NCBI GenBank assembly: GCA_015272515.1
Contig: JACYLN010000007.1
Location: forward strand, 1 to 64,000
Direction of reading: 5' to 3'
Origin: Leptolyngbyaceae cyanobacterium C42_A2020_001
GTDB lineage: Bacteria; Cyanobacteriota; Cyanobacteriia; Leptolyngbyales; Leptolyngbyaceae
Length of the DNA stretch: 64,000 bases
The notes beneath the pieces were generated by a model. It worked only from the letters and a program-made list of their open reading frames with translations, made no database searches and had not been told where the DNA came from. The first letter of the stretch is position 1; each line of letters begins with the position of its first letter. A program made the translations under genes and the position numbers. Shown here in pieces: positions 1 through 64,000 of the stretch.

Positions 1-18
1 TTGAATCCATAGATTTGC

Positions 19-79
19 ATTGTTCGATGATTTGTATTGAGTTTTACCAATGTAGATGATTATTTTCGCGTCGAACAAT
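19..79. repeat. Inverted repeat downstream of the DegT gene
   Basis: ATTGTTCGA (19-27) and TCGAACAAT (71-79) are a perfect 9-base inverted repeat with a 43-base loop, just past the stop codon of the minus-strand aminotransferase. The long loop and lack of a T-run make it a weak terminator candidate. Confidence 0.3.
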
Positions 80-105
80 AATGGGCGCTTTAACGTCTTA
101 GCCTT

Positions 106-1230
106 TCAACTCAAGCAATCTTTCAAGCTGTAAGCAACGTGTTCCTGTTGTTCGGCAGTAAGTTCAGGAAACATGGGAAGCGAAAGCACTTCCCGCGCTG
201 CCCGCTCTGATTCTGGAAGTTGTCCTGGTTGGTAGCCCAACTCTTGATAGGCAGGTTGCAAGTGTAGTGGCATTGGGTAATAAACCATTGATACAACGCC
301 TTTCTCTTGAAGCTTAGTTCGTAAGTTATCTCTAAATGCTTCAGCAGATGTTTGAGTCAGGCGAATGGTGTACTGGTTCCAGACACTCTTACTGCCCGAA
401 ATTTCTTGTGGCAAAACTAATCCGGGAATGTGGCTCAAAAGCTGGCTGTAGCGGTTAGCAACTTCACGGCGTTGCTGGTTCCAAGTATCCAAGTGTCGCA
501 GCTTGATTTGCAGAATCGCAGCCTGCACTGCATCTAAGCGACTGTTTACGCCTAATTCTTCGTAGTAGTAGGCTCCCCGTCGTCCGTGATCACGCAGACG
601 GCGCAGGCGATCGCGAATCGCTGGATCGCTGGTTGTAATCGCACCACCATCCCCACAGGCTCCCAGGTTTTTGGTGGGATAGAAACTAAAGCAGCCAATT
701 TGTCCAATGCTGCCCACTTTGTTACCTGCCCATTCGGCTCCAGTTGCCTGAGCGCAATCTTCCACAATCAGGAGGTTGTGTGCCTGAGCGATCGCCATCA
801 ACCGAGTCATATCCACTGGCAAACCAAACAAATGCACCGGAATCACCGCACGAGTGCGCTCCGTAATCGCCGCTTCCACCTGATCTAGATTCAAGTTAAA
901 AGTATGGGGTTCAATATCAACAAAGACAGGTTTCGCCCCCACTGCATTGATCACTTCTGCCGTCGCCACAAACGTAAACGGTGTGGTGATCACCTCATCA
1001 CCCGGTTTAATGTCGTAGGCTCTCAATGCCAAGTAGAGTGCGTCAGTCCCCGAATTACACGCCACACAGTCTGAAGTGCCAATGTAGCTAGCAAGTTGCT
1101 GTTCAAACTGCTCCACCAGAGGACCACCAATATAGCGACCGGAGACAAGCACCTCAAGAACGGCTGAGTTGATGGTATCGCCAATAAGTTTGAATTGCTC
1201 AGATAGATCAAACGGAGGAATCTTGTTCAC
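106..1230 (-). CDS. DegT/DnrJ/EryC1/StrS family aminotransferase
   Basis: PLP-dependent aminotransferase of the sugar aminotransferase family (fold type I), which transfers an amino group to a keto-sugar nucleotide used for surface polysaccharide or natural-product sugars. The 374 residues match the usual family length. The PLP lysine is K187 in SFYPTKNLGACGDGG and the cofactor aspartate is D158 in VEDCAQA. The CNSGTDAL loop near residue 60 is the phosphate-binding loop. The start is a GTG at 1230 behind a weak GTAGGTTGA. No sugar-pathway neighbours are visible, so the substrate cannot be assigned. Confidence 0.9.
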   Translation of the reverse strand: MNKIPPFDLSEQFKLIGDTINSAVLEVLVSGRYIGGPLVEQFEQQLASYIGTSDCVACNSGTDALYLALRAYDIKPGDEVITTPFTFVATAEVINAVGAKPVFVDIEPHTFNLNLDQVEAAITERTRAVIPVHLFGLPVDMTRLMAIAQAHNLLIVEDCAQATGAEWAGNKVGSIGQIGCFSFYPTKNLGACGDGGAITTSDPAIRDRLRRLRDHGRRGAYYYEELGVNSRLDAVQAAILQIKLRHLDTWNQQRREVANRYSQLLSHIPGLVLPQEISGSKSVWNQYTIRLTQTSAEAFRDNLRTKLQEKGVVSMVYYPMPLHLQPAYQELGYQPGQLPESERAAREVLSLPMFPELTAEQQEHVAYSLKDCLS

Positions 1231-1588
1231 TCAACCTACACCGTAAGGATTAATCACTCAACAAGGACATTGTTGCACTGCCTGAGTTCTGTGGACTCAA
1301 CAGATCCGAGGATTGTTTCAATCAATAATCTATTCACCAAACTGATTCAACCATAGGATGGGCACGGGAGCTAGAGGAAGAGGGGAAATGAATCGGGGAT
1401 GGGGGTTAAGGGGGTAGGTGGGGTAGGTGGAATTTCACTCACTCCTCTACTCCTCCACTCCCCAACTCCCTTACCTCCTTACTCACCCACTCGCCCACTC
1501 TCCCCTTCCTCCACTTCTGACTTCTGTCTTCTGTCTCGTCCTATTCTTCATTTATGATCGAAAGACTACCGACCAAAGGAAACCAACT
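1231..1588. other. Intergenic region with G-rich then pyrimidine-rich tract
   Basis: No gene is seen between the divergent aminotransferase and UPF0014 genes. The plus strand is strongly G-rich at about 1365-1430 and then almost purely C/T at about 1437-1545, made of short CTCC/CCAC units. The strand asymmetry could fold into a purine-pyrimidine hairpin. An open frame runs through the pyrimidine part from 1427, but its composition is low-complexity and I do not regard it as coding. Confidence 0.5.
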
Positions 1589-2353
1589 GTGGATTCTCCG
1601 CTACAACTGGTATGGGCATTAGGGCTGATGGCGATCGCGATCGCACTGTCGGCATGGCAACGATTGGAACTGGAGTGGAGTTTGGCGCTGGCAACGGGAC
1701 GCACAGTGCTTCAGTTATTGGTCGTAGGGTATGTGCTGGCAGCAGTGTTTGCGTTCAAAAATCCTTTACTCATACTGGGATTGTTGGCGATTATGCTGGC
1801 GATAGCGGCGATCGTGGCTCGCAACCGCATCAGTAAGAAAGTGCCGAATTTGCTGGCGATCGTGGGGGGGGCAATGGCGATGGGGACGCTGTTGACGCTG
1901 GTTTACACCATGATATTTGTGATTCAGCCGCCCACCTGGTACGAGCCGCAGTTTTTGATTCCGCTGGCAGGAATTGTGTTGGGCAATGCCATGAATGGAG
2001 CCGCGATTAGTGGAGAACGCCTCGTTAGCACGTTGAATTCTAGTCAACTGGAAATTGAAACGCACCTCAGCCTGGGAGCTACGCCACGACAAGCGATCGC
2101 CCAATATCGCAAAGATGCTGTCAAAGCGGGGCTAATTCCAACAATCAACACGATGATGGTAGTGGGTTTGGTCACCCTCCCTGGCATCATGACTGGGCAA
2201 TTGCTCAGTGGAGTACCGCCCCTTGTCGCGACCTCTTACCAAATGGTGATCATGTTTATGCTGGCGTTTGCCACCTTGATCACAACCTTGCTGGTTACCT
2301 CTGGCATTTGTCGGCAGTACTTTAACCCCGCTGGGCAGTTGACACCGTGGTAA
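1589..2353 (+). CDS. UPF0014 family (FetB/YbbM-like) ABC permease
   Basis: Integral membrane protein of the UPF0014 family, whose E. coli member FetB partners with an ATPase in iron export. I chose the GTG at 1589, which is preceded by AAAGGA at a good distance and gives about 254 residues, the normal family size. The longer frame from 1427 adds a low-complexity N-terminus. About seven hydrophobic segments are visible. The central PLAGIVLGNAMNGAAISGER and the following LSLGATPRQA are typical family blocks. No FetA-like ATPase lies beside it, so the partner would be encoded elsewhere. Confidence 0.85.
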   Translation: MDSPLQLVWALGLMAIAIALSAWQRLELEWSLALATGRTVLQLLVVGYVLAAVFAFKNPLLILGLLAIMLAIAAIVARNRISKKVPNLLAIVGGAMAMGTLLTLVYTMIFVIQPPTWYEPQFLIPLAGIVLGNAMNGAAISGERLVSTLNSSQLEIETHLSLGATPRQAIAQYRKDAVKAGLIPTINTMMVVGLVTLPGIMTGQLLSGVPPLVATSYQMVIMFMLAFATLITTLLVTSGICRQYFNPAGQLTPW

Positions 2354-2507
2354 GAGAGTAGCGCGATCGGCACTCTTAAGTTCCTGAGTTTGACCTGCAC
2401 GATACTCAGCCATTGCAGAAGCAGCTAGTTTTGCAAGAATATTTGGTGAGAAAGAGAACAATTTATCCCAACGTTGATCGTCCGCTGTCTCTCTCAAAAT
2501 CCTTGCA

Positions 2508-2614
2508 GCGATCGCTTGCTTCAAGGATGTTTGAGCGTGGTGCGTTCCCAACAATTTATTCAGTGGGGAAGAAGTTGCATTTAGGAACGCACCCTACAAA
2601 AGCGGTGATCGTAC
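2508..2614. repeat. Dispersed hairpin repeat, copy A
   Basis: Begins GCGATCGCTTGCTTCAAGG and is repeated exactly 150 bases further on. It contains a perfect 10-base inverted repeat, GGTGCGTTCC and GGAACGCACC, with a loop of roughly 35 bases. It starts and ends near HIP1-like sequence. Confidence 0.8.
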
Positions 2615-2657
2615 TTCGATCTTAGCCTACAGCTCTTGCTCAAAACGCCTATTAGAA

Positions 2658-2764
2658 GCGATCGCTTGCTTCAAGGATGCGTGAGCGTGGTGCGTTCTCA
2701 ACCATCTATCCAGTAGGGAGATAGAAGTTGCAGGGAACGAACCCTACAAGATTGGCGATCGCAC
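2658..2764. repeat. Dispersed hairpin repeat, copy B (degenerate)
   Basis: Second copy of the 2508 repeat with the same GCGATCGCTTGCTTCAAGG start. The inverted repeat is eroded (GGTGCGTTCTC against GGGAACGAACC), so copy A looks closer to the ancestral state. Confidence 0.8.
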
Positions 2765-3045
2765 TAGCTTGCCTTGTAGCCAACTTTTCCTGCAACCGCT
2801 AAATTTTCTCTTGTCAAATGTCTTTACGTACTGGGAAAAAGTTTACCTTTTTCCATCAAGCTTTCATCAATTCGTAGAAAAGGAAGTTCACCGATCTGTT
2901 TGGGGAAAGTAAGAAAAACCAGAGTGGGTGGTGGGAATTTAGAATGAATAAAGCAGGCGATCGAATGAATGTGTTGCTTCTCATCATTCATCTACGCAAG
3001 AGGTGTGATCACGCTGGTTTCTAGTCAGCAGCGTGAGATTATTTC

Positions 3046-4595
3046 TTACGCTTGATTAGATGGCTCGGATGACTCATTAAAAGCACTTCTCAAATCTTCC
3101 CAACCTAAGGCGAATTGACAGAATTCTTGTAGTGGCAATTCTACAAGAATTTGATCATAAGCTTCTACATCTTTGGATTTTGAAATTATTTTCATTAGTT
3201 TATATAGAATTTCTGATCCCAATTTTTGAGCACTATCTTCAGCCACACAAATTAATATTTCATTATGCATGAAACTGCCATGTAAAAGGCTATTTCTAAT
3301 CTCAAGAAATTTGAATTTCTCTTCATCATCAGCATACTTTGCATAGTCAACTCCTATATCTCTTAGGAAAAATCGAATTACTTTTGAAATAGGAGGAGTT
3401 CGACCATGCCCATTGCTTTGAAGCGTCGCCATTTCCTTTTTTCGATCTTCTTTATCTTTATCAGTCTTATTTTTTAGTAAAATCAGCTTATCTTTTTCTT
3501 CAATGCCACGAATCAATTTAGAGATTCCATCCACTTTAAATAGCCAGTACGAGTAGAAATATTCAATTGCAGAGCAAGCTGCCATCAGCTTTAACTCAAT
3601 CGTTGCTTCATCAACAGTTAGCTTTAAATGCTGAATTCCTCTACTAAGTTGTTCATCGATAGGGTAGCATTCCAAGTATGCAGTAGCGCTATAAAGTAGG
3701 TTGATTTCTTTAGGATACGCACTACTAATCCGTGAAATTCTTCTTCTATTATCAATAGGAATTATTTGGCCGTTGAAATATTTATATCGATTATTTATAA
3801 AGTAGTCGAAGTAAATCGGTAGAACTTCATAATCACACGTAATGCTAAGAAAAGCACACAAATCATCAATTGTTTTTTCTAAATGCTCAAGAAGCTGAAC
3901 CTCATCATGGAAACCTTTCCTGTTTAAGGTTTTAATAAGTTTACTTTCTAAAGAAGAAATTCTCAGATCTAAAAAGCTTAATTGATAAAACACATTTATG
4001 TTTGTTCTATAAAAAGTGTTTTCTCCATGAGTTATAAATCTTTTTCCACATTTAATCTCGTAGCCAGAATTTAAATTTCGGTATGAATTTGAGGAACTTT
4101 CACAAAAATCTTCATCTAAATTTCTCTAACTGATTCTTCTATCGCTTCTTTGTTGTGGGAAGTTTTCAAACTTCACGCCTAAAGTGGCATCTCCAAATGA
4201 ATATTCTTCGTTTAAATATGATTTAAGATCAACAGAATAGCTATGATTTTCAATAGATTCGTTATCTTTTGGATAACTAGAATATGTGATCATTCTATGA
4301 ACTCTAAAAAACGTTTTTTTGTGTTTAATGGTGGTTTAGAAATCCCAATCAGAAATATACTATTTCTAATAATTAAAGTTTGTCGATCTGATTTGTACAT
4401 CTTAAACGCAATGCCCAACCGATCATTATCAGAAACATTTTCCCCAATAAGCCATACATCTATTTCTGCTTTTTCAATGAATTCTAAATTTAGACTGACC
4501 ATCAATTTTTGAGGCTGACATTCTACTACGAGATTAGCCTCTCCTTGAAAGCTCCAATTTCCTGGAAACCCACCTATCCGTCCTGGATGACTCAT
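3046..4595 (-). pseudogene. Broken HEPN-domain gene, ApeA-like, frameshift plus internal stop
   Basis: Read on the minus strand, three open pieces join into one protein of about 516 residues. Piece 1 starts at the ATG at 4595 and ends at 4290. A frame change near the A/T homopolymers at 4290-4320 leads into piece 2 (ITYSSYPKDNESIENHSYSV...), which ends at an in-frame TAG near 4125. The same frame then continues through the GTG at 3993 to 3046. The C-terminal part has RNSLLHG, fitting the Rx4-6H motif of HEPN ribonucleases, preceded by a helical AIEYFYSYW segment. The layout (N-terminal beta-rich part, C-terminal HEPN) resembles anti-phage ApeA-type proteins; this assignment is inference. The DNA is clearly more AT-rich than its neighbours, suggesting transfer. 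A shorter protein from 3993 could still be made. Confidence 0.6.
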
Positions 4596-4717
4596 GTAAA
4601 TTAGTTAGCCTTACATAATAATAAATATTGTAGAAGGTATGAATTGTAGGGGTGCAAATAACTACCCTATCAAAGGTCGAAAGCCATCTTAATAGCGATT
4701 CCAAAAAGGCGATCGCG

Positions 4718-6334
4718 CTAATATCGATTGCTCCAATTCATAGGGATATTGGGTGGGTCGTCGAGGGGTGTGCTGCTTGGCAAATGCCGCAAGGGCCGTG
4801 TTTCTTCATCCAGGGCACGAGTCAGTCTGTTATAAATTTCTTCGGCTTGTTGGGGTGAGTTGCCAATGCTGGTTAAGCCCAGTTTGCCAAATTCGGAGAG
4901 ACAACCCATGAGGTGAAAGACGGTGCCAGTTTCCGTACTGGTGTCAAAGTGGAGTTGGTGTTGGGCGATGATATCCATCAAGTCGTTGGGAAGTAAGCCG
5001 CGATACTGGTCTTTTTGCAGGTTGTCGGTTGCCATGTAATATTTGGCGCGTCCCTGCTGGCTGTAAAATAAGCCGCTGCTGGAGTCGTAGCGTCCGTTGG
5101 TGAGAAACTTGAGTGTCATAAAGGGGTGGGTTGTGCCGCCTTTTCGCAGGTTAATTTCAATTGCCTGAATATCCCACTCCGGCTTACCAGGTTGATTGGG
5201 TTGGTGAGTGGCAACAAAATCCACACCAAACCGCTCGATCGCCCCTTTCTCTGCCAGATTGCGCCCAATTTTTGCGCCTAAATCCTGCAATCGCAGGCGA
5301 TAGGCTTCATCCGCCGGAAAACGGCATCCCAGGTAGATTTGCCCACTGGGTCCACCTAAAATTTGGTCATGGGTGGAAATGATTTCAACACCGCCCAATG
5401 GTGTGATCCGTCCCTGTACGCTGGGCGATCGCTTTTCCCCTTCCAAAAACGCTTCCACAATTGCCCCCAATTCTGGCACACGACTGCCAAACCGCTCCCA
5501 GGTTTCCCCCTTTGCCTCAAACCGCATACAGGCAAACTGCTCCTTCAATGCATCCGTGCGGGCAGAGTGGGATGCTTGCCCAGGAGCCACTTCATGGATT
5601 GGGCGCAAATCTAGCAGGGCGTTGCCTTCGCCCGAAAAGCCTTCATTCAGCTTCACGACCATGCGCTTTAAGTTGGGCTGCCGTTCCCACAGTTCTGCTG
5701 CCGCTGTTGCCAGTTCATTGGTTGACCAAACCGAATCGCTGCCATCCGGATGAGGAATACCTGCTTCAGCAAAAATCTGCCGACTGCCGCCTTTTGTGCC
5801 CCATTGCAATAGATCGGGATCGAGAGCAAATAGTGGAATTCCGGTTTTAATTGCCAGTTCTCGCTCGGCAGGGGTGGAGTTATAGCAGATCATAAAGCAG
5901 CGATCGCGCCGCACAGCCTGCCGAATCCGTTCAATCAGGCGAGGACGATCCAGAATCTTTTGACTCAAGGGGCTAAGAGAAGAATCATACGTTGAGAGCA
6001 GCAACAGGCGATCGCGGGCATGGGAAAACGGAATTCCGGGCAACAGTTGCAGGTAATAATCGATCACGCTGGGGTGCAGTGGTTGCGACGTAACATAGAT
6101 CATGCGCGTGCGGGGATGGCGCAACCGAATTAAAGAAAACAGCAGCCGTTCTTCATAATGATGAAAACCTTCAATCTTCTGAAGTTCTCGCTGATCCAAA
6201 CTCAACGACGGCACCACTACAATATCGGCATCATCGGGATCGAACGTTTCAACCCCTTGCCACAAATCCCGTAACTGTTGCTGCAAATCCTGAAAATGCT
6301 CCATCGGCTCAGACGGGGAGAGGTGAGTTTGCAT
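4718..6334 (-). CDS. ATP-grasp peptide ligase, PGM1-related
   Basis: 538-residue cytoplasmic protein of the ATP-grasp superfamily, resembling the ligases annotated as PGM1-related (PGM1 joins amino acids to peptides in pheganomycin synthesis). The N-terminal third (VVVPSLSLD..., then RMIYVTSQPL) is a Rossmann-like pre-ATP-grasp domain. The ATP-grasp core follows, with MVVKLNEGFSGEGNALLDL near residue 225 as the lysine and glycine-rich loop and IEINLRKGGTTHPFMTL near residue 390 as the metal-binding E/N segment. It stands alone, divergent from the secreted gene at 6406, so the substrate is unknown. Confidence 0.75.
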   Translation of the reverse strand: MQTHLSPSEPMEHFQDLQQQLRDLWQGVETFDPDDADIVVVPSLSLDQRELQKIEGFHHYEERLLFSLIRLRHPRTRMIYVTSQPLHPSVIDYYLQLLPGIPFSHARDRLLLLSTYDSSLSPLSQKILDRPRLIERIRQAVRRDRCFMICYNSTPAERELAIKTGIPLFALDPDLLQWGTKGGSRQIFAEAGIPHPDGSDSVWSTNELATAAAELWERQPNLKRMVVKLNEGFSGEGNALLDLRPIHEVAPGQASHSARTDALKEQFACMRFEAKGETWERFGSRVPELGAIVEAFLEGEKRSPSVQGRITPLGGVEIISTHDQILGGPSGQIYLGCRFPADEAYRLRLQDLGAKIGRNLAEKGAIERFGVDFVATHQPNQPGKPEWDIQAIEINLRKGGTTHPFMTLKFLTNGRYDSSSGLFYSQQGRAKYYMATDNLQKDQYRGLLPNDLMDIIAQHQLHFDTSTETGTVFHLMGCLSEFGKLGLTSIGNSPQQAEEIYNRLTRALDEETRPLRHLPSSTPLDDPPNIPMNWSNRY

Positions 6335-6405
6335 AATGCCTGCCGCGACTTCGATCGTCTATCACTCTTACTCTACCTAGAAGGTGACAGGAGTAAAGGA
6401 GGGAA

Positions 6406-6999
6406 GTGAGGGAAGAAGGCTGGAGGGGAGTGGGTGCGGGGTTAGGTGCACTGATAATTCTTTGGACAAGTGCGGTGAGTGCCCAATCTGCTCCTGCGCT
6501 AGTGCCGAATGTACCAGTAGTCAAGTCAGCGGCATTGGGGTTGAACATGAATGTGCCCTGGTCGCGACCTGTGCGGGTGGATGACCCGTTTGAAGGCAAC
6601 TTTTTGGCAGTGTTCGATCGCAACTATTTTCCCAGTCGGCTATTGGATGCACGACGAGTGGATGTGGTGAGTTTGTGGAGTCGGCAATCGATTCGGGTGT
6701 TGCTGACCGATCGCGAGTGCATTATTGGCGATTTTTACGATAGTTTGTGGGGGCATACGTGCGTAGAACTCGGTGCTGCCAAAAAAGTGTCCGAACTGCT
6801 GGTGAAAGTGGGCGATCGCGTATTTCGTACCACTGGAGAGAATGGGGTCTTTCAGGTGAGCGAGGAACTGGCAAAAGCGCTGCAAACGGCTCCGGATGCA
6901 AAGGTGAATATTCGCTTGGTTACTGAAAGGGGTGAAACCGTGGATAGCGAAATTGGTACTGAAACGGTACGCGCCTGGAAAACGGTGTACGCCAGTTAA
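6406..6999 (+). CDS. Secreted protein of unknown function
   Basis: 197 residues. The N-terminus has a Sec-type signal (GLGALIILWTSAVSAQS, cleavage after ASA-like VSA). The mature part has no motif that I recognise. It includes two short cysteine-containing turns (DRECIIGD, GHTCVELG), which might form a disulphide outside the cytoplasm. The start is a GTG behind AAAGGAGGG. It lies just upstream of the HlyD-type adaptor, in the same direction with a 68-base gap, so it may belong to the same unit. Confidence 0.6.
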   Translation: MREEGWRGVGAGLGALIILWTSAVSAQSAPALVPNVPVVKSAALGLNMNVPWSRPVRVDDPFEGNFLAVFDRNYFPSRLLDARRVDVVSLWSRQSIRVLLTDRECIIGDFYDSLWGHTCVELGAAKKVSELLVKVGDRVFRTTGENGVFQVSEELAKALQTAPDAKVNIRLVTERGETVDSEIGTETVRAWKTVYAS

Positions 7000-7067
7000 T
7001 ACCTGAACCAATTTCTGAGCGCTAAAGTCTAATAGGGATAACACAGGTCGAAAGAAGGAGCAGACGT

Positions 7068-8429
7068 GTGAAAGACCTGCGGAAATTAAAAGCGCCAAAA
7101 TGGTTATTGCCTGTGCTGACCTTGGGGCTGGTGGGGCTGGGCGGATATGTTGCCTACAGCCAGATGCAAACATCTCAACGACAGGAAATGCGACGGCGAC
7201 TCCAAACGGTCACCGTGGAACGGGAAAATTTACCTGTAACCATTACAGCCAACGGTGTGATTCAGCCGGAACGCTCGGTCAACGTCAGCCCTAAGAGTTC
7301 TGGAGTGTTGAAGGAATTACTGGTGAAGGAGGGCGATCGCGTGGCGCAGGGGCAAATCCTGGCTTACATGGATGACTCCAACCTACAAGGACAATTAACC
7401 CAAGCGAAAGGGCAACTCGCCTCAGCACAAGCAGGCTTGCAACGAGCCTTGGCTGGCAACCGCACTCAAGATGTCGCTCAGGCAGAAGCACGGGTGCGAG
7501 ATGCGGAGGCGGCGTTGCGGCAGACTGAACAGAATTATCAGCAAAACCAGCAGCTTTACAACACGGGGGCGATTTCGCAGCGAGAGTACAACACCTCTCT
7601 GGCAGACCGCGATCGCGCGATCGCCCAACTCAATTTGGCAAAACAAGCTCTCTCGTTGCAGCAAGCCGGAACCCGTCCAGAAGATGTGGCACAGGCACGC
7701 GCTGAGGTGATTCGGGCGGAGGGCCAGTTGCAAACGGTTCAGGCTCAAATCAACGACACCGTGATTCGGGCACCCTTCAGTGGTGTGGTAACTCGCAAGT
7801 TTGCCGATCCCGGCTCCTTTGTTACACCTACCACGTCCGGCAGTTCCGTTTCCTCTGCTACATCCTCTTCAATTTTGTCTCTAGCAGCCAATAATCAGGT
7901 GATTGCCAAAGTGGCAGAAACCAGTATTCCCAAAATCAAACTGGGGCAACGCGTCACTATCACTGCCGATGCCTACCCCGATCAGACTTTCACCGGACGC
8001 GTGACCCAAATCGCGACACAATCCACAGTGGAACAAAACGTCACCAACTTTGAGGTGAAAATGTCGATCGCAGACCCCAAAAATCAACTCAAAGCTGGAA
8101 TGAATGTGAATGTGGAATTTAATGTGGGTACGCTGACCGATGCGCTGGTGATTCCCACGGTGGCGATCGTCCGGCGAGAGGAAGGAACGGGAGTGCTACT
8201 TGCCAGTCGAGAAGAAGGTAAATCGCGCTTTCAGATCATCAAAACAGGCGTTACCGTGAACAACAAAACCGTGGTCACAGAGGGGCTAGAAGCCGGACAA
8301 AAAGTTTTACTCAGCTTTCCAGCAGGTGAACGTCCGCCTTCAAGAACGCCCTCGATCTTTCCCGGCATGGGTGGTGGACAGCGGGGCGGTGGGCAGCGTA
8401 GCGGCAGCGATCGCCCCAGTGGTCGTTGA
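7068..8429 (+). CDS. HlyD/MFP family efflux adaptor (periplasmic)
   Basis: Membrane fusion protein of an ABC- or RND-type efflux pump. One N-terminal membrane anchor (WLLPVLTLGLVGLGGYVAYS, residues 13-32). Then the lipoyl half-motif near 60-95 (ANGVIQPERSVNVSPKSSG), a long Ala/Gln-rich alpha-hairpin at about 105-215, the second lipoyl half (DTVIRAPFSGVVTRKFADPG), and a beta-barrel. The C-terminus is Gly/Arg/Ser-rich. The GTG start follows AAGGAGCAG. It is 9 bases upstream of a MacB-type permease, the pairing seen in MacAB-like and DevBCA-like exporters. Confidence 0.9.
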   Translation: MKDLRKLKAPKWLLPVLTLGLVGLGGYVAYSQMQTSQRQEMRRRLQTVTVERENLPVTITANGVIQPERSVNVSPKSSGVLKELLVKEGDRVAQGQILAYMDDSNLQGQLTQAKGQLASAQAGLQRALAGNRTQDVAQAEARVRDAEAALRQTEQNYQQNQQLYNTGAISQREYNTSLADRDRAIAQLNLAKQALSLQQAGTRPEDVAQARAEVIRAEGQLQTVQAQINDTVIRAPFSGVVTRKFADPGSFVTPTTSGSSVSSATSSSILSLAANNQVIAKVAETSIPKIKLGQRVTITADAYPDQTFTGRVTQIATQSTVEQNVTNFEVKMSIADPKNQLKAGMNVNVEFNVGTLTDALVIPTVAIVRREEGTGVLLASREEGKSRFQIIKTGVTVNNKTVVTEGLEAGQKVLLSFPAGERPPSRTPSIFPGMGGGQRGGGQRSGSDRPSGR

Positions 8430-8438
8430 GGCAGGACG

Positions 8439-9707
8439 ATGATGCTCAAGTCGAGTCGAGTGCAACCCACTAAAGTGTCCTTGATGGAAGTGATCACAAT
8501 GGCGCTAGAAGCCTTGTGGAGCAACCGTCTACGAACTGCCTTAACGATGCTGGGGGTAATTATTGGAATTTCGTCTGTGATTATGGTGACCTCAGTAGGG
8601 CAGGGCGTACAAAAAGCTACGGAGCAACAAATCCAGTCGTTGGGAACCAATGTCATGCTGGTGCTGACGGGGATTGCCCGCTCTGGTGGCATCAGTCAGG
8701 GATCTGGATCAGCATCCACCCTCACCTGGGAAGATGCTCAGGCGATCGCAGAACAGGCTCCGGCGGCTGAAGGCGTTACTGCGTACCTGCAACGGTTTGG
8801 GCAAGTAGTGAATGGTGACCAAAATACCTCCACATCGATTTTGGGAACCGATCTCAGCTATCCAGAAGTGAAGGAGATCAAGCCCCAAACAGGGCAGTAC
8901 TTTACTCAGGATGATCTCAACAATGCGGAATCAGTCGTGGTGCTGGGTAGTGCTGTGCGAAACGAACTATTTGCACCGGATGAAACCGTGATCGGAACCA
9001 GCGTCCGAATTCAAAATGGGCGCTACACCGTAATTGGCGTAATGGAGTCGAAAGGCTCGGTGGGTGGGCAAGATCAAGACGATCGCGTCTACATCCCACT
9101 CACCACCATGTCATCCCGGATTGTGGGCAACAACTCGCTCTCTGGCACGGCAATTAGTGGTTTTTGGGTCAAGGCATCAGATCAAGTGCAACTCGAAGCA
9201 GCCCAGTTTCAAGTTACCAATCTGCTCCGCATCCGCCACAACATTTACCCGCCGGAACCCGATGACTTTCGCATCAGCAACCAAGTAGATATCATCAACA
9301 CCTTCAGCAATGTAGTGGGTTTGTTTACAGTGTTAGTCGGCGCGATCGCGGGCATTTCGCTTGTAGTCGGCGGCATCGGCATTGCCAACATCATGCTGGT
9401 ATCGGTGGTTGAACGCACCCGCGAGATCGGCATTCGCAAAGCGATTGGGGCAACCAATAGCGCCATTCTCAGTCAGTTTTTGACGGAAGCGATCGTCGTG
9501 TCGCTGGTGGGAGGAGCGGTGGGAGTGGCGATCGGGGTGGGGTTAGCATTCGCGGCTTCCTCGGTGTTTCGCTTTCCCTTTGTGGTGTCGCTCTGGTCAG
9601 TCATTGCCGGACTTGCCCTCGCCTTCACTGTGGGGTTGATCGCCGGAGTGATACCTGCCCGTAATGCTGCCCGTCTCGACCCGATCGCCGCCCTTAGAAG
9701 CGATTGA
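8439..9707 (+). CDS. MacB-type ABC transporter permease (FtsX domain)
   Basis: 422-residue permease subunit. The first transmembrane helix is near residues 28-50 (MLGVIIGISSVIMVTS), a large periplasmic MacB_PCD domain follows at about 55-280, and three helices with the FtsX signature (GGIGIANIMLVSVVERTREIG, then GATNSAILSQFLTEA) close the protein. It lacks the ATPase domain that E. coli MacB carries, and no separate ATPase gene is adjacent, so the nucleotide-binding subunit must come from elsewhere. Probably co-transcribed with the adaptor at 7068. Confidence 0.9.
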   Translation: MMLKSSRVQPTKVSLMEVITMALEALWSNRLRTALTMLGVIIGISSVIMVTSVGQGVQKATEQQIQSLGTNVMLVLTGIARSGGISQGSGSASTLTWEDAQAIAEQAPAAEGVTAYLQRFGQVVNGDQNTSTSILGTDLSYPEVKEIKPQTGQYFTQDDLNNAESVVVLGSAVRNELFAPDETVIGTSVRIQNGRYTVIGVMESKGSVGGQDQDDRVYIPLTTMSSRIVGNNSLSGTAISGFWVKASDQVQLEAAQFQVTNLLRIRHNIYPPEPDDFRISNQVDIINTFSNVVGLFTVLVGAIAGISLVVGGIGIANIMLVSVVERTREIGIRKAIGATNSAILSQFLTEAIVVSLVGGAVGVAIGVGLAFAASSVFRFPFVVSLWSVIAGLALAFTVGLIAGVIPARNAARLDPIAALRSD

Positions 9708-9720
9708 GAACGAATTATAG

Positions 9721-9808
9721 CCATAGCCATCTGTAACGTGGCTATGGCGAGTCAGAACGCCTACCCAGCATTGGCTTTGCCACTTTTTCCTGTCCTAAGC
9801 GTTCTGAC
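9721..9808. terminator. Two hairpins after the efflux permease gene
   Basis: CCATAGCCA (9721-9729) pairs with TGGCTATGG (9739-9747). GTCAGAACGC (9751-9760) pairs with GCGTTCTGAC (9799-9808). Both are perfect stems located 14-100 bases past the stop codon. No T-run follows, so this may be an mRNA 3'-end stabiliser or a factor-dependent terminator. Confidence 0.45.
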
Positions 9809-9833
9809 CAAAGCTATAAAAATGAAAAGTTAC

Positions 9834-9870
9834 AAGTTCAAAATGCCTTGCTGAAAACCATTTTGAACTT
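9834..9870. repeat. TTCAAAATG hairpin repeat, copy 1
   Basis: AAGTTCAAAATG (9834-9845) and CATTTTGAACTT (9859-9870) form a perfect 12-base inverted repeat with a 13-base loop. Related AT-rich hairpins recur between genes at about 20101, 27371 and 52211. Confidence 0.65.
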
Positions 9871-9928
9871 TGCCTTACCCTTTAATCCTTCCCCATCCCG
9901 CTTCTACCTCTTCTACCTTACTACACTG

Positions 9929-11179
9929 CTATCGCTTCAACGCCAGTCTCACATCGGGGGTATCGCGGTAGAGTTTACGGAGTTGGTTGAGCATGGCGGG
10001 TTGGGTTTTGCGGATGAGAGCGGTGACAGGGTCGAAGCCTGCTAGCAGAGCATCGCTGGCCTCACGAGAAAACTGCTGAGCAAACTGGACGCGATCGCGG
10101 CGAATCGATTCCACACTGGCAACAAACGCCGGAATGTTTATCCGTTCACCCTTTTGCCGAGCATTTGCTAGCCACTGCTTGAGGTGGGCTGCCATAAAAC
10201 AACCATCTTCAAACGCCTGAGTTGCACCCTGCCCTAAGGTGGGGAACATGGCATGAGAACTGTCTCCCAAACACAACACGTGTCCTCGTTGATCACCGAA
10301 AACCGCATCGATTTCTTGAATCCGCGCCCAATGAATTTGATCGATATTGGCGCAAACGGATGACACCAAGAACTGGCACACTTCGCTGTAGCCGGTGGGA
10401 GGTTCATAGGCAGCCCGCAGGTAAGCTGGCGTTTTTGCCTCTTCAGGAATTTCCAGTCCTGCGGCAAGGGGAAATGACCCAGCAATATAAACCTCGTTGC
10501 CAGGGATGGCAAAAGCAAGTAAACGATGCCCGTTATAAAACCATTGCTGGTAGTCATCAATGATGCGATCGGGTGAATTGGGAACCAGCAGGCGATAAAT
10601 GCAAACTCCCAAATGTTTCGGTTCTGGCTGGTCGATAAACGTGGTGCGAACCTGGGAATAACGTCCATCACAACCCACGATCAGGTCGATATGGTCAATG
10701 TGCTGGCGATCGCCTGTCTGCTGATCTTCAATCACAAGATACAACGGACTTTCTGCCGAAGTGTCTGCATAGCCCATCTCTACAACGATAGTGTTGTAAC
10801 GGATGTGAGCAGCGATGGGCGATCGCAACTGGCGATACAATTCTGCCCAACGAATCCGAATGACGGTATTGTCTGCCACCTGCAACAAGTTCAAATCCAG
10901 AAAAACAGTGCCATCTGTCAGTCCGGCTGTCCAGGTTTCCCAGGGGAGACTCACTCCCTCAGCTCGGAGTGCAACTTCTAAATTTGGATTGCACTGCTTC
11001 AACAGTTTCAACGCATTGGGTCCGACGTTTAATCCAGTGCCTGCCAACACATTCGCTTCGGGTCCTTTCTCAATGCAGAAAATCTCCACATCGGCTTCCC
11101 CTGCCAAACCATGTACCACCAGACACCCAGCCACTCCAGCGCCAATCACCGCAATCCGAATGGGAGCGCGATCGCTCAT
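9929..11179 (-). CDS. FAD-dependent aromatic-type monooxygenase
   Basis: Group A flavoprotein monooxygenase of the UbiH/salicylate hydroxylase superfamily, hydroxylating an aromatic or polyene substrate with NAD(P)H and O2. The N-terminal Rossmann motif is GAGVAG (13-18). The middle DG motif is in LIVGCDGRYSQVR, and the second FAD-binding GD motif is LGDSSHAMFPTLGQGATQAF. At 416 residues it is of normal length. It is divergent from the class V aminotransferase at 11343 with a 163-base gap. The substrate cannot be inferred. Confidence 0.85.
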   Translation of the reverse strand: MSDRAPIRIAVIGAGVAGCLVVHGLAGEADVEIFCIEKGPEANVLAGTGLNVGPNALKLLKQCNPNLEVALRAEGVSLPWETWTAGLTDGTVFLDLNLLQVADNTVIRIRWAELYRQLRSPIAAHIRYNTIVVEMGYADTSAESPLYLVIEDQQTGDRQHIDHIDLIVGCDGRYSQVRTTFIDQPEPKHLGVCIYRLLVPNSPDRIIDDYQQWFYNGHRLLAFAIPGNEVYIAGSFPLAAGLEIPEEAKTPAYLRAAYEPPTGYSEVCQFLVSSVCANIDQIHWARIQEIDAVFGDQRGHVLCLGDSSHAMFPTLGQGATQAFEDGCFMAAHLKQWLANARQKGERINIPAFVASVESIRRDRVQFAQQFSREASDALLAGFDPVTALIRKTQPAMLNQLRKLYRDTPDVRLALKR

Positions 11180-11342
11180 GATTCCTTCTTCCTATTCATT
11201 CTAGTCAGCCGTATCCTACCCCATGTCGTTTGAAGCGGTTGTGCAGAGAGAACAAGCCGAGCAAAGATGCAGGAATCCAAACCCTAGCGACCGAATCCTG
11301 ATAGCTTAAGATGCAGAGTTTCGTCTCTAGTGTGAATTGCTT

Positions 11343-12539
11343 ATGACAGGCACCTCTTCTACCTCCGTTTCCGTTGAAGCGCTACGACAGCAGTTTCCGG
11401 CGTTGCAAAACAAGGCATATTTCAACTACGGGGGGCAAGGTCCCATGCCGCAGACGGCGCTGGCCGCGATCGCTCAGTCGTTTCAAAAGGTGCAGCAATG
11501 CGGACCATTTTCCGGTGAAGCCAATGTGTGGGTAAATCAGGAAGCAGAATTGACCCGGAGGGCGATCGCTCAGGAACTCAATGTCTCCCCAGACACCATT
11601 ACCCTGACGGAAGATGTAACAGTGGGGTGCAATATTGCCTTATGGGGCATTGATTGGCGCTTGGGTGACCATTTGCTGCTGTCAGATTGTGAACATCCCG
11701 GCATTGTGGCGGCGGCTCAAGAAATCACCCGTCGATTTGGTGTAGAGGTGAGTACCTGCCCCTTGCAAGCTACCCTGAATCAGGGCGATCCGGTGGCAGC
11801 GATCGCCAGCCATCTTAAACCCAGTACCCGACTGGTGGTGCTCAGTCATATTTTGTGGAACACGGGACAGGTGTTGCCGCTGGCAGAAATTGTGGCGGCG
11901 TGTCATAGCTATTCTCACTCCCGCCCGGTGAAAGTGTTAGTGGATGCGGCCCAATCGGTGGGGGTGTTGCCGCTGAACTTAGCCAATCTGCAAGCCGATT
12001 TTTATGCCTTTACTGGGCACAAATGGTGGTGTGGACCTGAGGGAGTGGGCGGGTTGTATGTTCGACCAGAAGCAATGTTGAGCCTCCATCCCACGTTCAT
12101 TGGCTGGCGCGGCATCACCAAAAATGAGACTGGTTCTCCTACGGGCTGGCTCCCGGATGCCCGACGCTATGAAGTGGCAACATCTGCCTATCCGCTGTAT
12201 GCCGGACTGCGACAAGCGATCGCAATTCATCAGCAATTTGGCACTCCTCAAGAGCGCTTCACACGCATTCGCTCACTCAGCAAAACCTTGTGGCAAAAGC
12301 TAGTCGAGATGTCAGATGTAACGTGTTTACGGACCAGCCCACCCCAAGCAGGGTTAGTTTCGTTTCAGTTACCTGGCAAATCTCATGCCCAACTGATCCG
12401 TTTCCTGGAAGCCCGCTCGATCATGCTGCGTACCTTGCCCGATCCAGATTGTGTTCGGGCGTGTGTACATTACCTGACGCTAGAGGCAGAAATTGAGCAA
12501 TTGGTTGCGGCGATCGCAGAATTTCTCTACACATCTTAA
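11343..12539 (+). CDS. Class V aminotransferase-fold PLP enzyme
   Basis: PLP enzyme of the cysteine desulfurase/isopenicillin-N epimerase-like group. The N-terminal PALQNKAYFNYGGQGPMP is the typical opening. The cofactor aspartate is in VDAAQSVG (D201) and the PLP lysine is K227 in FTGHKWWCGPEGVGGLY. I chose the ATG at 11343; a TTG six bases earlier is possible. No scaffold cysteine loop typical of IscS/SufS is seen, so a dedicated desulfurase role is not supported. Ergothioneine-type lyases and hercynine-related enzymes belong to the same fold, but no pathway genes are near. Confidence 0.8.
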   Translation: MTGTSSTSVSVEALRQQFPALQNKAYFNYGGQGPMPQTALAAIAQSFQKVQQCGPFSGEANVWVNQEAELTRRAIAQELNVSPDTITLTEDVTVGCNIALWGIDWRLGDHLLLSDCEHPGIVAAAQEITRRFGVEVSTCPLQATLNQGDPVAAIASHLKPSTRLVVLSHILWNTGQVLPLAEIVAACHSYSHSRPVKVLVDAAQSVGVLPLNLANLQADFYAFTGHKWWCGPEGVGGLYVRPEAMLSLHPTFIGWRGITKNETGSPTGWLPDARRYEVATSAYPLYAGLRQAIAIHQQFGTPQERFTRIRSLSKTLWQKLVEMSDVTCLRTSPPQAGLVSFQLPGKSHAQLIRFLEARSIMLRTLPDPDCVRACVHYLTLEAEIEQLVAAIAEFLYTS

Positions 12540-12551
12540 CGTCTTCGTCTG

Positions 12552-12911
12552 TCATGCACCCTTAGAATCTTCCAGCATCCGCCCTGCCCCAAGGAGTACT
12601 TGTTTCATGTTGCCATTGGTCTGCCAACTCACAATTAGAAGGTAAATAGTGAGGAACAAACTGCCTCCCACAAGTGCCAGTACAGATAGGAGTATTCCGA
12701 TGTTCGAGAATTGATGCCGCCATGCAACCCAAAGCGCAGAAAGTGTCAGCATAAACATGAAATCGAGATTGAATTGACCTGCCCAACTCATGACTCCAAT
12801 GTCACCGAAAAAAATGTTGAGCAAGCCCAAACCATGATTTGCGATCACTATGCCGGTATAGCTCGTAAGAATAGTTAGTAAGACTATTAAAAAAATGCGA
12901 AATGCAGTCAT
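12552..12911 (-). CDS. Small membrane protein of unknown function
   Basis: About 119 residues with four hydrophobic segments (FRIFLIVLLTILTSYTGIVI, FMFMLTLSALWVAW, IGILLSVLALVGGSLFLTIY among them). I placed the start at the ATG at 12911, which has GAGGAG at the right distance; the open frame extends to 13088 but that part looks non-coding. I do not recognise the family. It lies downstream of the YdhR-like gene on the same strand, separated by a hairpin. Confidence 0.6.
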   Translation of the reverse strand: MTAFRIFLIVLLTILTSYTGIVIANHGLGLLNIFFGDIGVMSWAGQFNLDFMFMLTLSALWVAWRHQFSNIGILLSVLALVGGSLFLTIYLLIVSWQTNGNMKQVLLGAGRMLEDSKGA

Positions 12912-13086
12912 AGCAAGCTCCTCAATGATGTAACTCAATAAACAGGACGACTTGAACCTAGAGTTGAACATCACTCCTAACCAACTTGTCTTAAAGATAA
13001 AGTTGCAGTCAGGGAGTTGGTGATGGAGAGTTTCACAAGAAGTTCGTAGTCGCAAGGCTATCTGAAAGCACTCATGGTTTGAAGCC

Positions 13087-13122
13087 ATAGATTCATCCCC
13101 TTAACAAAGGCGATGAATCTAT
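13087..13122. terminator. Strong hairpin between the YdhR-like gene and the membrane-protein gene
   Basis: ATAGATTCATC (13087-13097) pairs perfectly with GATGAATCTAT (13112-13122), and CCTT/AAGG pairs inside it around an AACA loop. No T-run follows on either strand, so it is a terminator or processing structure rather than a classic intrinsic terminator. Confidence 0.45.
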
Positions 13123-13173
13123 AAGTGTTAGCAACTCGTTAGTTTGGAAAAAACTGAGAGTTCTATCGGAGAG

Positions 13174-13482
13174 TTAGTTGTAATGAGGTGAATTCAGGAA
13201 ACGGCTGGCTTCTTCGGTGACGTTACCATCAAAAATTCGGGTTGTGAATGCTGCCCCAAGCTTTTTGGCTTCCGTCGGGAAATAGTCGTAGGCAAAGGCT
13301 TGAGCGTTTTCAAGCGAGTCGAACTCGTAAAATCCCCCGACTGAATTGTTTTGCACGCCACTCAACCAGGTTTTGTTCTGAAGACCTTTCTGGACTTTCA
13401 AAACAGGGTTGAACTCACGCCAGGGAGCTTGATCAAAGGGTACAGACAATTGCACTTCAGTGTAAACAAAAAACTTGCTCAT
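13174..13482 (-). CDS. YdhR-like monooxygenase (dimeric alpha-beta barrel)
   Basis: 102-residue ferredoxin-fold protein resembling the YdhR mono-oxygenase family. Seen: an N-terminal beta strand (FFVYTEVQLSVPF), LQNKTWLSGVQNNSVGGFYEFDSLENAQAF in the middle, and an IFDGNVTEEASR C-terminus. Members act as small cofactor-independent oxygenases or stress proteins; the substrate is unknown. It is divergent from the HxlR regulator at 13612 with a 129-base intergenic region, a common arrangement for HxlR targets, so regulation by that protein is a reasonable inference. Confidence 0.75.
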   Translation of the reverse strand: MSKFFVYTEVQLSVPFDQAPWREFNPVLKVQKGLQNKTWLSGVQNNSVGGFYEFDSLENAQAFAYDYFPTEAKKLGAAFTTRIFDGNVTEEASRFLNSPHYN

Positions 13483-13611
13483 TGGTTTACTCCATTGTTT
13501 AGAGCGTTGATTGAAGTGAAGTCCGAACTCACAACCTCACTGTATGCGTCTGCTATCATTGCGTCAATAATGCACTTTTTCGGTAGATACTCTCCAAAAG
13601 GAAAGTAAGGA
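13483..13611. promoter_or_regulatory. Divergent HxlR/YdhR control region
   Basis: The short interval drives both genes. ATTG-CGT-CAAT at 13558-13568 is a small inverted repeat inside a TATCATTGCGTCAATAATGC context and is the best operator candidate that I see. Assignment to HxlR is inference. Confidence 0.4.
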
Positions 13612-13977
13612 ATGGCAGCAAAAGAACGATATGCAATGTGTCCGGTTGATGCCGCAATTGCTCTCATGTCAGGCAAATGGAAGCCCCGTATCCTTTGGAA
13701 ACTGCATTTGTACAAGGTTTTACGCTATAGCGAATTTCAGCGCGAGATGCCAAGTATCACCCACAAAATGCTTGCTCAACAATTGCGAGAACTGGAGAAT
13801 GATGGTTTGATTGTCCGCACGATGTATCCAGTCATGCCACCGAAAGTCGAGTATCGGCTGTCGGATTTTGGTCAAACGCTTGCTCCAGTCATTGACTCGT
13901 TAGTAACTTGGAGTCGTGCTCATGAACCCGAAGTCCGTGCAATTTTGAAGCGAAAGGAGCCGTCCGATTCTGTATAA
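13612..13977 (+). CDS. HxlR family transcriptional regulator
   Basis: 121-residue winged-helix DNA-binding protein. The HxlR pattern is clear: MCPVDAAIALMSGKWKPRILW, then RYSEFQREMPSITHKMLAQQLRELENDGLI (recognition helix) and KVEYRLSDFGQTLAPVI (wing and dimer helix). A cysteine at position 10 sits where YodB/HypR-type members carry their thiol sensor, so it may respond to electrophiles or disulphide stress (inference from family). Likely target: the divergent YdhR-like gene. Confidence 0.9.
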   Translation: MAAKERYAMCPVDAAIALMSGKWKPRILWKLHLYKVLRYSEFQREMPSITHKMLAQQLRELENDGLIVRTMYPVMPPKVEYRLSDFGQTLAPVIDSLVTWSRAHEPEVRAILKRKEPSDSV

Positions 13978-14087
13978 CCTCGGTCACCTCTATTTAGTCA
14001 GCAAACTTAGGACACAACTAATCTGCGCCTTTACAGTTCCTCCCTTCCCCATCTTCCTCACCGCTTCTATCTCCCTCATCCTTTTCC

Positions 14088-15689
14088 CTATCCTTCTTGG
14101 GTCAAAATTCGTCCAATGGTGCGGTTTTGGGCAGTGAAGGCGGCTTTGGCAACTCGTTGGATATCGGCTGGGGTGATGGCGGCGATGCGATCGAGTTGTT
14201 TGAATAAGTTGCGCCAGTCTCCGGTTTTCACGTCGTATTCCAACAATGCCTGCGCCATGCCCATATTGGAATTGAGCGATCGCAACAATCCAGCCCGTGC
14301 CTGAGTTTTCACCCGCTCCAGTTCTTCGCTAGTCACAGGTTCTGTTTTCAAGCGCTCAATTTCTGCCCGGAGTGCCGTTCCTACTTCTTCGACTGTATGC
14401 CCAGGAGCCGTGAGAGCGTAGAACAGCATCAGGTTAGGAAACTTGTTGCCCGGAAATCCGGTAAAGCCTTGAGCGCTGAGAGCAAGCTGTTTCGTTTCTA
14501 CTAAGGATTTATACAACCGAGATGTGCGCCCGCTGCTTAAAATGTCGCCGATCATGTCGTAAATCACGGCATTGGGATCGTTGAAGGCAGGGGCGTGGTA
14601 GCCCTCTAGATACCAGGGTTGAGATTTTAGCTTTAGCGTGACTTCACGGGTTTCAGTTTGGGGTGGTTCAATGGCAGTCACCTGAGGAGGCTTGGGTTGA
14701 GCTTTGTAGCGACCAAAGTAGGTGGTTGCCAGACGCTTGACTTCCGCAGGACGCACATCCCCGACGATCGCGATCGTCAAATTGCTGGGCACGTAGTAGC
14801 GATCAAAAAACTGCTGCACATCTTCTCGTGTTAAACCGCTGATATCTCGGTTGTAGCCGATCACAGGACGGCGATAGGGATGCACCTTAAATGCTGTATC
14901 CAGAAACGCCTCCACCATTTGCCCAATGGGAGAATTATCAGTTCGTAGACGGCGTTCTTCCAAAATCACGTTTTGTTCTTTGTAAAACTCCCGAAAAACC
15001 GGGTCAAGGAACCGCTCTGACTCCAGCGACATCCACAATTCCAGTTTGTTGGCAGGGAAACTGTAGAGGTAGCGAGTCGCATCGGTTGAGGTATTAGCAT
15101 TTAGACCTACGCCGCCTGCCTGCTCTACGATCCGTCCCATCTCGTTTTGCTCAACCAGTTTCGCCGCTTCAGCTTCTACTTTGGTAAACTCTGCCTGGAG
15201 TTGTTTAGCTTTGTCAGTTTGGTTGCTGGCATTTGCTGCTTTCACCTGTTCAGATAGTTCATCCAGGCGATCGAGTAAGGGTTTTTCTGCCGCATAATCC
15301 ACCGTACCAATTCGGCTGGTTCCCTTAAATGCCAGGTGTTCCAGGAAGTGGGCCACTCCTGTTTTGCCATCCGGTTCATCGGCACCACCCACATCGGCAT
15401 AGGTCACAAACGAAACCACTGGAGCCTTGCGCCGCTCTAGAACAATGAATTTCATGCCGTTTTCCAGACGAAATTCTGTGATGTCCTGAATGACGTTATC
15501 CAGGTAGGGCTGAATGGAGGTTGGGTTGGGAGCCTGGGTTGTTGAGGGGGAATTTGTTTGAGCGATCGCGCCCTCAGAAACCGCTCCCCAATACCCAATC
15601 GTAAGCACCAGAGATAGGGCGATCGCGCCAGCCAATTTACCAACCCAGGCGGAGACGAGGCGAACTATCGAACATTGCAAAGTCATCAT
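14088..15689 (-). CDS. M16 family zinc metallopeptidase, exported
   Basis: Pitrilysin-type protease of about 533 residues. I chose the ATG pair at 15689/15686 behind GGAAGG; the frame extends to 15818 without a better signal. The start is followed by a signal-like segment (AGAIALSLVLTIGYWGAVSEGAIAQ), then HFLEH, the inverted zinc motif HxxEH, inside GVAHFLEHLAFKGTSRIG. A Lys/Glu-rich insert (EQVKAANASNQTDKAKQLQ) comes soon after the motif. It probably acts in the periplasm or membrane on peptides. It is separate from the M16 pair at 49-52 kb. Confidence 0.85.
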   Translation of the reverse strand: MMTLQCSIVRLVSAWVGKLAGAIALSLVLTIGYWGAVSEGAIAQTNSPSTTQAPNPTSIQPYLDNVIQDITEFRLENGMKFIVLERRKAPVVSFVTYADVGGADEPDGKTGVAHFLEHLAFKGTSRIGTVDYAAEKPLLDRLDELSEQVKAANASNQTDKAKQLQAEFTKVEAEAAKLVEQNEMGRIVEQAGGVGLNANTSTDATRYLYSFPANKLELWMSLESERFLDPVFREFYKEQNVILEERRLRTDNSPIGQMVEAFLDTAFKVHPYRRPVIGYNRDISGLTREDVQQFFDRYYVPSNLTIAIVGDVRPAEVKRLATTYFGRYKAQPKPPQVTAIEPPQTETREVTLKLKSQPWYLEGYHAPAFNDPNAVIYDMIGDILSSGRTSRLYKSLVETKQLALSAQGFTGFPGNKFPNLMLFYALTAPGHTVEEVGTALRAEIERLKTEPVTSEELERVKTQARAGLLRSLNSNMGMAQALLEYDVKTGDWRNLFKQLDRIAAITPADIQRVAKAAFTAQNRTIGRILTQEG

Positions 15690-15846
15690 GCCTTCCAACA
15701 AACAATGCCGTTTCCAGGATACAGCGGTTCTCAAACACGTGTGAGGTTCTTGGCAAGGTTCCGCGTTAGGGAAGGAGCGATCGCCCCTTTCTACCTGGGA
15801 TTGCCCCACTCTAACCACCTAGCGACCCCTACGATCTCGAAGAGTG

Positions 15847-15864
15847 CGCCCAATCCAGAGAAGG
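15847..15864. repeat. 18-base direct repeat, left copy
   Basis: CGCCCAATCCAGAGAAGG occurs here and again exactly at 16703-16720. The two copies bracket the MITE and the hicAB genes. Confidence 0.7.
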
Positions 15865-15900
15865 GGTGATCATGCTTTTAGTTTAAGGGTGAGAGCGGGG

Positions 15901-16147
15901 GGTGTTGCTGAATAGAAGTATGAAATTATAGCAAAGTGCTGAGTAATGAGGACTGAGTGCTGAGAATGCAATCCAGTCACTTCAGGACTTTCAGCAGTTC
16001 GATAGTCCTAACCTATAGCAGTACCGCTATACAAAGTGAGTTTTTGCATTGCCCCCTAAATCCCCCAATTCTGGGGGACTTTGAAGACTGTGTTCCCCCA
16101 AAGTTGGGGGGCTAGGGGGGCGAATCATAGTTGAATTCAGCAACGCC
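15901..16147. mobile_element. MITE-like element, long copy (247 bp)
   Basis: Ends are GGTGTTGCTGAAT and ATTCAGCAACGCC, imperfect terminal inverted repeats. The flanks carry a 9-base target duplication AGAGCGGGG (15892-15900 and 16148-16156). The right half contains paired C/G-rich arms (CCCCCTAAATCCCCC and GGGGGGCTAGGGGGG) that would fold into a large hairpin. Compared with the copy at 52290 it carries about 103 extra bases between the GAAGTATGAAATTA segment and CAAAGTGAG, ending in the palindrome TATAGCAGTACCGCTATA. It has no coding capacity, so it would need a transposase in trans. Confidence 0.8.
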
Positions 16148-16188
16148 AGAGCGGGGTAGAATTTGTCGCATATTAATGCAACCATCTG

Positions 16189-16408
16189 ATGCCAAGGAAA
16201 ATTCGGGATTACAAGGCTGAGATTGTCCAGGTTAGGATTTGAGCAGAGACGCGGTAAGGGTAGCCATCAAAACTGGAAGCACCCAAAATTGCGATTGCTA
16301 ATTACGATCGCCTTTAAGGATGGGGATGATGTCCCGTTGTATTTAGAGAAGTTACTACAAAAGGCGATTCAAGAACTGGCAAACCTTGAGGAGGAATCAG
16401 ATCCATGA
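16189..16408 (+). pseudogene. hicA: hicA toxin gene with a 1-base frameshift
   Basis: HicA is a small double-stranded-RNA-binding-fold mRNA interferase. An ATG at 16189 opens MPRKIRDYKAE, the usual HicA N-terminus, then runs out of frame to a TGA. Dropping one base near 16222 would join it to LSRLGFEQRRGKGSHQNWKHP, the conserved core with the catalytic-histidine GSH motif. The core frame is open from a TTG at 16223, giving 61 residues without the first strand/helix. The stop overlaps the hicB start by 4 bases. So the toxin is probably inactivated, unless the TTG product works or the base is a sequencing error. Confidence 0.75.
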
Positions 16409-16623
16409 ATTATCGGTACAGTTTGACGATTCAATGGTCAGAGGAAGATCAACTTTACTTGGTGACGATTCCAGAATTTTCTGCCATTGCTATGCAACCT
16501 TCGACGTATGGAAAAACCTATGAGGAGGCGATTGCCAATGCCCAAGAAGCGATCGCGGGATACCTGGACTATTGCCAGGAAGAAGGAATCGTCCCTCCCG
16601 CTCCTGTCCCTGCTGCTGCCTGA
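16405..16623 (+). CDS. hicB: HicB family antitoxin
   Basis: 72-residue antitoxin with the HicB RNase-H-like fold: YSLTIQWSEEDQLYLVTIPEF, then YGKTYEEAIANAQEAIAGYLDYCQEEGIVPPAP. It normally binds HicA and blocks its RNase activity. It lacks the C-terminal DNA-binding domain of longer HicB proteins. It overlaps hicA by 4 bases and looks intact, as expected for a surviving antitoxin beside a damaged toxin. Confidence 0.9.
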   Translation: MNYRYSLTIQWSEEDQLYLVTIPEFSAIAMQPSTYGKTYEEAIANAQEAIAGYLDYCQEEGIVPPAPVPAAA

Positions 16624-16702
16624 ACCAGAGCGATCGCCTGCTTCAAATAAACCGCGATCGTCCCGCTCCACCTACGATCGCTCTCCCCCAACAAAAAGTG
16701 AT

Positions 16703-16720
16703 CGCCCAATCCAGAGAAGG
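16703..16720. repeat. 18-base direct repeat, right copy
   Basis: Exact copy of 15847-15864 in a stretch dense in GCGATCGC-like octamers downstream of hicB. Confidence 0.7.
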
Positions 16721-16804
16721 AAGGGGCGATCGCAGTCTAAATTATTCGTGATTCAAACAGAGTTGTTCTAAGGAGACTGACGCATTTCACTGATAGATTG
16801 ATGG

Positions 16805-17338
16805 CTATCTTGAAGAGCTAAGGATGGAATTGAGGGTCAGCCACAGGTAGAGCAACGATACCAGGCTGAGAAGGAATCCGATTGGCAGATAACCGACGTT
16901 TAATAGCGTCAGAGCCGTTGCACCAATTAGAAAAGCACATCCGTAGGCAGCGATCGCGCCTGCTACCCGAATTACAATCTCCATCCATCCAGACTTGGAC
17001 TCAATCCCCAAACCACCCAACAATAGCCCGCCCAATACTGCACCCGCGATCGCCCAACGGGGATCTTTCCCCGTCATCACCCCAGCATAGTAAAAACCAA
17101 CTACGGCTCCAGATGCGGCTCCTGCCAAAATGGTAGCGATCCGGTTGAATGGAGGATGTAAACGCGATCGCACACCCGCCGCAGCCCCTCCCACCCCTAA
17201 ACTGATCGCCAGAGCGATAGCATAGTTCCAGGCTTTATCACTGGGAGTTTGCCCCAAACTGCCAAAAATTAGATGGCTAACAGCATGACCCGCCAGCAAA
17301 AAAGTCGCGATCGCCAGCAAGATTCGTAAAGCTTTCAC
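16805..17338 (-). CDS. Multi-pass membrane protein of unknown function
   Basis: About 178 residues from the GTG at 17338, which has GGAGGG upstream; an ATG at 17380 is an alternative, and the full open frame to 17512 would overlap the divergent gene. About five hydrophobic helices rich in Gly and Ala (ILLAIATFLLAGHAVSHLI, NYAIALAISLGVGGAAAGV, ILAGAASGAVVGFYYAGVM, ...). No motif identifies a function. Confidence 0.6.
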   Translation of the reverse strand: MKALRILLAIATFLLAGHAVSHLIFGSLGQTPSDKAWNYAIALAISLGVGGAAAGVRSRLHPPFNRIATILAGAASGAVVGFYYAGVMTGKDPRWAIAGAVLGGLLLGGLGIESKSGWMEIVIRVAGAIAAYGCAFLIGATALTLLNVGYLPIGFLLSLVSLLYLWLTLNSILSSSR

Positions 17339-17394
17339 CGATCCACCCTCCACCCATACCAATCTCCAATCCTTCCCCATCAATCCTACGCAAC

Positions 17395-18303
17395 ATGAAA
17401 CAGGTTTGGTTGAGTCACAAATCCTTTTGGACACTGGCAGGCATGGGAATTCTGGCAGTTCCGCTGATGATTTTTGGCTGGTTGGTGTTTCAGCGTCCGC
17501 CCCAAACGGCAACCGAAAAACAGTTGTTTCAAGGCATTGATTACCGCCGTGAATATCGATCGCAGCCCCGACCGATCATGCTACACATCGTTTCTATCGA
17601 TTTAGCCGCTCAAGGTGTCAAAGTACTGGCAACTCCGGGTCAAGCTCGCACTCCTGAATGGGAAACCAACGCCCGCACCACTTCTGAGTTTTTGCAAGAA
17701 TTTAAGTTGCAACTGGCGGTCAATGCCAACTTTTTCTACCCGTTTGATGAAAATACTCCGTGGAATTCCTATCCCAATAGTGGCGATCGCGTAGGTGTGG
17801 TAGGACAAGCAATTTCCAACGGGCAGGAATATTCTTCCCCTCAGGAAAGTTGGGCGGTTTTCTGCATCACAGCCAACCAACGTGCCCGTATCTTGGCATC
17901 CGGTCGATGCCCCACTGGAACCACTCAGGCAATTTCGGGAAGTGGCGTAATTGTAGAAAATGGACAGTCCATTCCCGCTAAGCAAGGCGCTGCTGATAGT
18001 GATGGCAATTACTCCCGCACAGCCGTTGCTGTGGATAAAACAGGTCAAAAGCTCTGGCTAATTGCCGTTGACGATAAACAGTGGCTTTACAGCGAAGGCG
18101 TGACCCTGGGAGAACTGGCCGAAACCGCGATCGCGCTGGGAGCAGACGCAGCCTTAAATCTGGATGGCGGCGGCTCAACCACCCTGGTCACCTCAACCCC
18201 CAAAGGGTTTCAAATTCTTAACTCCCCCGTTCATACCAAGATCCCCATGAGAGAACGTCCCGTCGCCAACCACTTAGGCTTCTACGCCCTTCCCACCCCT
18301 TAA
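17395..18303 (+). CDS. Phosphodiester glycosidase (NAGPA domain) family protein
   Basis: 302 residues with an N-terminal membrane anchor (FWTLAGMGILAVPLMIFGWL) and an extracytoplasmic NAGPA-like domain. Typical blocks are AVNANFFYPFDENTPWNSYP, RTAVAVDKTGQKLWLIAVD and the end signature ALNLDGGGSTTLV. Family members hydrolyse phosphodiester-linked sugars or act in exopolysaccharide handling; the substrate here is unknown. The NLDGGGS segment is intact. Confidence 0.85.
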   Translation: MKQVWLSHKSFWTLAGMGILAVPLMIFGWLVFQRPPQTATEKQLFQGIDYRREYRSQPRPIMLHIVSIDLAAQGVKVLATPGQARTPEWETNARTTSEFLQEFKLQLAVNANFFYPFDENTPWNSYPNSGDRVGVVGQAISNGQEYSSPQESWAVFCITANQRARILASGRCPTGTTQAISGSGVIVENGQSIPAKQGAADSDGNYSRTAVAVDKTGQKLWLIAVDDKQWLYSEGVTLGELAETAIALGADAALNLDGGGSTTLVTSTPKGFQILNSPVHTKIPMRERPVANHLGFYALPTP

Positions 18304-18323
18304 CTCCCAGCCCCTCTTACCAG

Positions 18324-18632
18324 TTATCCATTCCGCAAGGAACTGTAATAAAAACTATAGGCATCAAATAAAGCACCAACTAACATACAGGCAAAGGCAA
18401 TAACGATCGCCCCTTCAATCGCCTCTCCATTGCCAAACACCTGAAGAAATTGCAGAATTTGATTGGTAATCACTTGACTCACAGTTCCCAAAATTGGAAG
18501 CTGTGAAGCTAAAGTTAGCACCGTTATGGCAGAACCAATCAATAGCAACGGCGCAACGAAACTTAAAAAGCTCGTCACTATTAGAGAACGCAAAAGCTTC
18601 CTTGAGCGTGTAGACATAGCCTGTACCGTCAT
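18324..18632 (-). CDS. Small membrane protein of unknown function
   Basis: About 102 residues from the ATG at 18632 (or 88 from the ATG at 18617, giving MSTRSRKLLRSL). Two to three hydrophobic segments: LIVTSFLSFVAPLLLIGSAI, and GAIVIAFACMLVGALFDAY near the C-terminus. No recognised domain. It converges on the NAGPA gene and is 204 bases from the mlaE start. Confidence 0.55.
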   Translation of the reverse strand: MTVQAMSTRSRKLLRSLIVTSFLSFVAPLLLIGSAITVLTLASQLPILGTVSQVITNQILQFLQVFGNGEAIEGAIVIAFACMLVGALFDAYSFYYSSLRNG

Positions 18633-18835
18633 AGAACAGCCACTGCACTTCGGTAACATCTTTGCTACCTGTTTACACCTTAAAGAGCGATCGTGCTAAA
18701 TCGCTCAAGTTATCGCAAATCTTAAAATAGCCTTAAGAATCTTGGTGAAGCTGTCTATACCAATTTGGGCTTTCTTATCTCTTACTACTGAACTTCAGCT
18801 ATTCTGGCTAAGGATTAATTCGTCTAGGTTCTTCC

Positions 18836-19633
18836 GTGAGCGACTCATCAACCCTTTCCGGCTTAAACCGATGGATAGAACGATTACTTGCAGCCATTTT
18901 GCTGGGTGGGCAAGTGATGGTACACGTTTTAGCTGGCAAAATTCATCGTCGCAATACTGTAGAGCAGATGGCACTGGCAGGGCCCGCCTCGCTTCTAATT
19001 GCCTTGATTACCGCCGCCTTTGTTGGCATGGTTTTCACCATTCAGGTTGCTAGAGAATTCATCACCTTAGGGGCAGGTAGTGCAGTCGGCGGCGTGTTGG
19101 CTCTGGCTCTGTGTCGCGAGTTGGCACCTGTTTTGACAGCAGTGGTGCTAGCAGGACGGGTTGGCTCGGCGTTTGCAGCAGAACTGGGCACGATGCAAGT
19201 GACAGAGCAAATTGATGCCCTCTATGTGCTGAAAACTGACCCGATCGATTACCTCGTTATTCCCCGTGTCATCGCCTGTTGCCTAATGTTGCCCGTCCTC
19301 ACGGTGCTGTCGCTTCTGACAGGGCTTTTGGGCGGCTTGCTCATTGCCACCAATTTGTACGGCATTTCTCAGTCTGTTTTTCTTGATTCAGTCCAAAATT
19401 TTCTGGGTTTGTGGGATTTGTTCAGTGCTCCGATCAAAGGCTTCTTTTTCGGAGCCTTGATTGCAGTGATTGGTTCAAGTTGGGGATTAACTACAACAGG
19501 TGGAGCCAAAGGCGTGGGACAATCTACCACAACCGCTGTGGTCACTTCGTTGCTAGCAATCTTCATCAGCAATTTCTTCCTGTCGTGGTTGATGTTTCAG
19601 GGTACGGGAAGCGCGGTATTACCAGGAGGATAG
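18836..19633 (+). CDS. MlaE-type ABC permease
   Basis: 265-residue permease of the MlaE family, which moves phospholipid or related lipids between envelope membranes; plant TGD1 is the plastid counterpart. Typical helices and blocks: VEQMALAGPASLLIALITAAFVGMVF, ELAPVLTAVVLAGRVGSAFAAELGTMQVTEQIDAL and GLTTTGGAKGVGQSTTTAVV. The start is a GTG at 18836. The ATPase and substrate-binding (MCE) partners are not in the window. Confidence 0.9.
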   Translation: MSDSSTLSGLNRWIERLLAAILLGGQVMVHVLAGKIHRRNTVEQMALAGPASLLIALITAAFVGMVFTIQVAREFITLGAGSAVGGVLALALCRELAPVLTAVVLAGRVGSAFAAELGTMQVTEQIDALYVLKTDPIDYLVIPRVIACCLMLPVLTVLSLLTGLLGGLLIATNLYGISQSVFLDSVQNFLGLWDLFSAPIKGFFFGALIAVIGSSWGLTTTGGAKGVGQSTTTAVVTSLLAIFISNFFLSWLMFQGTGSAVLPGG

Positions 19634-19706
19634 ATCTGCCTTCCACCGTTCCACCCTTAGAATAGAGGGGTAAACCACTGCTCATGTTGAGTTGAACTAG
19701 ATCCTC

Positions 19707-20096
19707 GTGACTACTGTTATTCCATCGTCTCAACCATTGTCTGTTGTGGAGCTAACGCCTAGCTACTGGCTACCTCTGGGGTTTGTTGTAGCTGCGTTGC
19801 CGCTATTTTTTGTGCAAGTATGGGTTAGTTTAGCGATCGCGCTGTTTGGAGCGTTTCTGCTATTGCAAGCAGTTACAATTCGGCTTCGCTTCACAGAATC
19901 TGCTCTGGATGTTTACCGTGGAGACGCGTTGATTCGCCGCTTTCCTTACAGTGAGTGGCAAAACTGGCGAATTTTTTGGCAACCGTTACCAATTCTTTTC
20001 TACTTTAAGGAAGTCAAAAGTATTCATTTTCTGCCAATTCTGTTTGATGCCAAAACTCTTCAGAATTGTTTAGAAACCCGCTGCCCACGCCGCTAA
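19707..20096 (+). CDS. DUF3119 family protein
   Basis: 129 residues, cyanobacteria-restricted family. Two N-terminal helices (YWLPLGFVVAALPLFFVQVWV and SLAIALFGAFLLLQAV), then a PH-like soluble part (LRFTESALDVYRGDALIRRFPYSEWQNWRIFW). GTG start. It sits between MlaE and DUF3086, an order that I associate with cyanobacterial envelope-lipid neighbourhoods. Function unknown. Confidence 0.75.
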   Translation: MTTVIPSSQPLSVVELTPSYWLPLGFVVAALPLFFVQVWVSLAIALFGAFLLLQAVTIRLRFTESALDVYRGDALIRRFPYSEWQNWRIFWQPLPILFYFKEVKSIHFLPILFDAKTLQNCLETRCPRR

Positions 20097-20100
20097 GGAC

Positions 20101-20187
20101 AATGAATCATTCAAAATGTAAAATTAAAAGTGGCAAAGCTTGACGGGAAGCCATTTTGAACTTTTAATTTTTGATTTTTAATTCGTT
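20101..20187. repeat. TTCAAAATG-type AT-rich hairpin, copy 2
   Basis: AAATTAAAAGTGGC and GCCATTTTGAACTTTTAATT face each other around AAAGCTTGACGGGAA. The sequence is very similar to the copy at 27371. Confidence 0.6.
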
Positions 20188-20254
20188 CTCATTCCAAACC
20201 ATCCCCTCTCATTGCTCGTAATTTCTAATAACTAAGTTCGATCACGCTGCTTGA

Positions 20255-21349
20255 ATGAATACTGAATATTCACCCATTGTTGAGACAACCGCGAATCAAA
20301 TTTCCACCGTGAGTAACTCTTCTCCCCTCCCTCAAGATGCAGACCCTGTACAAAACGATGTAGAAGCGCTGCATCGGCAGGTTCAGGCATTGAAGCAAGA
20401 GATTAACGATTTGCAAGTTGCCAAAGCCCAACTCCAATCCCAGATTTTAGACGCTCAAGCCACAATGGGTCAGGTTGTGCAAGAAGGGTTAAAGGAGTTA
20501 GAGAAGCGGAAACGGGACTTGCAAATTAGCGTTGAGCAGCTTGAGCGGCGGCAAGAACGGGTTCGAGAAGAAATGCGGACGACCTTTGCTGGGGTTTCTC
20601 AAGATCTCGCGATTCGGGTGCAGAGCTTCAAAGAGTATCTGGTTGGAAGCTTGCAGGATTTGGCAATGGCGGCGGATCAGCTAGAGTTGCCTCAGCCTGT
20701 TCAAGAACCTGAAAAACCGATCGCGATCGCCCCCGATGGATTATCCGAAGAACCAGCTACTTTTAAGTTTGGCGATCAAGCGTTTCAAGACCAAACCAAG
20801 AAAATTCGCAGTTTGTTAGATCAGTACCGCAACCGTCCAGACTATTACGGGCCACCCTGGCAACTGCGTCGCACCTTTGAACCCATCCATGCAGAGCGAG
20901 TATCCAACTGGTTCTTCACGCAGGGTGGGCGTGGAGCAGTTCGCTCAATGGGTAGCCGACTACAAAATATCTTGATTTCATCGGCGGCAGTCTCAATTCT
21001 GCGATCGCTGTATGGGGATCAACTGGTCACCCTCGTCCTTGCCGATTCACCAGAACGCCTCGGAGAATGGCGCAGAGGTCTACAAGATTGCCTCGGCATC
21101 ACTCGCGCAGACTTTGGAGTGGATCGGGGTGCGGCCCTGTTTGAAGATCCAGTTATCCTGACGCAAAAAGCCGAACGCCTGCAAAAAGACGGCTATACGC
21201 CTTTTATCATCATTGATGAGACAGAATCGCAAATTGACCTGGCAATTCTTCAGTTCCCCTTATGGCTCGCCTTTGCTGCCAGTCCTCAACCTTCAAGTTA
21301 TACCCGCGACAGTTATACCCGTGATAGCTATACCCGCGACTGGATTTAA
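20255..21349 (+). CDS. DUF3086 family protein with C-terminal SYTRD repeats
   Basis: 364 residues. Residues 30-110 form a heptad-like coiled coil (VEALHRQVQALKQEINDL..., KELEKRKRDLQISVEQLERR). The globular DUF3086 domain runs from about 170 to 345 (FKFGDQAFQDQTKKIRSLLDQYRNRPDYYGPPWQLRR..., GDQLVTLVLADSPERLGEW). The last 18 residues contain SYTRD three times, encoded by a tandem 15-base DNA repeat. The family is confined to cyanobacteria and has no known activity. Confidence 0.8.
   Translation: MNTEYSPIVETTANQISTVSNSSPLPQDADPVQNDVEALHRQVQALKQEINDLQVAKAQLQSQILDAQATMGQVVQEGLKELEKRKRDLQISVEQLERRQERVREEMRTTFAGVSQDLAIRVQSFKEYLVGSLQDLAMAADQLELPQPVQEPEKPIAIAPDGLSEEPATFKFGDQAFQDQTKKIRSLLDQYRNRPDYYGPPWQLRRTFEPIHAERVSNWFFTQGGRGAVRSMGSRLQNILISSAAVSILRSLYGDQLVTLVLADSPERLGEWRRGLQDCLGITRADFGVDRGAALFEDPVILTQKAERLQKDGYTPFIIIDETESQIDLAILQFPLWLAFAASPQPSSYTRDSYTRDSYTRDWI
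21296..21340 (+). repeat. 15-base tandem repeat, three units
   Basis: AGTTATACCCGCGAC at 21296-21310, with one or two changes at 21311-21325 and 21326-21340. Each unit encodes SYTRD at the extreme end of the DUF3086 protein, so copy-number change would keep frame. Confidence 0.9.
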
Positions 21350-21527
21350 ACACTCGTGGCAATTTGCCCATTTATTCCATGCTTTAAGCATTGAGCAACG
21401 AGATGGACGTGGTTAAATTTCCAGCTTCTCGAATTCTTCGCATGAATCGGCTACCATCCGCTGGATAATGGCTAGAGAGTTTCATAATTCAACTATTCTG
21501 TCTTCAACCCTTTGCTCCTGAGTTGTT

Positions 21528-22211
21528 ATGTCTCTTTGGCTATCCCTCAACGGACTCTTGCTGCTGATTGCCTACCTCTTAGGTTCTCTTCCATGTGGCT
21601 ATTGGGCAGGCTGGCTGCTTAAAGGTATTGATATTCGTGAACATGGTTCTGGTTCTACAGGAGCCACTAATGTTTTGCGAACAGTGGGTACCGTTCCCGC
21701 GCTCGTCGTCTTAGCAATTGATATCCTGAAGGGAGTTGCCGCAATCTCTCTGGTTTATGCCACCTATTCCAGCGAATTCATTAAGCCTTACATTCCATCT
21801 TCGGTAGAACTGGGCAATTGGTTGCCCTGGCTTGTGACCCTAGCCGGAGCACTAGCACTCTTGGGTCACAGCAAATCTGTCTTTCTCAACTTTACAGGTG
21901 GAAAATCGGTAGCAACTAGTTTAGGCGTGTTACTCGCCATGAATTGGGGTGTGGGGGTAGGAGCATTTGGGGTATTTTTGCTAGTGCTGGCGATTACCCG
22001 AATTGTGTCCGTTAGCTCTATCAGTGGTGCGATCGCGGTTTCTGGTCTTATGTTTGCCACCAGTCAGCCACTACCCTACCTCTTGTTTGGGATTGCCGGA
22101 GGAATTTATGTCATCCTGCGGCACCGCTCCAATATTCAACGGTTGATGGCAGGCACCGAACCTCGGCTGGGTGAAACGCTGCCCGAATCTACCACTTCCT
22201 CCCAATCTTGA
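21528..22211 (+). CDS. plsY: Glycerol-3-phosphate acyltransferase PlsY
   Basis: Integral membrane enzyme that moves an acyl group from acyl-phosphate to glycerol-3-phosphate, the first step of phospholipid synthesis. Family motifs are present: LLGSLPCGYWAGWLLKGIDIREHGSGSTGATNVLR, then LGHSKSVFLNFTGGKSVATSLGVLLA and LRHRSNIQRLMAGTE. 227 residues is slightly longer than most because of the EPRLGETLPES tail. Five or more helices. Confidence 0.95.
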   Translation: MSLWLSLNGLLLLIAYLLGSLPCGYWAGWLLKGIDIREHGSGSTGATNVLRTVGTVPALVVLAIDILKGVAAISLVYATYSSEFIKPYIPSSVELGNWLPWLVTLAGALALLGHSKSVFLNFTGGKSVATSLGVLLAMNWGVGVGAFGVFLLVLAITRIVSVSSISGAIAVSGLMFATSQPLPYLLFGIAGGIYVILRHRSNIQRLMAGTEPRLGETLPESTTSSQS

Positions 22212-22341
22212 AATCAACCTTGTCCAGGTTCAAATCTGTAGTTTTTCCTGAGGGAAACCTCCAGTTTTTGAGTTGGATGCAGTTAACCTCAGCAGCAACA
22301 AAAACTTTTAGCAAAAAACTTTAAAACTCAAGGCTTTTCTA

Positions 22342-22665
22342 ATGGGACTTAAAATCGTTGAGGACTTTGATGGCAATTTCACGCTCGATCCGGCTGCAAA
22401 GCTTGAACTATTCAAGTTTTTAAGCAATGACAGTTTCCTTGAGCAGGTTGCTCAAAATGCTGAGTGTTCCCAGGTTGAATTTACGGAACTTCTATTTCAA
22501 CCAGTTCCCTACAGCCCAACAACCCCAAAGGGAATGCCAGCCAAGTTTGAGAAATACTACACCTCATCGGATCACGTGATTATTAACGTGCCGCCCAACT
22601 TTATGTTCAAAGCAAAAATCTTTCAGCCCAGTCGCCTGTGTGCGGTTTATCGTAAGGTGAGTTAG
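22342..22665 (+). CDS. Conserved-looking hypothetical protein
   Basis: 107 residues, soluble, no signal peptide. Starts MGLKIVEDFDGNFTLDPAAKL; contains YYTSSDHVIINVPPNFMFKAKIF. No family recognised. It is 3 bases upstream of the GIY-YIG gene, so the two are almost certainly one operon and may act together. Confidence 0.65.
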   Translation: MGLKIVEDFDGNFTLDPAAKLELFKFLSNDSFLEQVAQNAECSQVEFTELLFQPVPYSPTTPKGMPAKFEKYYTSSDHVIINVPPNFMFKAKIFQPSRLCAVYRKVS

Positions 22666-22668
22666 CCC

Positions 22669-23214
22669 ATGTCTTCGCCGCCAATGGATGCGCCAACCCT
22701 CGCCAGTTTAGAGCTTGTTCCCTACATCAGCGATCGCGGTCTGCTGCCACAACAGTTCCAAAGCAAGGTCGGAGTGTACGCCATTTTTGATGAAGCAACG
22801 ATATTGCAATACATTGGGTACTCTCGCGATGTTTACCAGAGCCTCAAACAGCATCTTGTACGGCAACCCACCCGCTGTTATTGGCTCAAGGTGCAGACCG
22901 TTGAACACCCCAATCGCACTATATTAGACACCATTCGGAGTGCATGGATTGCGGAAAATGGCACCCTGCCACCGGGCAACCAGCCAAACGAAACTAGCTG
23001 GACTGAAGCCATTAATGTGAAACAGCAAATGACCCCAGAAGAACAAGAGCACTATAGCTTAGCAGTTGACGAGATAACTCAAATTAAAGTGCTAAAACAA
23101 GTCGCTCGACGGCTTGAAGCGGAAGTACTAGCAATTTTGCAGAATCGTGGTGTACAAGAAGATCTGCGCTTCAATCCCAAAATGAAAGAAGCAGGGTTAC
23201 TCGATTTAAAGTAA
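22669..23214 (+). CDS. GIY-YIG nuclease family protein
   Basis: 181 residues. The GIY-YIG signature appears as GVYAIFDEATILQYIGYSRDVYQSLKQH (residues about 34-61): GVY replaces GIY, YIG is intact and the motif-B arginine is present. The C-terminal half is a helical region without known match (QEHYSLAVDEITQIKVLKQVARRLEAEVLAIL). It could be a nuclease or a non-catalytic domain protein. Cotranscribed with 22342. Confidence 0.75.
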   Translation: MSSPPMDAPTLASLELVPYISDRGLLPQQFQSKVGVYAIFDEATILQYIGYSRDVYQSLKQHLVRQPTRCYWLKVQTVEHPNRTILDTIRSAWIAENGTLPPGNQPNETSWTEAINVKQQMTPEEQEHYSLAVDEITQIKVLKQVARRLEAEVLAILQNRGVQEDLRFNPKMKEAGLLDLK

Positions 23215-23340
23215 TTAACGATTACTTAAACGTTTCATAACAAGAACTCAAGATTTGTATTGAATCAGGTAGAGGGATACGTCCCATTTTTTATACTGAG
23301 CCTGTTCCTATCGTTTGTACTAAAAACGAGGAGGCTTGAC

Positions 23341-23541
23341 ATGGTTCATACCTACGAAGTGTTTGTAGACATCCGGGAGTTTATTGGACAATCGAATAAT
23401 CCTTACCAAAGTGGAACCGCACGCTACGAGATCGATGCCGAATCGACAGGGCAAGCTGATGACATCGCCTGCACTCAAGCTAGAAAGGATTATCCCAAAG
23501 GCATTGAGTATGATCCTAGAGTTACAAAGTTATTGAAATAA
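23341..23541 (+). CDS. Small conserved hypothetical protein
   Basis: 66 residues from the ATG at 23341 preceded by GAGGAGG; the longer frame from 23260 adds a hydrophobic stretch without RBS support. VHTYEVFVDIREFIGQSNNPYQSGTARYEIDAESTGQAD is predicted as mixed alpha/beta. No known domain. A clear terminator follows at 23560. Confidence 0.6.
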   Translation: MVHTYEVFVDIREFIGQSNNPYQSGTARYEIDAESTGQADDIACTQARKDYPKGIEYDPRVTKLLK

Positions 23542-23559
23542 AGCTGCTCAAACAATAAA

Positions 23560-23598
23560 ATGCCCCTGCTTAGAGCTTCACAGTAGGGGCATTTTTTG
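23560..23598. terminator. Intrinsic terminator, bidirectional
   Basis: ATGCCCCT (23560-23567) pairs with AGGGGCAT (23585-23592), followed by a T-run on the plus strand and an A-run before it. It can end both the small gene at 23341 and the convergent gene at 23625. Confidence 0.85.
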
Positions 23599-23624
23599 TA
23601 CGCTATTGAATCACCCAAAAGAAG

Positions 23625-24251
23625 CTAGTCGAGGTAGCCCATCAAAACAGCAGGTTCAGGATCAACCGTTTCGTTCGATGCGATCGGTCGATTGCCAGGA
23701 AGCACCGAAGCTGCTAACAAGCCAGGGTCACTTGCCATAATTGGGCGATTGCCAGGAAGAAGCATCCCTTCAACCATCTTGAATTCGCTATCAAAAATGG
23801 GGCGATCGCCAGGCAGCATTTCACGCACAGTCAAACGACTTGCTTCAATGGGGCGACCATTCAAAAATGAACCAGCAAGAACAAGATGGCTGGCAGCGAT
23901 CGGACGCACGCCCGCCACAGATATGGTTTCAGCAACCTCAATATCACTTGGCATAACAGGACGATTCCACACCATTAAACTAGGTTGACTTAACTCGAGC
24001 GTAGCCTGCTTTTGCGTTTCATCCACTTGAGCAGGACGGGTAGTAATTTGCACAACGTTATCGGTACTCATAGCGTCTTCACCAATCACTTCTTCACTAT
24101 TTGCCATAGCATCATCCGTCGCAACCTCTTGCACTGAGCCATTTGGCAAAGCCTCTGAAGCTTCAACTTTAGTAGCGCGGGAAGTACGAGACCTCGAACC
24201 AGTTGTCTTACTTGCGCGACCATTCGACTTAGCTGTGCTGTCAGCAGTCAT
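23625..24251 (-). CDS. RPI-repeat protein of unknown function
   Basis: 208 residues. The N-terminal 30 are basic and Ser/Thr/Arg-rich. Residues 40-90 are acidic. From residue 95 a 17-19-residue repeat with a central RPI/RPV occurs six times (RP at 97, 116, 133, 150, 169, 188), often as LPGNRPI followed by A/S. Proline and glycine at fixed spacing suggest a regular turn-strand structure or a linear binding motif. No enzymatic domain, signal peptide or membrane segment is seen. The architecture suggests a scaffold or binding protein, but the function is unknown. Confidence 0.65.
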   Translation of the reverse strand: MTADSTAKSNGRASKTTGSRSRTSRATKVEASEALPNGSVQEVATDDAMANSEEVIGEDAMSTDNVVQITTRPAQVDETQKQATLELSQPSLMVWNRPVMPSDIEVAETISVAGVRPIAASHLVLAGSFLNGRPIEASRLTVREMLPGDRPIFDSEFKMVEGMLLPGNRPIMASDPGLLAASVLPGNRPIASNETVDPEPAVLMGYLD

Positions 24252-24497
24252 GACGGATAACCCCTAAAGAGCATTTCGTTAACAAATCCAAAAGTGAATC
24301 GGCTAGCTTATTCAAAAAGCTTAGAATTCACTTGCTAATCTTAAGCAAACATTATAAGCGGAAACCAATTGTAACCCTTCAAGTAGACCAAACAGCAAAA
24401 CTTCTCATCTTGATTCGATTTGCTAATCACCTGATTGAAGCTGCCGTACAGAAAGGGAAACAGTCTAAAACCATCTCCCTTCTGCCAAAACATTAGA

Positions 24498-25502
24498 TTA
24501 AACGCTGGCAGCCACCTTTGCACCTTGAGCTGTCAACCGTTCGTAGGTTGCCCGCATCTTCAACCCAGTCAACACCTGAAACAGCCCCGTGCCATTGTTA
24601 GAACCAGGATAATCACGGTGCTGCAACAACAGCTCTGTCAACTCACCGTTGTACTTAGTCGAGAGGTTACTTAGGTGATGTTCGATATAAATGACCTCTT
24701 CCAACTTGTCAAACTGACCATCAACTTCTAGTACAGAGACATTGTGCCCGTAGTAAGTATCTGGTCCGTAGTGCATCCGAATGCCAGGGTAGGAGCAAGT
24801 CAACTTCCGTCCACAAGGAATCCAGTCAATGGTCGATCCCTCATCAAACAGATAAGCAGGCTCAAATCCTTCCACGCCATCGCGCTGGATCATCTGCACG
24901 CGCAAAACCTTCCGCTCAGTATCATTCTTGATTAATTGGGTTGGTAACACCTGAATGACAACATCGGCAAATTCTTTTTGCGGGTCGATATAAGCGGCGA
25001 AGTCAGGACGGCGAGAGTTAATTGCAGCCAGTACATCTTCATAAGTGTGACCACGTTCTGCCATGTCCCGCTGGATCTTCCAGGCAATTTTGACTTCGTC
25101 ACTGATATCCAGATAAACGCTGAAATCGAGCAGTGCCCGAACCCGCTCATCGTATAAAGGGTGCAATCCTTCGATAACAACAATATGGTTCGGCTCCACC
25201 AACTCAGGAGGATCGATCATGCCTGTCTCATGGTTGTAAATCGGCTTGTTGATCGTCTCCCCACTCTTCAAGGCTTTAATCTGCTCATACATCAAATCAA
25301 AGTTGTTGGCTTTAGGATTTAACGCCGTCACACCAACTTCTTTACGCTGCTTGCGATCGAGACTATGGTAGTCATCCAGACAAATCACTGTGATGAATTC
25401 TTTTCCAAATAAATCTTCTAATCGGCGCAGAAAGGTAGATTTGCCGCATCCGGAGTCCCCGGCAACGCCAATTAGAACCACGCGGTCTGGCTTGTTGGTC
25501 AT
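24498..25502 (-). CDS. prk: Phosphoribulokinase
   Basis: Calvin-cycle enzyme that converts ribulose-5-phosphate and ATP to ribulose-1,5-bisphosphate. P-loop GDSGCGKST at residues 15-23 and the DDYH catalytic segment at 43-46. The thioredoxin-regulated pair C19 and C41 and the C-terminal pair C230 and C236 (PCGRKLTC) are all present. 334 residues, normal for cyanobacteria. CP12, which binds Prk, is encoded at 42257. The gene is divergent from petH across 512 bases. Confidence 0.98.
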   Translation of the reverse strand: MTNKPDRVVLIGVAGDSGCGKSTFLRRLEDLFGKEFITVICLDDYHSLDRKQRKEVGVTALNPKANNFDLMYEQIKALKSGETINKPIYNHETGMIDPPELVEPNHIVVIEGLHPLYDERVRALLDFSVYLDISDEVKIAWKIQRDMAERGHTYEDVLAAINSRRPDFAAYIDPQKEFADVVIQVLPTQLIKNDTERKVLRVQMIQRDGVEGFEPAYLFDEGSTIDWIPCGRKLTCSYPGIRMHYGPDTYYGHNVSVLEVDGQFDKLEEVIYIEHHLSNLSTKYNGELTELLLQHRDYPGSNNGTGLFQVLTGLKMRATYERLTAQGAKVAASV

Positions 25503-27259
<1,757 letters not shown>

Positions 27260-27289
27260 ACTCGTTTTCTTACGACGATCCTTGCTTGA

Positions 27290-27318
27290 GAGACGTGGAA
27301 TACCACGTCTCTTTTTTA
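27290..27318 (+). terminator. Intrinsic terminator of petH
   Basis: GAGACGTGG (27290-27298), loop AATA, CCACGTCTC (27303-27311), then six Ts. Perfect 9-base stem 30 bases after the stop codon. Confidence 0.95.
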
Positions 27319-27370
27319 CAGTGTTTGATAGGTTTGCCGCACCAAGTGGGTTGCTTTAGCGAGGCTAAGA

Positions 27371-27456
27371 ACCATAAATCATTAAAAATGTCAAACTAAA
27401 AGTGGCAAAGCTAGCTTGGAAGCTATTTTGAACTTTTAACTTTTCATTTTTAATTT
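27371..27456. repeat. TTCAAAATG-type AT-rich hairpin, copy 3
   Basis: CTAAAAGTGGCAAAGCTAGC...GGAAGCTATTTTGAACTTTTAAC, closely similar to the copy at 20101. It lies between petH and comB. Confidence 0.6.
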
Positions 27457-27457
27457 C

Positions 27458-28213
27458 CTAAGCAACCGCAGCAGGCTGTTTTTCACTCACCAAAACACTT
27501 GGCTCTTGCTGAACCGGGACAACACCAAGCACATCTAATTGGGAGCAATATTGCAGATCGTCGTAGCACTTTAACCGCAGCAAGCGTTTGCCATGACTCG
27601 CCTGTTGAAAGAGTTCGAGCAATTGATGTTGCCATTGACGATACAGGCTGACAGCTCCCACCACTTCGTCATTGCCAGCAAATTCTTCCAACGAGCAACC
27701 CAGTTCCATTAATAAACTTTCGGCGATCGCACCAGCACATACAGTATCTTCTAAGGCAAAACTGCCTTCCCAACCAGACCCAACAATCCATACAGTTTCT
27801 GGCTGATGCTTCAGGACATAGTCCACAATAGCTTGACGATTGATCAACGCCGCCGCCAAAACCATCGGGGCCGCCTGAACACATTGCAGAGCACGAGTGC
27901 CATTCGTTGTACTGATAAATAAGCGTCGCCCTTTCATCCGTTCAGGGGTGCAGGCAAGTGGAGAGTTGCCAAAATCAAACCCTTCAACTTGAGAACCGCC
28001 CCGTTCCCCAGCTCGAATGCGTTTATCAGGCGACCAATGTTCACTCACTTTCACGAGTTGCTCTAAATCGCTGAAAACCTGGACTGCTTCTGCCCCGGCT
28101 GCTAGAGCCGTCACCATTGTGCTAGTCGCTCTAAGAACATCAACAGCGATCGCACAGTCGGCGATCTTACTCGTAGGCGTGAGTTCAGGCGTATGGAAAA
28201 TCGATAGCTTCAT
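27458..28213 (-). CDS. comB: 2-phosphosulfolactate phosphatase family protein
   Basis: 251-residue ComB-family protein. In methanogens ComB removes phosphate from 2-phosphosulfolactate; in cyanobacteria the substrate is unproven. Recognisable blocks: [22 protein letters not shown] near the N-terminus, [33 protein letters not shown] and [22 protein letters not shown]. No coenzyme M pathway genes are near, so the role is inferred from family only. Confidence 0.85.
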
Positions 28214-28675
28214 AAGTTAGGAAGGATTGCAATGCGCTGTTTGTGGTCAACATCAACAGTGCCGGAATGTGCAGATTTGGACTGGCACGACATTACCCCG
28301 TCCCAAACAGGCAACATTACCGATGATAGATGAAAGCAACTAACATTTTTGAATTTTTGTTGCAGAGTCCCAGCAATCAGCAATACGACTTCCCGTACAC
28401 AACTCCAGTAAAAAACTCCACCCAAGTTGTGCAGGTTAACACTTGAAAATAAGCTATACAGGCATTTCCACGAAACCCATTAGGTTTAGTAGAGGCTGAA
28501 CCGGAGGAGCACCAGATAGGCAAAAATGCTCCAGCAGCATCCCATCAAGATTTATATGAACCTTTATAAGGTTTTCCTGATAACTCATCATTCAAGATTG
28601 CTTCCCTTCCCATTCCTTCCTACAATAAACCAATCTTGAACCAATCAAGACCGTATTTCCCGTATCGGAGGAACC
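28214..28675. promoter_or_regulatory. Divergent comB / PRK-like control region
   Basis: No gene found in 462 bases. Small inverted repeats: GGAGCA/TGCTCC near 28506-28534 and AACCTT-TAT-AAGGTT near 28558. GGAGGAACC precedes the ATG at 28676 as ribosome-binding site. No known riboswitch pattern recognised. Confidence 0.4.
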
Positions 28676-29620
28676 ATGTCTTACCGCCCGATTATTCTTG
28701 GTATTGTTGGAGATAGCGCCGCCGGGAAGACAACGCTAACACGGGGAATTGAACAAATTTTGGGACCGGAAAACGTAACGGTCATCTGTACGGATGATTA
28801 TCATCGGTACGATCGCCAGCAGCGGGCAGAACTTGGGATTACGGCTCTGCATCCTGACTGTAACTATCTGGACATCATGCAGCAGCACCTAGCGTTGCTA
28901 CGAACCGGGCAACCCATCCTCAAGCCCATCTATAGCCACAAAACGGGCACGTTTGAAGCACCTGAGTACATCAAACCCAACAAGTTTGTTGTGGTTGAAG
29001 GGCTGTTGGGCTACTCCACGCGAGGTGCGCGCGATTGTTACGATGTCAAAATTTATTTGGCTCCCCCTGAAGATTTGCGTGCCAAATGGAAGGTCAAACG
29101 CGACACGCAAAAACGGGGATATACTGAAGCCCAAGTTTTAGCCGAAATGGAAAAGCGAGAACCAGACTCTGAGCAGTTCATTCGCCCCCAACGGCAGTGG
29201 GCAGATATGGTTGTAACGTTTTATCCCCCAGCCAGCCAGCCAAACGAGGGCAACAATCACTTAAATGTGCGACTAATTCTCAGACCCAACATTCCGCACC
29301 CCGACCTGACTCAGGTTGTTACGTGTGACACCAGTTCTTACTCAAAAGCTGCAATTCGGTTAGGACTGGGACGAGATATGGGCAAACCTGTGGACGTGTT
29401 AGAAGTAGACGGACACGCCACAGAACAACAAGTGCTGGAATTAGAACATTTTATTTGCGGCGACATCCCAAATCTGATGGCGATGTGTAGTCGCGAAATG
29501 AACCCAGAATTGGGCAAAGTCACTGGAACGACGGGTGAAACCTTGCAAAGTTTCCCGCTGGCAATCACCCAACTCTTAACGACCTACCACATGCTTAAAG
29601 CAACTCAAGCCTATCAATAA
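28676..29620 (+). CDS. Second phosphoribulokinase/uridine kinase family protein
   Basis: 314 residues and clearly a Prk paralogue: P-loop GDSAAGKTT (12-20), DDYHRYDRQQRAELGITALHPD, KPIYSHKTGTFEAPEYIKP, VVVEGLLGYSTRGARD. The position of the redox cysteine C19 is Ala (A16). Only the second cysteine (C38) and one C-terminal cysteine remain, so thiol switching as in Prk is not possible. CP12 interaction is uncertain. Substrate may be ribulose-5-phosphate or another sugar or nucleoside phosphate acceptor. Paralogue and canonical prk are about 3 kb apart, separated by petH and comB. Confidence 0.85.
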   Translation: MSYRPIILGIVGDSAAGKTTLTRGIEQILGPENVTVICTDDYHRYDRQQRAELGITALHPDCNYLDIMQQHLALLRTGQPILKPIYSHKTGTFEAPEYIKPNKFVVVEGLLGYSTRGARDCYDVKIYLAPPEDLRAKWKVKRDTQKRGYTEAQVLAEMEKREPDSEQFIRPQRQWADMVVTFYPPASQPNEGNNHLNVRLILRPNIPHPDLTQVVTCDTSSYSKAAIRLGLGRDMGKPVDVLEVDGHATEQQVLELEHFICGDIPNLMAMCSREMNPELGKVTGTTGETLQSFPLAITQLLTTYHMLKATQAYQ

Positions 29621-29627
29621 CACCCCG

Positions 29628-29672
29628 TCTTTTGAGCGTCTGCCCTTCAGGCTAATCGCTCAAAAGATTTTT
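29628..29672 (+). terminator. Intrinsic terminator of the PRK-like gene
   Basis: TCTTTTGAGCG (29628-29638) pairs perfectly with CGCTCAAAAGA (29657-29667), followed by TTTTT. An inner GCC/GGC pair closes the loop. Confidence 0.9.
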
Positions 29673-29684
29673 GGGCTAAGAGAA

Positions 29685-29769
29685 CGGAGAGGCAGGGATT
29701 CGAACCCTGGGTTCCTTTCAGAACTCTCGATTTCAAGTCGAGTGCATTCGACCACTCTGCCACCTCTCC
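29685..29769 (-). tRNA. tRNA-Ser (anticodon UGA)
   Basis: 85 bases on the minus strand. Acceptor GGAGAGG/CCTCTCC, D-arm GTGGCAGAGTGGTCGAATGC, anticodon stem CTCGA/TCGAG with loop CTTGAAA, a long variable arm (class II), and T-arm with GGTTCGAATCC. The 3' CCA is not encoded. Confidence 0.95.
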
Positions 29770-29852
29770 CGGTGCCTGTATTAGTTTAGCCTGTCTAGAG
29801 AAGCTCGTTCAACGAAATCCTTACTCATCCTATTGGCTCTTTGCACGTTGTT

Positions 29853-30863
29853 ATGGGTTCTTATATTGTTCGGCGGTTGCTCAGCCTGCTACCTGTCTTG
29901 CTTGGCATCACACTCTTAGTCTTTGGCTTTCTACACTTAATTCCTGGAGATCCAGCAGTCGTGCTGCTGGGAGAGCGGGCAACTCCAGAACAACTCACTA
30001 CTCTACGGGCCCAGTTGGGATTGGATAAACCCCTGGTGGTTCAGTATCTCGTGTTTCTTGGCAATTTGGTGCAGTTAAAACTGGGAAGCAGCATTATTAG
30101 CGGCATCCCGATCGCGGACGAGTTGAAAGTTCGGTATCCAGCAACGTTTGAGTTGGCGATCGCGGCAATGCTGGTTGCCCTGCTGTTTGGAATTCCGGCA
30201 GGCATGATTGCTGCCACTCGCAAAAACAGTTGGCTCGATCACCTGACGATGACAGGTTCTTTGCTGGGGGTATCTCTGCCCGTGTACTGGTTAGGGCTGC
30301 TGTTGATTTATCTGTTTGCTGTTCATTTGCGCTGGTTGCCACCGAGTGGACGCATCAGTGTTGACGCTGGGTTAACGTTTCAACCCATCACCGGATTTTA
30401 TGTGCTGGATGCCCTCCTCCGATTGAACGGTCAGGCGTTGCTTGATGTGCTTGCCCACCTGATTTTGCCTGCTTTAACGCTGGGCACGATTCCATTGGCA
30501 ATTCTTGCCCGCATTACCCGCAGTTCTATGCTAGATGCTCTGTCTCAAGATTACATTCGGACTGCTAGAGCCAAAGGAGTGCCAGAGTTTTGGGTAATTG
30601 GTCAACACGCTTTCAAAAATGCCCTGCTGCCCATCAGCACCATTACTGGGTTGCAATTTGGTACGTTGCTAGGTGGTGCGATTTTAACGGAAACAATTTT
30701 TGCGTGGCCCGGCATTGGCTCCTGGATTTATCAAGGCATTTTAGAACGCGATTATCCAGTGGTGCAGGGAGGAGTGGTGTTTGTGGCGATCGCGTTTGTA
30801 CTGGTTAATCTGCTGGTGGATTTGTCTTACGCTGCGATCGATCCACGGGTGCAGTACAAGTAA
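29853..30863 (+). CDS. DppB-type ABC permease (lone)
   Basis: 336 residues from the ATG at 29853 (a TTG 12 bases earlier is an alternative). First-permease subunit of the oligopeptide/dipeptide/nickel family: N-terminal [29 protein letters not shown], an extracytoplasmic loop, and the cytoplasmic EAA loop in [28 protein letters not shown], followed by [18 protein letters not shown]. Six helices. No binding protein, DppC or ATPase neighbour is visible. It is similar in architecture to the gene at 52442. Confidence 0.9.
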
Positions 30864-30887
30864 CGTCCCATCTAGCAACGGGATTTC

Positions 30888-31472
30888 TCATAATTGCCCT
30901 GCCCCAGCATTCAGAACTTGAGCAACTGTGATATTTAACTGAGGAAACAGGGGTGACAGAATGCGATCGCCCCCCCGAAATACGGCTTCCTCATAGAGTC
31001 CCGTTTCCCAGATCAAGAGCGTGACTTTTGCGGCTCCCGGATCAACAATCCAATATTCCTGAATTCCACGTGCAGCGTACTCTGAGCGCTTGTAGCGGTA
31101 ATCGCGATCTTCGTTTTCCTTACCTGGAGAGACAACTTCAACTACGAGCAGTGGGGGCGGCATATCAAAGCCGATTAGCGATCGCTTTGCCCCTTCCAGC
31201 GCTGTTGCCAACTCGGGCGACAAAACAACTAGATCAGGAATTCGTACAGTCACCAAGCGCCCACTGACTGCAATTTCGGTTCCTCGCCCCAGTTGAGATA
31301 GCGGCACCAGCGTCAAAAATTGAGTTAACAACCAGAGTGCAATTTGCTCATTCAATCGACTTTCGGTAGGCATTGCCACCAGCACTCCGTTTACCAACTC
31401 GTAGCGAGCGTCTGTACCATCGTCATAGTCGAGATACTCTTGTAGGGTGAATTGACGAGTCGCTAAGACCAT
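30888..31472 (-). CDS. Uma2 family endonuclease (DUF820)
   Basis: 194 residues with the PD-(D/E)XK-like Uma2 fold, expanded in cyanobacteria. FTLQEYLDYDDGTDARYELVNGVLVAMP is the family opening. The putative active site is D in RIPDLVVLS, E in LLVVEVVSPG and K in YRYKRSEYAARGIQEYWIVDP. Biological role of Uma2 proteins is unproven. Same strand as the 31524 gene with a 51-base gap. Confidence 0.9.
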   Translation of the reverse strand: MVLATRQFTLQEYLDYDDGTDARYELVNGVLVAMPTESRLNEQIALWLLTQFLTLVPLSQLGRGTEIAVSGRLVTVRIPDLVVLSPELATALEGAKRSLIGFDMPPPLLVVEVVSPGKENEDRDYRYKRSEYAARGIQEYWIVDPGAAKVTLLIWETGLYEEAVFRGGDRILSPLFPQLNITVAQVLNAGAGQL

Positions 31473-31523
31473 GTGCTTTGCTCCCTCTAAAGTCGGAAGA
31501 GGCTGACTTGATCATACCTACCC

Positions 31524-32189
31524 TCACCAGGGATCAAGTGAAATGCGAAATTCCTGGCGTTCTTGAATCAGTTTCCAGAGCGCTGGCACTTCAGGCAAAT
31601 CTTCAGGCAATTCGCTGATTTTCCTTTCAATATATCGTTGAACATTCGCTTGAAATAAACGCGCTCCTACCGTTGGATCACCAACCCGTTCTTCATAAGC
31701 TTGAAGCCATTCATTAAAAAAATGACCGTTTGAACCTGGAAAAACATCTTCAATGCTCTCTTCAATGATTTGTGCTTGTGAGTCAGTGATTTTTCTCATG
31801 AAGAAACCTGACAGCGCAACAGGATCAATCCAGGTAATTTCAAAAGGACATTGACTGTAAACCTCAGCCAACACTTTTTGAATTTGAGCGGGTGCCTCAT
31901 CATCACCAAATATTCCCACTCCCGTGAAGGCATATTTGGGAATATCAAAAACTGGCAAATTAGGAATGGCTAACAACGCGTAGCAATCTAGCTCAAAGCA
32001 GAAAGTGCTAAAGAGGCGAATATTGCGTTGATAAAAGCTATGACACAATGGAGGTACTCGTTTCCAGTCATCTTCCTGAGCGGGACGTGCCCATTCATGC
32101 CAGGTTTCATCAGCAATGGTTATTGTTAAAAATTCAGCTTCGTTCCCCAGGATAGAATGCACAAATTCTTCATGAGTTAGACTTTCCAT
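31524..32189 (-). CDS. Hypothetical protein between two Uma2 genes
   Basis: About 221 residues from the ATG at 32189 (MESLTHEEFVHSILGNEA). Soluble, acidic, with no signal peptide. No family recognised; PAQEDDWKRVPPLCHSF and EYFR-like helices are the only notable parts. It begins 10 bases after the upstream Uma2 stop, so it is co-transcribed with it. Confidence 0.6.
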   Translation of the reverse strand: MESLTHEEFVHSILGNEAEFLTITIADETWHEWARPAQEDDWKRVPPLCHSFYQRNIRLFSTFCFELDCYALLAIPNLPVFDIPKYAFTGVGIFGDDEAPAQIQKVLAEVYSQCPFEITWIDPVALSGFFMRKITDSQAQIIEESIEDVFPGSNGHFFNEWLQAYEERVGDPTVGARLFQANVQRYIERKISELPEDLPEVPALWKLIQERQEFRISLDPW

Positions 32190-32199
32190 TCGTTTCAAA

Positions 32200-32775
32200 T
32201 TACCAAATGGATTGGAGGTTTAACACAAATCCTGGCAGGACATCTTCACCCGATAAACTAATAGGAGCTTGCAACACTTCAACCTCCTGTCTTGGGCGAT
32301 AGATTTCCACTTGTTTTGTTTCGGGATCGATTAGCCAGCCCAGTCTGACTCCGTTCTCCATGTATTCGCGCATCTTGGCTTGTAACTCTGGCAAACTGTC
32401 GCTGGGAGAGAGTAACTCTAGAACAAAATCGGGGGCAATGGGCGGAAATTTCTTGCGTTCTTCAGGTGGTAAAGCTTCCCATCGTTCTTTGGCAATCCAG
32501 GCAATATCGGGAGAGCGTTTTGCTTGATTTGGCAAGACGAAACAGGTTGAAGAATCAAACCCGAATCCAAGCTGAGCTTGCCGATTCCAAATTGCGAAAT
32601 CTGCTGACATTTCAAAGTTTTCATTGCCAGTCTCTCCTCCGGTTGGAGCCACAATAATCAATTCTCCTTTGGAATTTTGTTCAAATTTGACATCTGGATT
32701 GGCTCGACAAACCTCCAGAAATTGTTCATCGGTGAGTTGAAGAATCGGGTTCAATCGCACAAGAACGGATGTCAT
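32200..32775 (-). CDS. Uma2 family endonuclease (DUF820)
   Basis: 191 residues. The Uma2 pattern is [34 protein letters not shown]..., active-site D in [10 protein letters not shown] in [20 protein letters not shown], then [25 protein letters not shown]. Its ATG overlaps the stop of mnmG by 4 bases, so translation is likely coupled to a housekeeping tRNA-modification gene. Confidence 0.9.
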
Positions 32776-34679
32776 ACCACTACCTCCGAAGATTGTCTGG
32801 CTTGAACTTCTAAATAAATCAATAAAGCGTTAATATCGGCTGGGTTGACTCCGCCAATTCGAGATGCTTGTCCAACCGTCAATGGGCGAACTTTAGCAAG
32901 CTTTTCGCGGGCTTCTTTGGATAAAGTTTCGATCGCGTGATAATCCAAATCTGCGCTGAGTTTACGATGTTCTTGACGGGCGATTTGTTCAATTTGAGTT
33001 TGCTGGCGATGAATATATCCGGCATATTTAATATCAATTTCAGCCGCTTCTTTTTCGGCGCGATCGCACTCAGAATTACCCAAACCAAACTGTTCCAAAT
33101 CCGCGTAATGGAATCCTGGTTTCCGCAACAAATCGGCCAGGGTAATCGACCCTTTGATCGCTTGCTGCGTGTGAGCGGCGATCGCTTTGCCCAACTCATC
33201 GTGCTCTTTCACACGAGTTTCATGCAGGCGTTCTTTTTCGGCTGCAATGGTTGTTTGCTTGCGTTGAAACAGTTGCCAGCGGCGATCGTCAATCAGTCCT
33301 ATTTCGCGTCCCAGCGGTGTAAGCCGTTGATCGGCATTGTCTGATCGCAAAATCAGCCGATATTCAGATCGACTGGTCAGCATCCGATAAGGTTCACGCA
33401 GGTCTTTTGTACACAGGTCATCAATCAGCGTACCGATGTAACTGCTTTCGCGCGGGAAGGTAATCATCTCCTGCCCCTGACAGAACCGAGCCGCGTTAAT
33501 TCCGGCAACCATGCCCTGAGCCGCAGCTTCCTCATACCCGGTGGTGCCATTGACCTGCCCGGCACAAAATAACCCCTCAATTTTTTTCGTCATCAAACTA
33601 GGGAAACATTGGGTGGCAGGCAGGTAATCGTACTCAACCGCATACGCCGGACGCAGCATGGCGCAGTGTTCCAGACCGGGGAGCGATCGCAGCATCGCAA
33701 GCTGAATGGGTTCCGGCAATCCGGTGGAAAAGCCCTGCACATAAATTTCAGGAATGTCCCGTCCTTCCGGCTCCAGGAAAATCTGGTGGCTCTCCTTATC
33801 GGCAAAGCGCACAATTTTGTCTTCAATACTGGGGCAGTAGCGTGGACCTTTCGCATCCACCCAACCGCCGTACACAGGCGACAGGTGCAGGTTCTCCTGA
33901 ATAATCCTGTGGGTTTCAGCCGTGGTGCGGGTAAGATGGCAGTTCATCGGTTCCCGCTCAATCCAGGCTTCTGGATCGAAACTGAACCAGCGCACATCGG
34001 GGTCACTGGGTTGCGGTTCCAGCACATCGAAGTTGATCGAGCGGCGATCGACCCGGGCGGGTGTTCCCGTTTTCAGCCGTCCCGTTTCAAATCCCAGTCG
34101 GTTGAGCGTATCGGTCAGCCCTTCCGCCGCAAACTCGCCTGCCCGCCCTGCCGCCATTGATTTGTTGCCAACCCAGATGCGTCCACCCAAGAAGGTTCCC
34201 GTAGTGAGAATCACGGCTTTGCACTGGAACGCCACGCCAAAGTAGGTTTCAACACCGATTACTTCGTCGTTTTTGCCCAGCACCAGATCGGTCACCATGC
34301 CTTCCCGCACCGTGAGATTCTCCTGATTCTCCACAATCCCTTTCATCACAGCGGCATATTCGCGTTTATCGGTCTGTGCCCGTAGTGCCCACACGGCCGG
34401 ACCGCGGGATGAGTTAAGGATGCGTTTTTGCAGGTAGGTGCGGTCTGCCATTTTGCCAATCTCGCCGCCTAATGCATCCACTTCATGCACCAGTTGAGAT
34501 TTGGCTGGACCGCCCACGGCTGGATTGCAGGGTTGCCACGCAATTTTGTCTAAGTTCAGCGTTAATAACAGCGTGCGACAACCGAGCCGAGCCGTTGCCA
34601 ATGCCGCTTCACAGCCGGAGTGTCCAGCTCCAACAACAACGACATCGTAGGCATCTAAAAAGTCAACGGGCATGGTCAT
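32772..34679 (-). CDS. mnmG: tRNA uridine-5-carboxymethylaminomethyl modification enzyme MnmG
   Basis: FAD enzyme that works with MnmE to modify the wobble uridine of several tRNAs. 635 residues, normal length. N-terminal dinucleotide motif [15 protein letters not shown], then [59 protein letters not shown] and the C-terminal helical tail [19 protein letters not shown], all typical of MnmG/GidA. It precedes a Uma2 gene with overlapping ends. Confidence 0.98.
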
Positions 34680-34768
34680 AGCGGCGATGGTGCAAAGGTT
34701 CCAGCCTTCATTCTAACGGCTTAGAGGCAGGACTATTTCGAGTACCATTCTCACGGTTTCGCAGTCTA

Positions 34769-36310
34769 CTAGCTTGTAAGGTTGACATCTATTGACCAAA
34801 GCCGAATTACCTTGTCATCGGTTGTAGCAAGAGTTTTTCCATCCGGGCTAATTGCGATCGCGTGAATCCAGCTTCTCTCTTTCGCTTTGGTCAAAGACTG
34901 AATATTCCAGGAATGGATGAGTTTGCCCGTGTTTAACTGCCAGATTCGCAGAGAATTACCTGCACCAACTAACCAGCGTCCATCTGGGCTAACCGCGATC
35001 GCTCGCACACCCTGACAGGGTAATGTGTGGAGCAACCTCCTTGTACGAACATCCCAAAGTTGAATTTTTCCCGGAGTCACGCCGTGCGACTTAACTGTTT
35101 GCCCACTGAGACTGATCAACGTCTGACTATTAGGAGTGATTGCAAGGGTGTTCAGTTCAGGGATGGCAAAACGTTTACTGGTTAACTCATACAAACGCTT
35201 TTCTGAATTCAACTCGTACACCTGAATACTGTCATCGCCAGAGATGTCGTAGCGACCTGTAATCAGCGTGTTTCCATCGAGACTTACTACCATACTGACA
35301 AAGCCCCGCTCCTTCCTGTCTCCCTCCGACTTGGGCTTGATAGTCTGTAACCATTTCCCTTCCTGCCATTGCCAAACATCAATATGTTTAGCAACTGAAT
35401 CTATCCGAAACCCTCTGATGAACAATTGCCCGCGATCGCTAGTGATTACAGTTGAGGGAAAAACATGGCTGTGCTCAACCTCAAGAGATTTAAGAATTTC
35501 GCCAGACCCTAGTTGACGAATCTTTACCCCAGTCGCACCAGAACTAATCAGATGTTGTCCATCTGGAGTAACGGTTAGGGAGTCAACTCGACGATCACCT
35601 CTAATTGTCTTCAGCAAATTGCCTGTACTCAGTTGCCAATATCGAATCGCATTGTCTTTTCCGCCACTAACTAACCATTCTCCATTAGGGCTAAATTCAA
35701 GAGAAGTAACTTTTTCGGAGTGCCCAATTAATGTGCCCAAGAGGGGGGCTTGCTCCGCTTGCGCCTTGACAAACTGAGGCGATTCAGGCAGAAGGGGAGA
35801 CCCTACCACAACCAGCAAAATAGCATAGGCAATTCCAAAACTCAAAAAACTGAACTGCCACCGTTTTTGTCTTTGAATTTTAGGGAGAATGAGGCTTCCA
35901 GCAATGATGCCTGGTAGAGAACCGAGTAAAGCGATCGCAGCTACAAGAGCACGAAGGTCTAAGCCTTTAGAGTTAGAAAATAGGGTCAACGCAAAAAAAC
36001 GGGTAACTGCCCTCAGAACATACTCAATAGGTGGAATAAGCTGGAAAAGATTTAATTGTAAATAAACCCCAAAAGTAAACTGGCTAATCACTGCCCCAAT
36101 TGTTGCACCCCAGATAGTTACTTTTCTTGGTCTTATCCAAATAGACAAAATTCCGCCAATAATTAATCCTGAAATGATGCCTAATATTAAACAATCTTTT
36201 GTATATCCAATAACCTTTGGGAGAAAAGCCTTTGTAAATATAGGGTCAGCAAAGTACATAGAATCAGGAGAAGCGATCGCTTTTAACAAGTAACATCCGA
36301 TCTTGTTCAC
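34769..36310 (-). CDS. Membrane-anchored WD40 repeat protein
   Basis: 513 residues. The N-terminal ~175 hold four or five hydrophobic helices (LILGIISGLIIGGILSIWI, ...ALVAAIALLGSLPGIIAGSLI, FGIAYAILLVVVGSP). The rest is a beta-propeller of WD40-like repeats, e.g. GHSEKVTSLEFSPNGEWLVSGGKDNAIRYWQL and IAISPDGKTLATTDDKVIRLWSID. Start is a GTG at 36310; the internal ATG at 36259 (MYFADPIF) is an alternative. No kinase or NACHT domain is attached, so the propeller is probably a binding platform. Confidence 0.75.
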   Translation of the reverse strand: MNKIGCYLLKAIASPDSMYFADPIFTKAFLPKVIGYTKDCLILGIISGLIIGGILSIWIRPRKVTIWGATIGAVISQFTFGVYLQLNLFQLIPPIEYVLRAVTRFFALTLFSNSKGLDLRALVAAIALLGSLPGIIAGSLILPKIQRQKRWQFSFLSFGIAYAILLVVVGSPLLPESPQFVKAQAEQAPLLGTLIGHSEKVTSLEFSPNGEWLVSGGKDNAIRYWQLSTGNLLKTIRGDRRVDSLTVTPDGQHLISSGATGVKIRQLGSGEILKSLEVEHSHVFPSTVITSDRGQLFIRGFRIDSVAKHIDVWQWQEGKWLQTIKPKSEGDRKERGFVSMVVSLDGNTLITGRYDISGDDSIQVYELNSEKRLYELTSKRFAIPELNTLAITPNSQTLISLSGQTVKSHGVTPGKIQLWDVRTRRLLHTLPCQGVRAIAVSPDGRWLVGAGNSLRIWQLNTGKLIHSWNIQSLTKAKERSWIHAIAISPDGKTLATTDDKVIRLWSIDVNLTS

Positions 36311-36582
36311 TCAAGCAATTGCTTACCACTGTGCCCCTACTAGAGTTTATCTTTACACTTGAACACTGCAAGGAGCTTTTCTGTAGTTTCGCGGTTATGG
36401 AAGCAGCCCCATTTTGGTTCCGTCCATGCTTGTCTACGTTGCATAGGGCTTGCCTACACTCTTAGGAAATAATCTTATCTATTCCATCTAAACATTCATC
36501 TCTTTAACGAGAATCTAACTTTAGAGAAATGCCATTTTTAGCGCTGGAATTGACAATAACAGCAGCGTAATTGGTGAATGAT

Positions 36583-36780
36583 ATGGCATTAAAACTAAAC
36601 GTTCCAACTCTGGATAGCCCTGAGAAGGCGCAAACATTGAAGGAAACAATTTTGACTTCTGAGCCAGAAGCTAGAGTGGATATTGATGTAAACTCGAAAA
36701 CCGTCACAATTGAGGCAAAGGCTTCGGAGGAGACATTTAAGCAATTGATTGAGGCATCTGGACACCGAATTGCGGTTTAA
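36583..36780 (+). CDS. HMA-like small protein lacking the metal motif
   Basis: 65 residues from the ATG at 36583. The beta-alpha-beta-beta-alpha-beta pattern of heavy-metal-associated domains is suggested (MALKLNVPTLDSPEKAQTLKETILTSEP...VTIEAKASEETFKQLIEASG), but the CxxC metal site is replaced by LDSPE. So it is probably not a metal chaperone. Confidence 0.6.
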   Translation: MALKLNVPTLDSPEKAQTLKETILTSEPEARVDIDVNSKTVTIEAKASEETFKQLIEASGHRIAV

Positions 36781-36896
36781 CTAGTAGACCGCAACTTAAA
36801 TTTGTTAATTGCTCATAGTGTGAGCGTCTCGCCTACGTAGGTAAGATTGTCTGCGCTATGGTTGCTAAATTTCCGTCACACTGTGCACCAGCTACT

Positions 36897-37334
36897 TTAC
36901 AGAACCTCAATTGCAATTGAGCTTGATGGGTTCGGTTTGAGGAAGACGAAAAGTGGACTTTTTGTGTCTTTCCATTCTTCTACCGCCGATCGCAGGATGT
37001 TGATCAGAACCGACCAATCGGCTGGATAGGCTGCTGCAAAGCGCTCTGGATGGAGGTACAGCAACACGTATCCGTTCGCAGGTAGCCACTCCAGGTCTGT
37101 AAGGCACTCTTCAAAGGCATCCCAATTCGCCCCAAAATAATCGGGAAAGCTCATCACTTGGGCGCTTTCTTGAAGAAAATCAGGCTTGCTGGCAATGCGA
37201 TCGCCCTGAATCACAAATAGTTTGAGGTGGCGTTCTTCACAGGCAGTCATGAGTTCATCCAGCACTACATCGCCTGTGACAGTGTAGATTCCAGGTTCGC
37301 GATCGCCTTGAAGCGTAGCAAGAATATCGTTCAT
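36897..37334 (-). CDS. Barstar family RNase inhibitor
   Basis: 145 residues. The barstar core is clear: FPDYFGANWDAFEECLTDLEWL near residues 63-84, with an N-terminal extension of about 30 residues and the VLLYLHPERFAA strand. Barstar blocks barnase/RNase Sa-type enzymes by covering their active site. It starts 15 bases after the RNase gene at 37350 on the same strand, so this is the likely cognate immunity protein. Confidence 0.9.
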   Translation of the reverse strand: MNDILATLQGDREPGIYTVTGDVVLDELMTACEERHLKLFVIQGDRIASKPDFLQESAQVMSFPDYFGANWDAFEECLTDLEWLPANGYVLLYLHPERFAAAYPADWSVLINILRSAVEEWKDTKSPLFVFLKPNPSSSIAIEVL

Positions 37335-37349
37335 GCTGATGCCGGAGAA

Positions 37350-37808
37350 CTAAAGTTTAACCCTGACAAAACTACCGTAATGATCGCCCGTGTAGTAATA
37401 GATTTCGTTCGCTCCACCAACCACTAAACGGCGTGCTCCCCGGTTGAAAGCTCCCGGTGTGGGTACTGTGTACTCACGGTAGTAACCTCGTGAAGCAGCG
37501 GGCAATCGGTGCTCTCGATTCCCAAACACGGTGCCATCCTTGCGGTAAGGGAAGGGTCCGCCTTGTTGAATTAATCGCACTGTTTTCAAAACTTCGGGTG
37601 GCAGTTGGGTAATGGAAACAGTACGAATTGAGCTTTGACGGGCAATTTCGAGTTTGGCAGGCTGGAGCAATGGTTGAGCGATCGCGTTGCTCAGGGTTGG
37701 GATGCTGCCAAGTAACGCTAGATTTGCCGCAGCCAACACCAGCGTTTTCCTCAACACTTGCCTCACTCGCACAATAACCCCGCAATTTCTAAACCTTGAC
37801 TTCCGCAT
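37350..37808 (-). CDS. Secreted guanyl-specific ribonuclease, RNase Sa type
   Basis: 152 residues. Residues 1-44 form a signal peptide (LVLAAANLALLGSIPTLSNAIAQ). The mature domain closely follows Streptomyces RNase Sa: LPPEVLKTVRLIQQGGPFPY, DGTVFGNRE, GYYREYTVPTPGAFNRGARR, YYYTGDHYGSF. By comparison the catalytic base is E112, the phosphate-binding arginines are in R123-R127 and the acid is H143, all present. The RNase Sa cysteines are absent. The gene overlaps the 3' end of the HD protein by 20 bases and is followed by barstar. Confidence 0.92.
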   Translation of the reverse strand: MRKSRFRNCGVIVRVRQVLRKTLVLAAANLALLGSIPTLSNAIAQPLLQPAKLEIARQSSIRTVSITQLPPEVLKTVRLIQQGGPFPYRKDGTVFGNREHRLPAASRGYYREYTVPTPGAFNRGARRLVVGGANEIYYYTGDHYGSFVRVKL

Positions 37809-39189
37809 TCATGCGTCCTGCCATCGCATTTTTGCGGTATTCAAACACCTGCAACACGGCGCGAATGATGGTGTCAACCACATCGCGATCGCACAGCGCC
37901 AAAAACTCTTCTGCCGACACGCTCCGCTTAAAAAACTCCTTCGCCTGGAGCAGTAACCGACGGGCTTCTGAAAAGCCAATGGATTTGATGATGAAAGTCG
38001 CCACTGGCGAATTCTTCACATCATAGCTAGAAGATTTGGTGCGTCCTTTCTCCAGCAGTTCCAATACTTCCTGCTCTACAGCATTTGCAGGTGGAATCGA
38101 CACGTCGATATTCGGCAAAAAATTCTCAAGCTGCGCCACTGGCAGTCCCCGTCCCGGCAATTCACCCATCATGGTTGCCAGGGGGATATCCTGCCCAATT
38201 CGTTGAGAGAGAGCTTCAATTACGGCGATCGACAGCAGCTTACTACCCAAATATAGCCGAGCCACTTCCAGGTTCTTTTGGGTGCGGCAAATCAACGATT
38301 GATAAAGTTCTGGTGCAGGTTCATCCTGATAGCGTTGAAACACCAGTTCTGGCTTGAGGAAGTTCATGAAGCCTTCCATTTTTTGCAGAGACAGCCGATA
38401 CCCCGACACCGTGTAAGCATTGGCACTGGTGAGGTCGTGGTTAGTTTCTGGCATCAGATTCCAGGTATTGTCTAAAAACTCAGCCGAGGCTTCGTAGGCA
38501 AAGTTTTCAATATCTCGATTTGCAAGGCGAATTGCCCGCTTCACGATCGCGTGGATGTCTGCTTCAGTCCACCCTAGCTCAAAGTTATGATTGACCTGCG
38601 ATAAACGCCCAAACAAGCGATCGCCCACAGATTGTCCACTTTCTGAAGGAGGGCGGAAAGGAATTGTCGCTTCAATACAGGCGACAATTTGAGCAATGAT
38701 GGCGGGCGGAAGCGCGTGTTCCAAACTTTTCGCCGCAATCACAGCACTTAAAAACTCATTTTGTCCGGCAGTAGGCAGCAGCGTTTGCCCCGGTGTAAAG
38801 CCAAAAATTTGAGACACCATCTCAAACAGGGGATCATTGGGCAACTGCCAGCGCTCCAGAATCACGAGTTGTCCACCAATTTCCTTAACAAAAGGCGCAA
38901 CATAGCGGCTGGTGTTAACGCTCACAACCTGATCCACCTGCACGTACACCAAGTCGTGAAACAGTGCCGATAACACCTCGATCGCATCCCCCGACTCACC
39001 CACCTCAAAGATGTGTTCCGGCGTGTGAAAATACCGCCAGGGACCTGACATCGTTTGAATGATCAGTTCTGCCGTCATCGAAATTTGAGCGGGATCGGCT
39101 TTGCCGCCGAGTTGCTCAATTGCGTGGTTGAGTTCGTCAAAACAACGCTCATAATCTTGTCCAAAGCCCTGTTCCGGTCCTTGCCGCAT
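37789..39189 (-). CDS. HD-domain-like protein upstream of RNase/barstar
   Basis: About 466 residues from the ATG at 39189, supported by GGAG eight bases upstream; the frame extends to a TTG at 39288. WRYFHTPEHIFEV...LSALFHDLVY gives two histidines and an HD pair that fit a metal-binding HD-type phosphohydrolase. The rest is helical, with FAYEASAEFLDNTWNLMPETN and repeated helices at the C-terminus. The family is mostly cyanobacterial; activity is unproven. It is first in a three-gene unit with the RNase and barstar. Confidence 0.7.
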   Translation of the reverse strand: MRQGPEQGFGQDYERCFDELNHAIEQLGGKADPAQISMTAELIIQTMSGPWRYFHTPEHIFEVGESGDAIEVLSALFHDLVYVQVDQVVSVNTSRYVAPFVKEIGGQLVILERWQLPNDPLFEMVSQIFGFTPGQTLLPTAGQNEFLSAVIAAKSLEHALPPAIIAQIVACIEATIPFRPPSESGQSVGDRLFGRLSQVNHNFELGWTEADIHAIVKRAIRLANRDIENFAYEASAEFLDNTWNLMPETNHDLTSANAYTVSGYRLSLQKMEGFMNFLKPELVFQRYQDEPAPELYQSLICRTQKNLEVARLYLGSKLLSIAVIEALSQRIGQDIPLATMMGELPGRGLPVAQLENFLPNIDVSIPPANAVEQEVLELLEKGRTKSSSYDVKNSPVATFIIKSIGFSEARRLLLQAKEFFKRSVSAEEFLALCDRDVVDTIIRAVLQVFEYRKNAMAGRMNAEVKV

Positions 39190-39553
39190 AGCGGTTTCTC
39201 CACTCGTGTTGAGTGCGATGCACTGAGTTTTTTGAATGGTATCAGGAATAGTTCGGAGTTGTGACATGGGTTGATACCATTCCCCCAACGCAACACGACT
39301 CCTATTGAAACTGCTCTACAATCCAGAATGCCCAACCAGGGAACCGACATCTCATTCCTTATCTTACAAAGCTCACCCCGAACGCAGGGAAATTCAATAA
39401 ATTGCAATTCTTTCAGGACACACCCTTCAGCTCAAAGAAAGACGAGACATCATGCCACCAGCTATTGAATTCCGATTTTCTGGCATTTTTCCCAGGCCAA
39501 TGCAGGGATATTAAACGTAACATCCCTACAAACCTGGTAACAGATGGTGAGGC

Positions 39554-41107
39554 TCAGGCGAGGTGAGCTTGAACTGTGGCAACCAACGACTCAGTCCAAC
39601 GAGTGACCAACTCATCACTCACCGCTTCTACCATGACGCGAATCACTGGCTCAGTTCCCGATGCCCGCACGAGCACTCGCCCCTGACTGCCCATCGCGGC
39701 TTCTGCTTGAGCGATCGCTGCCTGCAACGGTTCACATTCTTTCCAGTTCAAGCGGCGAGTGCGATCTTCTACCCGCACATTTTTTAGCAGTTGGGGATAC
39801 GTTTGGAAGCTAGCCTCTACAAGCGCTGATAGCGAACCACCCGCCTGCCGAGTTAAAGCTGCTAAATGTAGTGCCGTTAGCAAACCATCTCCACTCACCC
39901 CATAATGACGACACAATACATGCCCAGACTGCTCACCGCCGAGCATAGCTCCAGTCCGCAGCATTTCAGCATGAACGTATTGATCGCCAACCGCTGCCCG
40001 AATTAGCTTGCCGCCCTGTTGCTCCCAGGCACGCTCAAAGCCCAGGTTGGACATCACCGTTGCCACGATCGCGTTTCCAGGCAACTGATTTTGTTGGCGC
40101 AGTGCATTCCCCCATAGGTAGAGAATGTAATCGCCATCCACTGAGCGTCCTTGAGAATCCACAGCCAGCACCCGATCAGCATCCCCATCAAACGCAAAGC
40201 CCATATCTGCTTGATGTTCCTCCACGGCTGCCTTGAGATGCCCTAAGTGGGTTGAGCCACAGTTGACGTTGATGCGATCGCCATCCGGGCGATCGTTCAA
40301 ACAAATGACATCTGCACCCAGCGCTTTGAAAGTCAGAGGAGCCAGTTCTACCGCCGCTCCCCACGCTAAATCCAAAACAATCCGCAGCCCTGCCAGAGGT
40401 CGCTCCCCCGTTTGAACCGCCAGCAAGGATGCTTGCAACGAAGTTTGATACGCACTTAACAGCTCAGGACGATGATAATGCCGCCCCCAACCTTTCATCA
40501 CCAGTGCCTCTGGCGAATGCCACTGCCCCCGCAACGCTGCTTCAATCTGGTCTTGCAGCGTCAACGCCAATTTGCTGCCATCCGCTCCAAAAAACTTGAT
40601 CCCGTTATCTTCAGGGGGATTGTGGCTGGCAGAGATCATCACACCACCGATCGCTGCCGTTGCACTGGTCAAATGCGCCACGCTAGGAGTAGGGCACAAG
40701 CCCAAATCCCACACCTCTAACCCCGATGCCGTTAGCCCAGCCGACAGTGCCATCGCCAGCATACTGCTGGAATTGCGAGAATCTTGCCCGATCACCACAG
40801 GTCCTAACTGGTAGGAGTCTGCCTGTAAAACTTTGCCAGCCCAAAAGCCAACCTGCATTGCCAGAGGAGCAGTTAATAAATCACCTGCCCGCCCACGGAT
40901 ACCATCCGTTCCAAATAATCGAGTTTCTGGCAGCGACAGCGCTCCCCAAGCAGGAGCTGATTTGATAGCGCTTTCAACAAATGATTCAGCATCAGAACGC
41001 TTACTCTGCCCAAACCGAGCTTCGGTGAGGTCGCCAAACTTTGCCTGAACAATGCTTGTAGACTCCAGGGTACTGAGTTCCTGGGTTTTTAGGGGGGATG
41101 AAACCAT
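39554..41107 (-). CDS. glmM: Phosphoglucosamine mutase
   Basis: Converts glucosamine-6-phosphate to glucosamine-1-phosphate for peptidoglycan precursors. 517 residues, about 60 longer than bacterial norms because of an N-terminal extension before [12 protein letters not shown]. Catalytic phosphoserine S161 in [12 protein letters not shown], metal loop AFDGDADR, sugar loop GEQSGH and phosphate-binding [12 protein letters not shown] are intact. The start is supported by GGAG upstream. Confidence 0.95.
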
Positions 41108-41221
41108 ATATCACTCCACACATCTCACACACAGGAAGATAGCACTTTCTATAAAAAAAGATGTCTTTTTTGGAAAAGTCTCAAAAATCTGCTTGTGTGG
41201 TTCTTGCCGATCCTTCGCCAT

Positions 41222-41515
41222 CTACACGCCTACTTGGTCAAGCAATGGTTGAAATCTATCCCAAGTTAATCCCTGCTGAATATAGCGGGGAGCCTCAGGA
41301 CTATAGGGACTTTGCAGGCGGTCAATCTGGATAATCACTGCATTCTCAGGCAACACGGGCACATCCGGATCGAACGCTGTGGGGCGCATGAGTGAACTGG
41401 AAAATCCCTTAAAAACCATGACCTGGTCAGGTACTCCATCCACCTCAACCTCTATCACTAACACCTCAGCAGAACGCTTCAGAGTATATTTTTCTAATCG
41501 AGAAAGTTGATTCAC
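41222..41515 (-). CDS. Conserved small protein, probably shared with plastids
   Basis: 97 residues. Beta-rich with EVLVIEVEVDGVPDQVMVFKGFSSSLMRPTAFDPDVPVLP followed by YIQQGLTWDRFQPLLDQVG. I associate this pattern with a small family of cyanobacteria and chloroplasts, without a function. Start GTG overlaps the stop of the DUF3177 gene by four bases (GTGA), so both are one operon. Confidence 0.65.
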   Translation of the reverse strand: MNQLSRLEKYTLKRSAEVLVIEVEVDGVPDQVMVFKGFSSSLMRPTAFDPDVPVLPENAVIIQIDRLQSPYSPEAPRYIQQGLTWDRFQPLLDQVGV

Positions 41516-42114
41516 TGTTCAGTTGCTGAGCGACCCTGTTTACCCAAACGGAAGAACACAAAATATCCCAGGCAAAGAACGTATGCCCCCAATGCCAGCA
41601 TTGCCAGCAATCCCAGCGTGTAGGGTTTCATGCCCGCGTTGAACAATTCACGAAACGCCCAGGGAGGTACCAGCCAGAGACGACAGGCTTGATCGGCAAC
41701 CACTTGCTGAGACGGTAGAAAGGCGCATCGCAACCAGGGAATTTGGGCGATCGCCCCCACAATGGAATACACACTCACCGCCCAGCGCCACGAGGTAAAC
41801 GTTAATTTCAGCCAACTCTTCGGCTGCTCAACAACTTCCTCATTCAGATCAACCCAAAACCACAGCGATAGCGGAATCAGAATTCTGGCAAACCAACCCG
41901 AAATAAAGCCAATTGGGTACGCCCCGATAAATAGGTACACAGTGATCAGCAGCAGACTGGCAACCCGCCAATAGATTGCAAGTAGATGCTGAATCGTGTT
42001 GTTTTTCTGAACAAACGCCCAGATCAACAGAGCTAAAGGAAAGAGAACCATCAGCAGCACTGCCAGACGATAATCAGTCCAAACAAAGGACGGCAACCAG
42101 GGTGGGCTTTGCAT
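41512..42114 (-). CDS. DUF3177 membrane protein
   Basis: About 200 residues from the ATG at 42114 (a GTG at 42120 is the outer limit). Five to six helices (YRLAVLLMVLFPLALLIWAF, VASLLLITVYLFIGAYPIGF, LGLLAMLALGAYVLCLGYFV). PSQQVVADQACRLWLVPPW is a lumen or periplasm loop with two cysteines nearby. Cyanobacteria-specific family without known role; cotranscribed with 41222. Confidence 0.8.
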   Translation of the reverse strand: MQSPPWLPSFVWTDYRLAVLLMVLFPLALLIWAFVQKNNTIQHLLAIYWRVASLLLITVYLFIGAYPIGFISGWFARILIPLSLWFWVDLNEEVVEQPKSWLKLTFTSWRWAVSVYSIVGAIAQIPWLRCAFLPSQQVVADQACRLWLVPPWAFRELFNAGMKPYTLGLLAMLALGAYVLCLGYFVFFRLGKQGRSATEQ

Positions 42115-42256
42115 AAGCACGACAAAAAGGGTGGCGATACATTATTGCAAAAAATAAGTAGCTGAATGCTGGTCGGCGTTCAAGCTACTCATTAAGCAAT
42201 GTTTCAGTTGATCAATGAACTTAAGAGACTGAAGATTAAGAGCGCATCAAGCGACT

Positions 42257-42478
42257 TCAATCATCATAAATGCGGCACTCAGCCGCCTCTGGGTTGTCAT
42301 CACAGTATTGCTCAAACGAATTTTTAGGCTTTACCTGACGCTGGTGAGAAGCTTCAGCCTGCAACTCTTCCACAGCATCCCAAGCAGCCGCGCACTCAGG
42401 AGAGTCACTGCCTTTAACGTCACAAACTGCACGCGCTTCTTGCAGTTCATCCTCAATTTTTTGCTTAATATCGCTCAT
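42257..42478 (-). CDS. cp12: CP12 protein
   Basis: 73-residue intrinsically disordered regulator. In the dark (oxidised state) it bridges GAPDH and phosphoribulokinase into an inactive complex. Both disulphide pairs are present: C19/C29 near the AWDAVEEL core (33-40), and C59/C68 in YCDDNPEAAECRIYDD at the C-terminus, which binds GAPDH. The upstream region has a hairpin (42551-42578). Confidence 0.97.
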   Translation of the reverse strand: MSDIKQKIEDELQEARAVCDVKGSDSPECAAAWDAVEELQAEASHQRQVKPKNSFEQYCDDNPEAAECRIYDD

Positions 42479-42550
42479 GAATTTTTCGTCCCAGTCAACG
42501 TGTTCGTGAATGTCAAGGGGCTTTGCAACCAGCCTCTACCTCTTTCGTTG

Positions 42551-42604
42551 ACTTTTGTCTGAAAAAACAGGCAAAAGTTTCTACGGTATCAACTAACTTG
42601 ATAC
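42551..42604. promoter_or_regulatory. Hairpins upstream of cp12
   Basis: ACTTTTGTCTG pairs with CAGGCAAAAGT (42551-42578) around six As: 11 pairs with one T/G wobble. GTATCAA pairs with TTGATAC (42586-42604). On the minus strand this is 73-126 bases before the cp12 start, inside a possible leader. No known riboswitch match. Confidence 0.5.
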
Positions 42605-42678
42605 AAGAGGCGGTTACCAGAAGAGTTGCTCAAGCCGAATAATTTAAGGTTTGCTGCTAGCGACTAGCACAAGCCTGG

Positions 42679-42707
42679 CTGACAACTTATGTTACATATT
42701 TTAATAC
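42679..42707 (+). promoter_or_regulatory. Sigma-70-type promoter for the FIST leader
   Basis: CTGACA (42679-42684), a 17-base spacer, and TAATAC (42702-42707): good housekeeping-sigma consensus. Transcription would begin near 42714 and run into a hairpin-rich leader of about 340 bases before the FIST start at 43052. Confidence 0.6.
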
Positions 42708-42728
42708 GAGTCTATCGCGAAGTCACGC

Positions 42729-42807
42729 CTTTGAGGAGCCGTAACCTTCTGTCAAAGCTCTTTTCTAGTACTTCTTAGGGTGGAAGAAGCACCCGCTTCA
42801 CACGGGT
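42729..42807 (+). ncRNA. Structured leader or small RNA with competing hairpins
   Basis: Four possible stems: CTTTGA/TCAAAG (42729-42757), CTTCTT/AAGAAG (42771-42789), GGGTG/CACCC (42778-42794), ACCCG/CGGGT (42791-42807). The last two share bases 42791-42794 and exclude each other; the second overlaps the third as well. The arrangement resembles an attenuator or switch. It matches no RNA family that I can name. Confidence 0.4.
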
Positions 42808-42953
42808 CAAATAGGCTTAAATACTTACTTCTGGATTGAGCGATCGCGTCTCCACACCATTTTGTAAATTTTTATGAGGTGTTCCTAGCGAACTGTGTTG
42901 TCAGTCACAATTCCCGGTAATTCGTGATGAATAAGGTCTGCTCTATGACGTAC

Positions 42954-42987
42954 ACTCTCTTTAACAGCGCAGTGTGTTGAAGAGAGT
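42954..42987 (+). promoter_or_regulatory. Hairpin in the FIST leader
   Basis: ACTCTCTT (42954-42961) pairs with AAGAGAGT (42980-42987), and AACA/TGTT continues inside a one-base internal loop, giving 12 pairs and an 8-base loop. It is 64 bases before the FIST start codon. Confidence 0.5.
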
Positions 42988-43051
42988 TGTCTAAGTTACC
43001 CCTACTTAATTTGGTACTTGTTGTGAAATCGCTTGACAGGGAGAGACATCG

Positions 43052-44329
43052 ATGGCAGCACCCCTAGATGATCCAATGCATTGGGTTAGCGCCTTATCCA
43101 CCCGTCCATCACTGGAAGCCGCGATCGCCGAAGTCGTTGAGCGGACTCAAGTAGCACTTCAAAGTTCGGCAACGTTAGGATTCATCTTTATTTCCTCTGC
43201 TTTTACAAGCGAATATCCCCGGCTCATGCCACTACTTCAAGAAAAATTGCCCCATGTACCAATCATTGGCTGTGGAGGCGCAGGTGTTGTAGGTATGGGG
43301 AATTACAACCGTGTTCGCGAAATTGAGGGTGAATCGGCTCTGGCACTAACCCTGGCTCACTTGCCGGGTGTGCAAGTCCATCCGTTTTACCTATCGCCCG
43401 AATCATTGCCCGACCTGGATAGTTCCCCCAATGCCTGGGTGGATTTGGTCGGCGTATCGCCCACAGAGCAGCCTCAGTTTGTTCTTTTGGCAGAACCTGC
43501 CTTTGGTAAAGTGAATGACCTGTTGCAAGGGTTGGATTTTGCCTATGCTGGCTCCACAAAGGTGGGCGGTTTAGCTAGCGGTGGGTTTGGCAGTAACGGT
43601 GGTGCGCTGTTCTGGAACTACCGTCTGTATCGAGAGGGGGCAGTTGGCATTGCACTCACTGGCAATATTGTGCTGGAAGCGATCGTGGCCCAGGGATGCC
43701 GCCCCATTGGGCAACCGTTCCTGGTTTCAGAAGGGGAGCGCAACATCATGCTGGCGCTGGAAGCACAGGGTGATAGTGCAACTAATTCATTTGGTCGAGG
43801 AGCTGTTGTTTCACAGAAGGGAACGCCCCTGGAAATGCTGCAAGATTTGATCCAAAATCTGAGCGAAGAGGATCGAATGCTGGCGCAACATTCCCTATTT
43901 GTGGGAGTGGCTCAAAGCGAGTTTAAGCAAACGTTGGAGCAGGGAGATTTTCTGATTCGGCAACTCATTGGGGTTGATCCGCGTGTGGGCGCGATCGCAA
44001 TTGGCGATCGCATTCGTCCGGGGCAGCGCATTCAGTTTCATCTCCGAGATGCTAAAGCCTCCGCAGAAGATTTAGAAACAATGTTACAGCGCTATCAAAC
44101 CCGTACTCCGAACGTCGGCAGCAAAGCCATTGGGGCGTTAATGTTTTCCTGTACAGGACGAGGCGAAGGGCTATACGGACAGCCTGATTTCGACTCAAAA
44201 CTATTTACAGAGTATCTTCCAGGGATTCCAGTCAGTGGCTTCTTTTGCAACGGAGAGATTGGTCCAGTCGGCGGAAGTACTTTTTTGCATGGGTTTACCT
44301 CCGTTTTTGGCATCTTCCGGCAACGATGA
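43052..44329 (+). CDS. FIST domain sensory protein
   Basis: 425 residues with a FIST N domain at about 30-220 (TLGFIFISSAFTSEYPRLMP, PIIGCGGAGVVGMG) and a FIST C domain at about 230-400 (LIQNLSEEDRMLAQHSLFVGV, SKAIGALMFSCTGRGEGLYG, GIPVSGFFCNGEIGPVGGSTFLHGF). FIST proteins are predicted to bind small ligands such as amino acids. No output domain is attached; the next gene, a [2Fe-2S] adenylate cyclase, is the likely partner. RBS GGGAGAG precedes the ATG. Confidence 0.93.
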   Translation: MAAPLDDPMHWVSALSTRPSLEAAIAEVVERTQVALQSSATLGFIFISSAFTSEYPRLMPLLQEKLPHVPIIGCGGAGVVGMGNYNRVREIEGESALALTLAHLPGVQVHPFYLSPESLPDLDSSPNAWVDLVGVSPTEQPQFVLLAEPAFGKVNDLLQGLDFAYAGSTKVGGLASGGFGSNGGALFWNYRLYREGAVGIALTGNIVLEAIVAQGCRPIGQPFLVSEGERNIMLALEAQGDSATNSFGRGAVVSQKGTPLEMLQDLIQNLSEEDRMLAQHSLFVGVAQSEFKQTLEQGDFLIRQLIGVDPRVGAIAIGDRIRPGQRIQFHLRDAKASAEDLETMLQRYQTRTPNVGSKAIGALMFSCTGRGEGLYGQPDFDSKLFTEYLPGIPVSGFFCNGEIGPVGGSTFLHGFTSVFGIFRQR

Positions 44330-44452
44330 ACCGAACTTTTGGCTGGGCGATCGCGAAACAGTTTGTCGGGTAGCAACCAGAATGAGAACGAGAGTTAATC
44401 CGGGCTGTAAGCTTGACCCAATGTAGAGTCAGATAGATGTCAAGCATGATTT

Positions 44453-45487
44453 ATGCAGATTTACTATTTGCCCGATCAGCGAACTGTTGAGGCAGACAAC
44501 GTTTCAACCCTCTTAAATGCATCCCTCGAAGCTGGAATTCCCCACACTCACGTTTGCGGCGGCAATGCTCGTTGCTCCACCTGCCGGGTCATGATTTTGG
44601 AAGGGCAGGAATACTGCGCTCCCCGCACCTCAGCAGAGCAAGAACTGGCAACTCAACTGCAGTTTGAACCCGGTGTGAGATTAGCGTGCCAAACCGTGAT
44701 CGCCCAGAACGGAAAGATTGTGCTGCGGCGGCTCTCCCTGGATGCTGAAGATATGGCACTGTTCTTTGATCAAGCAACCGGAAAAATCACCACCCGAATG
44801 CTAGGGCAAGAAAAATCGATTGCCATCTTATTTGCAGACATTCGCGGCTTTACGGCTTTTGCCGAAGCGCTGCCGCCCTACGACGTAATCTATGTGCTGA
44901 ACCGCTACTTTCAACGCATGGCACAGGTGATCAACCGTCACGCTGGCACGATCAACGTCTACATGGGTGATGGACTGATGGCGCTGTTTGGAGTGGAGAA
45001 TCCTGAGCGGGCAGTAGAGCGGGCAGTGCGGGCTGGGGTTGAAATGTTGACGGTCGTTGAAGACCTCAACCCCTCTCTGGAAATGCTTTATCAGCGTCGT
45101 TTAGAAATTGGCATTGGCATTCACTATGGTGGTACCGTCATTGGCACGATTGGCGATCCTAAAAGCCCTAAGATGACGGCGATCGGTGATGCAGTCAACC
45201 TGGCAAGCCGCATTGAAGCTGCAAATAAAACGCTGGGCACTAAGTTATTAATATCGGAAGAGGCGTATCAAGAAACTCAGACGCAGGTAGTTGTGGGCGA
45301 TCGCTTCAATGTGCAACTTCCAGGCAAAAGCGGAGAGTACTGCCTCTACGAAGTTCAGGACGTAATTCCTTCCCCTGCTTACGATGCAACTTTAGCACTG
45401 AAACTAACTGTACCTGTCCCAGCCCACCCCCCCTCATCCCGTCGCTGGCGAACCAGTTTGTGGAACTTGATCCAAAAAATCTTTTGA
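44453..45487 (+). CDS. [2Fe-2S] ferredoxin domain fused to adenylate/guanylate cyclase
   Basis: 344 residues. The N-terminal plant-type ferredoxin domain has the cluster cysteines C35, C41, C44 and C79. A class III cyclase domain follows (about 118-300): metal aspartates D129 (ILFADIRGFT) and D173 (YMGDGLMALF), and the transition-state pair N249 and R253 (AIGDAVNLASR). All catalytic positions needed for a cyclase are present, so it should make cAMP (or cGMP), with the cluster as a probable redox sensor. The gene is 123 bases after FIST and 100 bases before a ferredoxin gene. No membrane segment. Confidence 0.93.
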   Translation: MQIYYLPDQRTVEADNVSTLLNASLEAGIPHTHVCGGNARCSTCRVMILEGQEYCAPRTSAEQELATQLQFEPGVRLACQTVIAQNGKIVLRRLSLDAEDMALFFDQATGKITTRMLGQEKSIAILFADIRGFTAFAEALPPYDVIYVLNRYFQRMAQVINRHAGTINVYMGDGLMALFGVENPERAVERAVRAGVEMLTVVEDLNPSLEMLYQRRLEIGIGIHYGGTVIGTIGDPKSPKMTAIGDAVNLASRIEAANKTLGTKLLISEEAYQETQTQVVVGDRFNVQLPGKSGEYCLYEVQDVIPSPAYDATLALKLTVPVPAHPPSSRRWRTSLWNLIQKIF

Positions 45488-45587
45488 ACGACATGAGGAA
45501 TCTACCCGAAGTTGGTATTCTGAAAAGTTAGAAATGCGGATCCAATCTGCTCCAAAATTGTCCGACTTGGGCGAATTTAAAGTCACA

Positions 45588-45908
45588 ATGGCACAAACAT
45601 ACACGGTTGAAATTTATCATCAAGGCACCCTTCACACCATCCAGGTTGCCGATGATCAAACTGTTTTAGCAGTAGCAGATGCGGCAGGACTAGATCTTCC
45701 CAGCTCCTGCCATGCAGGCGTTTGCACAACCTGCGCGGCTCAACTCTTGGAAGGCACGGTTGAACAAGGAGACGGCATGGGTATCAGCCCGGAACTACAA
45801 GCTCAGGGTTACGCATTACTGTGTGTTTCCTACCCTCGTTCAGACCTGAAGGTAGAGACTGGGAAAGAAGATACAGTTTATAATCTCCAGTTTGGGCAAT
45901 CCCAGTAG
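45588..45908 (+). CDS. [2Fe-2S] ferredoxin
   Basis: Plant-type ferredoxin of about 106 residues from the ATG at 45588 (MAQTYTVEIYHQG). A start further upstream at 45534 adds 18 unlikely residues. Cluster ligands are in SSCHAGVCTTCAAQLLEG and LLCVSYPRSD, the Cx4Cx2C...C pattern. It may donate electrons in a dedicated pathway or to the neighbouring cyclase domain. It lies downstream of the cyclase on the same strand. Confidence 0.9.
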   Translation: MAQTYTVEIYHQGTLHTIQVADDQTVLAVADAAGLDLPSSCHAGVCTTCAAQLLEGTVEQGDGMGISPELQAQGYALLCVSYPRSDLKVETGKEDTVYNLQFGQSQ

Positions 45909-45966
45909 TAAACTGTGGTTTCTAATGCTTAAACCTGTTGCAAATTACTGACTAATAGAGAATTTT

Positions 45967-46155
45967 ATGACGACTCATTTTATTTCCGCAGAGGTTACTT
46001 TGGCAGAATCGCCAATTGAAATGCAACAGGCGATCGCCACTGAGCTGAAAAAACGTGGAGAACCGCTGCGTTGGGCAGTGACCGAGGTAAATGGGGAGCA
46101 GCAAACAGCCGTGGTTGAGGCAATCGTCACAACAACTGAACGACACGAGGCGTGA
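45967..46155 (+). CDS. Small conserved hypothetical protein
   Basis: 62 residues (MTTHFISAEVTLAESPIEMQQAIATELKKRGEPLRW...). Small alpha/beta protein, no recognised domain. Its stop overlaps the DUF3326 start by 4 bases (GTGA), so they form a translation-coupled pair. Confidence 0.7.
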   Translation: MTTHFISAEVTLAESPIEMQQAIATELKKRGEPLRWAVTEVNGEQQTAVVEAIVTTTERHEA

Positions 46156-47222
46156 AGCGTCCTTACACCACAGTTCTGATTGTGCCAACGGGGATTGGAG
46201 CAGCAATTGGTGGCTACGCTGGGGATGCATTGCCCGTAGCGAGATCGCTGGCTCAGGTATCAGACTGTTTGATTACGCACCCTAACGTGCTAAACGGAGC
46301 ACAGCTTTACTGGAACCTGCCCAACGCCCTGTACGTAGAAGGCTACGGACTCGACCAGTTTGCCGCTGGTACTTGGGGATTGTCGCTCGTTCACCAAAAC
46401 CGAATTGGGCTAATCCTTGACCAGGGCATTGAACCCGATTTGCAAGTACGGCATTTACAAGCAGCAGATGCCACGCGTGCAACCCTGGGTTTGCATCTAA
46501 CCGAGTACGTTGTCACGGATGCCCCGTTGGGGGTGGAACTGAAAACCGCTGCGTCTGGCGCAACCTGGGGCACGATCGCAAATCCAGACAGTTTACTCCG
46601 GGCAGCAGAACGAGCCATTCAGGAAGCAGGAGCCGAAGCGATTGCCGTCGTTGCGCGCTTTCCCGATGATTCCGGTACTGAAGCGTTGCAGAACTATCGC
46701 CAGGGCAAAGGAGTTGATCCACTGGCTGGAGCCGAAGCCGTTATTAGCCATCTGGTTGTGCGAGAATTTCAGGTGCCCTGTGCCCATGCGCCCGCGCTTT
46801 CCCCCCTACCACTTGACCCCACAATTTCCCCGCGTTCTGCCGCCGAAGAGTTGGGTTATACATTCCTGCCCTGTGTTCTGGTGGGACTCAGTCGCGCCCC
46901 CCAGTTCATTACTAACTCGAATTCTGCTGGCGGACAGATCTGGGCGGATCAGGTGGATGCGGTTGTCGTGCCAGCTACCGCGTTTGGAGGCAGTGCAGTG
47001 ATGAGTTTGGGACGATCGCGAACCAATTCTCCACTCGTGATTGCCGTTCGTGACAATCACACCACGATGCAAGTTCCGCCCGAATTTGTAGGAATTTCAG
47101 CCATTCGGGTCAACTCCTACCTGGAGGCAGTAGGAATGGTGGCAGCACATCGAGCCGGAGTGTACCCCCATGCTCTGAATGCGGCGATCGCCCCCCTACA
47201 ATGGTTGGATGATGTAAACTAA
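46152..47222 (+). CDS. DUF3326 family protein
   Basis: 356 residues, GTG start overlapping the upstream gene. Repeated Gly-rich loops (TVLIVPTGIGAAIGGYAGDALP near the N-terminus and FPDDSGTEALQNYRQG). Mixed alpha/beta soluble protein. The family is widespread in cyanobacteria, and I know no function. Confidence 0.8.
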   Translation: MKRPYTTVLIVPTGIGAAIGGYAGDALPVARSLAQVSDCLITHPNVLNGAQLYWNLPNALYVEGYGLDQFAAGTWGLSLVHQNRIGLILDQGIEPDLQVRHLQAADATRATLGLHLTEYVVTDAPLGVELKTAASGATWGTIANPDSLLRAAERAIQEAGAEAIAVVARFPDDSGTEALQNYRQGKGVDPLAGAEAVISHLVVREFQVPCAHAPALSPLPLDPTISPRSAAEELGYTFLPCVLVGLSRAPQFITNSNSAGGQIWADQVDAVVVPATAFGGSAVMSLGRSRTNSPLVIAVRDNHTTMQVPPEFVGISAIRVNSYLEAVGMVAAHRAGVYPHALNAAIAPLQWLDDVN

Positions 47223-47297
47223 GCTGGCTGGTCAGGAGCAATTTTTGGCTTCTTTGGCAGTCGGCAAAATTTAGCGCTCTTATTCCTTCCAACGCCT

Positions 47298-47900
47298 GTG
47301 TCAGATCCCCTACACACCGATCCCGAACTTGCGCCCCTGACACGAACCCAAGTGTTGATCGCAATGGGAGTTACAGCCCTTGTGCTGCTGTTGATCAGCA
47401 AACTTTGGATTCAGTTTGGTTCAGCAATTCTCCTGCCTTTTCGCTGGACTAGTTCTGGCATCTTAATTGGGCTTGGCTTAGGGTTGGCAATTACTCTGGC
47501 AAGCTCTTTGGTTTACTCCTTGTGGGAAGCCTATCGTCAAAGTGCAGATTACTACCTGGAGCTTGTTCTTAGGCCATTAGTCTTACCGGATCTAATCTGG
47601 CTGGGACTGTTGCCCGGTCTTAGCGAAGAACTGCTGTTCCGAGGGGTGATGCTGCCAACCTTTGGCTACGACGCAACGGCAATTGCTTTTTCTAGCCTGT
47701 GCTTTGGTGTATTGCATCTCAGTAGTTTAAAGCAGTGGCCGTATGTAATTTGGGCAACTATTGTAGGAGCAGCGCTGGGAACCAGTGCTTTGTACACCAA
47801 CAATTTACTAGTTCCAATGACAGCTCATGTTGTGACTAACTTTGTCTCCAGTTGTCTATGGAAATGGGAAGAATTCCGCAAGAGTGAGTTGAAGCGATAG
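47298..47900 (+). CDS. CPBP family intramembrane glutamic protease
   Basis: 200 residues with four to five helices. The catalytic EE motif is PGLSEELLFRGVMLPTFG (EExxxR), followed by FGVLHLSS (H motif) and NLLVPMTAHVVTNFV (late H motif), as in CPBP (Rce1-type) proteases. Start is a GTG at 47298. Cyanobacterial members are poorly characterised; prenyl-protein or peptide substrates are not established. Confidence 0.9.
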   Translation: MSDPLHTDPELAPLTRTQVLIAMGVTALVLLLISKLWIQFGSAILLPFRWTSSGILIGLGLGLAITLASSLVYSLWEAYRQSADYYLELVLRPLVLPDLIWLGLLPGLSEELLFRGVMLPTFGYDATAIAFSSLCFGVLHLSSLKQWPYVIWATIVGAALGTSALYTNNLLVPMTAHVVTNFVSSCLWKWEEFRKSELKR

Positions 47901-47978
47901 CGGTTGTTTTGTTGGAGTTATTGCAGCCTGGACTTATCAACAAACACAACCTGCTACCAGCTATGCATTGAGAGTATC

Positions 47979-49100
47979 TTATCCCTTCATCTCTTGACGC
48001 TGATTGGCACATTCAGCAGCTTTGATGTAGTCGCCTACAGCGTAATAAGCCACCTTTAAACTCCCCAACACTTGCTCTTGCACACGATGGTCCTCAAGAG
48101 ATTGGGCGATCGCCAGCCGCTGTTCGTGATAGGCGATCGCTTTGACATAATCACCCAACGCGTCACAGGCAATTCCCAGGCTTCCCAAAGCTTGCTCTTC
48201 GCCGCGCAAGTCTCGAAGTTTGCGAGACACCTGTAAGCGCTGCTCACTACACTCAATAGAGCGCTGATAATCATTCAGGGCGTAATAAGCATTTCCCAAA
48301 TTTCGCAGAATTTGAGCTTCCATCCGAAAATCGTTGAGTTCGCGTGCCAGGGTTAACCGCTGCTCGTAATAGGCGATCGCTCTGGCATAGTTTCCCAGGG
48401 CATAGCAAGCATTCCCCAAATTCTTGAGGATTTGCTCCTCAACCTGTCGATCGCTCAATTCATGGGCAATTTTGAGACTCTGCTCTTCATAAATGATCGC
48501 CTGTTCATACTCTCCAACAGCTTTGTAAGCTAGTCCCAAGTTGTTTAGAGCTGCCATTTCTCCGTGGCGATCGCCAACTTCTTTCGCCAGGGTCAAACTT
48601 TGCAGTTGATATTCAATCGCGCGATCAGCTTCCTTTAAGTGCCGATAGGCATTGCCTAATGTACTCAAGATCTTCACCGCATTGCGCCGATCCTGAACTT
48701 GATTGGCAAATACCAGCGCCGCTTGGGAGTATTCAATTGCTTTGCTGTAATGTTTGAGGCTGTAAAACGTTAGCCCCAAATGAGCTAATACCCGACTTTG
48801 CCCGTGGCAGTCTTGAAGTTGCAGGTAAATGGCATACGCTTCTTTAAAGAACTCCAGCGCTGTTTCAAAGGCATTTGCCTGATAACGTTCTAGCCCGTTT
48901 ATCAGCGCTCGCTCTGCGATCGCTTGAAATGACTCGGAACCTGGCGAATCTGGGGTCAATTCCAGCGTTGATGCCGTTGGGTCGCCAGGAAAAATGGTTT
49001 CGCGAGAAAGGACAGGATCAGTTAGATCAACTGGATCAACTGCGGGAACACCCTGAATGTGATGATTGTGCGCTTTGAGGAAATCAAATCCGCTATCCAT
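47979..49100 (-). CDS. TPR repeat protein
   Basis: About 373 residues from the ATG at 49100 (MDSGFDFLKAHNHHIQ). An N-terminal 70-residue part without repeats precedes eight or more 40-residue TPR units (for example LNNLGLAYKAVGEYEQAIIYEEQSLKIAHELSDRQ). The long even spacing suits a protein-binding solenoid of the kind found in Gpsm2/LGN-like proteins. The partner is unknown. Confidence 0.85.
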   Translation of the reverse strand: MDSGFDFLKAHNHHIQGVPAVDPVDLTDPVLSRETIFPGDPTASTLELTPDSPGSESFQAIAERALINGLERYQANAFETALEFFKEAYAIYLQLQDCHGQSRVLAHLGLTFYSLKHYSKAIEYSQAALVFANQVQDRRNAVKILSTLGNAYRHLKEADRAIEYQLQSLTLAKEVGDRHGEMAALNNLGLAYKAVGEYEQAIIYEEQSLKIAHELSDRQVEEQILKNLGNACYALGNYARAIAYYEQRLTLARELNDFRMEAQILRNLGNAYYALNDYQRSIECSEQRLQVSRKLRDLRGEEQALGSLGIACDALGDYVKAIAYHEQRLAIAQSLEDHRVQEQVLGSLKVAYYAVGDYIKAAECANQRQEMKG

Positions 49101-49193
49101 GTCGGTGCCTCTCCTTCCTATGTGGATCGGGTTGTCTTGGTTGAGACTTCCGTTTCTACCTATCAAGGCTACCCTCCATAAGTATCAAAAGTA

Positions 49194-49236
49194 CTCAGTG
49201 ATCACCCTGCTTTATGAGGCGTGTTTTCACACTGAG
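49194..49236 (-). terminator. Weak terminator hairpin of the M16 operon
   Basis: CTCAGTG (49194-49200) and CACTGAG (49230-49236), a 7-base perfect stem with a 29-base loop just past the M16 stop on the minus strand. Only a modest T content follows. Confidence 0.3.
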
Positions 49237-49266
49237 ACCAGTATATTTATGGGTACATCGCTGTTT

Positions 49267-50592
49267 TTAAAATTCCCTAGCCAGTTCTTGAACTGCACTA
49301 GCTGGACCGACTAATGATACATAGGGATTTGTCAGGTATTTTTGAGCAACAGCCTGAGCTAAGTCTGGAGTGATAGAGGCGATTTGTGCCTGGAAGTCGC
49401 GATCAAATCCAATGCCTAACCCTAAAGCCTCATACCATCCGTAGGTTTGAGCAATTTGAGCGTTGGTCTGTTTACCCAGGGCATATTGTCCCAAAATTTT
49501 GTTCTTTGCTGTTTGTAACTCGTTATTGGTCAGCGGAGTAGCGCTTAAGCGGTCAATTTCAGAGTGGAGCCCTTCTAAAGCGATCGCCGTATTTTCGGGT
49601 GCTGTTCCCATGTAGGCAACGAATTGAGCTTTATCCAGACGGGTAGTGTAAAAGGCAGAGACTTCATAAGCAAGCCCACGCTTTTCTCGCAATTCCACAA
49701 ACAACCGACTGGATAAGCCATTACCCAAATGGGTATTAATCAATTTGAGGACGGCATAATCTTGCGTTGTTGGAAAATCATCCATGGCAGTTATTGAATT
49801 GTCTACCACGGAAGGCGTGAGATACCCTAACATCACGATCGACTGTTGGGTTTCCTGCGCGATCGCTTTACATACTGGAGTCGAGTGAATTGTCGGCAAT
49901 TGCAGCGTTGGGGAAGGCTCATTTGGAACATGCCAATCTCCCAGCGTTTTTTCGATCAGGGTAATCGCTTCTTCCGTCCGAATCCGCCCCGATAAGCTGA
50001 TGATTACATTGTCGGGACGAAAATGGGTGCGATGGTACTCTAGCAGATCTTCCCGCATCAGTTGGGAAACTGAGTACTCCGTGCCTAAGCCAGAAAGCGC
50101 GTAGGGATGCTCACCGTACATCATGTGGCGCAGTTGGTCGAAGGCAACGGTAAAGGGTTGCTCTTGCTGAGAACGGATGGCTTGCAGGGTGAGGCGACGC
50201 TCCAGTTCTAATTCCTGTTGAGGGAAGGTGGGCGATCGCAGCAATTCGGCTGCCAATCCTAAGATCTCCTCAAAATCGGCAGAGACAGATTTCAGGCTCA
50301 CCAGGAAGTAATCTGTTGTGGAGTCTGTGCTGAGGCTAGCACCCACTGACTCTACTTGCTCCGCAATTTCCAGTGATGAGCGAGTTTCGGTACCTTTGGT
50401 CAAAACTGCCGAGAGAAGATGGGTCAGTCCGGCTTGTTCCGGTTTCTCCCAACGGCTACCAGCCCGGATAAAAATGCGGGCAGCAATAATATCAGCCGTG
50501 GGATTTTCAGTCACCAGCACAACGATACCGTTGCTGAGCGTAGCGCGATGAAGGGGTTGAATCAGGGTGGAATCAGTCATGCTGAGATTCAT
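49267..50592 (-). CDS. M16 family peptidase-like protein, no zinc motif
   Basis: About 441 residues (ATG at 50592; 50580 also possible). The N-terminal domain aligns with M16 zinc proteases, but HxxEH is replaced by HLLSA in QAGLTHLLSAVLTKGTE, so it is not a zinc protease by itself. It is the usual inactive partner of the M16 protein encoded 15 bases upstream, as in mitochondrial-processing-peptidase-like heterodimers. Confidence 0.85.
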   Translation of the reverse strand: MNLSMTDSTLIQPLHRATLSNGIVVLVTENPTADIIAARIFIRAGSRWEKPEQAGLTHLLSAVLTKGTETRSSLEIAEQVESVGASLSTDSTTDYFLVSLKSVSADFEEILGLAAELLRSPTFPQQELELERRLTLQAIRSQQEQPFTVAFDQLRHMMYGEHPYALSGLGTEYSVSQLMREDLLEYHRTHFRPDNVIISLSGRIRTEEAITLIEKTLGDWHVPNEPSPTLQLPTIHSTPVCKAIAQETQQSIVMLGYLTPSVVDNSITAMDDFPTTQDYAVLKLINTHLGNGLSSRLFVELREKRGLAYEVSAFYTTRLDKAQFVAYMGTAPENTAIALEGLHSEIDRLSATPLTNNELQTAKNKILGQYALGKQTNAQIAQTYGWYEALGLGIGFDRDFQAQIASITPDLAQAVAQKYLTNPYVSLVGPASAVQELAREF

Positions 50593-50606
50593 CAATTACT
50601 GCAACG

Positions 50607-51902
50607 TTATTCCAACGGTCTAACAATGGTTGCCGCGTAGTGATAGGGAGACAGATATTGAGTTGCCAAGCGCTGAATATCTTCAGCCTGGATTGCTCGA
50701 ATCCGCTGAGGGTAGGCAGTTACGACATCAGGACGGGCAAAAATACTGTAGTAGCCGTACAAACCTGCCAGTTGTCCCGGTGTTTCTGTGGAAAAGGCGT
50801 AGTCATTACAGAGCAAGCGTTTGCAACGGTCTAACTCTGCTTGGGTAACGGGGGTGGATGCCAGTTCAGACAGGCGATCGCAAATAATTGCCTCCACCCG
50901 CTCTAAATCGTCAGGTTCTAACCAAGCAGAAATAGTGAAAATGCCAGAATCCCGCTGCAGCGAAAAGCCACTGTTGATTGCTTGCACCAGATTCCGTTCT
51001 TCCCGCAGTTCCCACACCAAGCGCGACGCTCGCCCCTCCGCCAACAACACCGACAGCAAATCTAGCCCATAGGCGTTGTGCAATTGCTCATCCAAACTGC
51101 ATAGGGGTGAATCCACTCCTGGTCCTAGCCACGCCATCATCAGCCGCGCCTGCTCTAACCGGGGTAAGCACAACTCCTGACGACGAATATGAGTAATGGG
51201 AGGTTCTGCTTCTGGTTGGAACCGCTGCCAATCTGCTGGGCTGGGAAACGAATCAAACGTGCGCTCAACCAGGCTCAATGCTGCCTCCCGCGAAAGGTTT
51301 CCCACCACCACTACCGTCATATTTGCGGGCTGGTAGTGAGCACGATGAAACGCTCGCATTTGTGCTGGCGTTTGCATTGCCAGCGTTTCTTCGGTACCCA
51401 AGATGGGTCTACCATAGGGATGCCGCTGGTAAACGGTTTCGCTCAAGATTTGGAAAGCAACACAGTCGGGATTATCATATGACTGGCGAATTTCCTCCAG
51501 CACCACATCCCGTTCGCGCTCAAACTCATCATCGGGAATTGCCGCATTCAGCAAAATTTCTGCCAGGTAAGGCAGCGTTTCATCCAAATACTGAACTGCC
51601 GTAGTAATAAAGTAGTGGGCGTAATCGTAACTGGTGGCGGCATTCGTCACTCCACCTCGAAACTCCACTTCCTGATCAAACGCTCCTGGCGGAAGGTTGT
51701 TTGTTCCTTTAAAGATCATGTGCTCCAGAAAGTGAGCCATGCCTGCCCATTCATCTGGCTCAAACACAGCTCCCGCTTTCACCCATACATCGACTGAGGC
51801 AACGGGGGTTGCAGGGGTTTGCTGATGAATAACGGTTAGCCCATTCCTCAAAGTGGTTAAGCTAGCCGGAAATGCGGCAGTTTCGATTAAAGTACTTGAC
51901 AA
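50607..51902 (-). CDS. M16 family zinc peptidase, active subunit
   Basis: 431 residues from a TTG start (MSSTLIETAAFP). The zinc motif HFLEH is at H57-E60-H61, and FERERDVVLEEIRQSYDNPD at about 125-145 carries the downstream glutamate ligand. Cytoplasmic (no signal). It is the first gene of the M16 pair; the second lacks the metal site, so the two probably work as a heterodimer. Confidence 0.88.
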   Translation of the reverse strand: MSSTLIETAAFPASLTTLRNGLTVIHQQTPATPVASVDVWVKAGAVFEPDEWAGMAHFLEHMIFKGTNNLPPGAFDQEVEFRGGVTNAATSYDYAHYFITTAVQYLDETLPYLAEILLNAAIPDDEFERERDVVLEEIRQSYDNPDCVAFQILSETVYQRHPYGRPILGTEETLAMQTPAQMRAFHRAHYQPANMTVVVVGNLSREAALSLVERTFDSFPSPADWQRFQPEAEPPITHIRRQELCLPRLEQARLMMAWLGPGVDSPLCSLDEQLHNAYGLDLLSVLLAEGRASRLVWELREERNLVQAINSGFSLQRDSGIFTISAWLEPDDLERVEAIICDRLSELASTPVTQAELDRCKRLLCNDYAFSTETPGQLAGLYGYYSIFARPDVVTAYPQRIRAIQAEDIQRLATQYLSPYHYAATIVRPLE

Positions 51903-52281
51903 GTTTGATCAATCCCGAAGCGTATCATCGTATCATAACGCTGGCTGTGGACAGATTGCACATAGGTTTTGTCAACACTGGTCCTCTGCCATCCGCCCCT
52001 TGATAAAGCTGTTTAGGGATGAGAATTAACTGAAAATGTAAAGTTAACAAAATGTGCAATTCTCTAAAATTCCTCTAAATGCTGCATTTACTCTCATCCC
52101 CAACTCTTCTCCCCATGTTGAGAGAAGGGAGCCAGAAATGGTTCACACTGTCTTCTCTCCTAAATTTGGGAAAGGAGGGCTGGGGAGGTGAGGGCGAAGT
52201 AGTTGCACCTCACGTAAGTTCAAAGTTCAAAATGCTTTCTCATAAGGGTTTACGATTTTAGATTTTACATTTTGAATGATT
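51903..52281. other. Gene-free region upstream of M16 pair
   Basis: About 380 bases. It holds a tandem CGTATCAT direct pair near 51919, a purine-rich/pyrimidine-rich stretch around 52095-52195 (CTCATCCCCAAC... GGGCTGGGGAGGTGAGGG), and the fourth TTCAAAATG-type hairpin at about 52211-52281. No coding potential seen. Confidence 0.5.
52211..52281. repeat. TTCAAAATG-type hairpin, copy 4
   Basis: GTTCAAAATG and CATTTTGAAT face each other across an AT-rich loop, directly beside the left end of the MITE. Confidence 0.5.
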
Positions 52282-52289
52282 CATTGTTC

Positions 52290-52433
52290 GGCGTTGCTGA
52301 ATCCAACTATGATTCGCCCCCCTAGCCCCCCAAAGTTGGGGGGCAACAGTCTTCAAAGTCCCCCAGAATTGGGGGATTTAGGGGGCAATGCAGAAACTCA
52401 CTTTGTAATTTCATACTTCTACTCAGCAACGCC
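52290..52433. mobile_element. MITE-like element, short copy (144 bp)
   Basis: Terminal inverted repeats GGCGTTGCTGA and TCAGCAACGCC. An 8-base target duplication CATTGTTC is at 52282-52289 and 52434-52441. The core matches 15901-16147 in reverse orientation, including the paired CCCCC/GGGGG arms and GAAGTATGAAATTA (read on the minus strand), but lacks its 103-base insertion. The right duplication directly touches the TAA stop of the DppB-type permease gene (52442-52444). Confidence 0.88.
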
Positions 52434-52441
52434 CATTGTTC

Positions 52442-53467
52442 TTAGTAGCGGATTCGAGGATCAATGTAGGCATTTAGGATATCAATCAAAATACTGGCGA
52501 TCGCCACAATGCCGGCAAAAAACACGACTACTCCCTGCACCGTTGGGTAATCTCGCTGGGCGATCGCGCGATATAACCGATTTGCTAATCCGGGCCATGA
52601 GAAGGTAACCTCCGTCAAAATTGCACCTCCCAGCAACGCTGCAAACGTCAATCCCAAGATAGTAACCACGGGGATTAAGGCATTTTTGAGGGCATGGGAA
52701 ATGAGAATCCGAGATTCAGGAATTCCTCGTGCCCGCGCCGCTTCCACGTAGTCGGCTTTGAGGGTTTGCTTTAAGTTAACGCGCACAATCCGCTCAAAAA
52801 TACCGCTAATCAAAACTCCCAGGGTTAAACATGGCAATGCCAGGTAATATAATGCTGTGAAAAATTGAGCAAGATTTCCACTCAGCAAGCTGTCTACGGT
52901 GTATAGCCCGGTGACTTCCACAGGAACCGGAACCGTGATCGGAAACCGCGTTCCTAATGGGAACCAGCCTAATTGCACAGAAAATACCAGTTGTAGCAGC
53001 ATTCCAAACCAGAACATGGGCACCGAGTAGGTGAGGATACCAAACAATCGACCGCTAGCATCTAACGGGGTGTTGGGGCGAGAGGCCGTGAGAATGCCGA
53101 TGGTAATGCCCACTAGTAGGGCGATCGCCATGCTGTAAACTGCCAACTCTACGGTTGCCGGAAAGAATTTTTGAATAATTTCCCATACGGAGGTTTCTTT
53201 GCTAATCAGCGAAGTTCCCAGATCAAAGCGCAACAATGAACCCAGGTAATCCAGATATTGCCAAAATAGTGATTTATCCAGTCCCAACTGGCTCCGCAGA
53301 GCATCCTTTGCGGCTTGAGGCGCACGCGGACCCAAGAGCGCATCCACTGGATCGCCAGGAGTTGCCCGCAGCAACAAAAAAACCAGCGTTGAAATTAACC
53401 ACAACATCAATGGAGCCAGCAGCAGCCGAGTAGCACCGTAGTAGCGGAGAGAACTGGAACGGGACAT
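52442..53467 (-). CDS. DppB-type ABC permease (lone)
   Basis: 341 residues, second such permease in the window. LAPLMLWLISTLVFLLLRATPGDPVDALLG opens the protein; the EAA loop is DYVEAARARGIPESRILISHALKNALIPVV, followed by GGAILTEVTFSWPGLANR. Six helices. No DppC, ATPase or binding protein nearby. Substrate is unknown; nickel, peptide or sugar are all possible in this family. Confidence 0.9.
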   Translation of the reverse strand: MSRSSSLRYYGATRLLLAPLMLWLISTLVFLLLRATPGDPVDALLGPRAPQAAKDALRSQLGLDKSLFWQYLDYLGSLLRFDLGTSLISKETSVWEIIQKFFPATVELAVYSMAIALLVGITIGILTASRPNTPLDASGRLFGILTYSVPMFWFGMLLQLVFSVQLGWFPLGTRFPITVPVPVEVTGLYTVDSLLSGNLAQFFTALYYLALPCLTLGVLISGIFERIVRVNLKQTLKADYVEAARARGIPESRILISHALKNALIPVVTILGLTFAALLGGAILTEVTFSWPGLANRLYRAIAQRDYPTVQGVVVFFAGIVAIASILIDILNAYIDPRIRY

Positions 53468-53755
53468 GGCTTTTTTAGGGGAGACGGAGGGATTTAGATT
53501 GCAGATTGTTGATTGCTGATTGCTGATTGTAGAAGGAGATGGGGGCTAGGAGGCAGAGAAATAGAGGAGAAATTCAAAAACTCCTCCATCTGCAATCGTT
53601 TGACTGAGGCTTACGAACCTCTCTAATCTCCAATCTTCAACTCCTCCCCATCCCCTATTCCCCTCCCCTCCGATCCTCATTCCCTTTCCCACGCTGGAAT
53701 CGAGGGTTTCTATACTAGAGGAAGTGAGTACGCGATCGCTGGAGACCATCCTGCC

Positions 53756-55051
53756 ATGACGTTAGATCCACAAATCATGAAGGCAGTTGAACGCCTGGAT
53801 TACCGCGTTACCGTTGGGGATGTGGCGGCACAGTCTGGTTTGGATGTAAACCTGGCAGAACGAGGACTACTTGCCCTCGCCTCCGAAGCAGGTGGGCACC
53901 TCCAGGTAGCAGAGTCGGGAGATGTTGTTTATCTATTCCCCCAGGAGTTTCGCTCCATTCTGCGGAATAAGTATTTTCGGCTTCAGCTAAAAGAATGGTG
54001 GGAAAAAGTTTGGCGGGTTCTGTTTTACATCATCAGAATTTCTTTTGGGATCGTTCTTATCGCCTCTATTTTACTAATCTTCCTGGCAATCTTTGCGATT
54101 ATGATTGCCAGCACTGCCTCGCGGGATGGCGATAGCGATTCGGGTGGTTCTGTTTCCATGCCCAATGTCTGGTTTGGACCGGACTTCTTCTGGATTTTTT
54201 ACCCCAACTATTACGATCGCTCCTCCACTTATCGCCGTCGTTCCGCCACTGAGAAATCTTCCATGAATTTTTTGGAAGCCGTTTTCTCGTTTCTGTTTGG
54301 GGATGGCAATCCTAACGCTGATCTGGAAGAACGTCGCTGGCGGGCAATTGGTACTGTGATTCGGAACAATCGGGGAGCCGTGATTGCGGAGCAGATTGCC
54401 CCTTACCTGGATAGTGTGGGGCAGGGGTACGCCCAGGAATACGAGGAGTATATGCTGCCTGTTTTGACTCGCTTCAACGGTCGTCCAGAAGTCAGCCCCG
54501 AAGGGGGTTTGGTTTATCAATTCTCGGATTTGCAAACTACAGCGACCGAAAATCGTCTGCAACCTGTCAGCGCTTACCTCAAGGAATTTCCCTGGCGATT
54601 CAGTAATGCCTCCAGTGGACAAATTCTGATGGCAATTGGACTTGGCTCGTTGAACCTGGTAGGTGCTCTGGTGCTTGGCAGAATGCTGGCAGGAGGGGCG
54701 ATCGCAGCCCAAATAGGTGGACTGGTTGCCTTCGTTCAATCCATTTATTGGGTATTACTGGGGTATGGCGCAGGCTTTTTGGTAATTCCATTGATTCGCT
54801 ACTTTTGGGTGCAGTGGCGCAACCAGAAAATTAATGAGCACAATCGCGAGCGTCAGGAACGTGCCGTTGCCTTGAACGAAGCTAGCGACAGTTTGCAAGA
54901 AAAACTTGCCTACGCGCAACAATTCGCCGCCCAAACCTACATTGGAGAAGAAGATTTGGCTTACACCACCGAACGCGACTTAATCGAACAGGAGATTGAG
55001 CAAGCCGACAAAATTGATACTGAGTGGCAACAACGCTTGGAAGGAAGATAG
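53756..55051 (+). CDS. Membrane protein of a cyanobacteria/chloroplast-shared family
   Basis: 431 residues. The N-terminal winged-helix-like part (RLDYRVTVGDVAAQSGLDVNLAERGLLALASEAGGHLQVAESGDVVYLFP) resembles the plant chloroplast protein At5g03900; this is my recollection of the family and needs a search. Then a helix at about 92-118, a Ser/Asp-rich loop, and two or more helices near residues 285-350. The C-terminus is a charged coiled coil. Function unknown. Confidence 0.65.
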   Translation: MTLDPQIMKAVERLDYRVTVGDVAAQSGLDVNLAERGLLALASEAGGHLQVAESGDVVYLFPQEFRSILRNKYFRLQLKEWWEKVWRVLFYIIRISFGIVLIASILLIFLAIFAIMIASTASRDGDSDSGGSVSMPNVWFGPDFFWIFYPNYYDRSSTYRRRSATEKSSMNFLEAVFSFLFGDGNPNADLEERRWRAIGTVIRNNRGAVIAEQIAPYLDSVGQGYAQEYEEYMLPVLTRFNGRPEVSPEGGLVYQFSDLQTTATENRLQPVSAYLKEFPWRFSNASSGQILMAIGLGSLNLVGALVLGRMLAGGAIAAQIGGLVAFVQSIYWVLLGYGAGFLVIPLIRYFWVQWRNQKINEHNRERQERAVALNEASDSLQEKLAYAQQFAAQTYIGEEDLAYTTERDLIEQEIEQADKIDTEWQQRLEGR

Positions 55052-55141
55052 CTCTGGCGCTTGCACCAGGATCAAACTTAAGCAGGAATGTGAAGCCATT
55101 CCCTTAGAGGGTACGATAGAAGCAGTTAACAGAATTTAATA

Positions 55142-55837
55142 ATGGTAGAACGTCCAATTAAAAAATCTGAGCGGTTAGCCCATGCCGCTTCAGAAGAAAA
55201 ACCAGTTGTTCAGCCGTCTGAGCAGCGAGATGAGCGTCCGAGTCGGGGCAAGGATCGCAAAGGGAAAGGGAAGAGTGGCAAAGGCAAGGGCGATCGCAAA
55301 GAAGATGCCAGACCGCCTGTCAATCCCGCTTTGATGCGAGGTCCCCGACCTCCCAAAGCGCAAGAGCCAGTGGAAGAAGTTGCTCCAGAAGTGCTCGACG
55401 AGCCAGTAGCGGCAACTGAAACAGCCGAAGCACCCGTCGCAGAGGCTCCTGCTGAAGTTGCGGTTGAGACCCCGGTGGTGGAAGCACCCGTAGAAACGTC
55501 TGAACCTGCCGCAGAGCCTCCTGCCGCTGTGGAAGCACCCGCAGAAATCCCTGCTGAAACTCCTGTTGCAGAACCTGCTGCTGAAGCGGAACCTGCTCCG
55601 GTTGAAGTACCAGCGGAAGCAACGGAAGTTCCGGCGGCAGAAACCCCGGCAGTTGCCGAAGCGCCTGCTCAAGTGGCGGCGGATGTTCACGAGCCATCAG
55701 CCACGACAACAGACCCGGTTGAATCTGCTGAACCTGCTGTTGCTGAACCTGAAGCGATCGAGCAACCCACTGCTGAAACCGATGGGACTGAATCTAACTC
55801 CGCAGACTCAGCAGAAGCCGTTGCTGAAACTGTGTGA
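55142..55837 (+). CDS. Pro/Ala/Glu-rich low-complexity protein
   Basis: 231 residues. The N-terminal 60 are Lys/Arg/Gly-rich (GKDRKGKGKSGKGKGDRKEDAR), followed by about 160 residues of acidic Ala/Pro/Glu/Val repeats (APVAEAPAEVAVETPVVEAP and similar). It is likely disordered, a polyampholyte with a basic head that could bind nucleic acid or lipid and an acidic tail. No recognised domain. Codon use is as in the neighbours. Confidence 0.6.
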   Translation: MVERPIKKSERLAHAASEEKPVVQPSEQRDERPSRGKDRKGKGKSGKGKGDRKEDARPPVNPALMRGPRPPKAQEPVEEVAPEVLDEPVAATETAEAPVAEAPAEVAVETPVVEAPVETSEPAAEPPAAVEAPAEIPAETPVAEPAAEAEPAPVEVPAEATEVPAAETPAVAEAPAQVAADVHEPSATTTDPVESAEPAVAEPEAIEQPTAETDGTESNSADSAEAVAETV

Positions 55838-55862
55838 GCGATTGGAAGTGACTAATTGGTGT

Positions 55863-57098
55863 CTAAGCATCCACCTGCTGAACTGCTGCGATCGCTGCCT
55901 CTAACGCGATCGCCACATGAGTCCAGTGGGTGCCACCCTGGCAAAACACCACATACGGCTCTCGTAGCGGTCCATCGGCTGAGAATTCGGAAGTGCTGCC
56001 ATCAATAAAGGTGCCACCCGCCATCACCAGTTCACTTTCATATCCAGGCATTTCTGCCGGAACCGGATCGAGATAGGAACCAATAGGAGAATGCTTCTGA
56101 ATCGCTCGACAAAACGCAACGAGTTTCTTCGGCGATCCTAGTTTTACCGCTTGAATCACATCGTGGCGGGGAGCTAATGGCAGAGGGTTGACCGGATAGC
56201 CCAACTGGTCAAACACAAATGCTGTGAGATGATTGCCTTTCATCGCTTCACCCACCATTTGCGGAGCCAGGAACAATCCCTGAAATAGCAGTCGGTTTTG
56301 GTCGAAGGTGGCTCCACCAGAACTGCCAATGCCGGGTGCCGTTAAGCGACAGGTTGCCATTTCCACCAGGTCTGCCCGTCCCGCAACGTATCCTCCCGCT
56401 GTAACAATGGTGCCTCCCGGGTTTTTAATCAAGGAACCTGCCATCAGATCAGCACCAACTGCTGTTGGCTCACAGGTTTCAATAAATTCACCGTAGCAGT
56501 TGTCCACAAAGCAGATTGTATTGGGGTTTTGGCATTTGACGAGGTCAACAATCCTTTCAATGTCAGCGATCGCTAAACTGGAACGCCAGGAATAACCACA
56601 AGACCGTTGAATTAGCACCATCCGGGTTGCGGGTTGAATGGCACATTCCAGTGCTGCCCAATCAATCGACCCATCGGCGCTAAGACTCAACTCTCGGTAG
56701 CGCACCCCAAACTCAGCTAAAGACCCTTGATGGTTGCCGCGCAAACCGATTACTTCTTCTAATGTGTCATAAGGAGCGCCCGCTACAGCCAATAGTTCAT
56801 CTCCCGGCCGCAGAACCCCGTACAGCGCACAGGCGATCGCATGAGTTCCTGAGACAAACTGCACCCGTACCGCTGCTGCTTCTGCACCCATCACTGCTGC
56901 AAACACCTGATCCAAAACCTCTCGTCCGAGGTCACTGTGACCATACCCACTGACGCTAGCGAAATGGTGTGCGCCAACTCGATATTGCCGAAAGGCTGCT
57001 AACACTCGTTTCAAGTTTTCCTTGACCTGAGTGTCAATACCGGAAAAAATCAGGGAGAGTGCCTGTTCTGCTGTGGCTAACAGCTTAGAACTGTTCAT
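55863..57098 (-). CDS. Methionine gamma-lyase family PLP protein (aluminium-resistance type)
   Basis: About 411 residues from the ATG at 57098, supported by AGGAG; the frame continues to 57161. It belongs to the family with methionine gamma-lyase-like fold, often called aluminium-resistance protein. Typical blocks: HHFASVSGYGHSDLGREVLDQVFA, VSGTHAIACALYGVLRPGDE, then FVDNCYGEFIETCEPTAVGADLMAGSLIKNPGG with the PLP lysine (in IKNPGG). Divergent from the desaturase with 37 bases between them. Confidence 0.85.
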   Translation of the reverse strand: MNSSKLLATAEQALSLIFSGIDTQVKENLKRVLAAFRQYRVGAHHFASVSGYGHSDLGREVLDQVFAAVMGAEAAAVRVQFVSGTHAIACALYGVLRPGDELLAVAGAPYDTLEEVIGLRGNHQGSLAEFGVRYRELSLSADGSIDWAALECAIQPATRMVLIQRSCGYSWRSSLAIADIERIVDLVKCQNPNTICFVDNCYGEFIETCEPTAVGADLMAGSLIKNPGGTIVTAGGYVAGRADLVEMATCRLTAPGIGSSGGATFDQNRLLFQGLFLAPQMVGEAMKGNHLTAFVFDQLGYPVNPLPLAPRHDVIQAVKLGSPKKLVAFCRAIQKHSPIGSYLDPVPAEMPGYESELVMAGGTFIDGSTSEFSADGPLREPYVVFCQGGTHWTHVAIALEAAIAAVQQVDA

Positions 57099-57135
57099 CT
57101 GCTCCTGGCATTGTAAATTTCGTTGGGACGAATGC

Positions 57136-57963
57136 ATGACCGTTGCGACTTCAAATAACAAACTGAATTACGACTGGGCTGTCATCCTATTTATGGTTTT
57201 CATCCATGCAGTAGCCTTGCTTGCCTTTCTGCCTGCAAACTTTAGCTGGGCAGCCGTTGGCTTAGCAGTGTTTTTGCACTGGGTGACAGGCGGTTTGGGA
57301 ATTACTCTAGGTTGGCATCGAATGCTCAGCCATCGCAGTTTTCAGGTTCCCAAATGGTTAGAGTACTTTCTCGTCTTCTGCGGCACTCTGTCAATGCAGG
57401 GAGGCCCGATTTGGTGGGTTGGGTTGCACCGCCATCATCACCTCTACTCCGACCAAAACAATGACCACCACGATTCCAACAAGGGGTTTTGGTGGAGCCA
57501 CATGGGTTGGATGATGTATGATGTGCCCGCGGAAGAGGAAGCCGAGCGCTTTACAAAAGATCTAGCAGACGATCGCTTTTATCAGTTCTTGGATAATTAT
57601 TTCTTTCCCATCCAGGTGGCATTCGCTGTTCTGCTTTACCTGATCGGCGGCTGGCCATTTGTGGTTTGGGGAATCTTTGTGCGACTTGTCGTGGTGTTTC
57701 ACTGCACCTGGTTGGTGAACAGTGCTACTCATAAATTTGGGTATCGCACGTTTGACGCAGGCGATCGCTCCACCAATTGCTGGTGGGTTGCCCTCATGAC
57801 CTATGGCGAGGGCTGGCACAATAATCATCATGCGTTTCAATACTCTGCCCGTCATGGCTTAAAGTGGTGGGAAATTGACCTCACCTGGATGACGATTCGG
57901 CTTTTGCAAACACTGGGATTAGCAACCAAAGTTAAGCTTGCAGACGATGCCGAAGCCTCCTAG
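57136..57963 (+). CDS. Acyl-lipid/acyl-CoA desaturase (DesC type)
   Basis: 275 residues from the ATG at 57136. Membrane di-iron desaturase: the three histidine boxes are HRMLSH, HRHHH and HNNHH, with four transmembrane helices. Similar to delta-9 desaturases that act on stearoyl groups in cyanobacterial membranes. Regulation by temperature is typical for the family but not visible here. It converges on the ProA-like gene, the stop codons overlapping by 4 bases. Confidence 0.93.
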   Translation: MTVATSNNKLNYDWAVILFMVFIHAVALLAFLPANFSWAAVGLAVFLHWVTGGLGITLGWHRMLSHRSFQVPKWLEYFLVFCGTLSMQGGPIWWVGLHRHHHLYSDQNNDHHDSNKGFWWSHMGWMMYDVPAEEEAERFTKDLADDRFYQFLDNYFFPIQVAFAVLLYLIGGWPFVVWGIFVRLVVVFHCTWLVNSATHKFGYRTFDAGDRSTNCWWVALMTYGEGWHNNHHAFQYSARHGLKWWEIDLTWMTIRLLQTLGLATKVKLADDAEAS

Positions 57964-59225
57964 AACTGCCCGATTCCTTGAATGATGTGTTTCATCGTTG
58001 TCAGGCTTTGCAGGCTAATCGGCCCACGCCGCTGCCCTTTTTGATTCGACATTCCTAAAAAGATAGAATCGCCTCGCTTCGGGTTTCGAGAAAACCGGGG
58101 TGAGGCGTTGATGTAGGTGGAAGCACTGTTGATTCCCAATGCAAACTGGCGGCTCTCCTGATAAGACTCAGTGACAAGGCAATCGGCGTGGCTGCTGCTG
58201 TGGAGATTGATCCAGGCGATCGCTGCCTCTAAACTGTCCACAATCTTGAAAGCGATGATCTTGTCCAGGTAAGCCTGCCGCCACTCCTGCTCATCTACCA
58301 GCTTTAGCTCTGGAAATTCTGTCACAAGAAGCCCGTCCCCTCGTAGTTCAAACCCCTTCTCCCGCAAACTGTTCCACAACATAACCAGAGAGGAAGGATT
58401 TTGGCTGCGATGGATTAATACTTTTTCGATCGCATTCACCGGATCTGGCTCACTCTGGTGACTGTCTAGAATCATCCAGCGGACTGCTTCCAAGCTGCCA
58501 GAGGGCGACCAATACAGATAACAGTTCCCCATCGCTGATCGCAGAACAGGCGCTGTTGCCTGCCGCACCACCTGCTGCACTAGGCTGGGGCGACCGTATG
58601 GAATCACTAAGTTGACGTATTGATCCTGCACAATTAGATCCCGAATGGAGGCACCCTGATCAGATGACAACACCTGGAGGCATCCCTCTGGCAACCCTGT
58701 TTCCTCAATCGCGCTCCACAAGGCTTGAGCGATCGCTGCGTTAGAATGGCTCGCCTCACTTCCCCCTTTTAGAATCAGGCTGTTGGCAGTTTTGATGCAT
58801 AACCCCGCTGCTAGAGCTGCCAGCTCAGGAAATGCTTCGTAAACCAGGGCTATCACGCCCAGAGGCATGAGTTGCGAGTAGGTTTGGCAGTGTTCCAGTT
58901 GGTAGGAGGCATCCATCACACGCCCAATCGGGTCCGGCAATTCGCTCAACCGCTTCAATAATTGAGCCACAGTTTGAATCCGCTCTGGTGTGAGTTTTAG
59001 CCACTCCAGGATCAGGTTGGGTACTGCCATCTCGCGACTGGCTTCCAGATCCAGGGTATTTGCTTCCAAAATGTCATTTTGATGGCGCTTGAGTGCTTCT
59101 GCCATTGCTGCCACTGCCTGACTACGCAAAACGCCTTTAGTTGTCGCCAACAGAATCGATGCTCGATGGGCGGCTTGAGCGGCTGCGATCAAATCAGAGG
59201 TCAAACCATGAAATTCCGTTGTCAT
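57960..59225 (-). CDS. ProA paralogue lacking the catalytic cysteine
   Basis: 421 residues, glutamate-5-semialdehyde dehydrogenase fold. It follows ProA end to end (VIALVYEAFPELAALAAGLCIKTANSLILKGGSEASHSN; SLQSLTTMKHIIQG), but the nucleophile site reads PDPVNA where active ProA has P-x-x-C-N: V263 replaces Cys. The EARP motif reads EAFP and the IPRGG segment reads IPYGR. So proline-pathway activity is doubtful. Cyanobacteria are known to have two ProA genes; a canonical one is not in this window. Confidence 0.85.
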   Translation of the reverse strand: MTTEFHGLTSDLIAAAQAAHRASILLATTKGVLRSQAVAAMAEALKRHQNDILEANTLDLEASREMAVPNLILEWLKLTPERIQTVAQLLKRLSELPDPIGRVMDASYQLEHCQTYSQLMPLGVIALVYEAFPELAALAAGLCIKTANSLILKGGSEASHSNAAIAQALWSAIEETGLPEGCLQVLSSDQGASIRDLIVQDQYVNLVIPYGRPSLVQQVVRQATAPVLRSAMGNCYLYWSPSGSLEAVRWMILDSHQSEPDPVNAIEKVLIHRSQNPSSLVMLWNSLREKGFELRGDGLLVTEFPELKLVDEQEWRQAYLDKIIAFKIVDSLEAAIAWINLHSSSHADCLVTESYQESRQFALGINSASTYINASPRFSRNPKRGDSIFLGMSNQKGQRRGPISLQSLTTMKHIIQGIGQF

Positions 59226-59228
59226 TGG

Positions 59229-59645
59229 TTACCGTCGATATGCCAGCAACACCATTAACGCAGGCAACACTGCCAGTAGCAACACCCCAGCAATCAGGAC
59301 GATCAAGGAGGAGTTTGATTTGGAGTTGAGTGCCAGAGGGAGCCAGATAATTAGCATAATCAGGGTTATGCCAAGCGCAACTGGCAAATAGCTATCCCCC
59401 AGTCCAGGATTTGCAGCGTTCCACTGGTGACCGTTCCAGCGCCAAGCCTTTTTGTAGGGATAACTACCCGAAAGTTGTTCTAACACGTGTCCGTTATCTT
59501 CGACTACGAAGATCTGTTGACATCGACTGCATCCAAATGCCTCGGTTAGGGCGATGGGGGTAAGCCGCCCTCTTCGCCGACACGGACACGGATAGTCTTG
59601 TGTTAAATCAATTTTTTGAGATTTTTGGGAATGCACAGGCGGCAC
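59229..59645 (-). CDS. Zinc-ribbon membrane protein of unknown function
   Basis: 139 residues (GTG at 59645; TTG at 59648 possible). The N-terminal CPCRRRGRLTPIALTEAFGCSRC has two cysteine pairs (C21/C23, C40/C43) that resemble a small zinc ribbon. A WRWNGHQW block follows, then two C-terminal helices (YLPVALGITLIMLIIWLPLAL and SSLIVLIAGVLLLAVLPALMV). It is 3 bases upstream of the ProA paralogue, so the two are probably co-transcribed. Confidence 0.65.
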   Translation of the reverse strand: MPPVHSQKSQKIDLTQDYPCPCRRRGRLTPIALTEAFGCSRCQQIFVVEDNGHVLEQLSGSYPYKKAWRWNGHQWNAANPGLGDSYLPVALGITLIMLIIWLPLALNSKSNSSLIVLIAGVLLLAVLPALMVLLAYRR

Positions 59646-59874
59646 CAAAAATTGACTAATCTCTTTGTTTTAAGTTGTCTTTCATTGATTCAAGCAAGTA
59701 TTGCGCCAGTTCAGCAAGTGTTTCTGCTAGCTGCGAACCGAAAGATTAGGTTTCATTAATAATGCCCTGGTCACAGAATGTTGCCTTGCTTAATCCAAGC
59801 TAAATCATGCCCACTTCCCGTACTGGAAATCTTATCATTCCAATACAGGAGACAACCTGATTCTTTATTATCAA

Positions 59875-59946
59875 AGCGGGTAACGCGATTCGAACGCGCG
59901 ACATCAACCTTGGCAAGGTTGCGCTCTACCACTGAGCTATACCCGC
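59875..59946 (-). tRNA. tRNA-Gly (anticodon GCC)
   Basis: 72 bases on the minus strand: acceptor GCGGGTA/TACCCGC, D-arm TAGCTCAGTGGTAGAGC, anticodon stem/loop CAACC-TTGCCAA-GGTTG, T-arm with CGTTCGAATCGCG. The 3' CCA is not encoded. Confidence 0.97.
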
Positions 59947-59998
59947 AAAATTCAGCGATCATTAATATCGCAGAACTAAAGTCTAGCTGTCAAGAGTT

Positions 59999-60388
59999 AT
60001 GGACATAATTCGCTTAACGGGAATTCGTTGCTATGGCTATACTGGCGCTTTGCCAGAGGAACAAGTCTTGGGACAGTGGTTTGAGGTGGATGTTGTTTTG
60101 TGGTTGGATTTAACCCAACCTGGGCACAGCGATCGCCTCAGCGATACTCTCGATTACCGCGCCATCATCCAAATGGTGCAGCAGCTTGTGGCAACCTCTA
60201 AATTTGCCCTGTTGGAACGATTAGCTACGGCGATCGCAGAGTCCATTCTCGCTAACACTCCGAAGTCTGGGGCGATTCAGCAAGTCCAGGTAGCCCTCAC
60301 AAAACTTGCTGCCCCAATTCCTGGGTTCAATGGGAATGTCACGATTGAATTGACCCGAACACCCAGCAAGCCAGCAGGCAATTTGTAA
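59999..60388 (+). CDS. folB: Dihydroneopterin aldolase
   Basis: 129 residues. FolB converts dihydroneopterin to hydroxymethyl-dihydropterin in folate biosynthesis. Motifs: GIRCYGYTGALPEEQVLGQWFEVDV near the N-terminus, SDRLSDTLDYRAIIQMV, and the ALLERLATAIAESIL helix with the substrate glutamate. Length normal. Starts 53 bases after the divergent tRNA-Gly 5' end. Confidence 0.93.
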   Translation: MDIIRLTGIRCYGYTGALPEEQVLGQWFEVDVVLWLDLTQPGHSDRLSDTLDYRAIIQMVQQLVATSKFALLERLATAIAESILANTPKSGAIQQVQVALTKLAAPIPGFNGNVTIELTRTPSKPAGNL

Positions 60389-60456
60389 ACTCTTTTGTTC
60401 CAGCAGGTTTTGTTCCAGGAGGCGCTTACCTTCAAACATTAACCCTGCAAAACAGA

Positions 60457-60494
60457 AGCCCCAACTGATTGCCGAGGGCTAAACCGATGGGGCT
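60457..60494. terminator. Hairpin downstream of folB
   Basis: AGCCCCA (60457-60463) and TGGGGCT (60488-60494), a perfect 7-base stem with a 24-base loop. No T-run follows, so it may be a terminator only with a factor. Confidence 0.4.
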
Positions 60495-60651
60495 AGAGAC
60501 GCAGTTAGGAGGTATCTCGCTCTTTAAGCTACCTAGAGAAATTCCACATACGGCATCTTTTTAATAAGTTCTTAAACTCTAACAAGAACAGCGTCAGACG
60601 TATGCAAAGGATTTCGGCAAACTATCGAGAAAGTTCAATGGAACGTGAGCG

Positions 60652-61860
60652 TTAACTCTTTCCATCTAAGTGCTTAAAGGGTAATTCCTGATTAATTGCA
60701 TCCATCTCTCGCTGCTCCATTTCATTGACCTCATGAATATAAGAGCGGAGAATTTGGGTTAAGCGTGAATGATAAAAGCGATGCAGGCTGTAATTGGGCA
60801 TAGCAGGGAAACCACGACGTTTTTTGTGCCGCCCGCCAGCACCGGGATCAAACACCTGAATCCCTTGAGAAATTGCCCATTCAATTGGTGTGTAGTAGCA
60901 CGCATCGAAATGGAGGCAATCAATTTCTTGAGATGATCCCCAGTAACGTCCGTACAGGTTTTTTCCTTTGGTTAAACAAAAGGACATGCCAATCGGTTGT
61001 CGCAAGTCTTGCTCATCGTAAGCTGCAACAAAGAGGACACGATGCGCGTAGGTTGGATGAAGTTGTTCAAAAAAATTGCGTGTGAGATACTTGCTGCCCC
61101 ACCAACCGAACTTGTCGCAGGTATCGCTGTAGAAGTGATACATCAAGGGAAACAGCGACTTAGGAATCTCTTCGCCATTAAAGGTTTTGAGTATGAGTCC
61201 GGCGGTGCCCACTGCTTTGCGTTCTCGTTTGATGTTTCGTCGCTGGTTGGCATTGAAGGCAGCAAGATAATCATCAAAGGTTTGATAGCCCTGGTTTTGC
61301 CAAATGTAACTGTGGTGCAGCCAGGAGGTAAAACCGTGACGCTCTAAGATGGGCTTCCAGGTTGGATCAACGTAGAGAAAATTGCAACCTGAGATGTGGT
61401 TGCGATCGCAAAAGTGATCAATTGCCCCAACCATGAGTCCAGTCAGTTCGTCTTCATCTTCACCGGGGGCAATCAAAAATCGATATCCTTCGGCGGGGGT
61501 AAAGGGCGACATTCCCAAAAGTTTGGGGTAGTACTCAATGCCCAAACGAGCGGCTAAATCTGCCCATTGGTGATCAAAGACAAATTCCCCATAACTGTGG
61601 GCTTTGACGTAGAGAGGGGCAGCAGCAATTAGGGAGCGATCGCGCCATACGGTTAAGTGGCAGGGCATCCAGCCAGCACGGGCGGTGGCGCTCCCTGAAG
61701 ATTCCATATTGTGCAGCCATTCCCACTCTAAAAAGGGGGTGGCAAGGGGCATTGCCAGGGCATCCCATTCAGCTTGTGGAATATTGGAAATGCGGTCAAT
61801 CCAGGCAACCGAATAAGACGGCTTGAGTTGTTCCACCATAGCCAGCGTTGAAGACTTCAT
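60652..61860 (-). CDS. FemAB-like/GNAT acyltransferase family protein (DUF482)
   Basis: About 402 residues from the ATG at 61860 (MKSSTLAMVEQLKPS). Two GNAT-like halves. Conserved parts are PLATPFLEWEWLHNMESSGS, AFNANQRRNIKRERKA and FDPGAGGRHKKRRGF. Family members with the FemAB-like domain are linked to peptidoglycan or peptide transfer, but activity in cyanobacteria is unproven. Cytoplasmic. Confidence 0.8.
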   Translation of the reverse strand: MKSSTLAMVEQLKPSYSVAWIDRISNIPQAEWDALAMPLATPFLEWEWLHNMESSGSATARAGWMPCHLTVWRDRSLIAAAPLYVKAHSYGEFVFDHQWADLAARLGIEYYPKLLGMSPFTPAEGYRFLIAPGEDEDELTGLMVGAIDHFCDRNHISGCNFLYVDPTWKPILERHGFTSWLHHSYIWQNQGYQTFDDYLAAFNANQRRNIKRERKAVGTAGLILKTFNGEEIPKSLFPLMYHFYSDTCDKFGWWGSKYLTRNFFEQLHPTYAHRVLFVAAYDEQDLRQPIGMSFCLTKGKNLYGRYWGSSQEIDCLHFDACYYTPIEWAISQGIQVFDPGAGGRHKKRRGFPAMPNYSLHRFYHSRLTQILRSYIHEVNEMEQREMDAINQELPFKHLDGKS

Positions 61861-61905
61861 ATAGCGTAATACAGGCAATTCGTTTTCTGCTGGAATTCGC
61901 TTAAA

Positions 61906-62583
61906 TCACACGTGCCGAATTCGGTAATGCAGAAAAACTTCTTGATCGAGCGATCGCACCCCAAGCAGTTCTAGCCGAGGCGCAAACGCTTCCGCAAATC
62001 CGTCTCCCGCGACCAGTGTTGGAGCAGTCCGCCCGCCCAATACCAGTGGACAAATCGTCAGATACACCTGATCAATTGCGTCCACCGCTAGCAAAGATGC
62101 AACCAATTCTCCTCCCCCCAAAACTGCCAGTTGTTTGATATTCGCGTCGAACAGCGTTTCTAAAACCTTAGTCCAGTTGAAGTTTGGGCTGGCTTCTGTT
62201 GTCAAAATTCGCTCAAACGCCTGTCTATCTTCCCAAGTATTGGCTCCTGTAGGGGTGGTGATCAGCCAGCGCGGCACAGGCTGTTGAAAAAAGCGGAGCT
62301 GCGGATCAAACTTACCCGACCGGGAGCAAACGATTTGAATGGGCTGTGGTGGTTTTTGTTGCTCTTGCCGTTGCTGCAACAGGTCGGCAGAGGTGACTCG
62401 CAGGGTTGTACCGTATGCTCTCAGGGTACCTGCACCAAACAATACAGCATCCATTTGAGCAACTTGTTCCTCCAAGTGGCGTTTATCGGTTGGGGAGCCG
62501 AAGCGAGCGGGCGATCGCGCAACATCGGCGATTTTGCCATCCACACTCATTGCCAGTATTACAGTCGTACACGGTCGAACCAT
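61906..62583 (-). CDS. RibD C-terminal/dihydrofolate reductase-like protein
   Basis: About 225 residues from the ATG at 62583 (MVRPCTTVILAMSVDGKIA). Only the reductase half of RibD is present, so it is not a full RibD: the family domain is seen in VILAMSVDGKIADVARSPARFGSPTDKRHLEEQVAQMDAVLFGAGTLRAYG and in LGGGELVASLLAVDAIDQVYLTICPLVLGG. It reduces a riboflavin-pathway intermediate or a related substrate with NADPH. No rib genes are near. Confidence 0.85.
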   Translation of the reverse strand: MVRPCTTVILAMSVDGKIADVARSPARFGSPTDKRHLEEQVAQMDAVLFGAGTLRAYGTTLRVTSADLLQQRQEQQKPPQPIQIVCSRSGKFDPQLRFFQQPVPRWLITTPTGANTWEDRQAFERILTTEASPNFNWTKVLETLFDANIKQLAVLGGGELVASLLAVDAIDQVYLTICPLVLGGRTAPTLVAGDGFAEAFAPRLELLGVRSLDQEVFLHYRIRHV

Positions 62584-62925
62584 ACGTTCCAAATCCGTGA
62601 ATATGGTTTCACCACAGAGGCTTGTCACCAAAATTTTTGAGTGTACCCAATTTCCGCAGTCTCACTGTAATAATTGTTATAAAACCTGTTGTAAGACCGC
62701 TGTATCTTTTGTGTTTCCTTTCAACCGTTCTCGTTCTACAGGGTTGTTCTAAGCCAGCTTCAACGTTAGCTTATCGGAAAATCTGGGCAACCACAAAATT
62801 TAAATGGCTGTGCTAAAGTTTCAGTGAACTGGAAAGAATCTTGGCAAGGAAAATTCATCGTGCTCCATGAATTAGTCGAGATCTAAGGCTTGCAGGTCTT
62901 CATACCGCCTCTCACACACATTCTT
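62584..62925. other. Gene-poor region with a short lipoprotein-like frame
   Basis: The frame 62622-62816 (+, TTG start, 64 residues) reads LYLLCFLSTVLVLQGCSKPAS near its middle, a good lipobox (LQGC) after a hydrophobic stretch, then ends after about 21 more residues. It could be a tiny lipoprotein or the 5' remnant of a substrate-binding lipoprotein gene. I see no other feature. Confidence 0.35.
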
Positions 62926-64000
62926 ATGGGTAAATCGGGTTCATCCTCTTTTCGCCGCATCCTCCTGTCTAGAATTTTGCTGCTGAGTATCCCGATTCTC
63001 TTGGTGGGAGAGTATGTGGTGTATCGCAAAGCCCGCTCTGGGGTAATTGCGACTGCTCGACAAAACCTGATGGAGAGTGCGATTCGCAAAGCGGAAGACA
63101 TTCAAACTGTGACTGGGATGCTCCAGGCAAATTTGTTGGCATCCAGTAAGCTGTTTGTGGAAGCCATGCCTTCACCGTCGCCCCAAACTTTCGTGGAACA
63201 GGTACAGCAGTGGTTACCCAAACCAGTCCATTGTGTGCAACTGGTAAAACCCCAAACTGGAGCAGTGGTTGGTAGCACGTGTGGCAGTTCAGCGATCGCC
63301 CGTTTTTCGCAGCAACAATGGGCACCACGACGCAACGAACAAGACGTTAAACCATCGGATGTTTTAGTTTCTCAAGGCAATTCCACGGCAATTCCTGCGC
63401 CATCATCCTTAGAGCAAACTCGCCTCAACCTCGTGCTTACCGCTCCGATTTATCAAGCCAATGGAGAATTGAACTATCTCCTGAGCACTCAAGTAACTTT
63501 ACAACGCCGAGAATTTGGACAACAAGCATCGCTCCAGGGGTATACCGTTGTGATTAATCAAGACGGGGTGATTCTGGCCCATCCCGCTCAAGATCGGATC
63601 GGACAAACAGTTGCTCAACAACCGAATGCCCAAATTTTGCAATCATTAGTTAGCAGCGCGATCGCAGGCAAGCAAGACACTTTGCAGCTTTTTAGGGAAA
63701 AGGAAGCAGAGTGGCTGGCAGGTTATACAGCAGTGCCAATTCCAGCGGTACATGGCAAAAACCAAACCTGGGTCATTTTGGCGATCGCGCCCATCGGCAA
63801 CGCACTCCATAACCTTCAGGGAATTCAGCAAGTGCTGCTGCTGCTGACCTTAGGATTGATTGGTGCAAGCACACTTGCGACTCTATTTGTCACCAAAGAT
63901 TTAGCTGCCCCCCTGGAAAAATTGGGTAACTATGCCCTGCAAATCTGCGATCGCTTACCCTCCGCCAGTGCCCCCAAAAACTTCAAAATTCGAGAACTCA
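62926..64000 (+). CDS. Membrane sensor protein, 5' part (cut by window edge)
   Basis: 358 codons open from the ATG at 62926 to the window end, no stop. A basic start (MGKSGSSSFRRILLSR) leads to a first helix LLLSIPILLVGEYVVYRK. A large extracytoplasmic domain resembling a double Cache sensor follows (LTAPIYQANGELNYLLSTQVTL, TVVINQDGVILAHPAQDRIGQT), and then a second helix VLLLLTLGLIGASTLATLFV near residue 305. After it, DLAAPLEKLGNYALQIC looks like the start of a HAMP linker. The output domain (kinase, cyclase or chemoreceptor) lies beyond the window. Confidence 0.8.
   Translation, partial: MGKSGSSSFRRILLSRILLLSIPILLVGEYVVYRKARSGVIATARQNLMESAIRKAEDIQTVTGMLQANLLASSKLFVEAMPSPSPQTFVEQVQQWLPKPVHCVQLVKPQTGAVVGSTCGSSAIARFSQQQWAPRRNEQDVKPSDVLVSQGNSTAIPAPSSLEQTRLNLVLTAPIYQANGELNYLLSTQVTLQRREFGQQASLQGYTVVINQDGVILAHPAQDRIGQTVAQQPNAQILQSLVSSAIAGKQDTLQLFREKEAEWLAGYTAVPIPAVHGKNQTWVILAIAPIGNALHNLQGIQQVLLLLTLGLIGASTLATLFVTKDLAAPLEKLGNYALQICDRLPSASAPKNFKIREL

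What the first reader, a model, noticed from the sequence alone, without database searches (positions are those of the whole stretch)
36897..39189. Barnase-barstar-like operon with an HD protein in a cyanobacterium
A signal-peptide RNase with every catalytic residue of RNase Sa, its barstar directly downstream, and an HD-type protein that overlaps the RNase start by 20 bases. The HD protein is not part of known barnase/barstar pairs, so this could be a new three-part toxin, immunity and nucleotide-sensing module, or chance neighbours. It is my best candidate for an undescribed system.
Basis: partly seen in the sequence, partly recalled or inferred. Interest (0 to 1): 0.8.

Follow-up and report, generated by a model that had tools for sequence, protein, structure and literature searches.

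The report
Ordinary RNase–barstar pair beside HD gene
This is an ordinary secreted RNA-cutting enzyme with its inhibitor gene, which in one small group of cyanobacteria sits behind an unrelated, uncharacterised enzyme gene; the three are not a conserved module, although the third protein is an unnamed family shaped like the cyclic-nucleotide phosphodiesterases of animals and other eukaryotes.

Summary
The genes are real. On the minus strand, barstar (36897-37334) directly follows an RNase Sa-type ribonuclease (37350-37808), which follows an HD-motif protein (37789-39189). The RNase matches RNase Sa at E about 1e-28, with E41, E54, R65, R69 and H85 all present, and keeps a signal-peptide-like N terminus. 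RNase and barstar are adjacent in all 29 cyanobacterial genomes found with the RNase: a standard, already described secreted RNase/immunity pair.

The three-part module is not supported. Of 17 genomes with all three genes, HD is next to the RNase in only 5, all in one clade of one family; in 12 it lies elsewhere. One linked locus was found among 80 named HD loci. The HD gene is more widespread, has its own conserved promoter-like region and occurs mostly without the RNase; 12 genomes have the pair without HD. The 20-base overlap is probably a start-codon artefact: the closest relative has in-frame stops there, and the likely start (GTG 37766) lies 22 bases after the HD stop.

By-product: the HD protein belongs to a cyanobacterial family with no Pfam or NCBIfam model. 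Its AlphaFold model resembles class I cyclic-nucleotide phosphodiesterase catalytic domains (best Z 14.7; top 50 entries all PDEs), without detectable sequence similarity. Its substrate is unknown.

The parts
36897..37334 (-). barstar-family inhibitor (145 aa; barstar domain 38-132, with an N-terminal extension of about 37 aa that relatives share), no signal peptide visible
   Evidence: PF01337 1.5e-28; barstar chains in PDB, best E 5.5e-4; extension shared by relatives
37350..37766 (-). secreted RNase Sa-type guanyl-specific ribonuclease, with its likely GTG start at 37766; the ORF is open from ATG 37808
   Evidence: PF00545 1.4e-23; RNase Sa about 1e-28; catalytic residues and start-codon comparison
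37789..39189 (-). HD-motif protein with a class I PDE-like predicted fold (466 aa); neighbour in this clade only, not a conserved part of the RNase/barstar pair
   Evidence: conserved H55, H59, H78, D79, D226; AlphaFold pLDDT 88 and 91; VIA-align Z up to 14.7 to PDE9/5/2/10; synteny
39190..39280 (-). conserved upstream region of the HD gene: GGTATCAA, about 26 nt, TTCCTGATACCATNCAAAAAACT (extended -10-like TGATACCAT), then AGTGCATCGCACT and a GAGTGGAG ribosome-binding region
   Evidence: alignment of 21 loci, mostly ones in which HD is not next to the RNase; no consensus RNA structure; no Rfam match

Best explanation
A secreted guanyl-specific RNase (RNase Sa type) with its cytoplasmic barstar inhibitor, encoded as an autonomous two-gene unit, lies just downstream of an unrelated, more widespread gene for an HD/PDE-fold enzyme. 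Inferred working: the RNase is made as a precursor, exported by its signal peptide and cleaves RNA outside the cell (nutrient scavenging or harm to competitors), while barstar in the producer's cytoplasm blocks any RNase that folds before export. Adjacency to HD arose in one Leptolyngbya-like clade, probably once, and probably lets the pair be read from the HD promoter there. No functional coupling with HD is needed. Shown: families, catalytic residues, pair conservation, patchy HD linkage. Inferred: export, toxicity, inhibition, co-transcription.
For: RNase and barstar identities, catalytic residues. RNase and barstar adjacent in 29 of 29 cyanobacterial genomes that have the RNase, in several families. 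HD next to the RNase in 5 of 17 genomes with all three (G000, G002, G015, G019, G028), all in one clade that also holds G001 and G011, in which no RNase was found. 12 genomes have the pair without HD and many have HD without the pair. 1 linked locus among 80 HD loci, 67 of which have at least 1 kb downstream. The HD promoter region is conserved whether or not the RNase follows. HD neighbours differ from genus to genus. Simple barnase-barstar pairs are already described, cyanobacteria among the phyla listed for barnase-type toxins and barstar (PMC3482391).
Against: The adjacency has survived in three genera (HD about 72-80% identical between them) with short spacing, which could mean selection. 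Genomes with HD have the RNase somewhat more often than expected (one-sided Fisher p 0.015 within the family, 0.007 in a phylum sample, not corrected for relatedness). Export and inhibition were not tested.
Confidence: 0.87

Rival explanations
1. A clade-specific three-gene operon with real functional coupling: the HD/PDE-fold enzyme processes a nucleotide linked to the RNase, for example the 2',3'-cyclic GMP that RNase Sa-type enzymes release, or tunes expression of the pair.
For: Short spacing in all five linked genomes; linkage kept in three genera; class I PDE-like predicted fold; mild co-occurrence.
Against: Twelve genomes with all three keep them apart; G001 of the same genus keeps HD without the RNase; HD is mostly found with no RNase; HD shows no signal peptide whereas the RNase is predicted to be exported.
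Confidence: 0.08
2. The RNase/barstar pair is a mobile cassette that landed behind the HD gene by chance and spreads horizontally. This differs from the best explanation only in how the pair arrived, and could be true together with it.
For: Patchy distribution: 10 of 386 genomes in the phylum sample; related RNases on plasmids of other phyla.
Against: A compact secreted RNase with no polymorphic-toxin carrier part; no similar DNA on known plasmids; integrases or repeat flanks were not sought in detail.
Confidence: 0.25

Closest known systems
RNase Sa / barnase with barstar (microbial RNase family PF00545 and PF01337)
   Same: Fold family, catalytic residues, signal-peptide-like N terminus, adjacent intracellular-type inhibitor
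   Different: No cysteine in the mature RNase domain, so the Sa disulfide is missing; barstar has an extra N-terminal stretch of about 37 aa and Glu at the position of barstar Asp39
Simple barnase-barstar gene pairs of the toxin-immunity survey PMC3482391 (Tox-Barnase / Imm-Barstar, cyanobacteria included)
   Same: Toxin-then-immunity gene order, same families, same phylum
   Different: Lies behind an HD gene in one clade
Class I cyclic-nucleotide phosphodiesterases (PDEase_I, PF00233)
   Same: Predicted fold of HD residues 8-336 (Z up to 14.7, rmsd about 5, 250 aligned, top 50 entries all PDEs); order of H-x3-H, HD and a late Asp
   Different: About 8-14% identity, no match to PF00233 or PDB sequences, substrate unknown, extra C-terminal region of about 130 aa, all relatives seen are cyanobacterial

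Membership tests
PF00545 guanyl-specific ribonuclease (RNase Sa type) | Profile match above the curated cut-off | tested here: met
   83.7 bits against cut-off 24; RNase Sa about 1e-28
PF00545 guanyl-specific ribonuclease (RNase Sa type) | Catalytic residues E41, E54, R65, R69, H85 | tested here: met
   E99, E112, R123, R127, H143
PF00545 guanyl-specific ribonuclease (RNase Sa type) | Secretion and RNase activity | not testable with these tools
   A signal-peptide-like N terminus ending SNAIA is visible in the sequence; no assay
PF01337 barstar | Profile match above the curated cut-off | tested here: met
   99.1 bits against cut-off 23.4
PF01337 barstar | Binds and inhibits the neighbouring RNase | not testable with these tools
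   Gene adjacency in 29 of 29 genomes is indirect support
HD superfamily | Conserved His ... His-Asp ... Asp metal-binding set | tested here: met
   H55, H59, H78, D79, D226 invariant in 30 sequences; metal binding itself not tested
Class I phosphodiesterase (PF00233) | Sequence profile match | tested here: not met
   No PDEase_I match in any of 30 members, none in 386 genomes (its control was silent too)
Class I phosphodiesterase (PF00233) | Catalytic-domain fold | tested here: met
   Predicted model only: VIA-align Z up to 14.7, rank 50 Z 13.8, all PDEs; Foldseek E 0.11, probability 0.93. Helical proteins can reach such Z by chance
Class I phosphodiesterase (PF00233) | Purine-selecting glutamine and phenylalanine clamp (QxxF) | tested here: inconclusive
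   F274 is invariant but the place of the Gln cannot be fixed without a residue-level superposition
Conserved three-gene module | HD adjacent to RNase/barstar in most genomes that hold all three | tested here: not met
   5 of 17, one clade

The most novel reading that the evidence does not exclude
The HD protein is a bacterial class I PDE-like enzyme that hydrolyses 2',3'-cyclic GMP or another cyclic nucleotide made by RNA cleavage, and in this clade has become coupled with the RNase that makes such products.
Probability: 0.05. Interest if true: 0.7.

Novelty: new member of a known kind. Interest (0 to 1): 0.3.

Why it matters
The pair adds a well-conserved cyanobacterial branch to a textbook RNase/inhibitor system and nothing conceptually new. 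The useful by-product is the HD family: about 300 loci, no family model, and a predicted fold known best from eukaryotic cyclic-nucleotide phosphodiesterases. Cyanobacteria use cAMP and cGMP (general knowledge) and no PF00233 enzyme was found in 386 of their genomes, so a substrate test of this family would be worthwhile on its own.

Tried and rejected
Conserved three-gene module: rejected on synteny. Overlapping, translationally coupled start: rejected by in-frame stops in G002 and by spacers in all linked relatives. Structured RNA leader or riboswitch upstream of HD: Rfam has no match, RNAalifold finds no consensus pair in 21 sequences, and the TGATACCAT element also precedes HD in distant genera, so an extended -10-type promoter is more likely. 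A regulon of the paired GTATCA/TGATACCAT site: searched in six genomes without mismatches, found only at this gene in two of them. A short upstream ORF (MSQLRTIPDTIQKT-stop): present in some relatives, broken in others (seen). Plasmid origin: no similar DNA. Sequence relatives of HD in PDB by profile: none. PDEase_I in cyanobacteria: none found, but the control genomes were silent too.

Full report
Observation. The three ORFs are present in tandem on the minus strand. The RNase (37350-37808) matches PF00545 with E 1.4e-23 and RNase Sa at about 1e-28; the RNase Sa residues E41, E54, R65, R69 and H85 are all kept. Barstar (36897-37334) matches PF01337 with E 1.5e-28 and starts 15 nt after the RNase stop. 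The upstream protein (37789-39189) has no Pfam or NCBIfam match, but H55-x3-H59, H78-D79 and D226 are invariant in 30 relatives.

Overlap. The claimed 20-base overlap requires the RNase to start at ATG 37808. In G002, the nearest relative (HD 95% identical), the same frame carries two stops between the HD end and the signal peptide; in G015, G019 and G028 the RNase starts roughly 17 to 70 nt after HD. The likely start here is GTG 37766, 22 nt after the HD stop, which gives a clean signal-peptide-like sequence and is shared with G002. So there is a short spacer, not an overlap.

Synteny. In 58 relatives, in the whole family (42 genomes) and in an even sample of the phylum (386 genomes), the RNase was found in 29 genomes in all, each time with barstar next to it. 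HD was found in 17 of these 29. In 5 (G000, G002, G015, G019, G028) it is directly upstream of the RNase; in 12 it is elsewhere (G005, G007, G013, G021, G029, G032, G433, G434, G435, G206, G300, G307). In G007 and G300 both lie on one large contig, megabases apart; in G434 and G435 the HD gene is at a contig edge, but the contig with the RNase shows no HD upstream for at least 1.1 kb. Among 80 HD loci from named genomes one is linked (L099, the same contig as in G019); 67 of the 80 have at least 1 kb downstream.

History. In the HD tree the linked genomes fall in one supported group of eight rows (99/94) that also holds G013 (RNase elsewhere), G001 and G011 (no RNase found). One origin of the linkage followed by losses, or more than one origin, both fit. 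In G001, of the same genus, the 598 nt after HD hold no RNase. Co-occurrence of HD and RNase is slightly above chance (p 0.015 in the family, 0.007 in the phylum sample) but relatedness was not corrected for, and three of the four phylum cases are one genus. HD neighbours differ between genera; in this family it mostly lies downstream of the phosphomannomutase/glmM-like gene.

What the pair does. From established knowledge of barnase, binase and RNase Sa, a secreted guanyl-specific RNase with an intracellular barstar protects its producer while RNA outside, or in competitors, is cut. This was not tested here. Simple barnase-barstar pairs are described as widely distributed, and cyanobacteria are among the phyla listed for these toxin and immunity families (PMC3482391).

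What the HD protein is. AlphaFold gives confident models (pLDDT 88 whole, 91 for residues 8-336). Foldseek's hits are weak by E-value but PDE5/6 and PDE2 lead for the core with probabilities 0.93 and 0.82; VIA-align gives Z up to 14.7 over about 250 residues with rmsd about 5, and all 50 listed entries are class I PDE catalytic domains (whole model). The tool warns that helical proteins may reach such values by chance, but the uniform list plus the conserved H-x3-H / HD / late D order argues for a real relation. No sequence similarity to PDEs is detectable. Substrate and role are unknown.

HD promoter. About 90 nt before HD are conserved in 21 loci of the family, linked or not: GGTATCAA, a nearly fixed gap of about 26 nt, TTCCTGATACCATNCA, then GTGCATCGCAC and a ribosome-binding region. 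TTTGATACCATGCA-like sequence also precedes HD in distant genera. No RNA structure is supported, so this looks like a promoter with an operator-like inverted repeat; the exact paired site was found nowhere else in six genomes.

Verdict. RNase/barstar: real, ordinary. Three-part system: not supported. HD family: an unannotated cyanobacterial HD family worth its own study.

Noticed in passing
window 37789-39189 (-); loci L001-L030, L068-L173: An HD-motif protein family, about 300 loci (all those seen cyanobacterial), without Pfam or NCBIfam model, whose predicted fold matches class I cyclic-nucleotide phosphodiesterase catalytic domains.
   Followed up: partly
window 39190-39280 (-); alignment A3: Strongly conserved region upstream of the HD gene with an inverted repeat GGTATCA ... 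TGATACC, one arm of which overlaps an extended -10-like motif; likely a regulated promoter.
   Followed up: partly
window 36897-37334 (-): Barstars of these cyanobacteria share an N-terminal extension of about 37 residues ahead of the barstar domain.
   Followed up: no
G017, G026, G044 (L012, L013, L025, L027): The HD gene match is broken near its 3' end in G017 and G026 (two pieces), and G044 carries several divergent copies.
   Followed up: no
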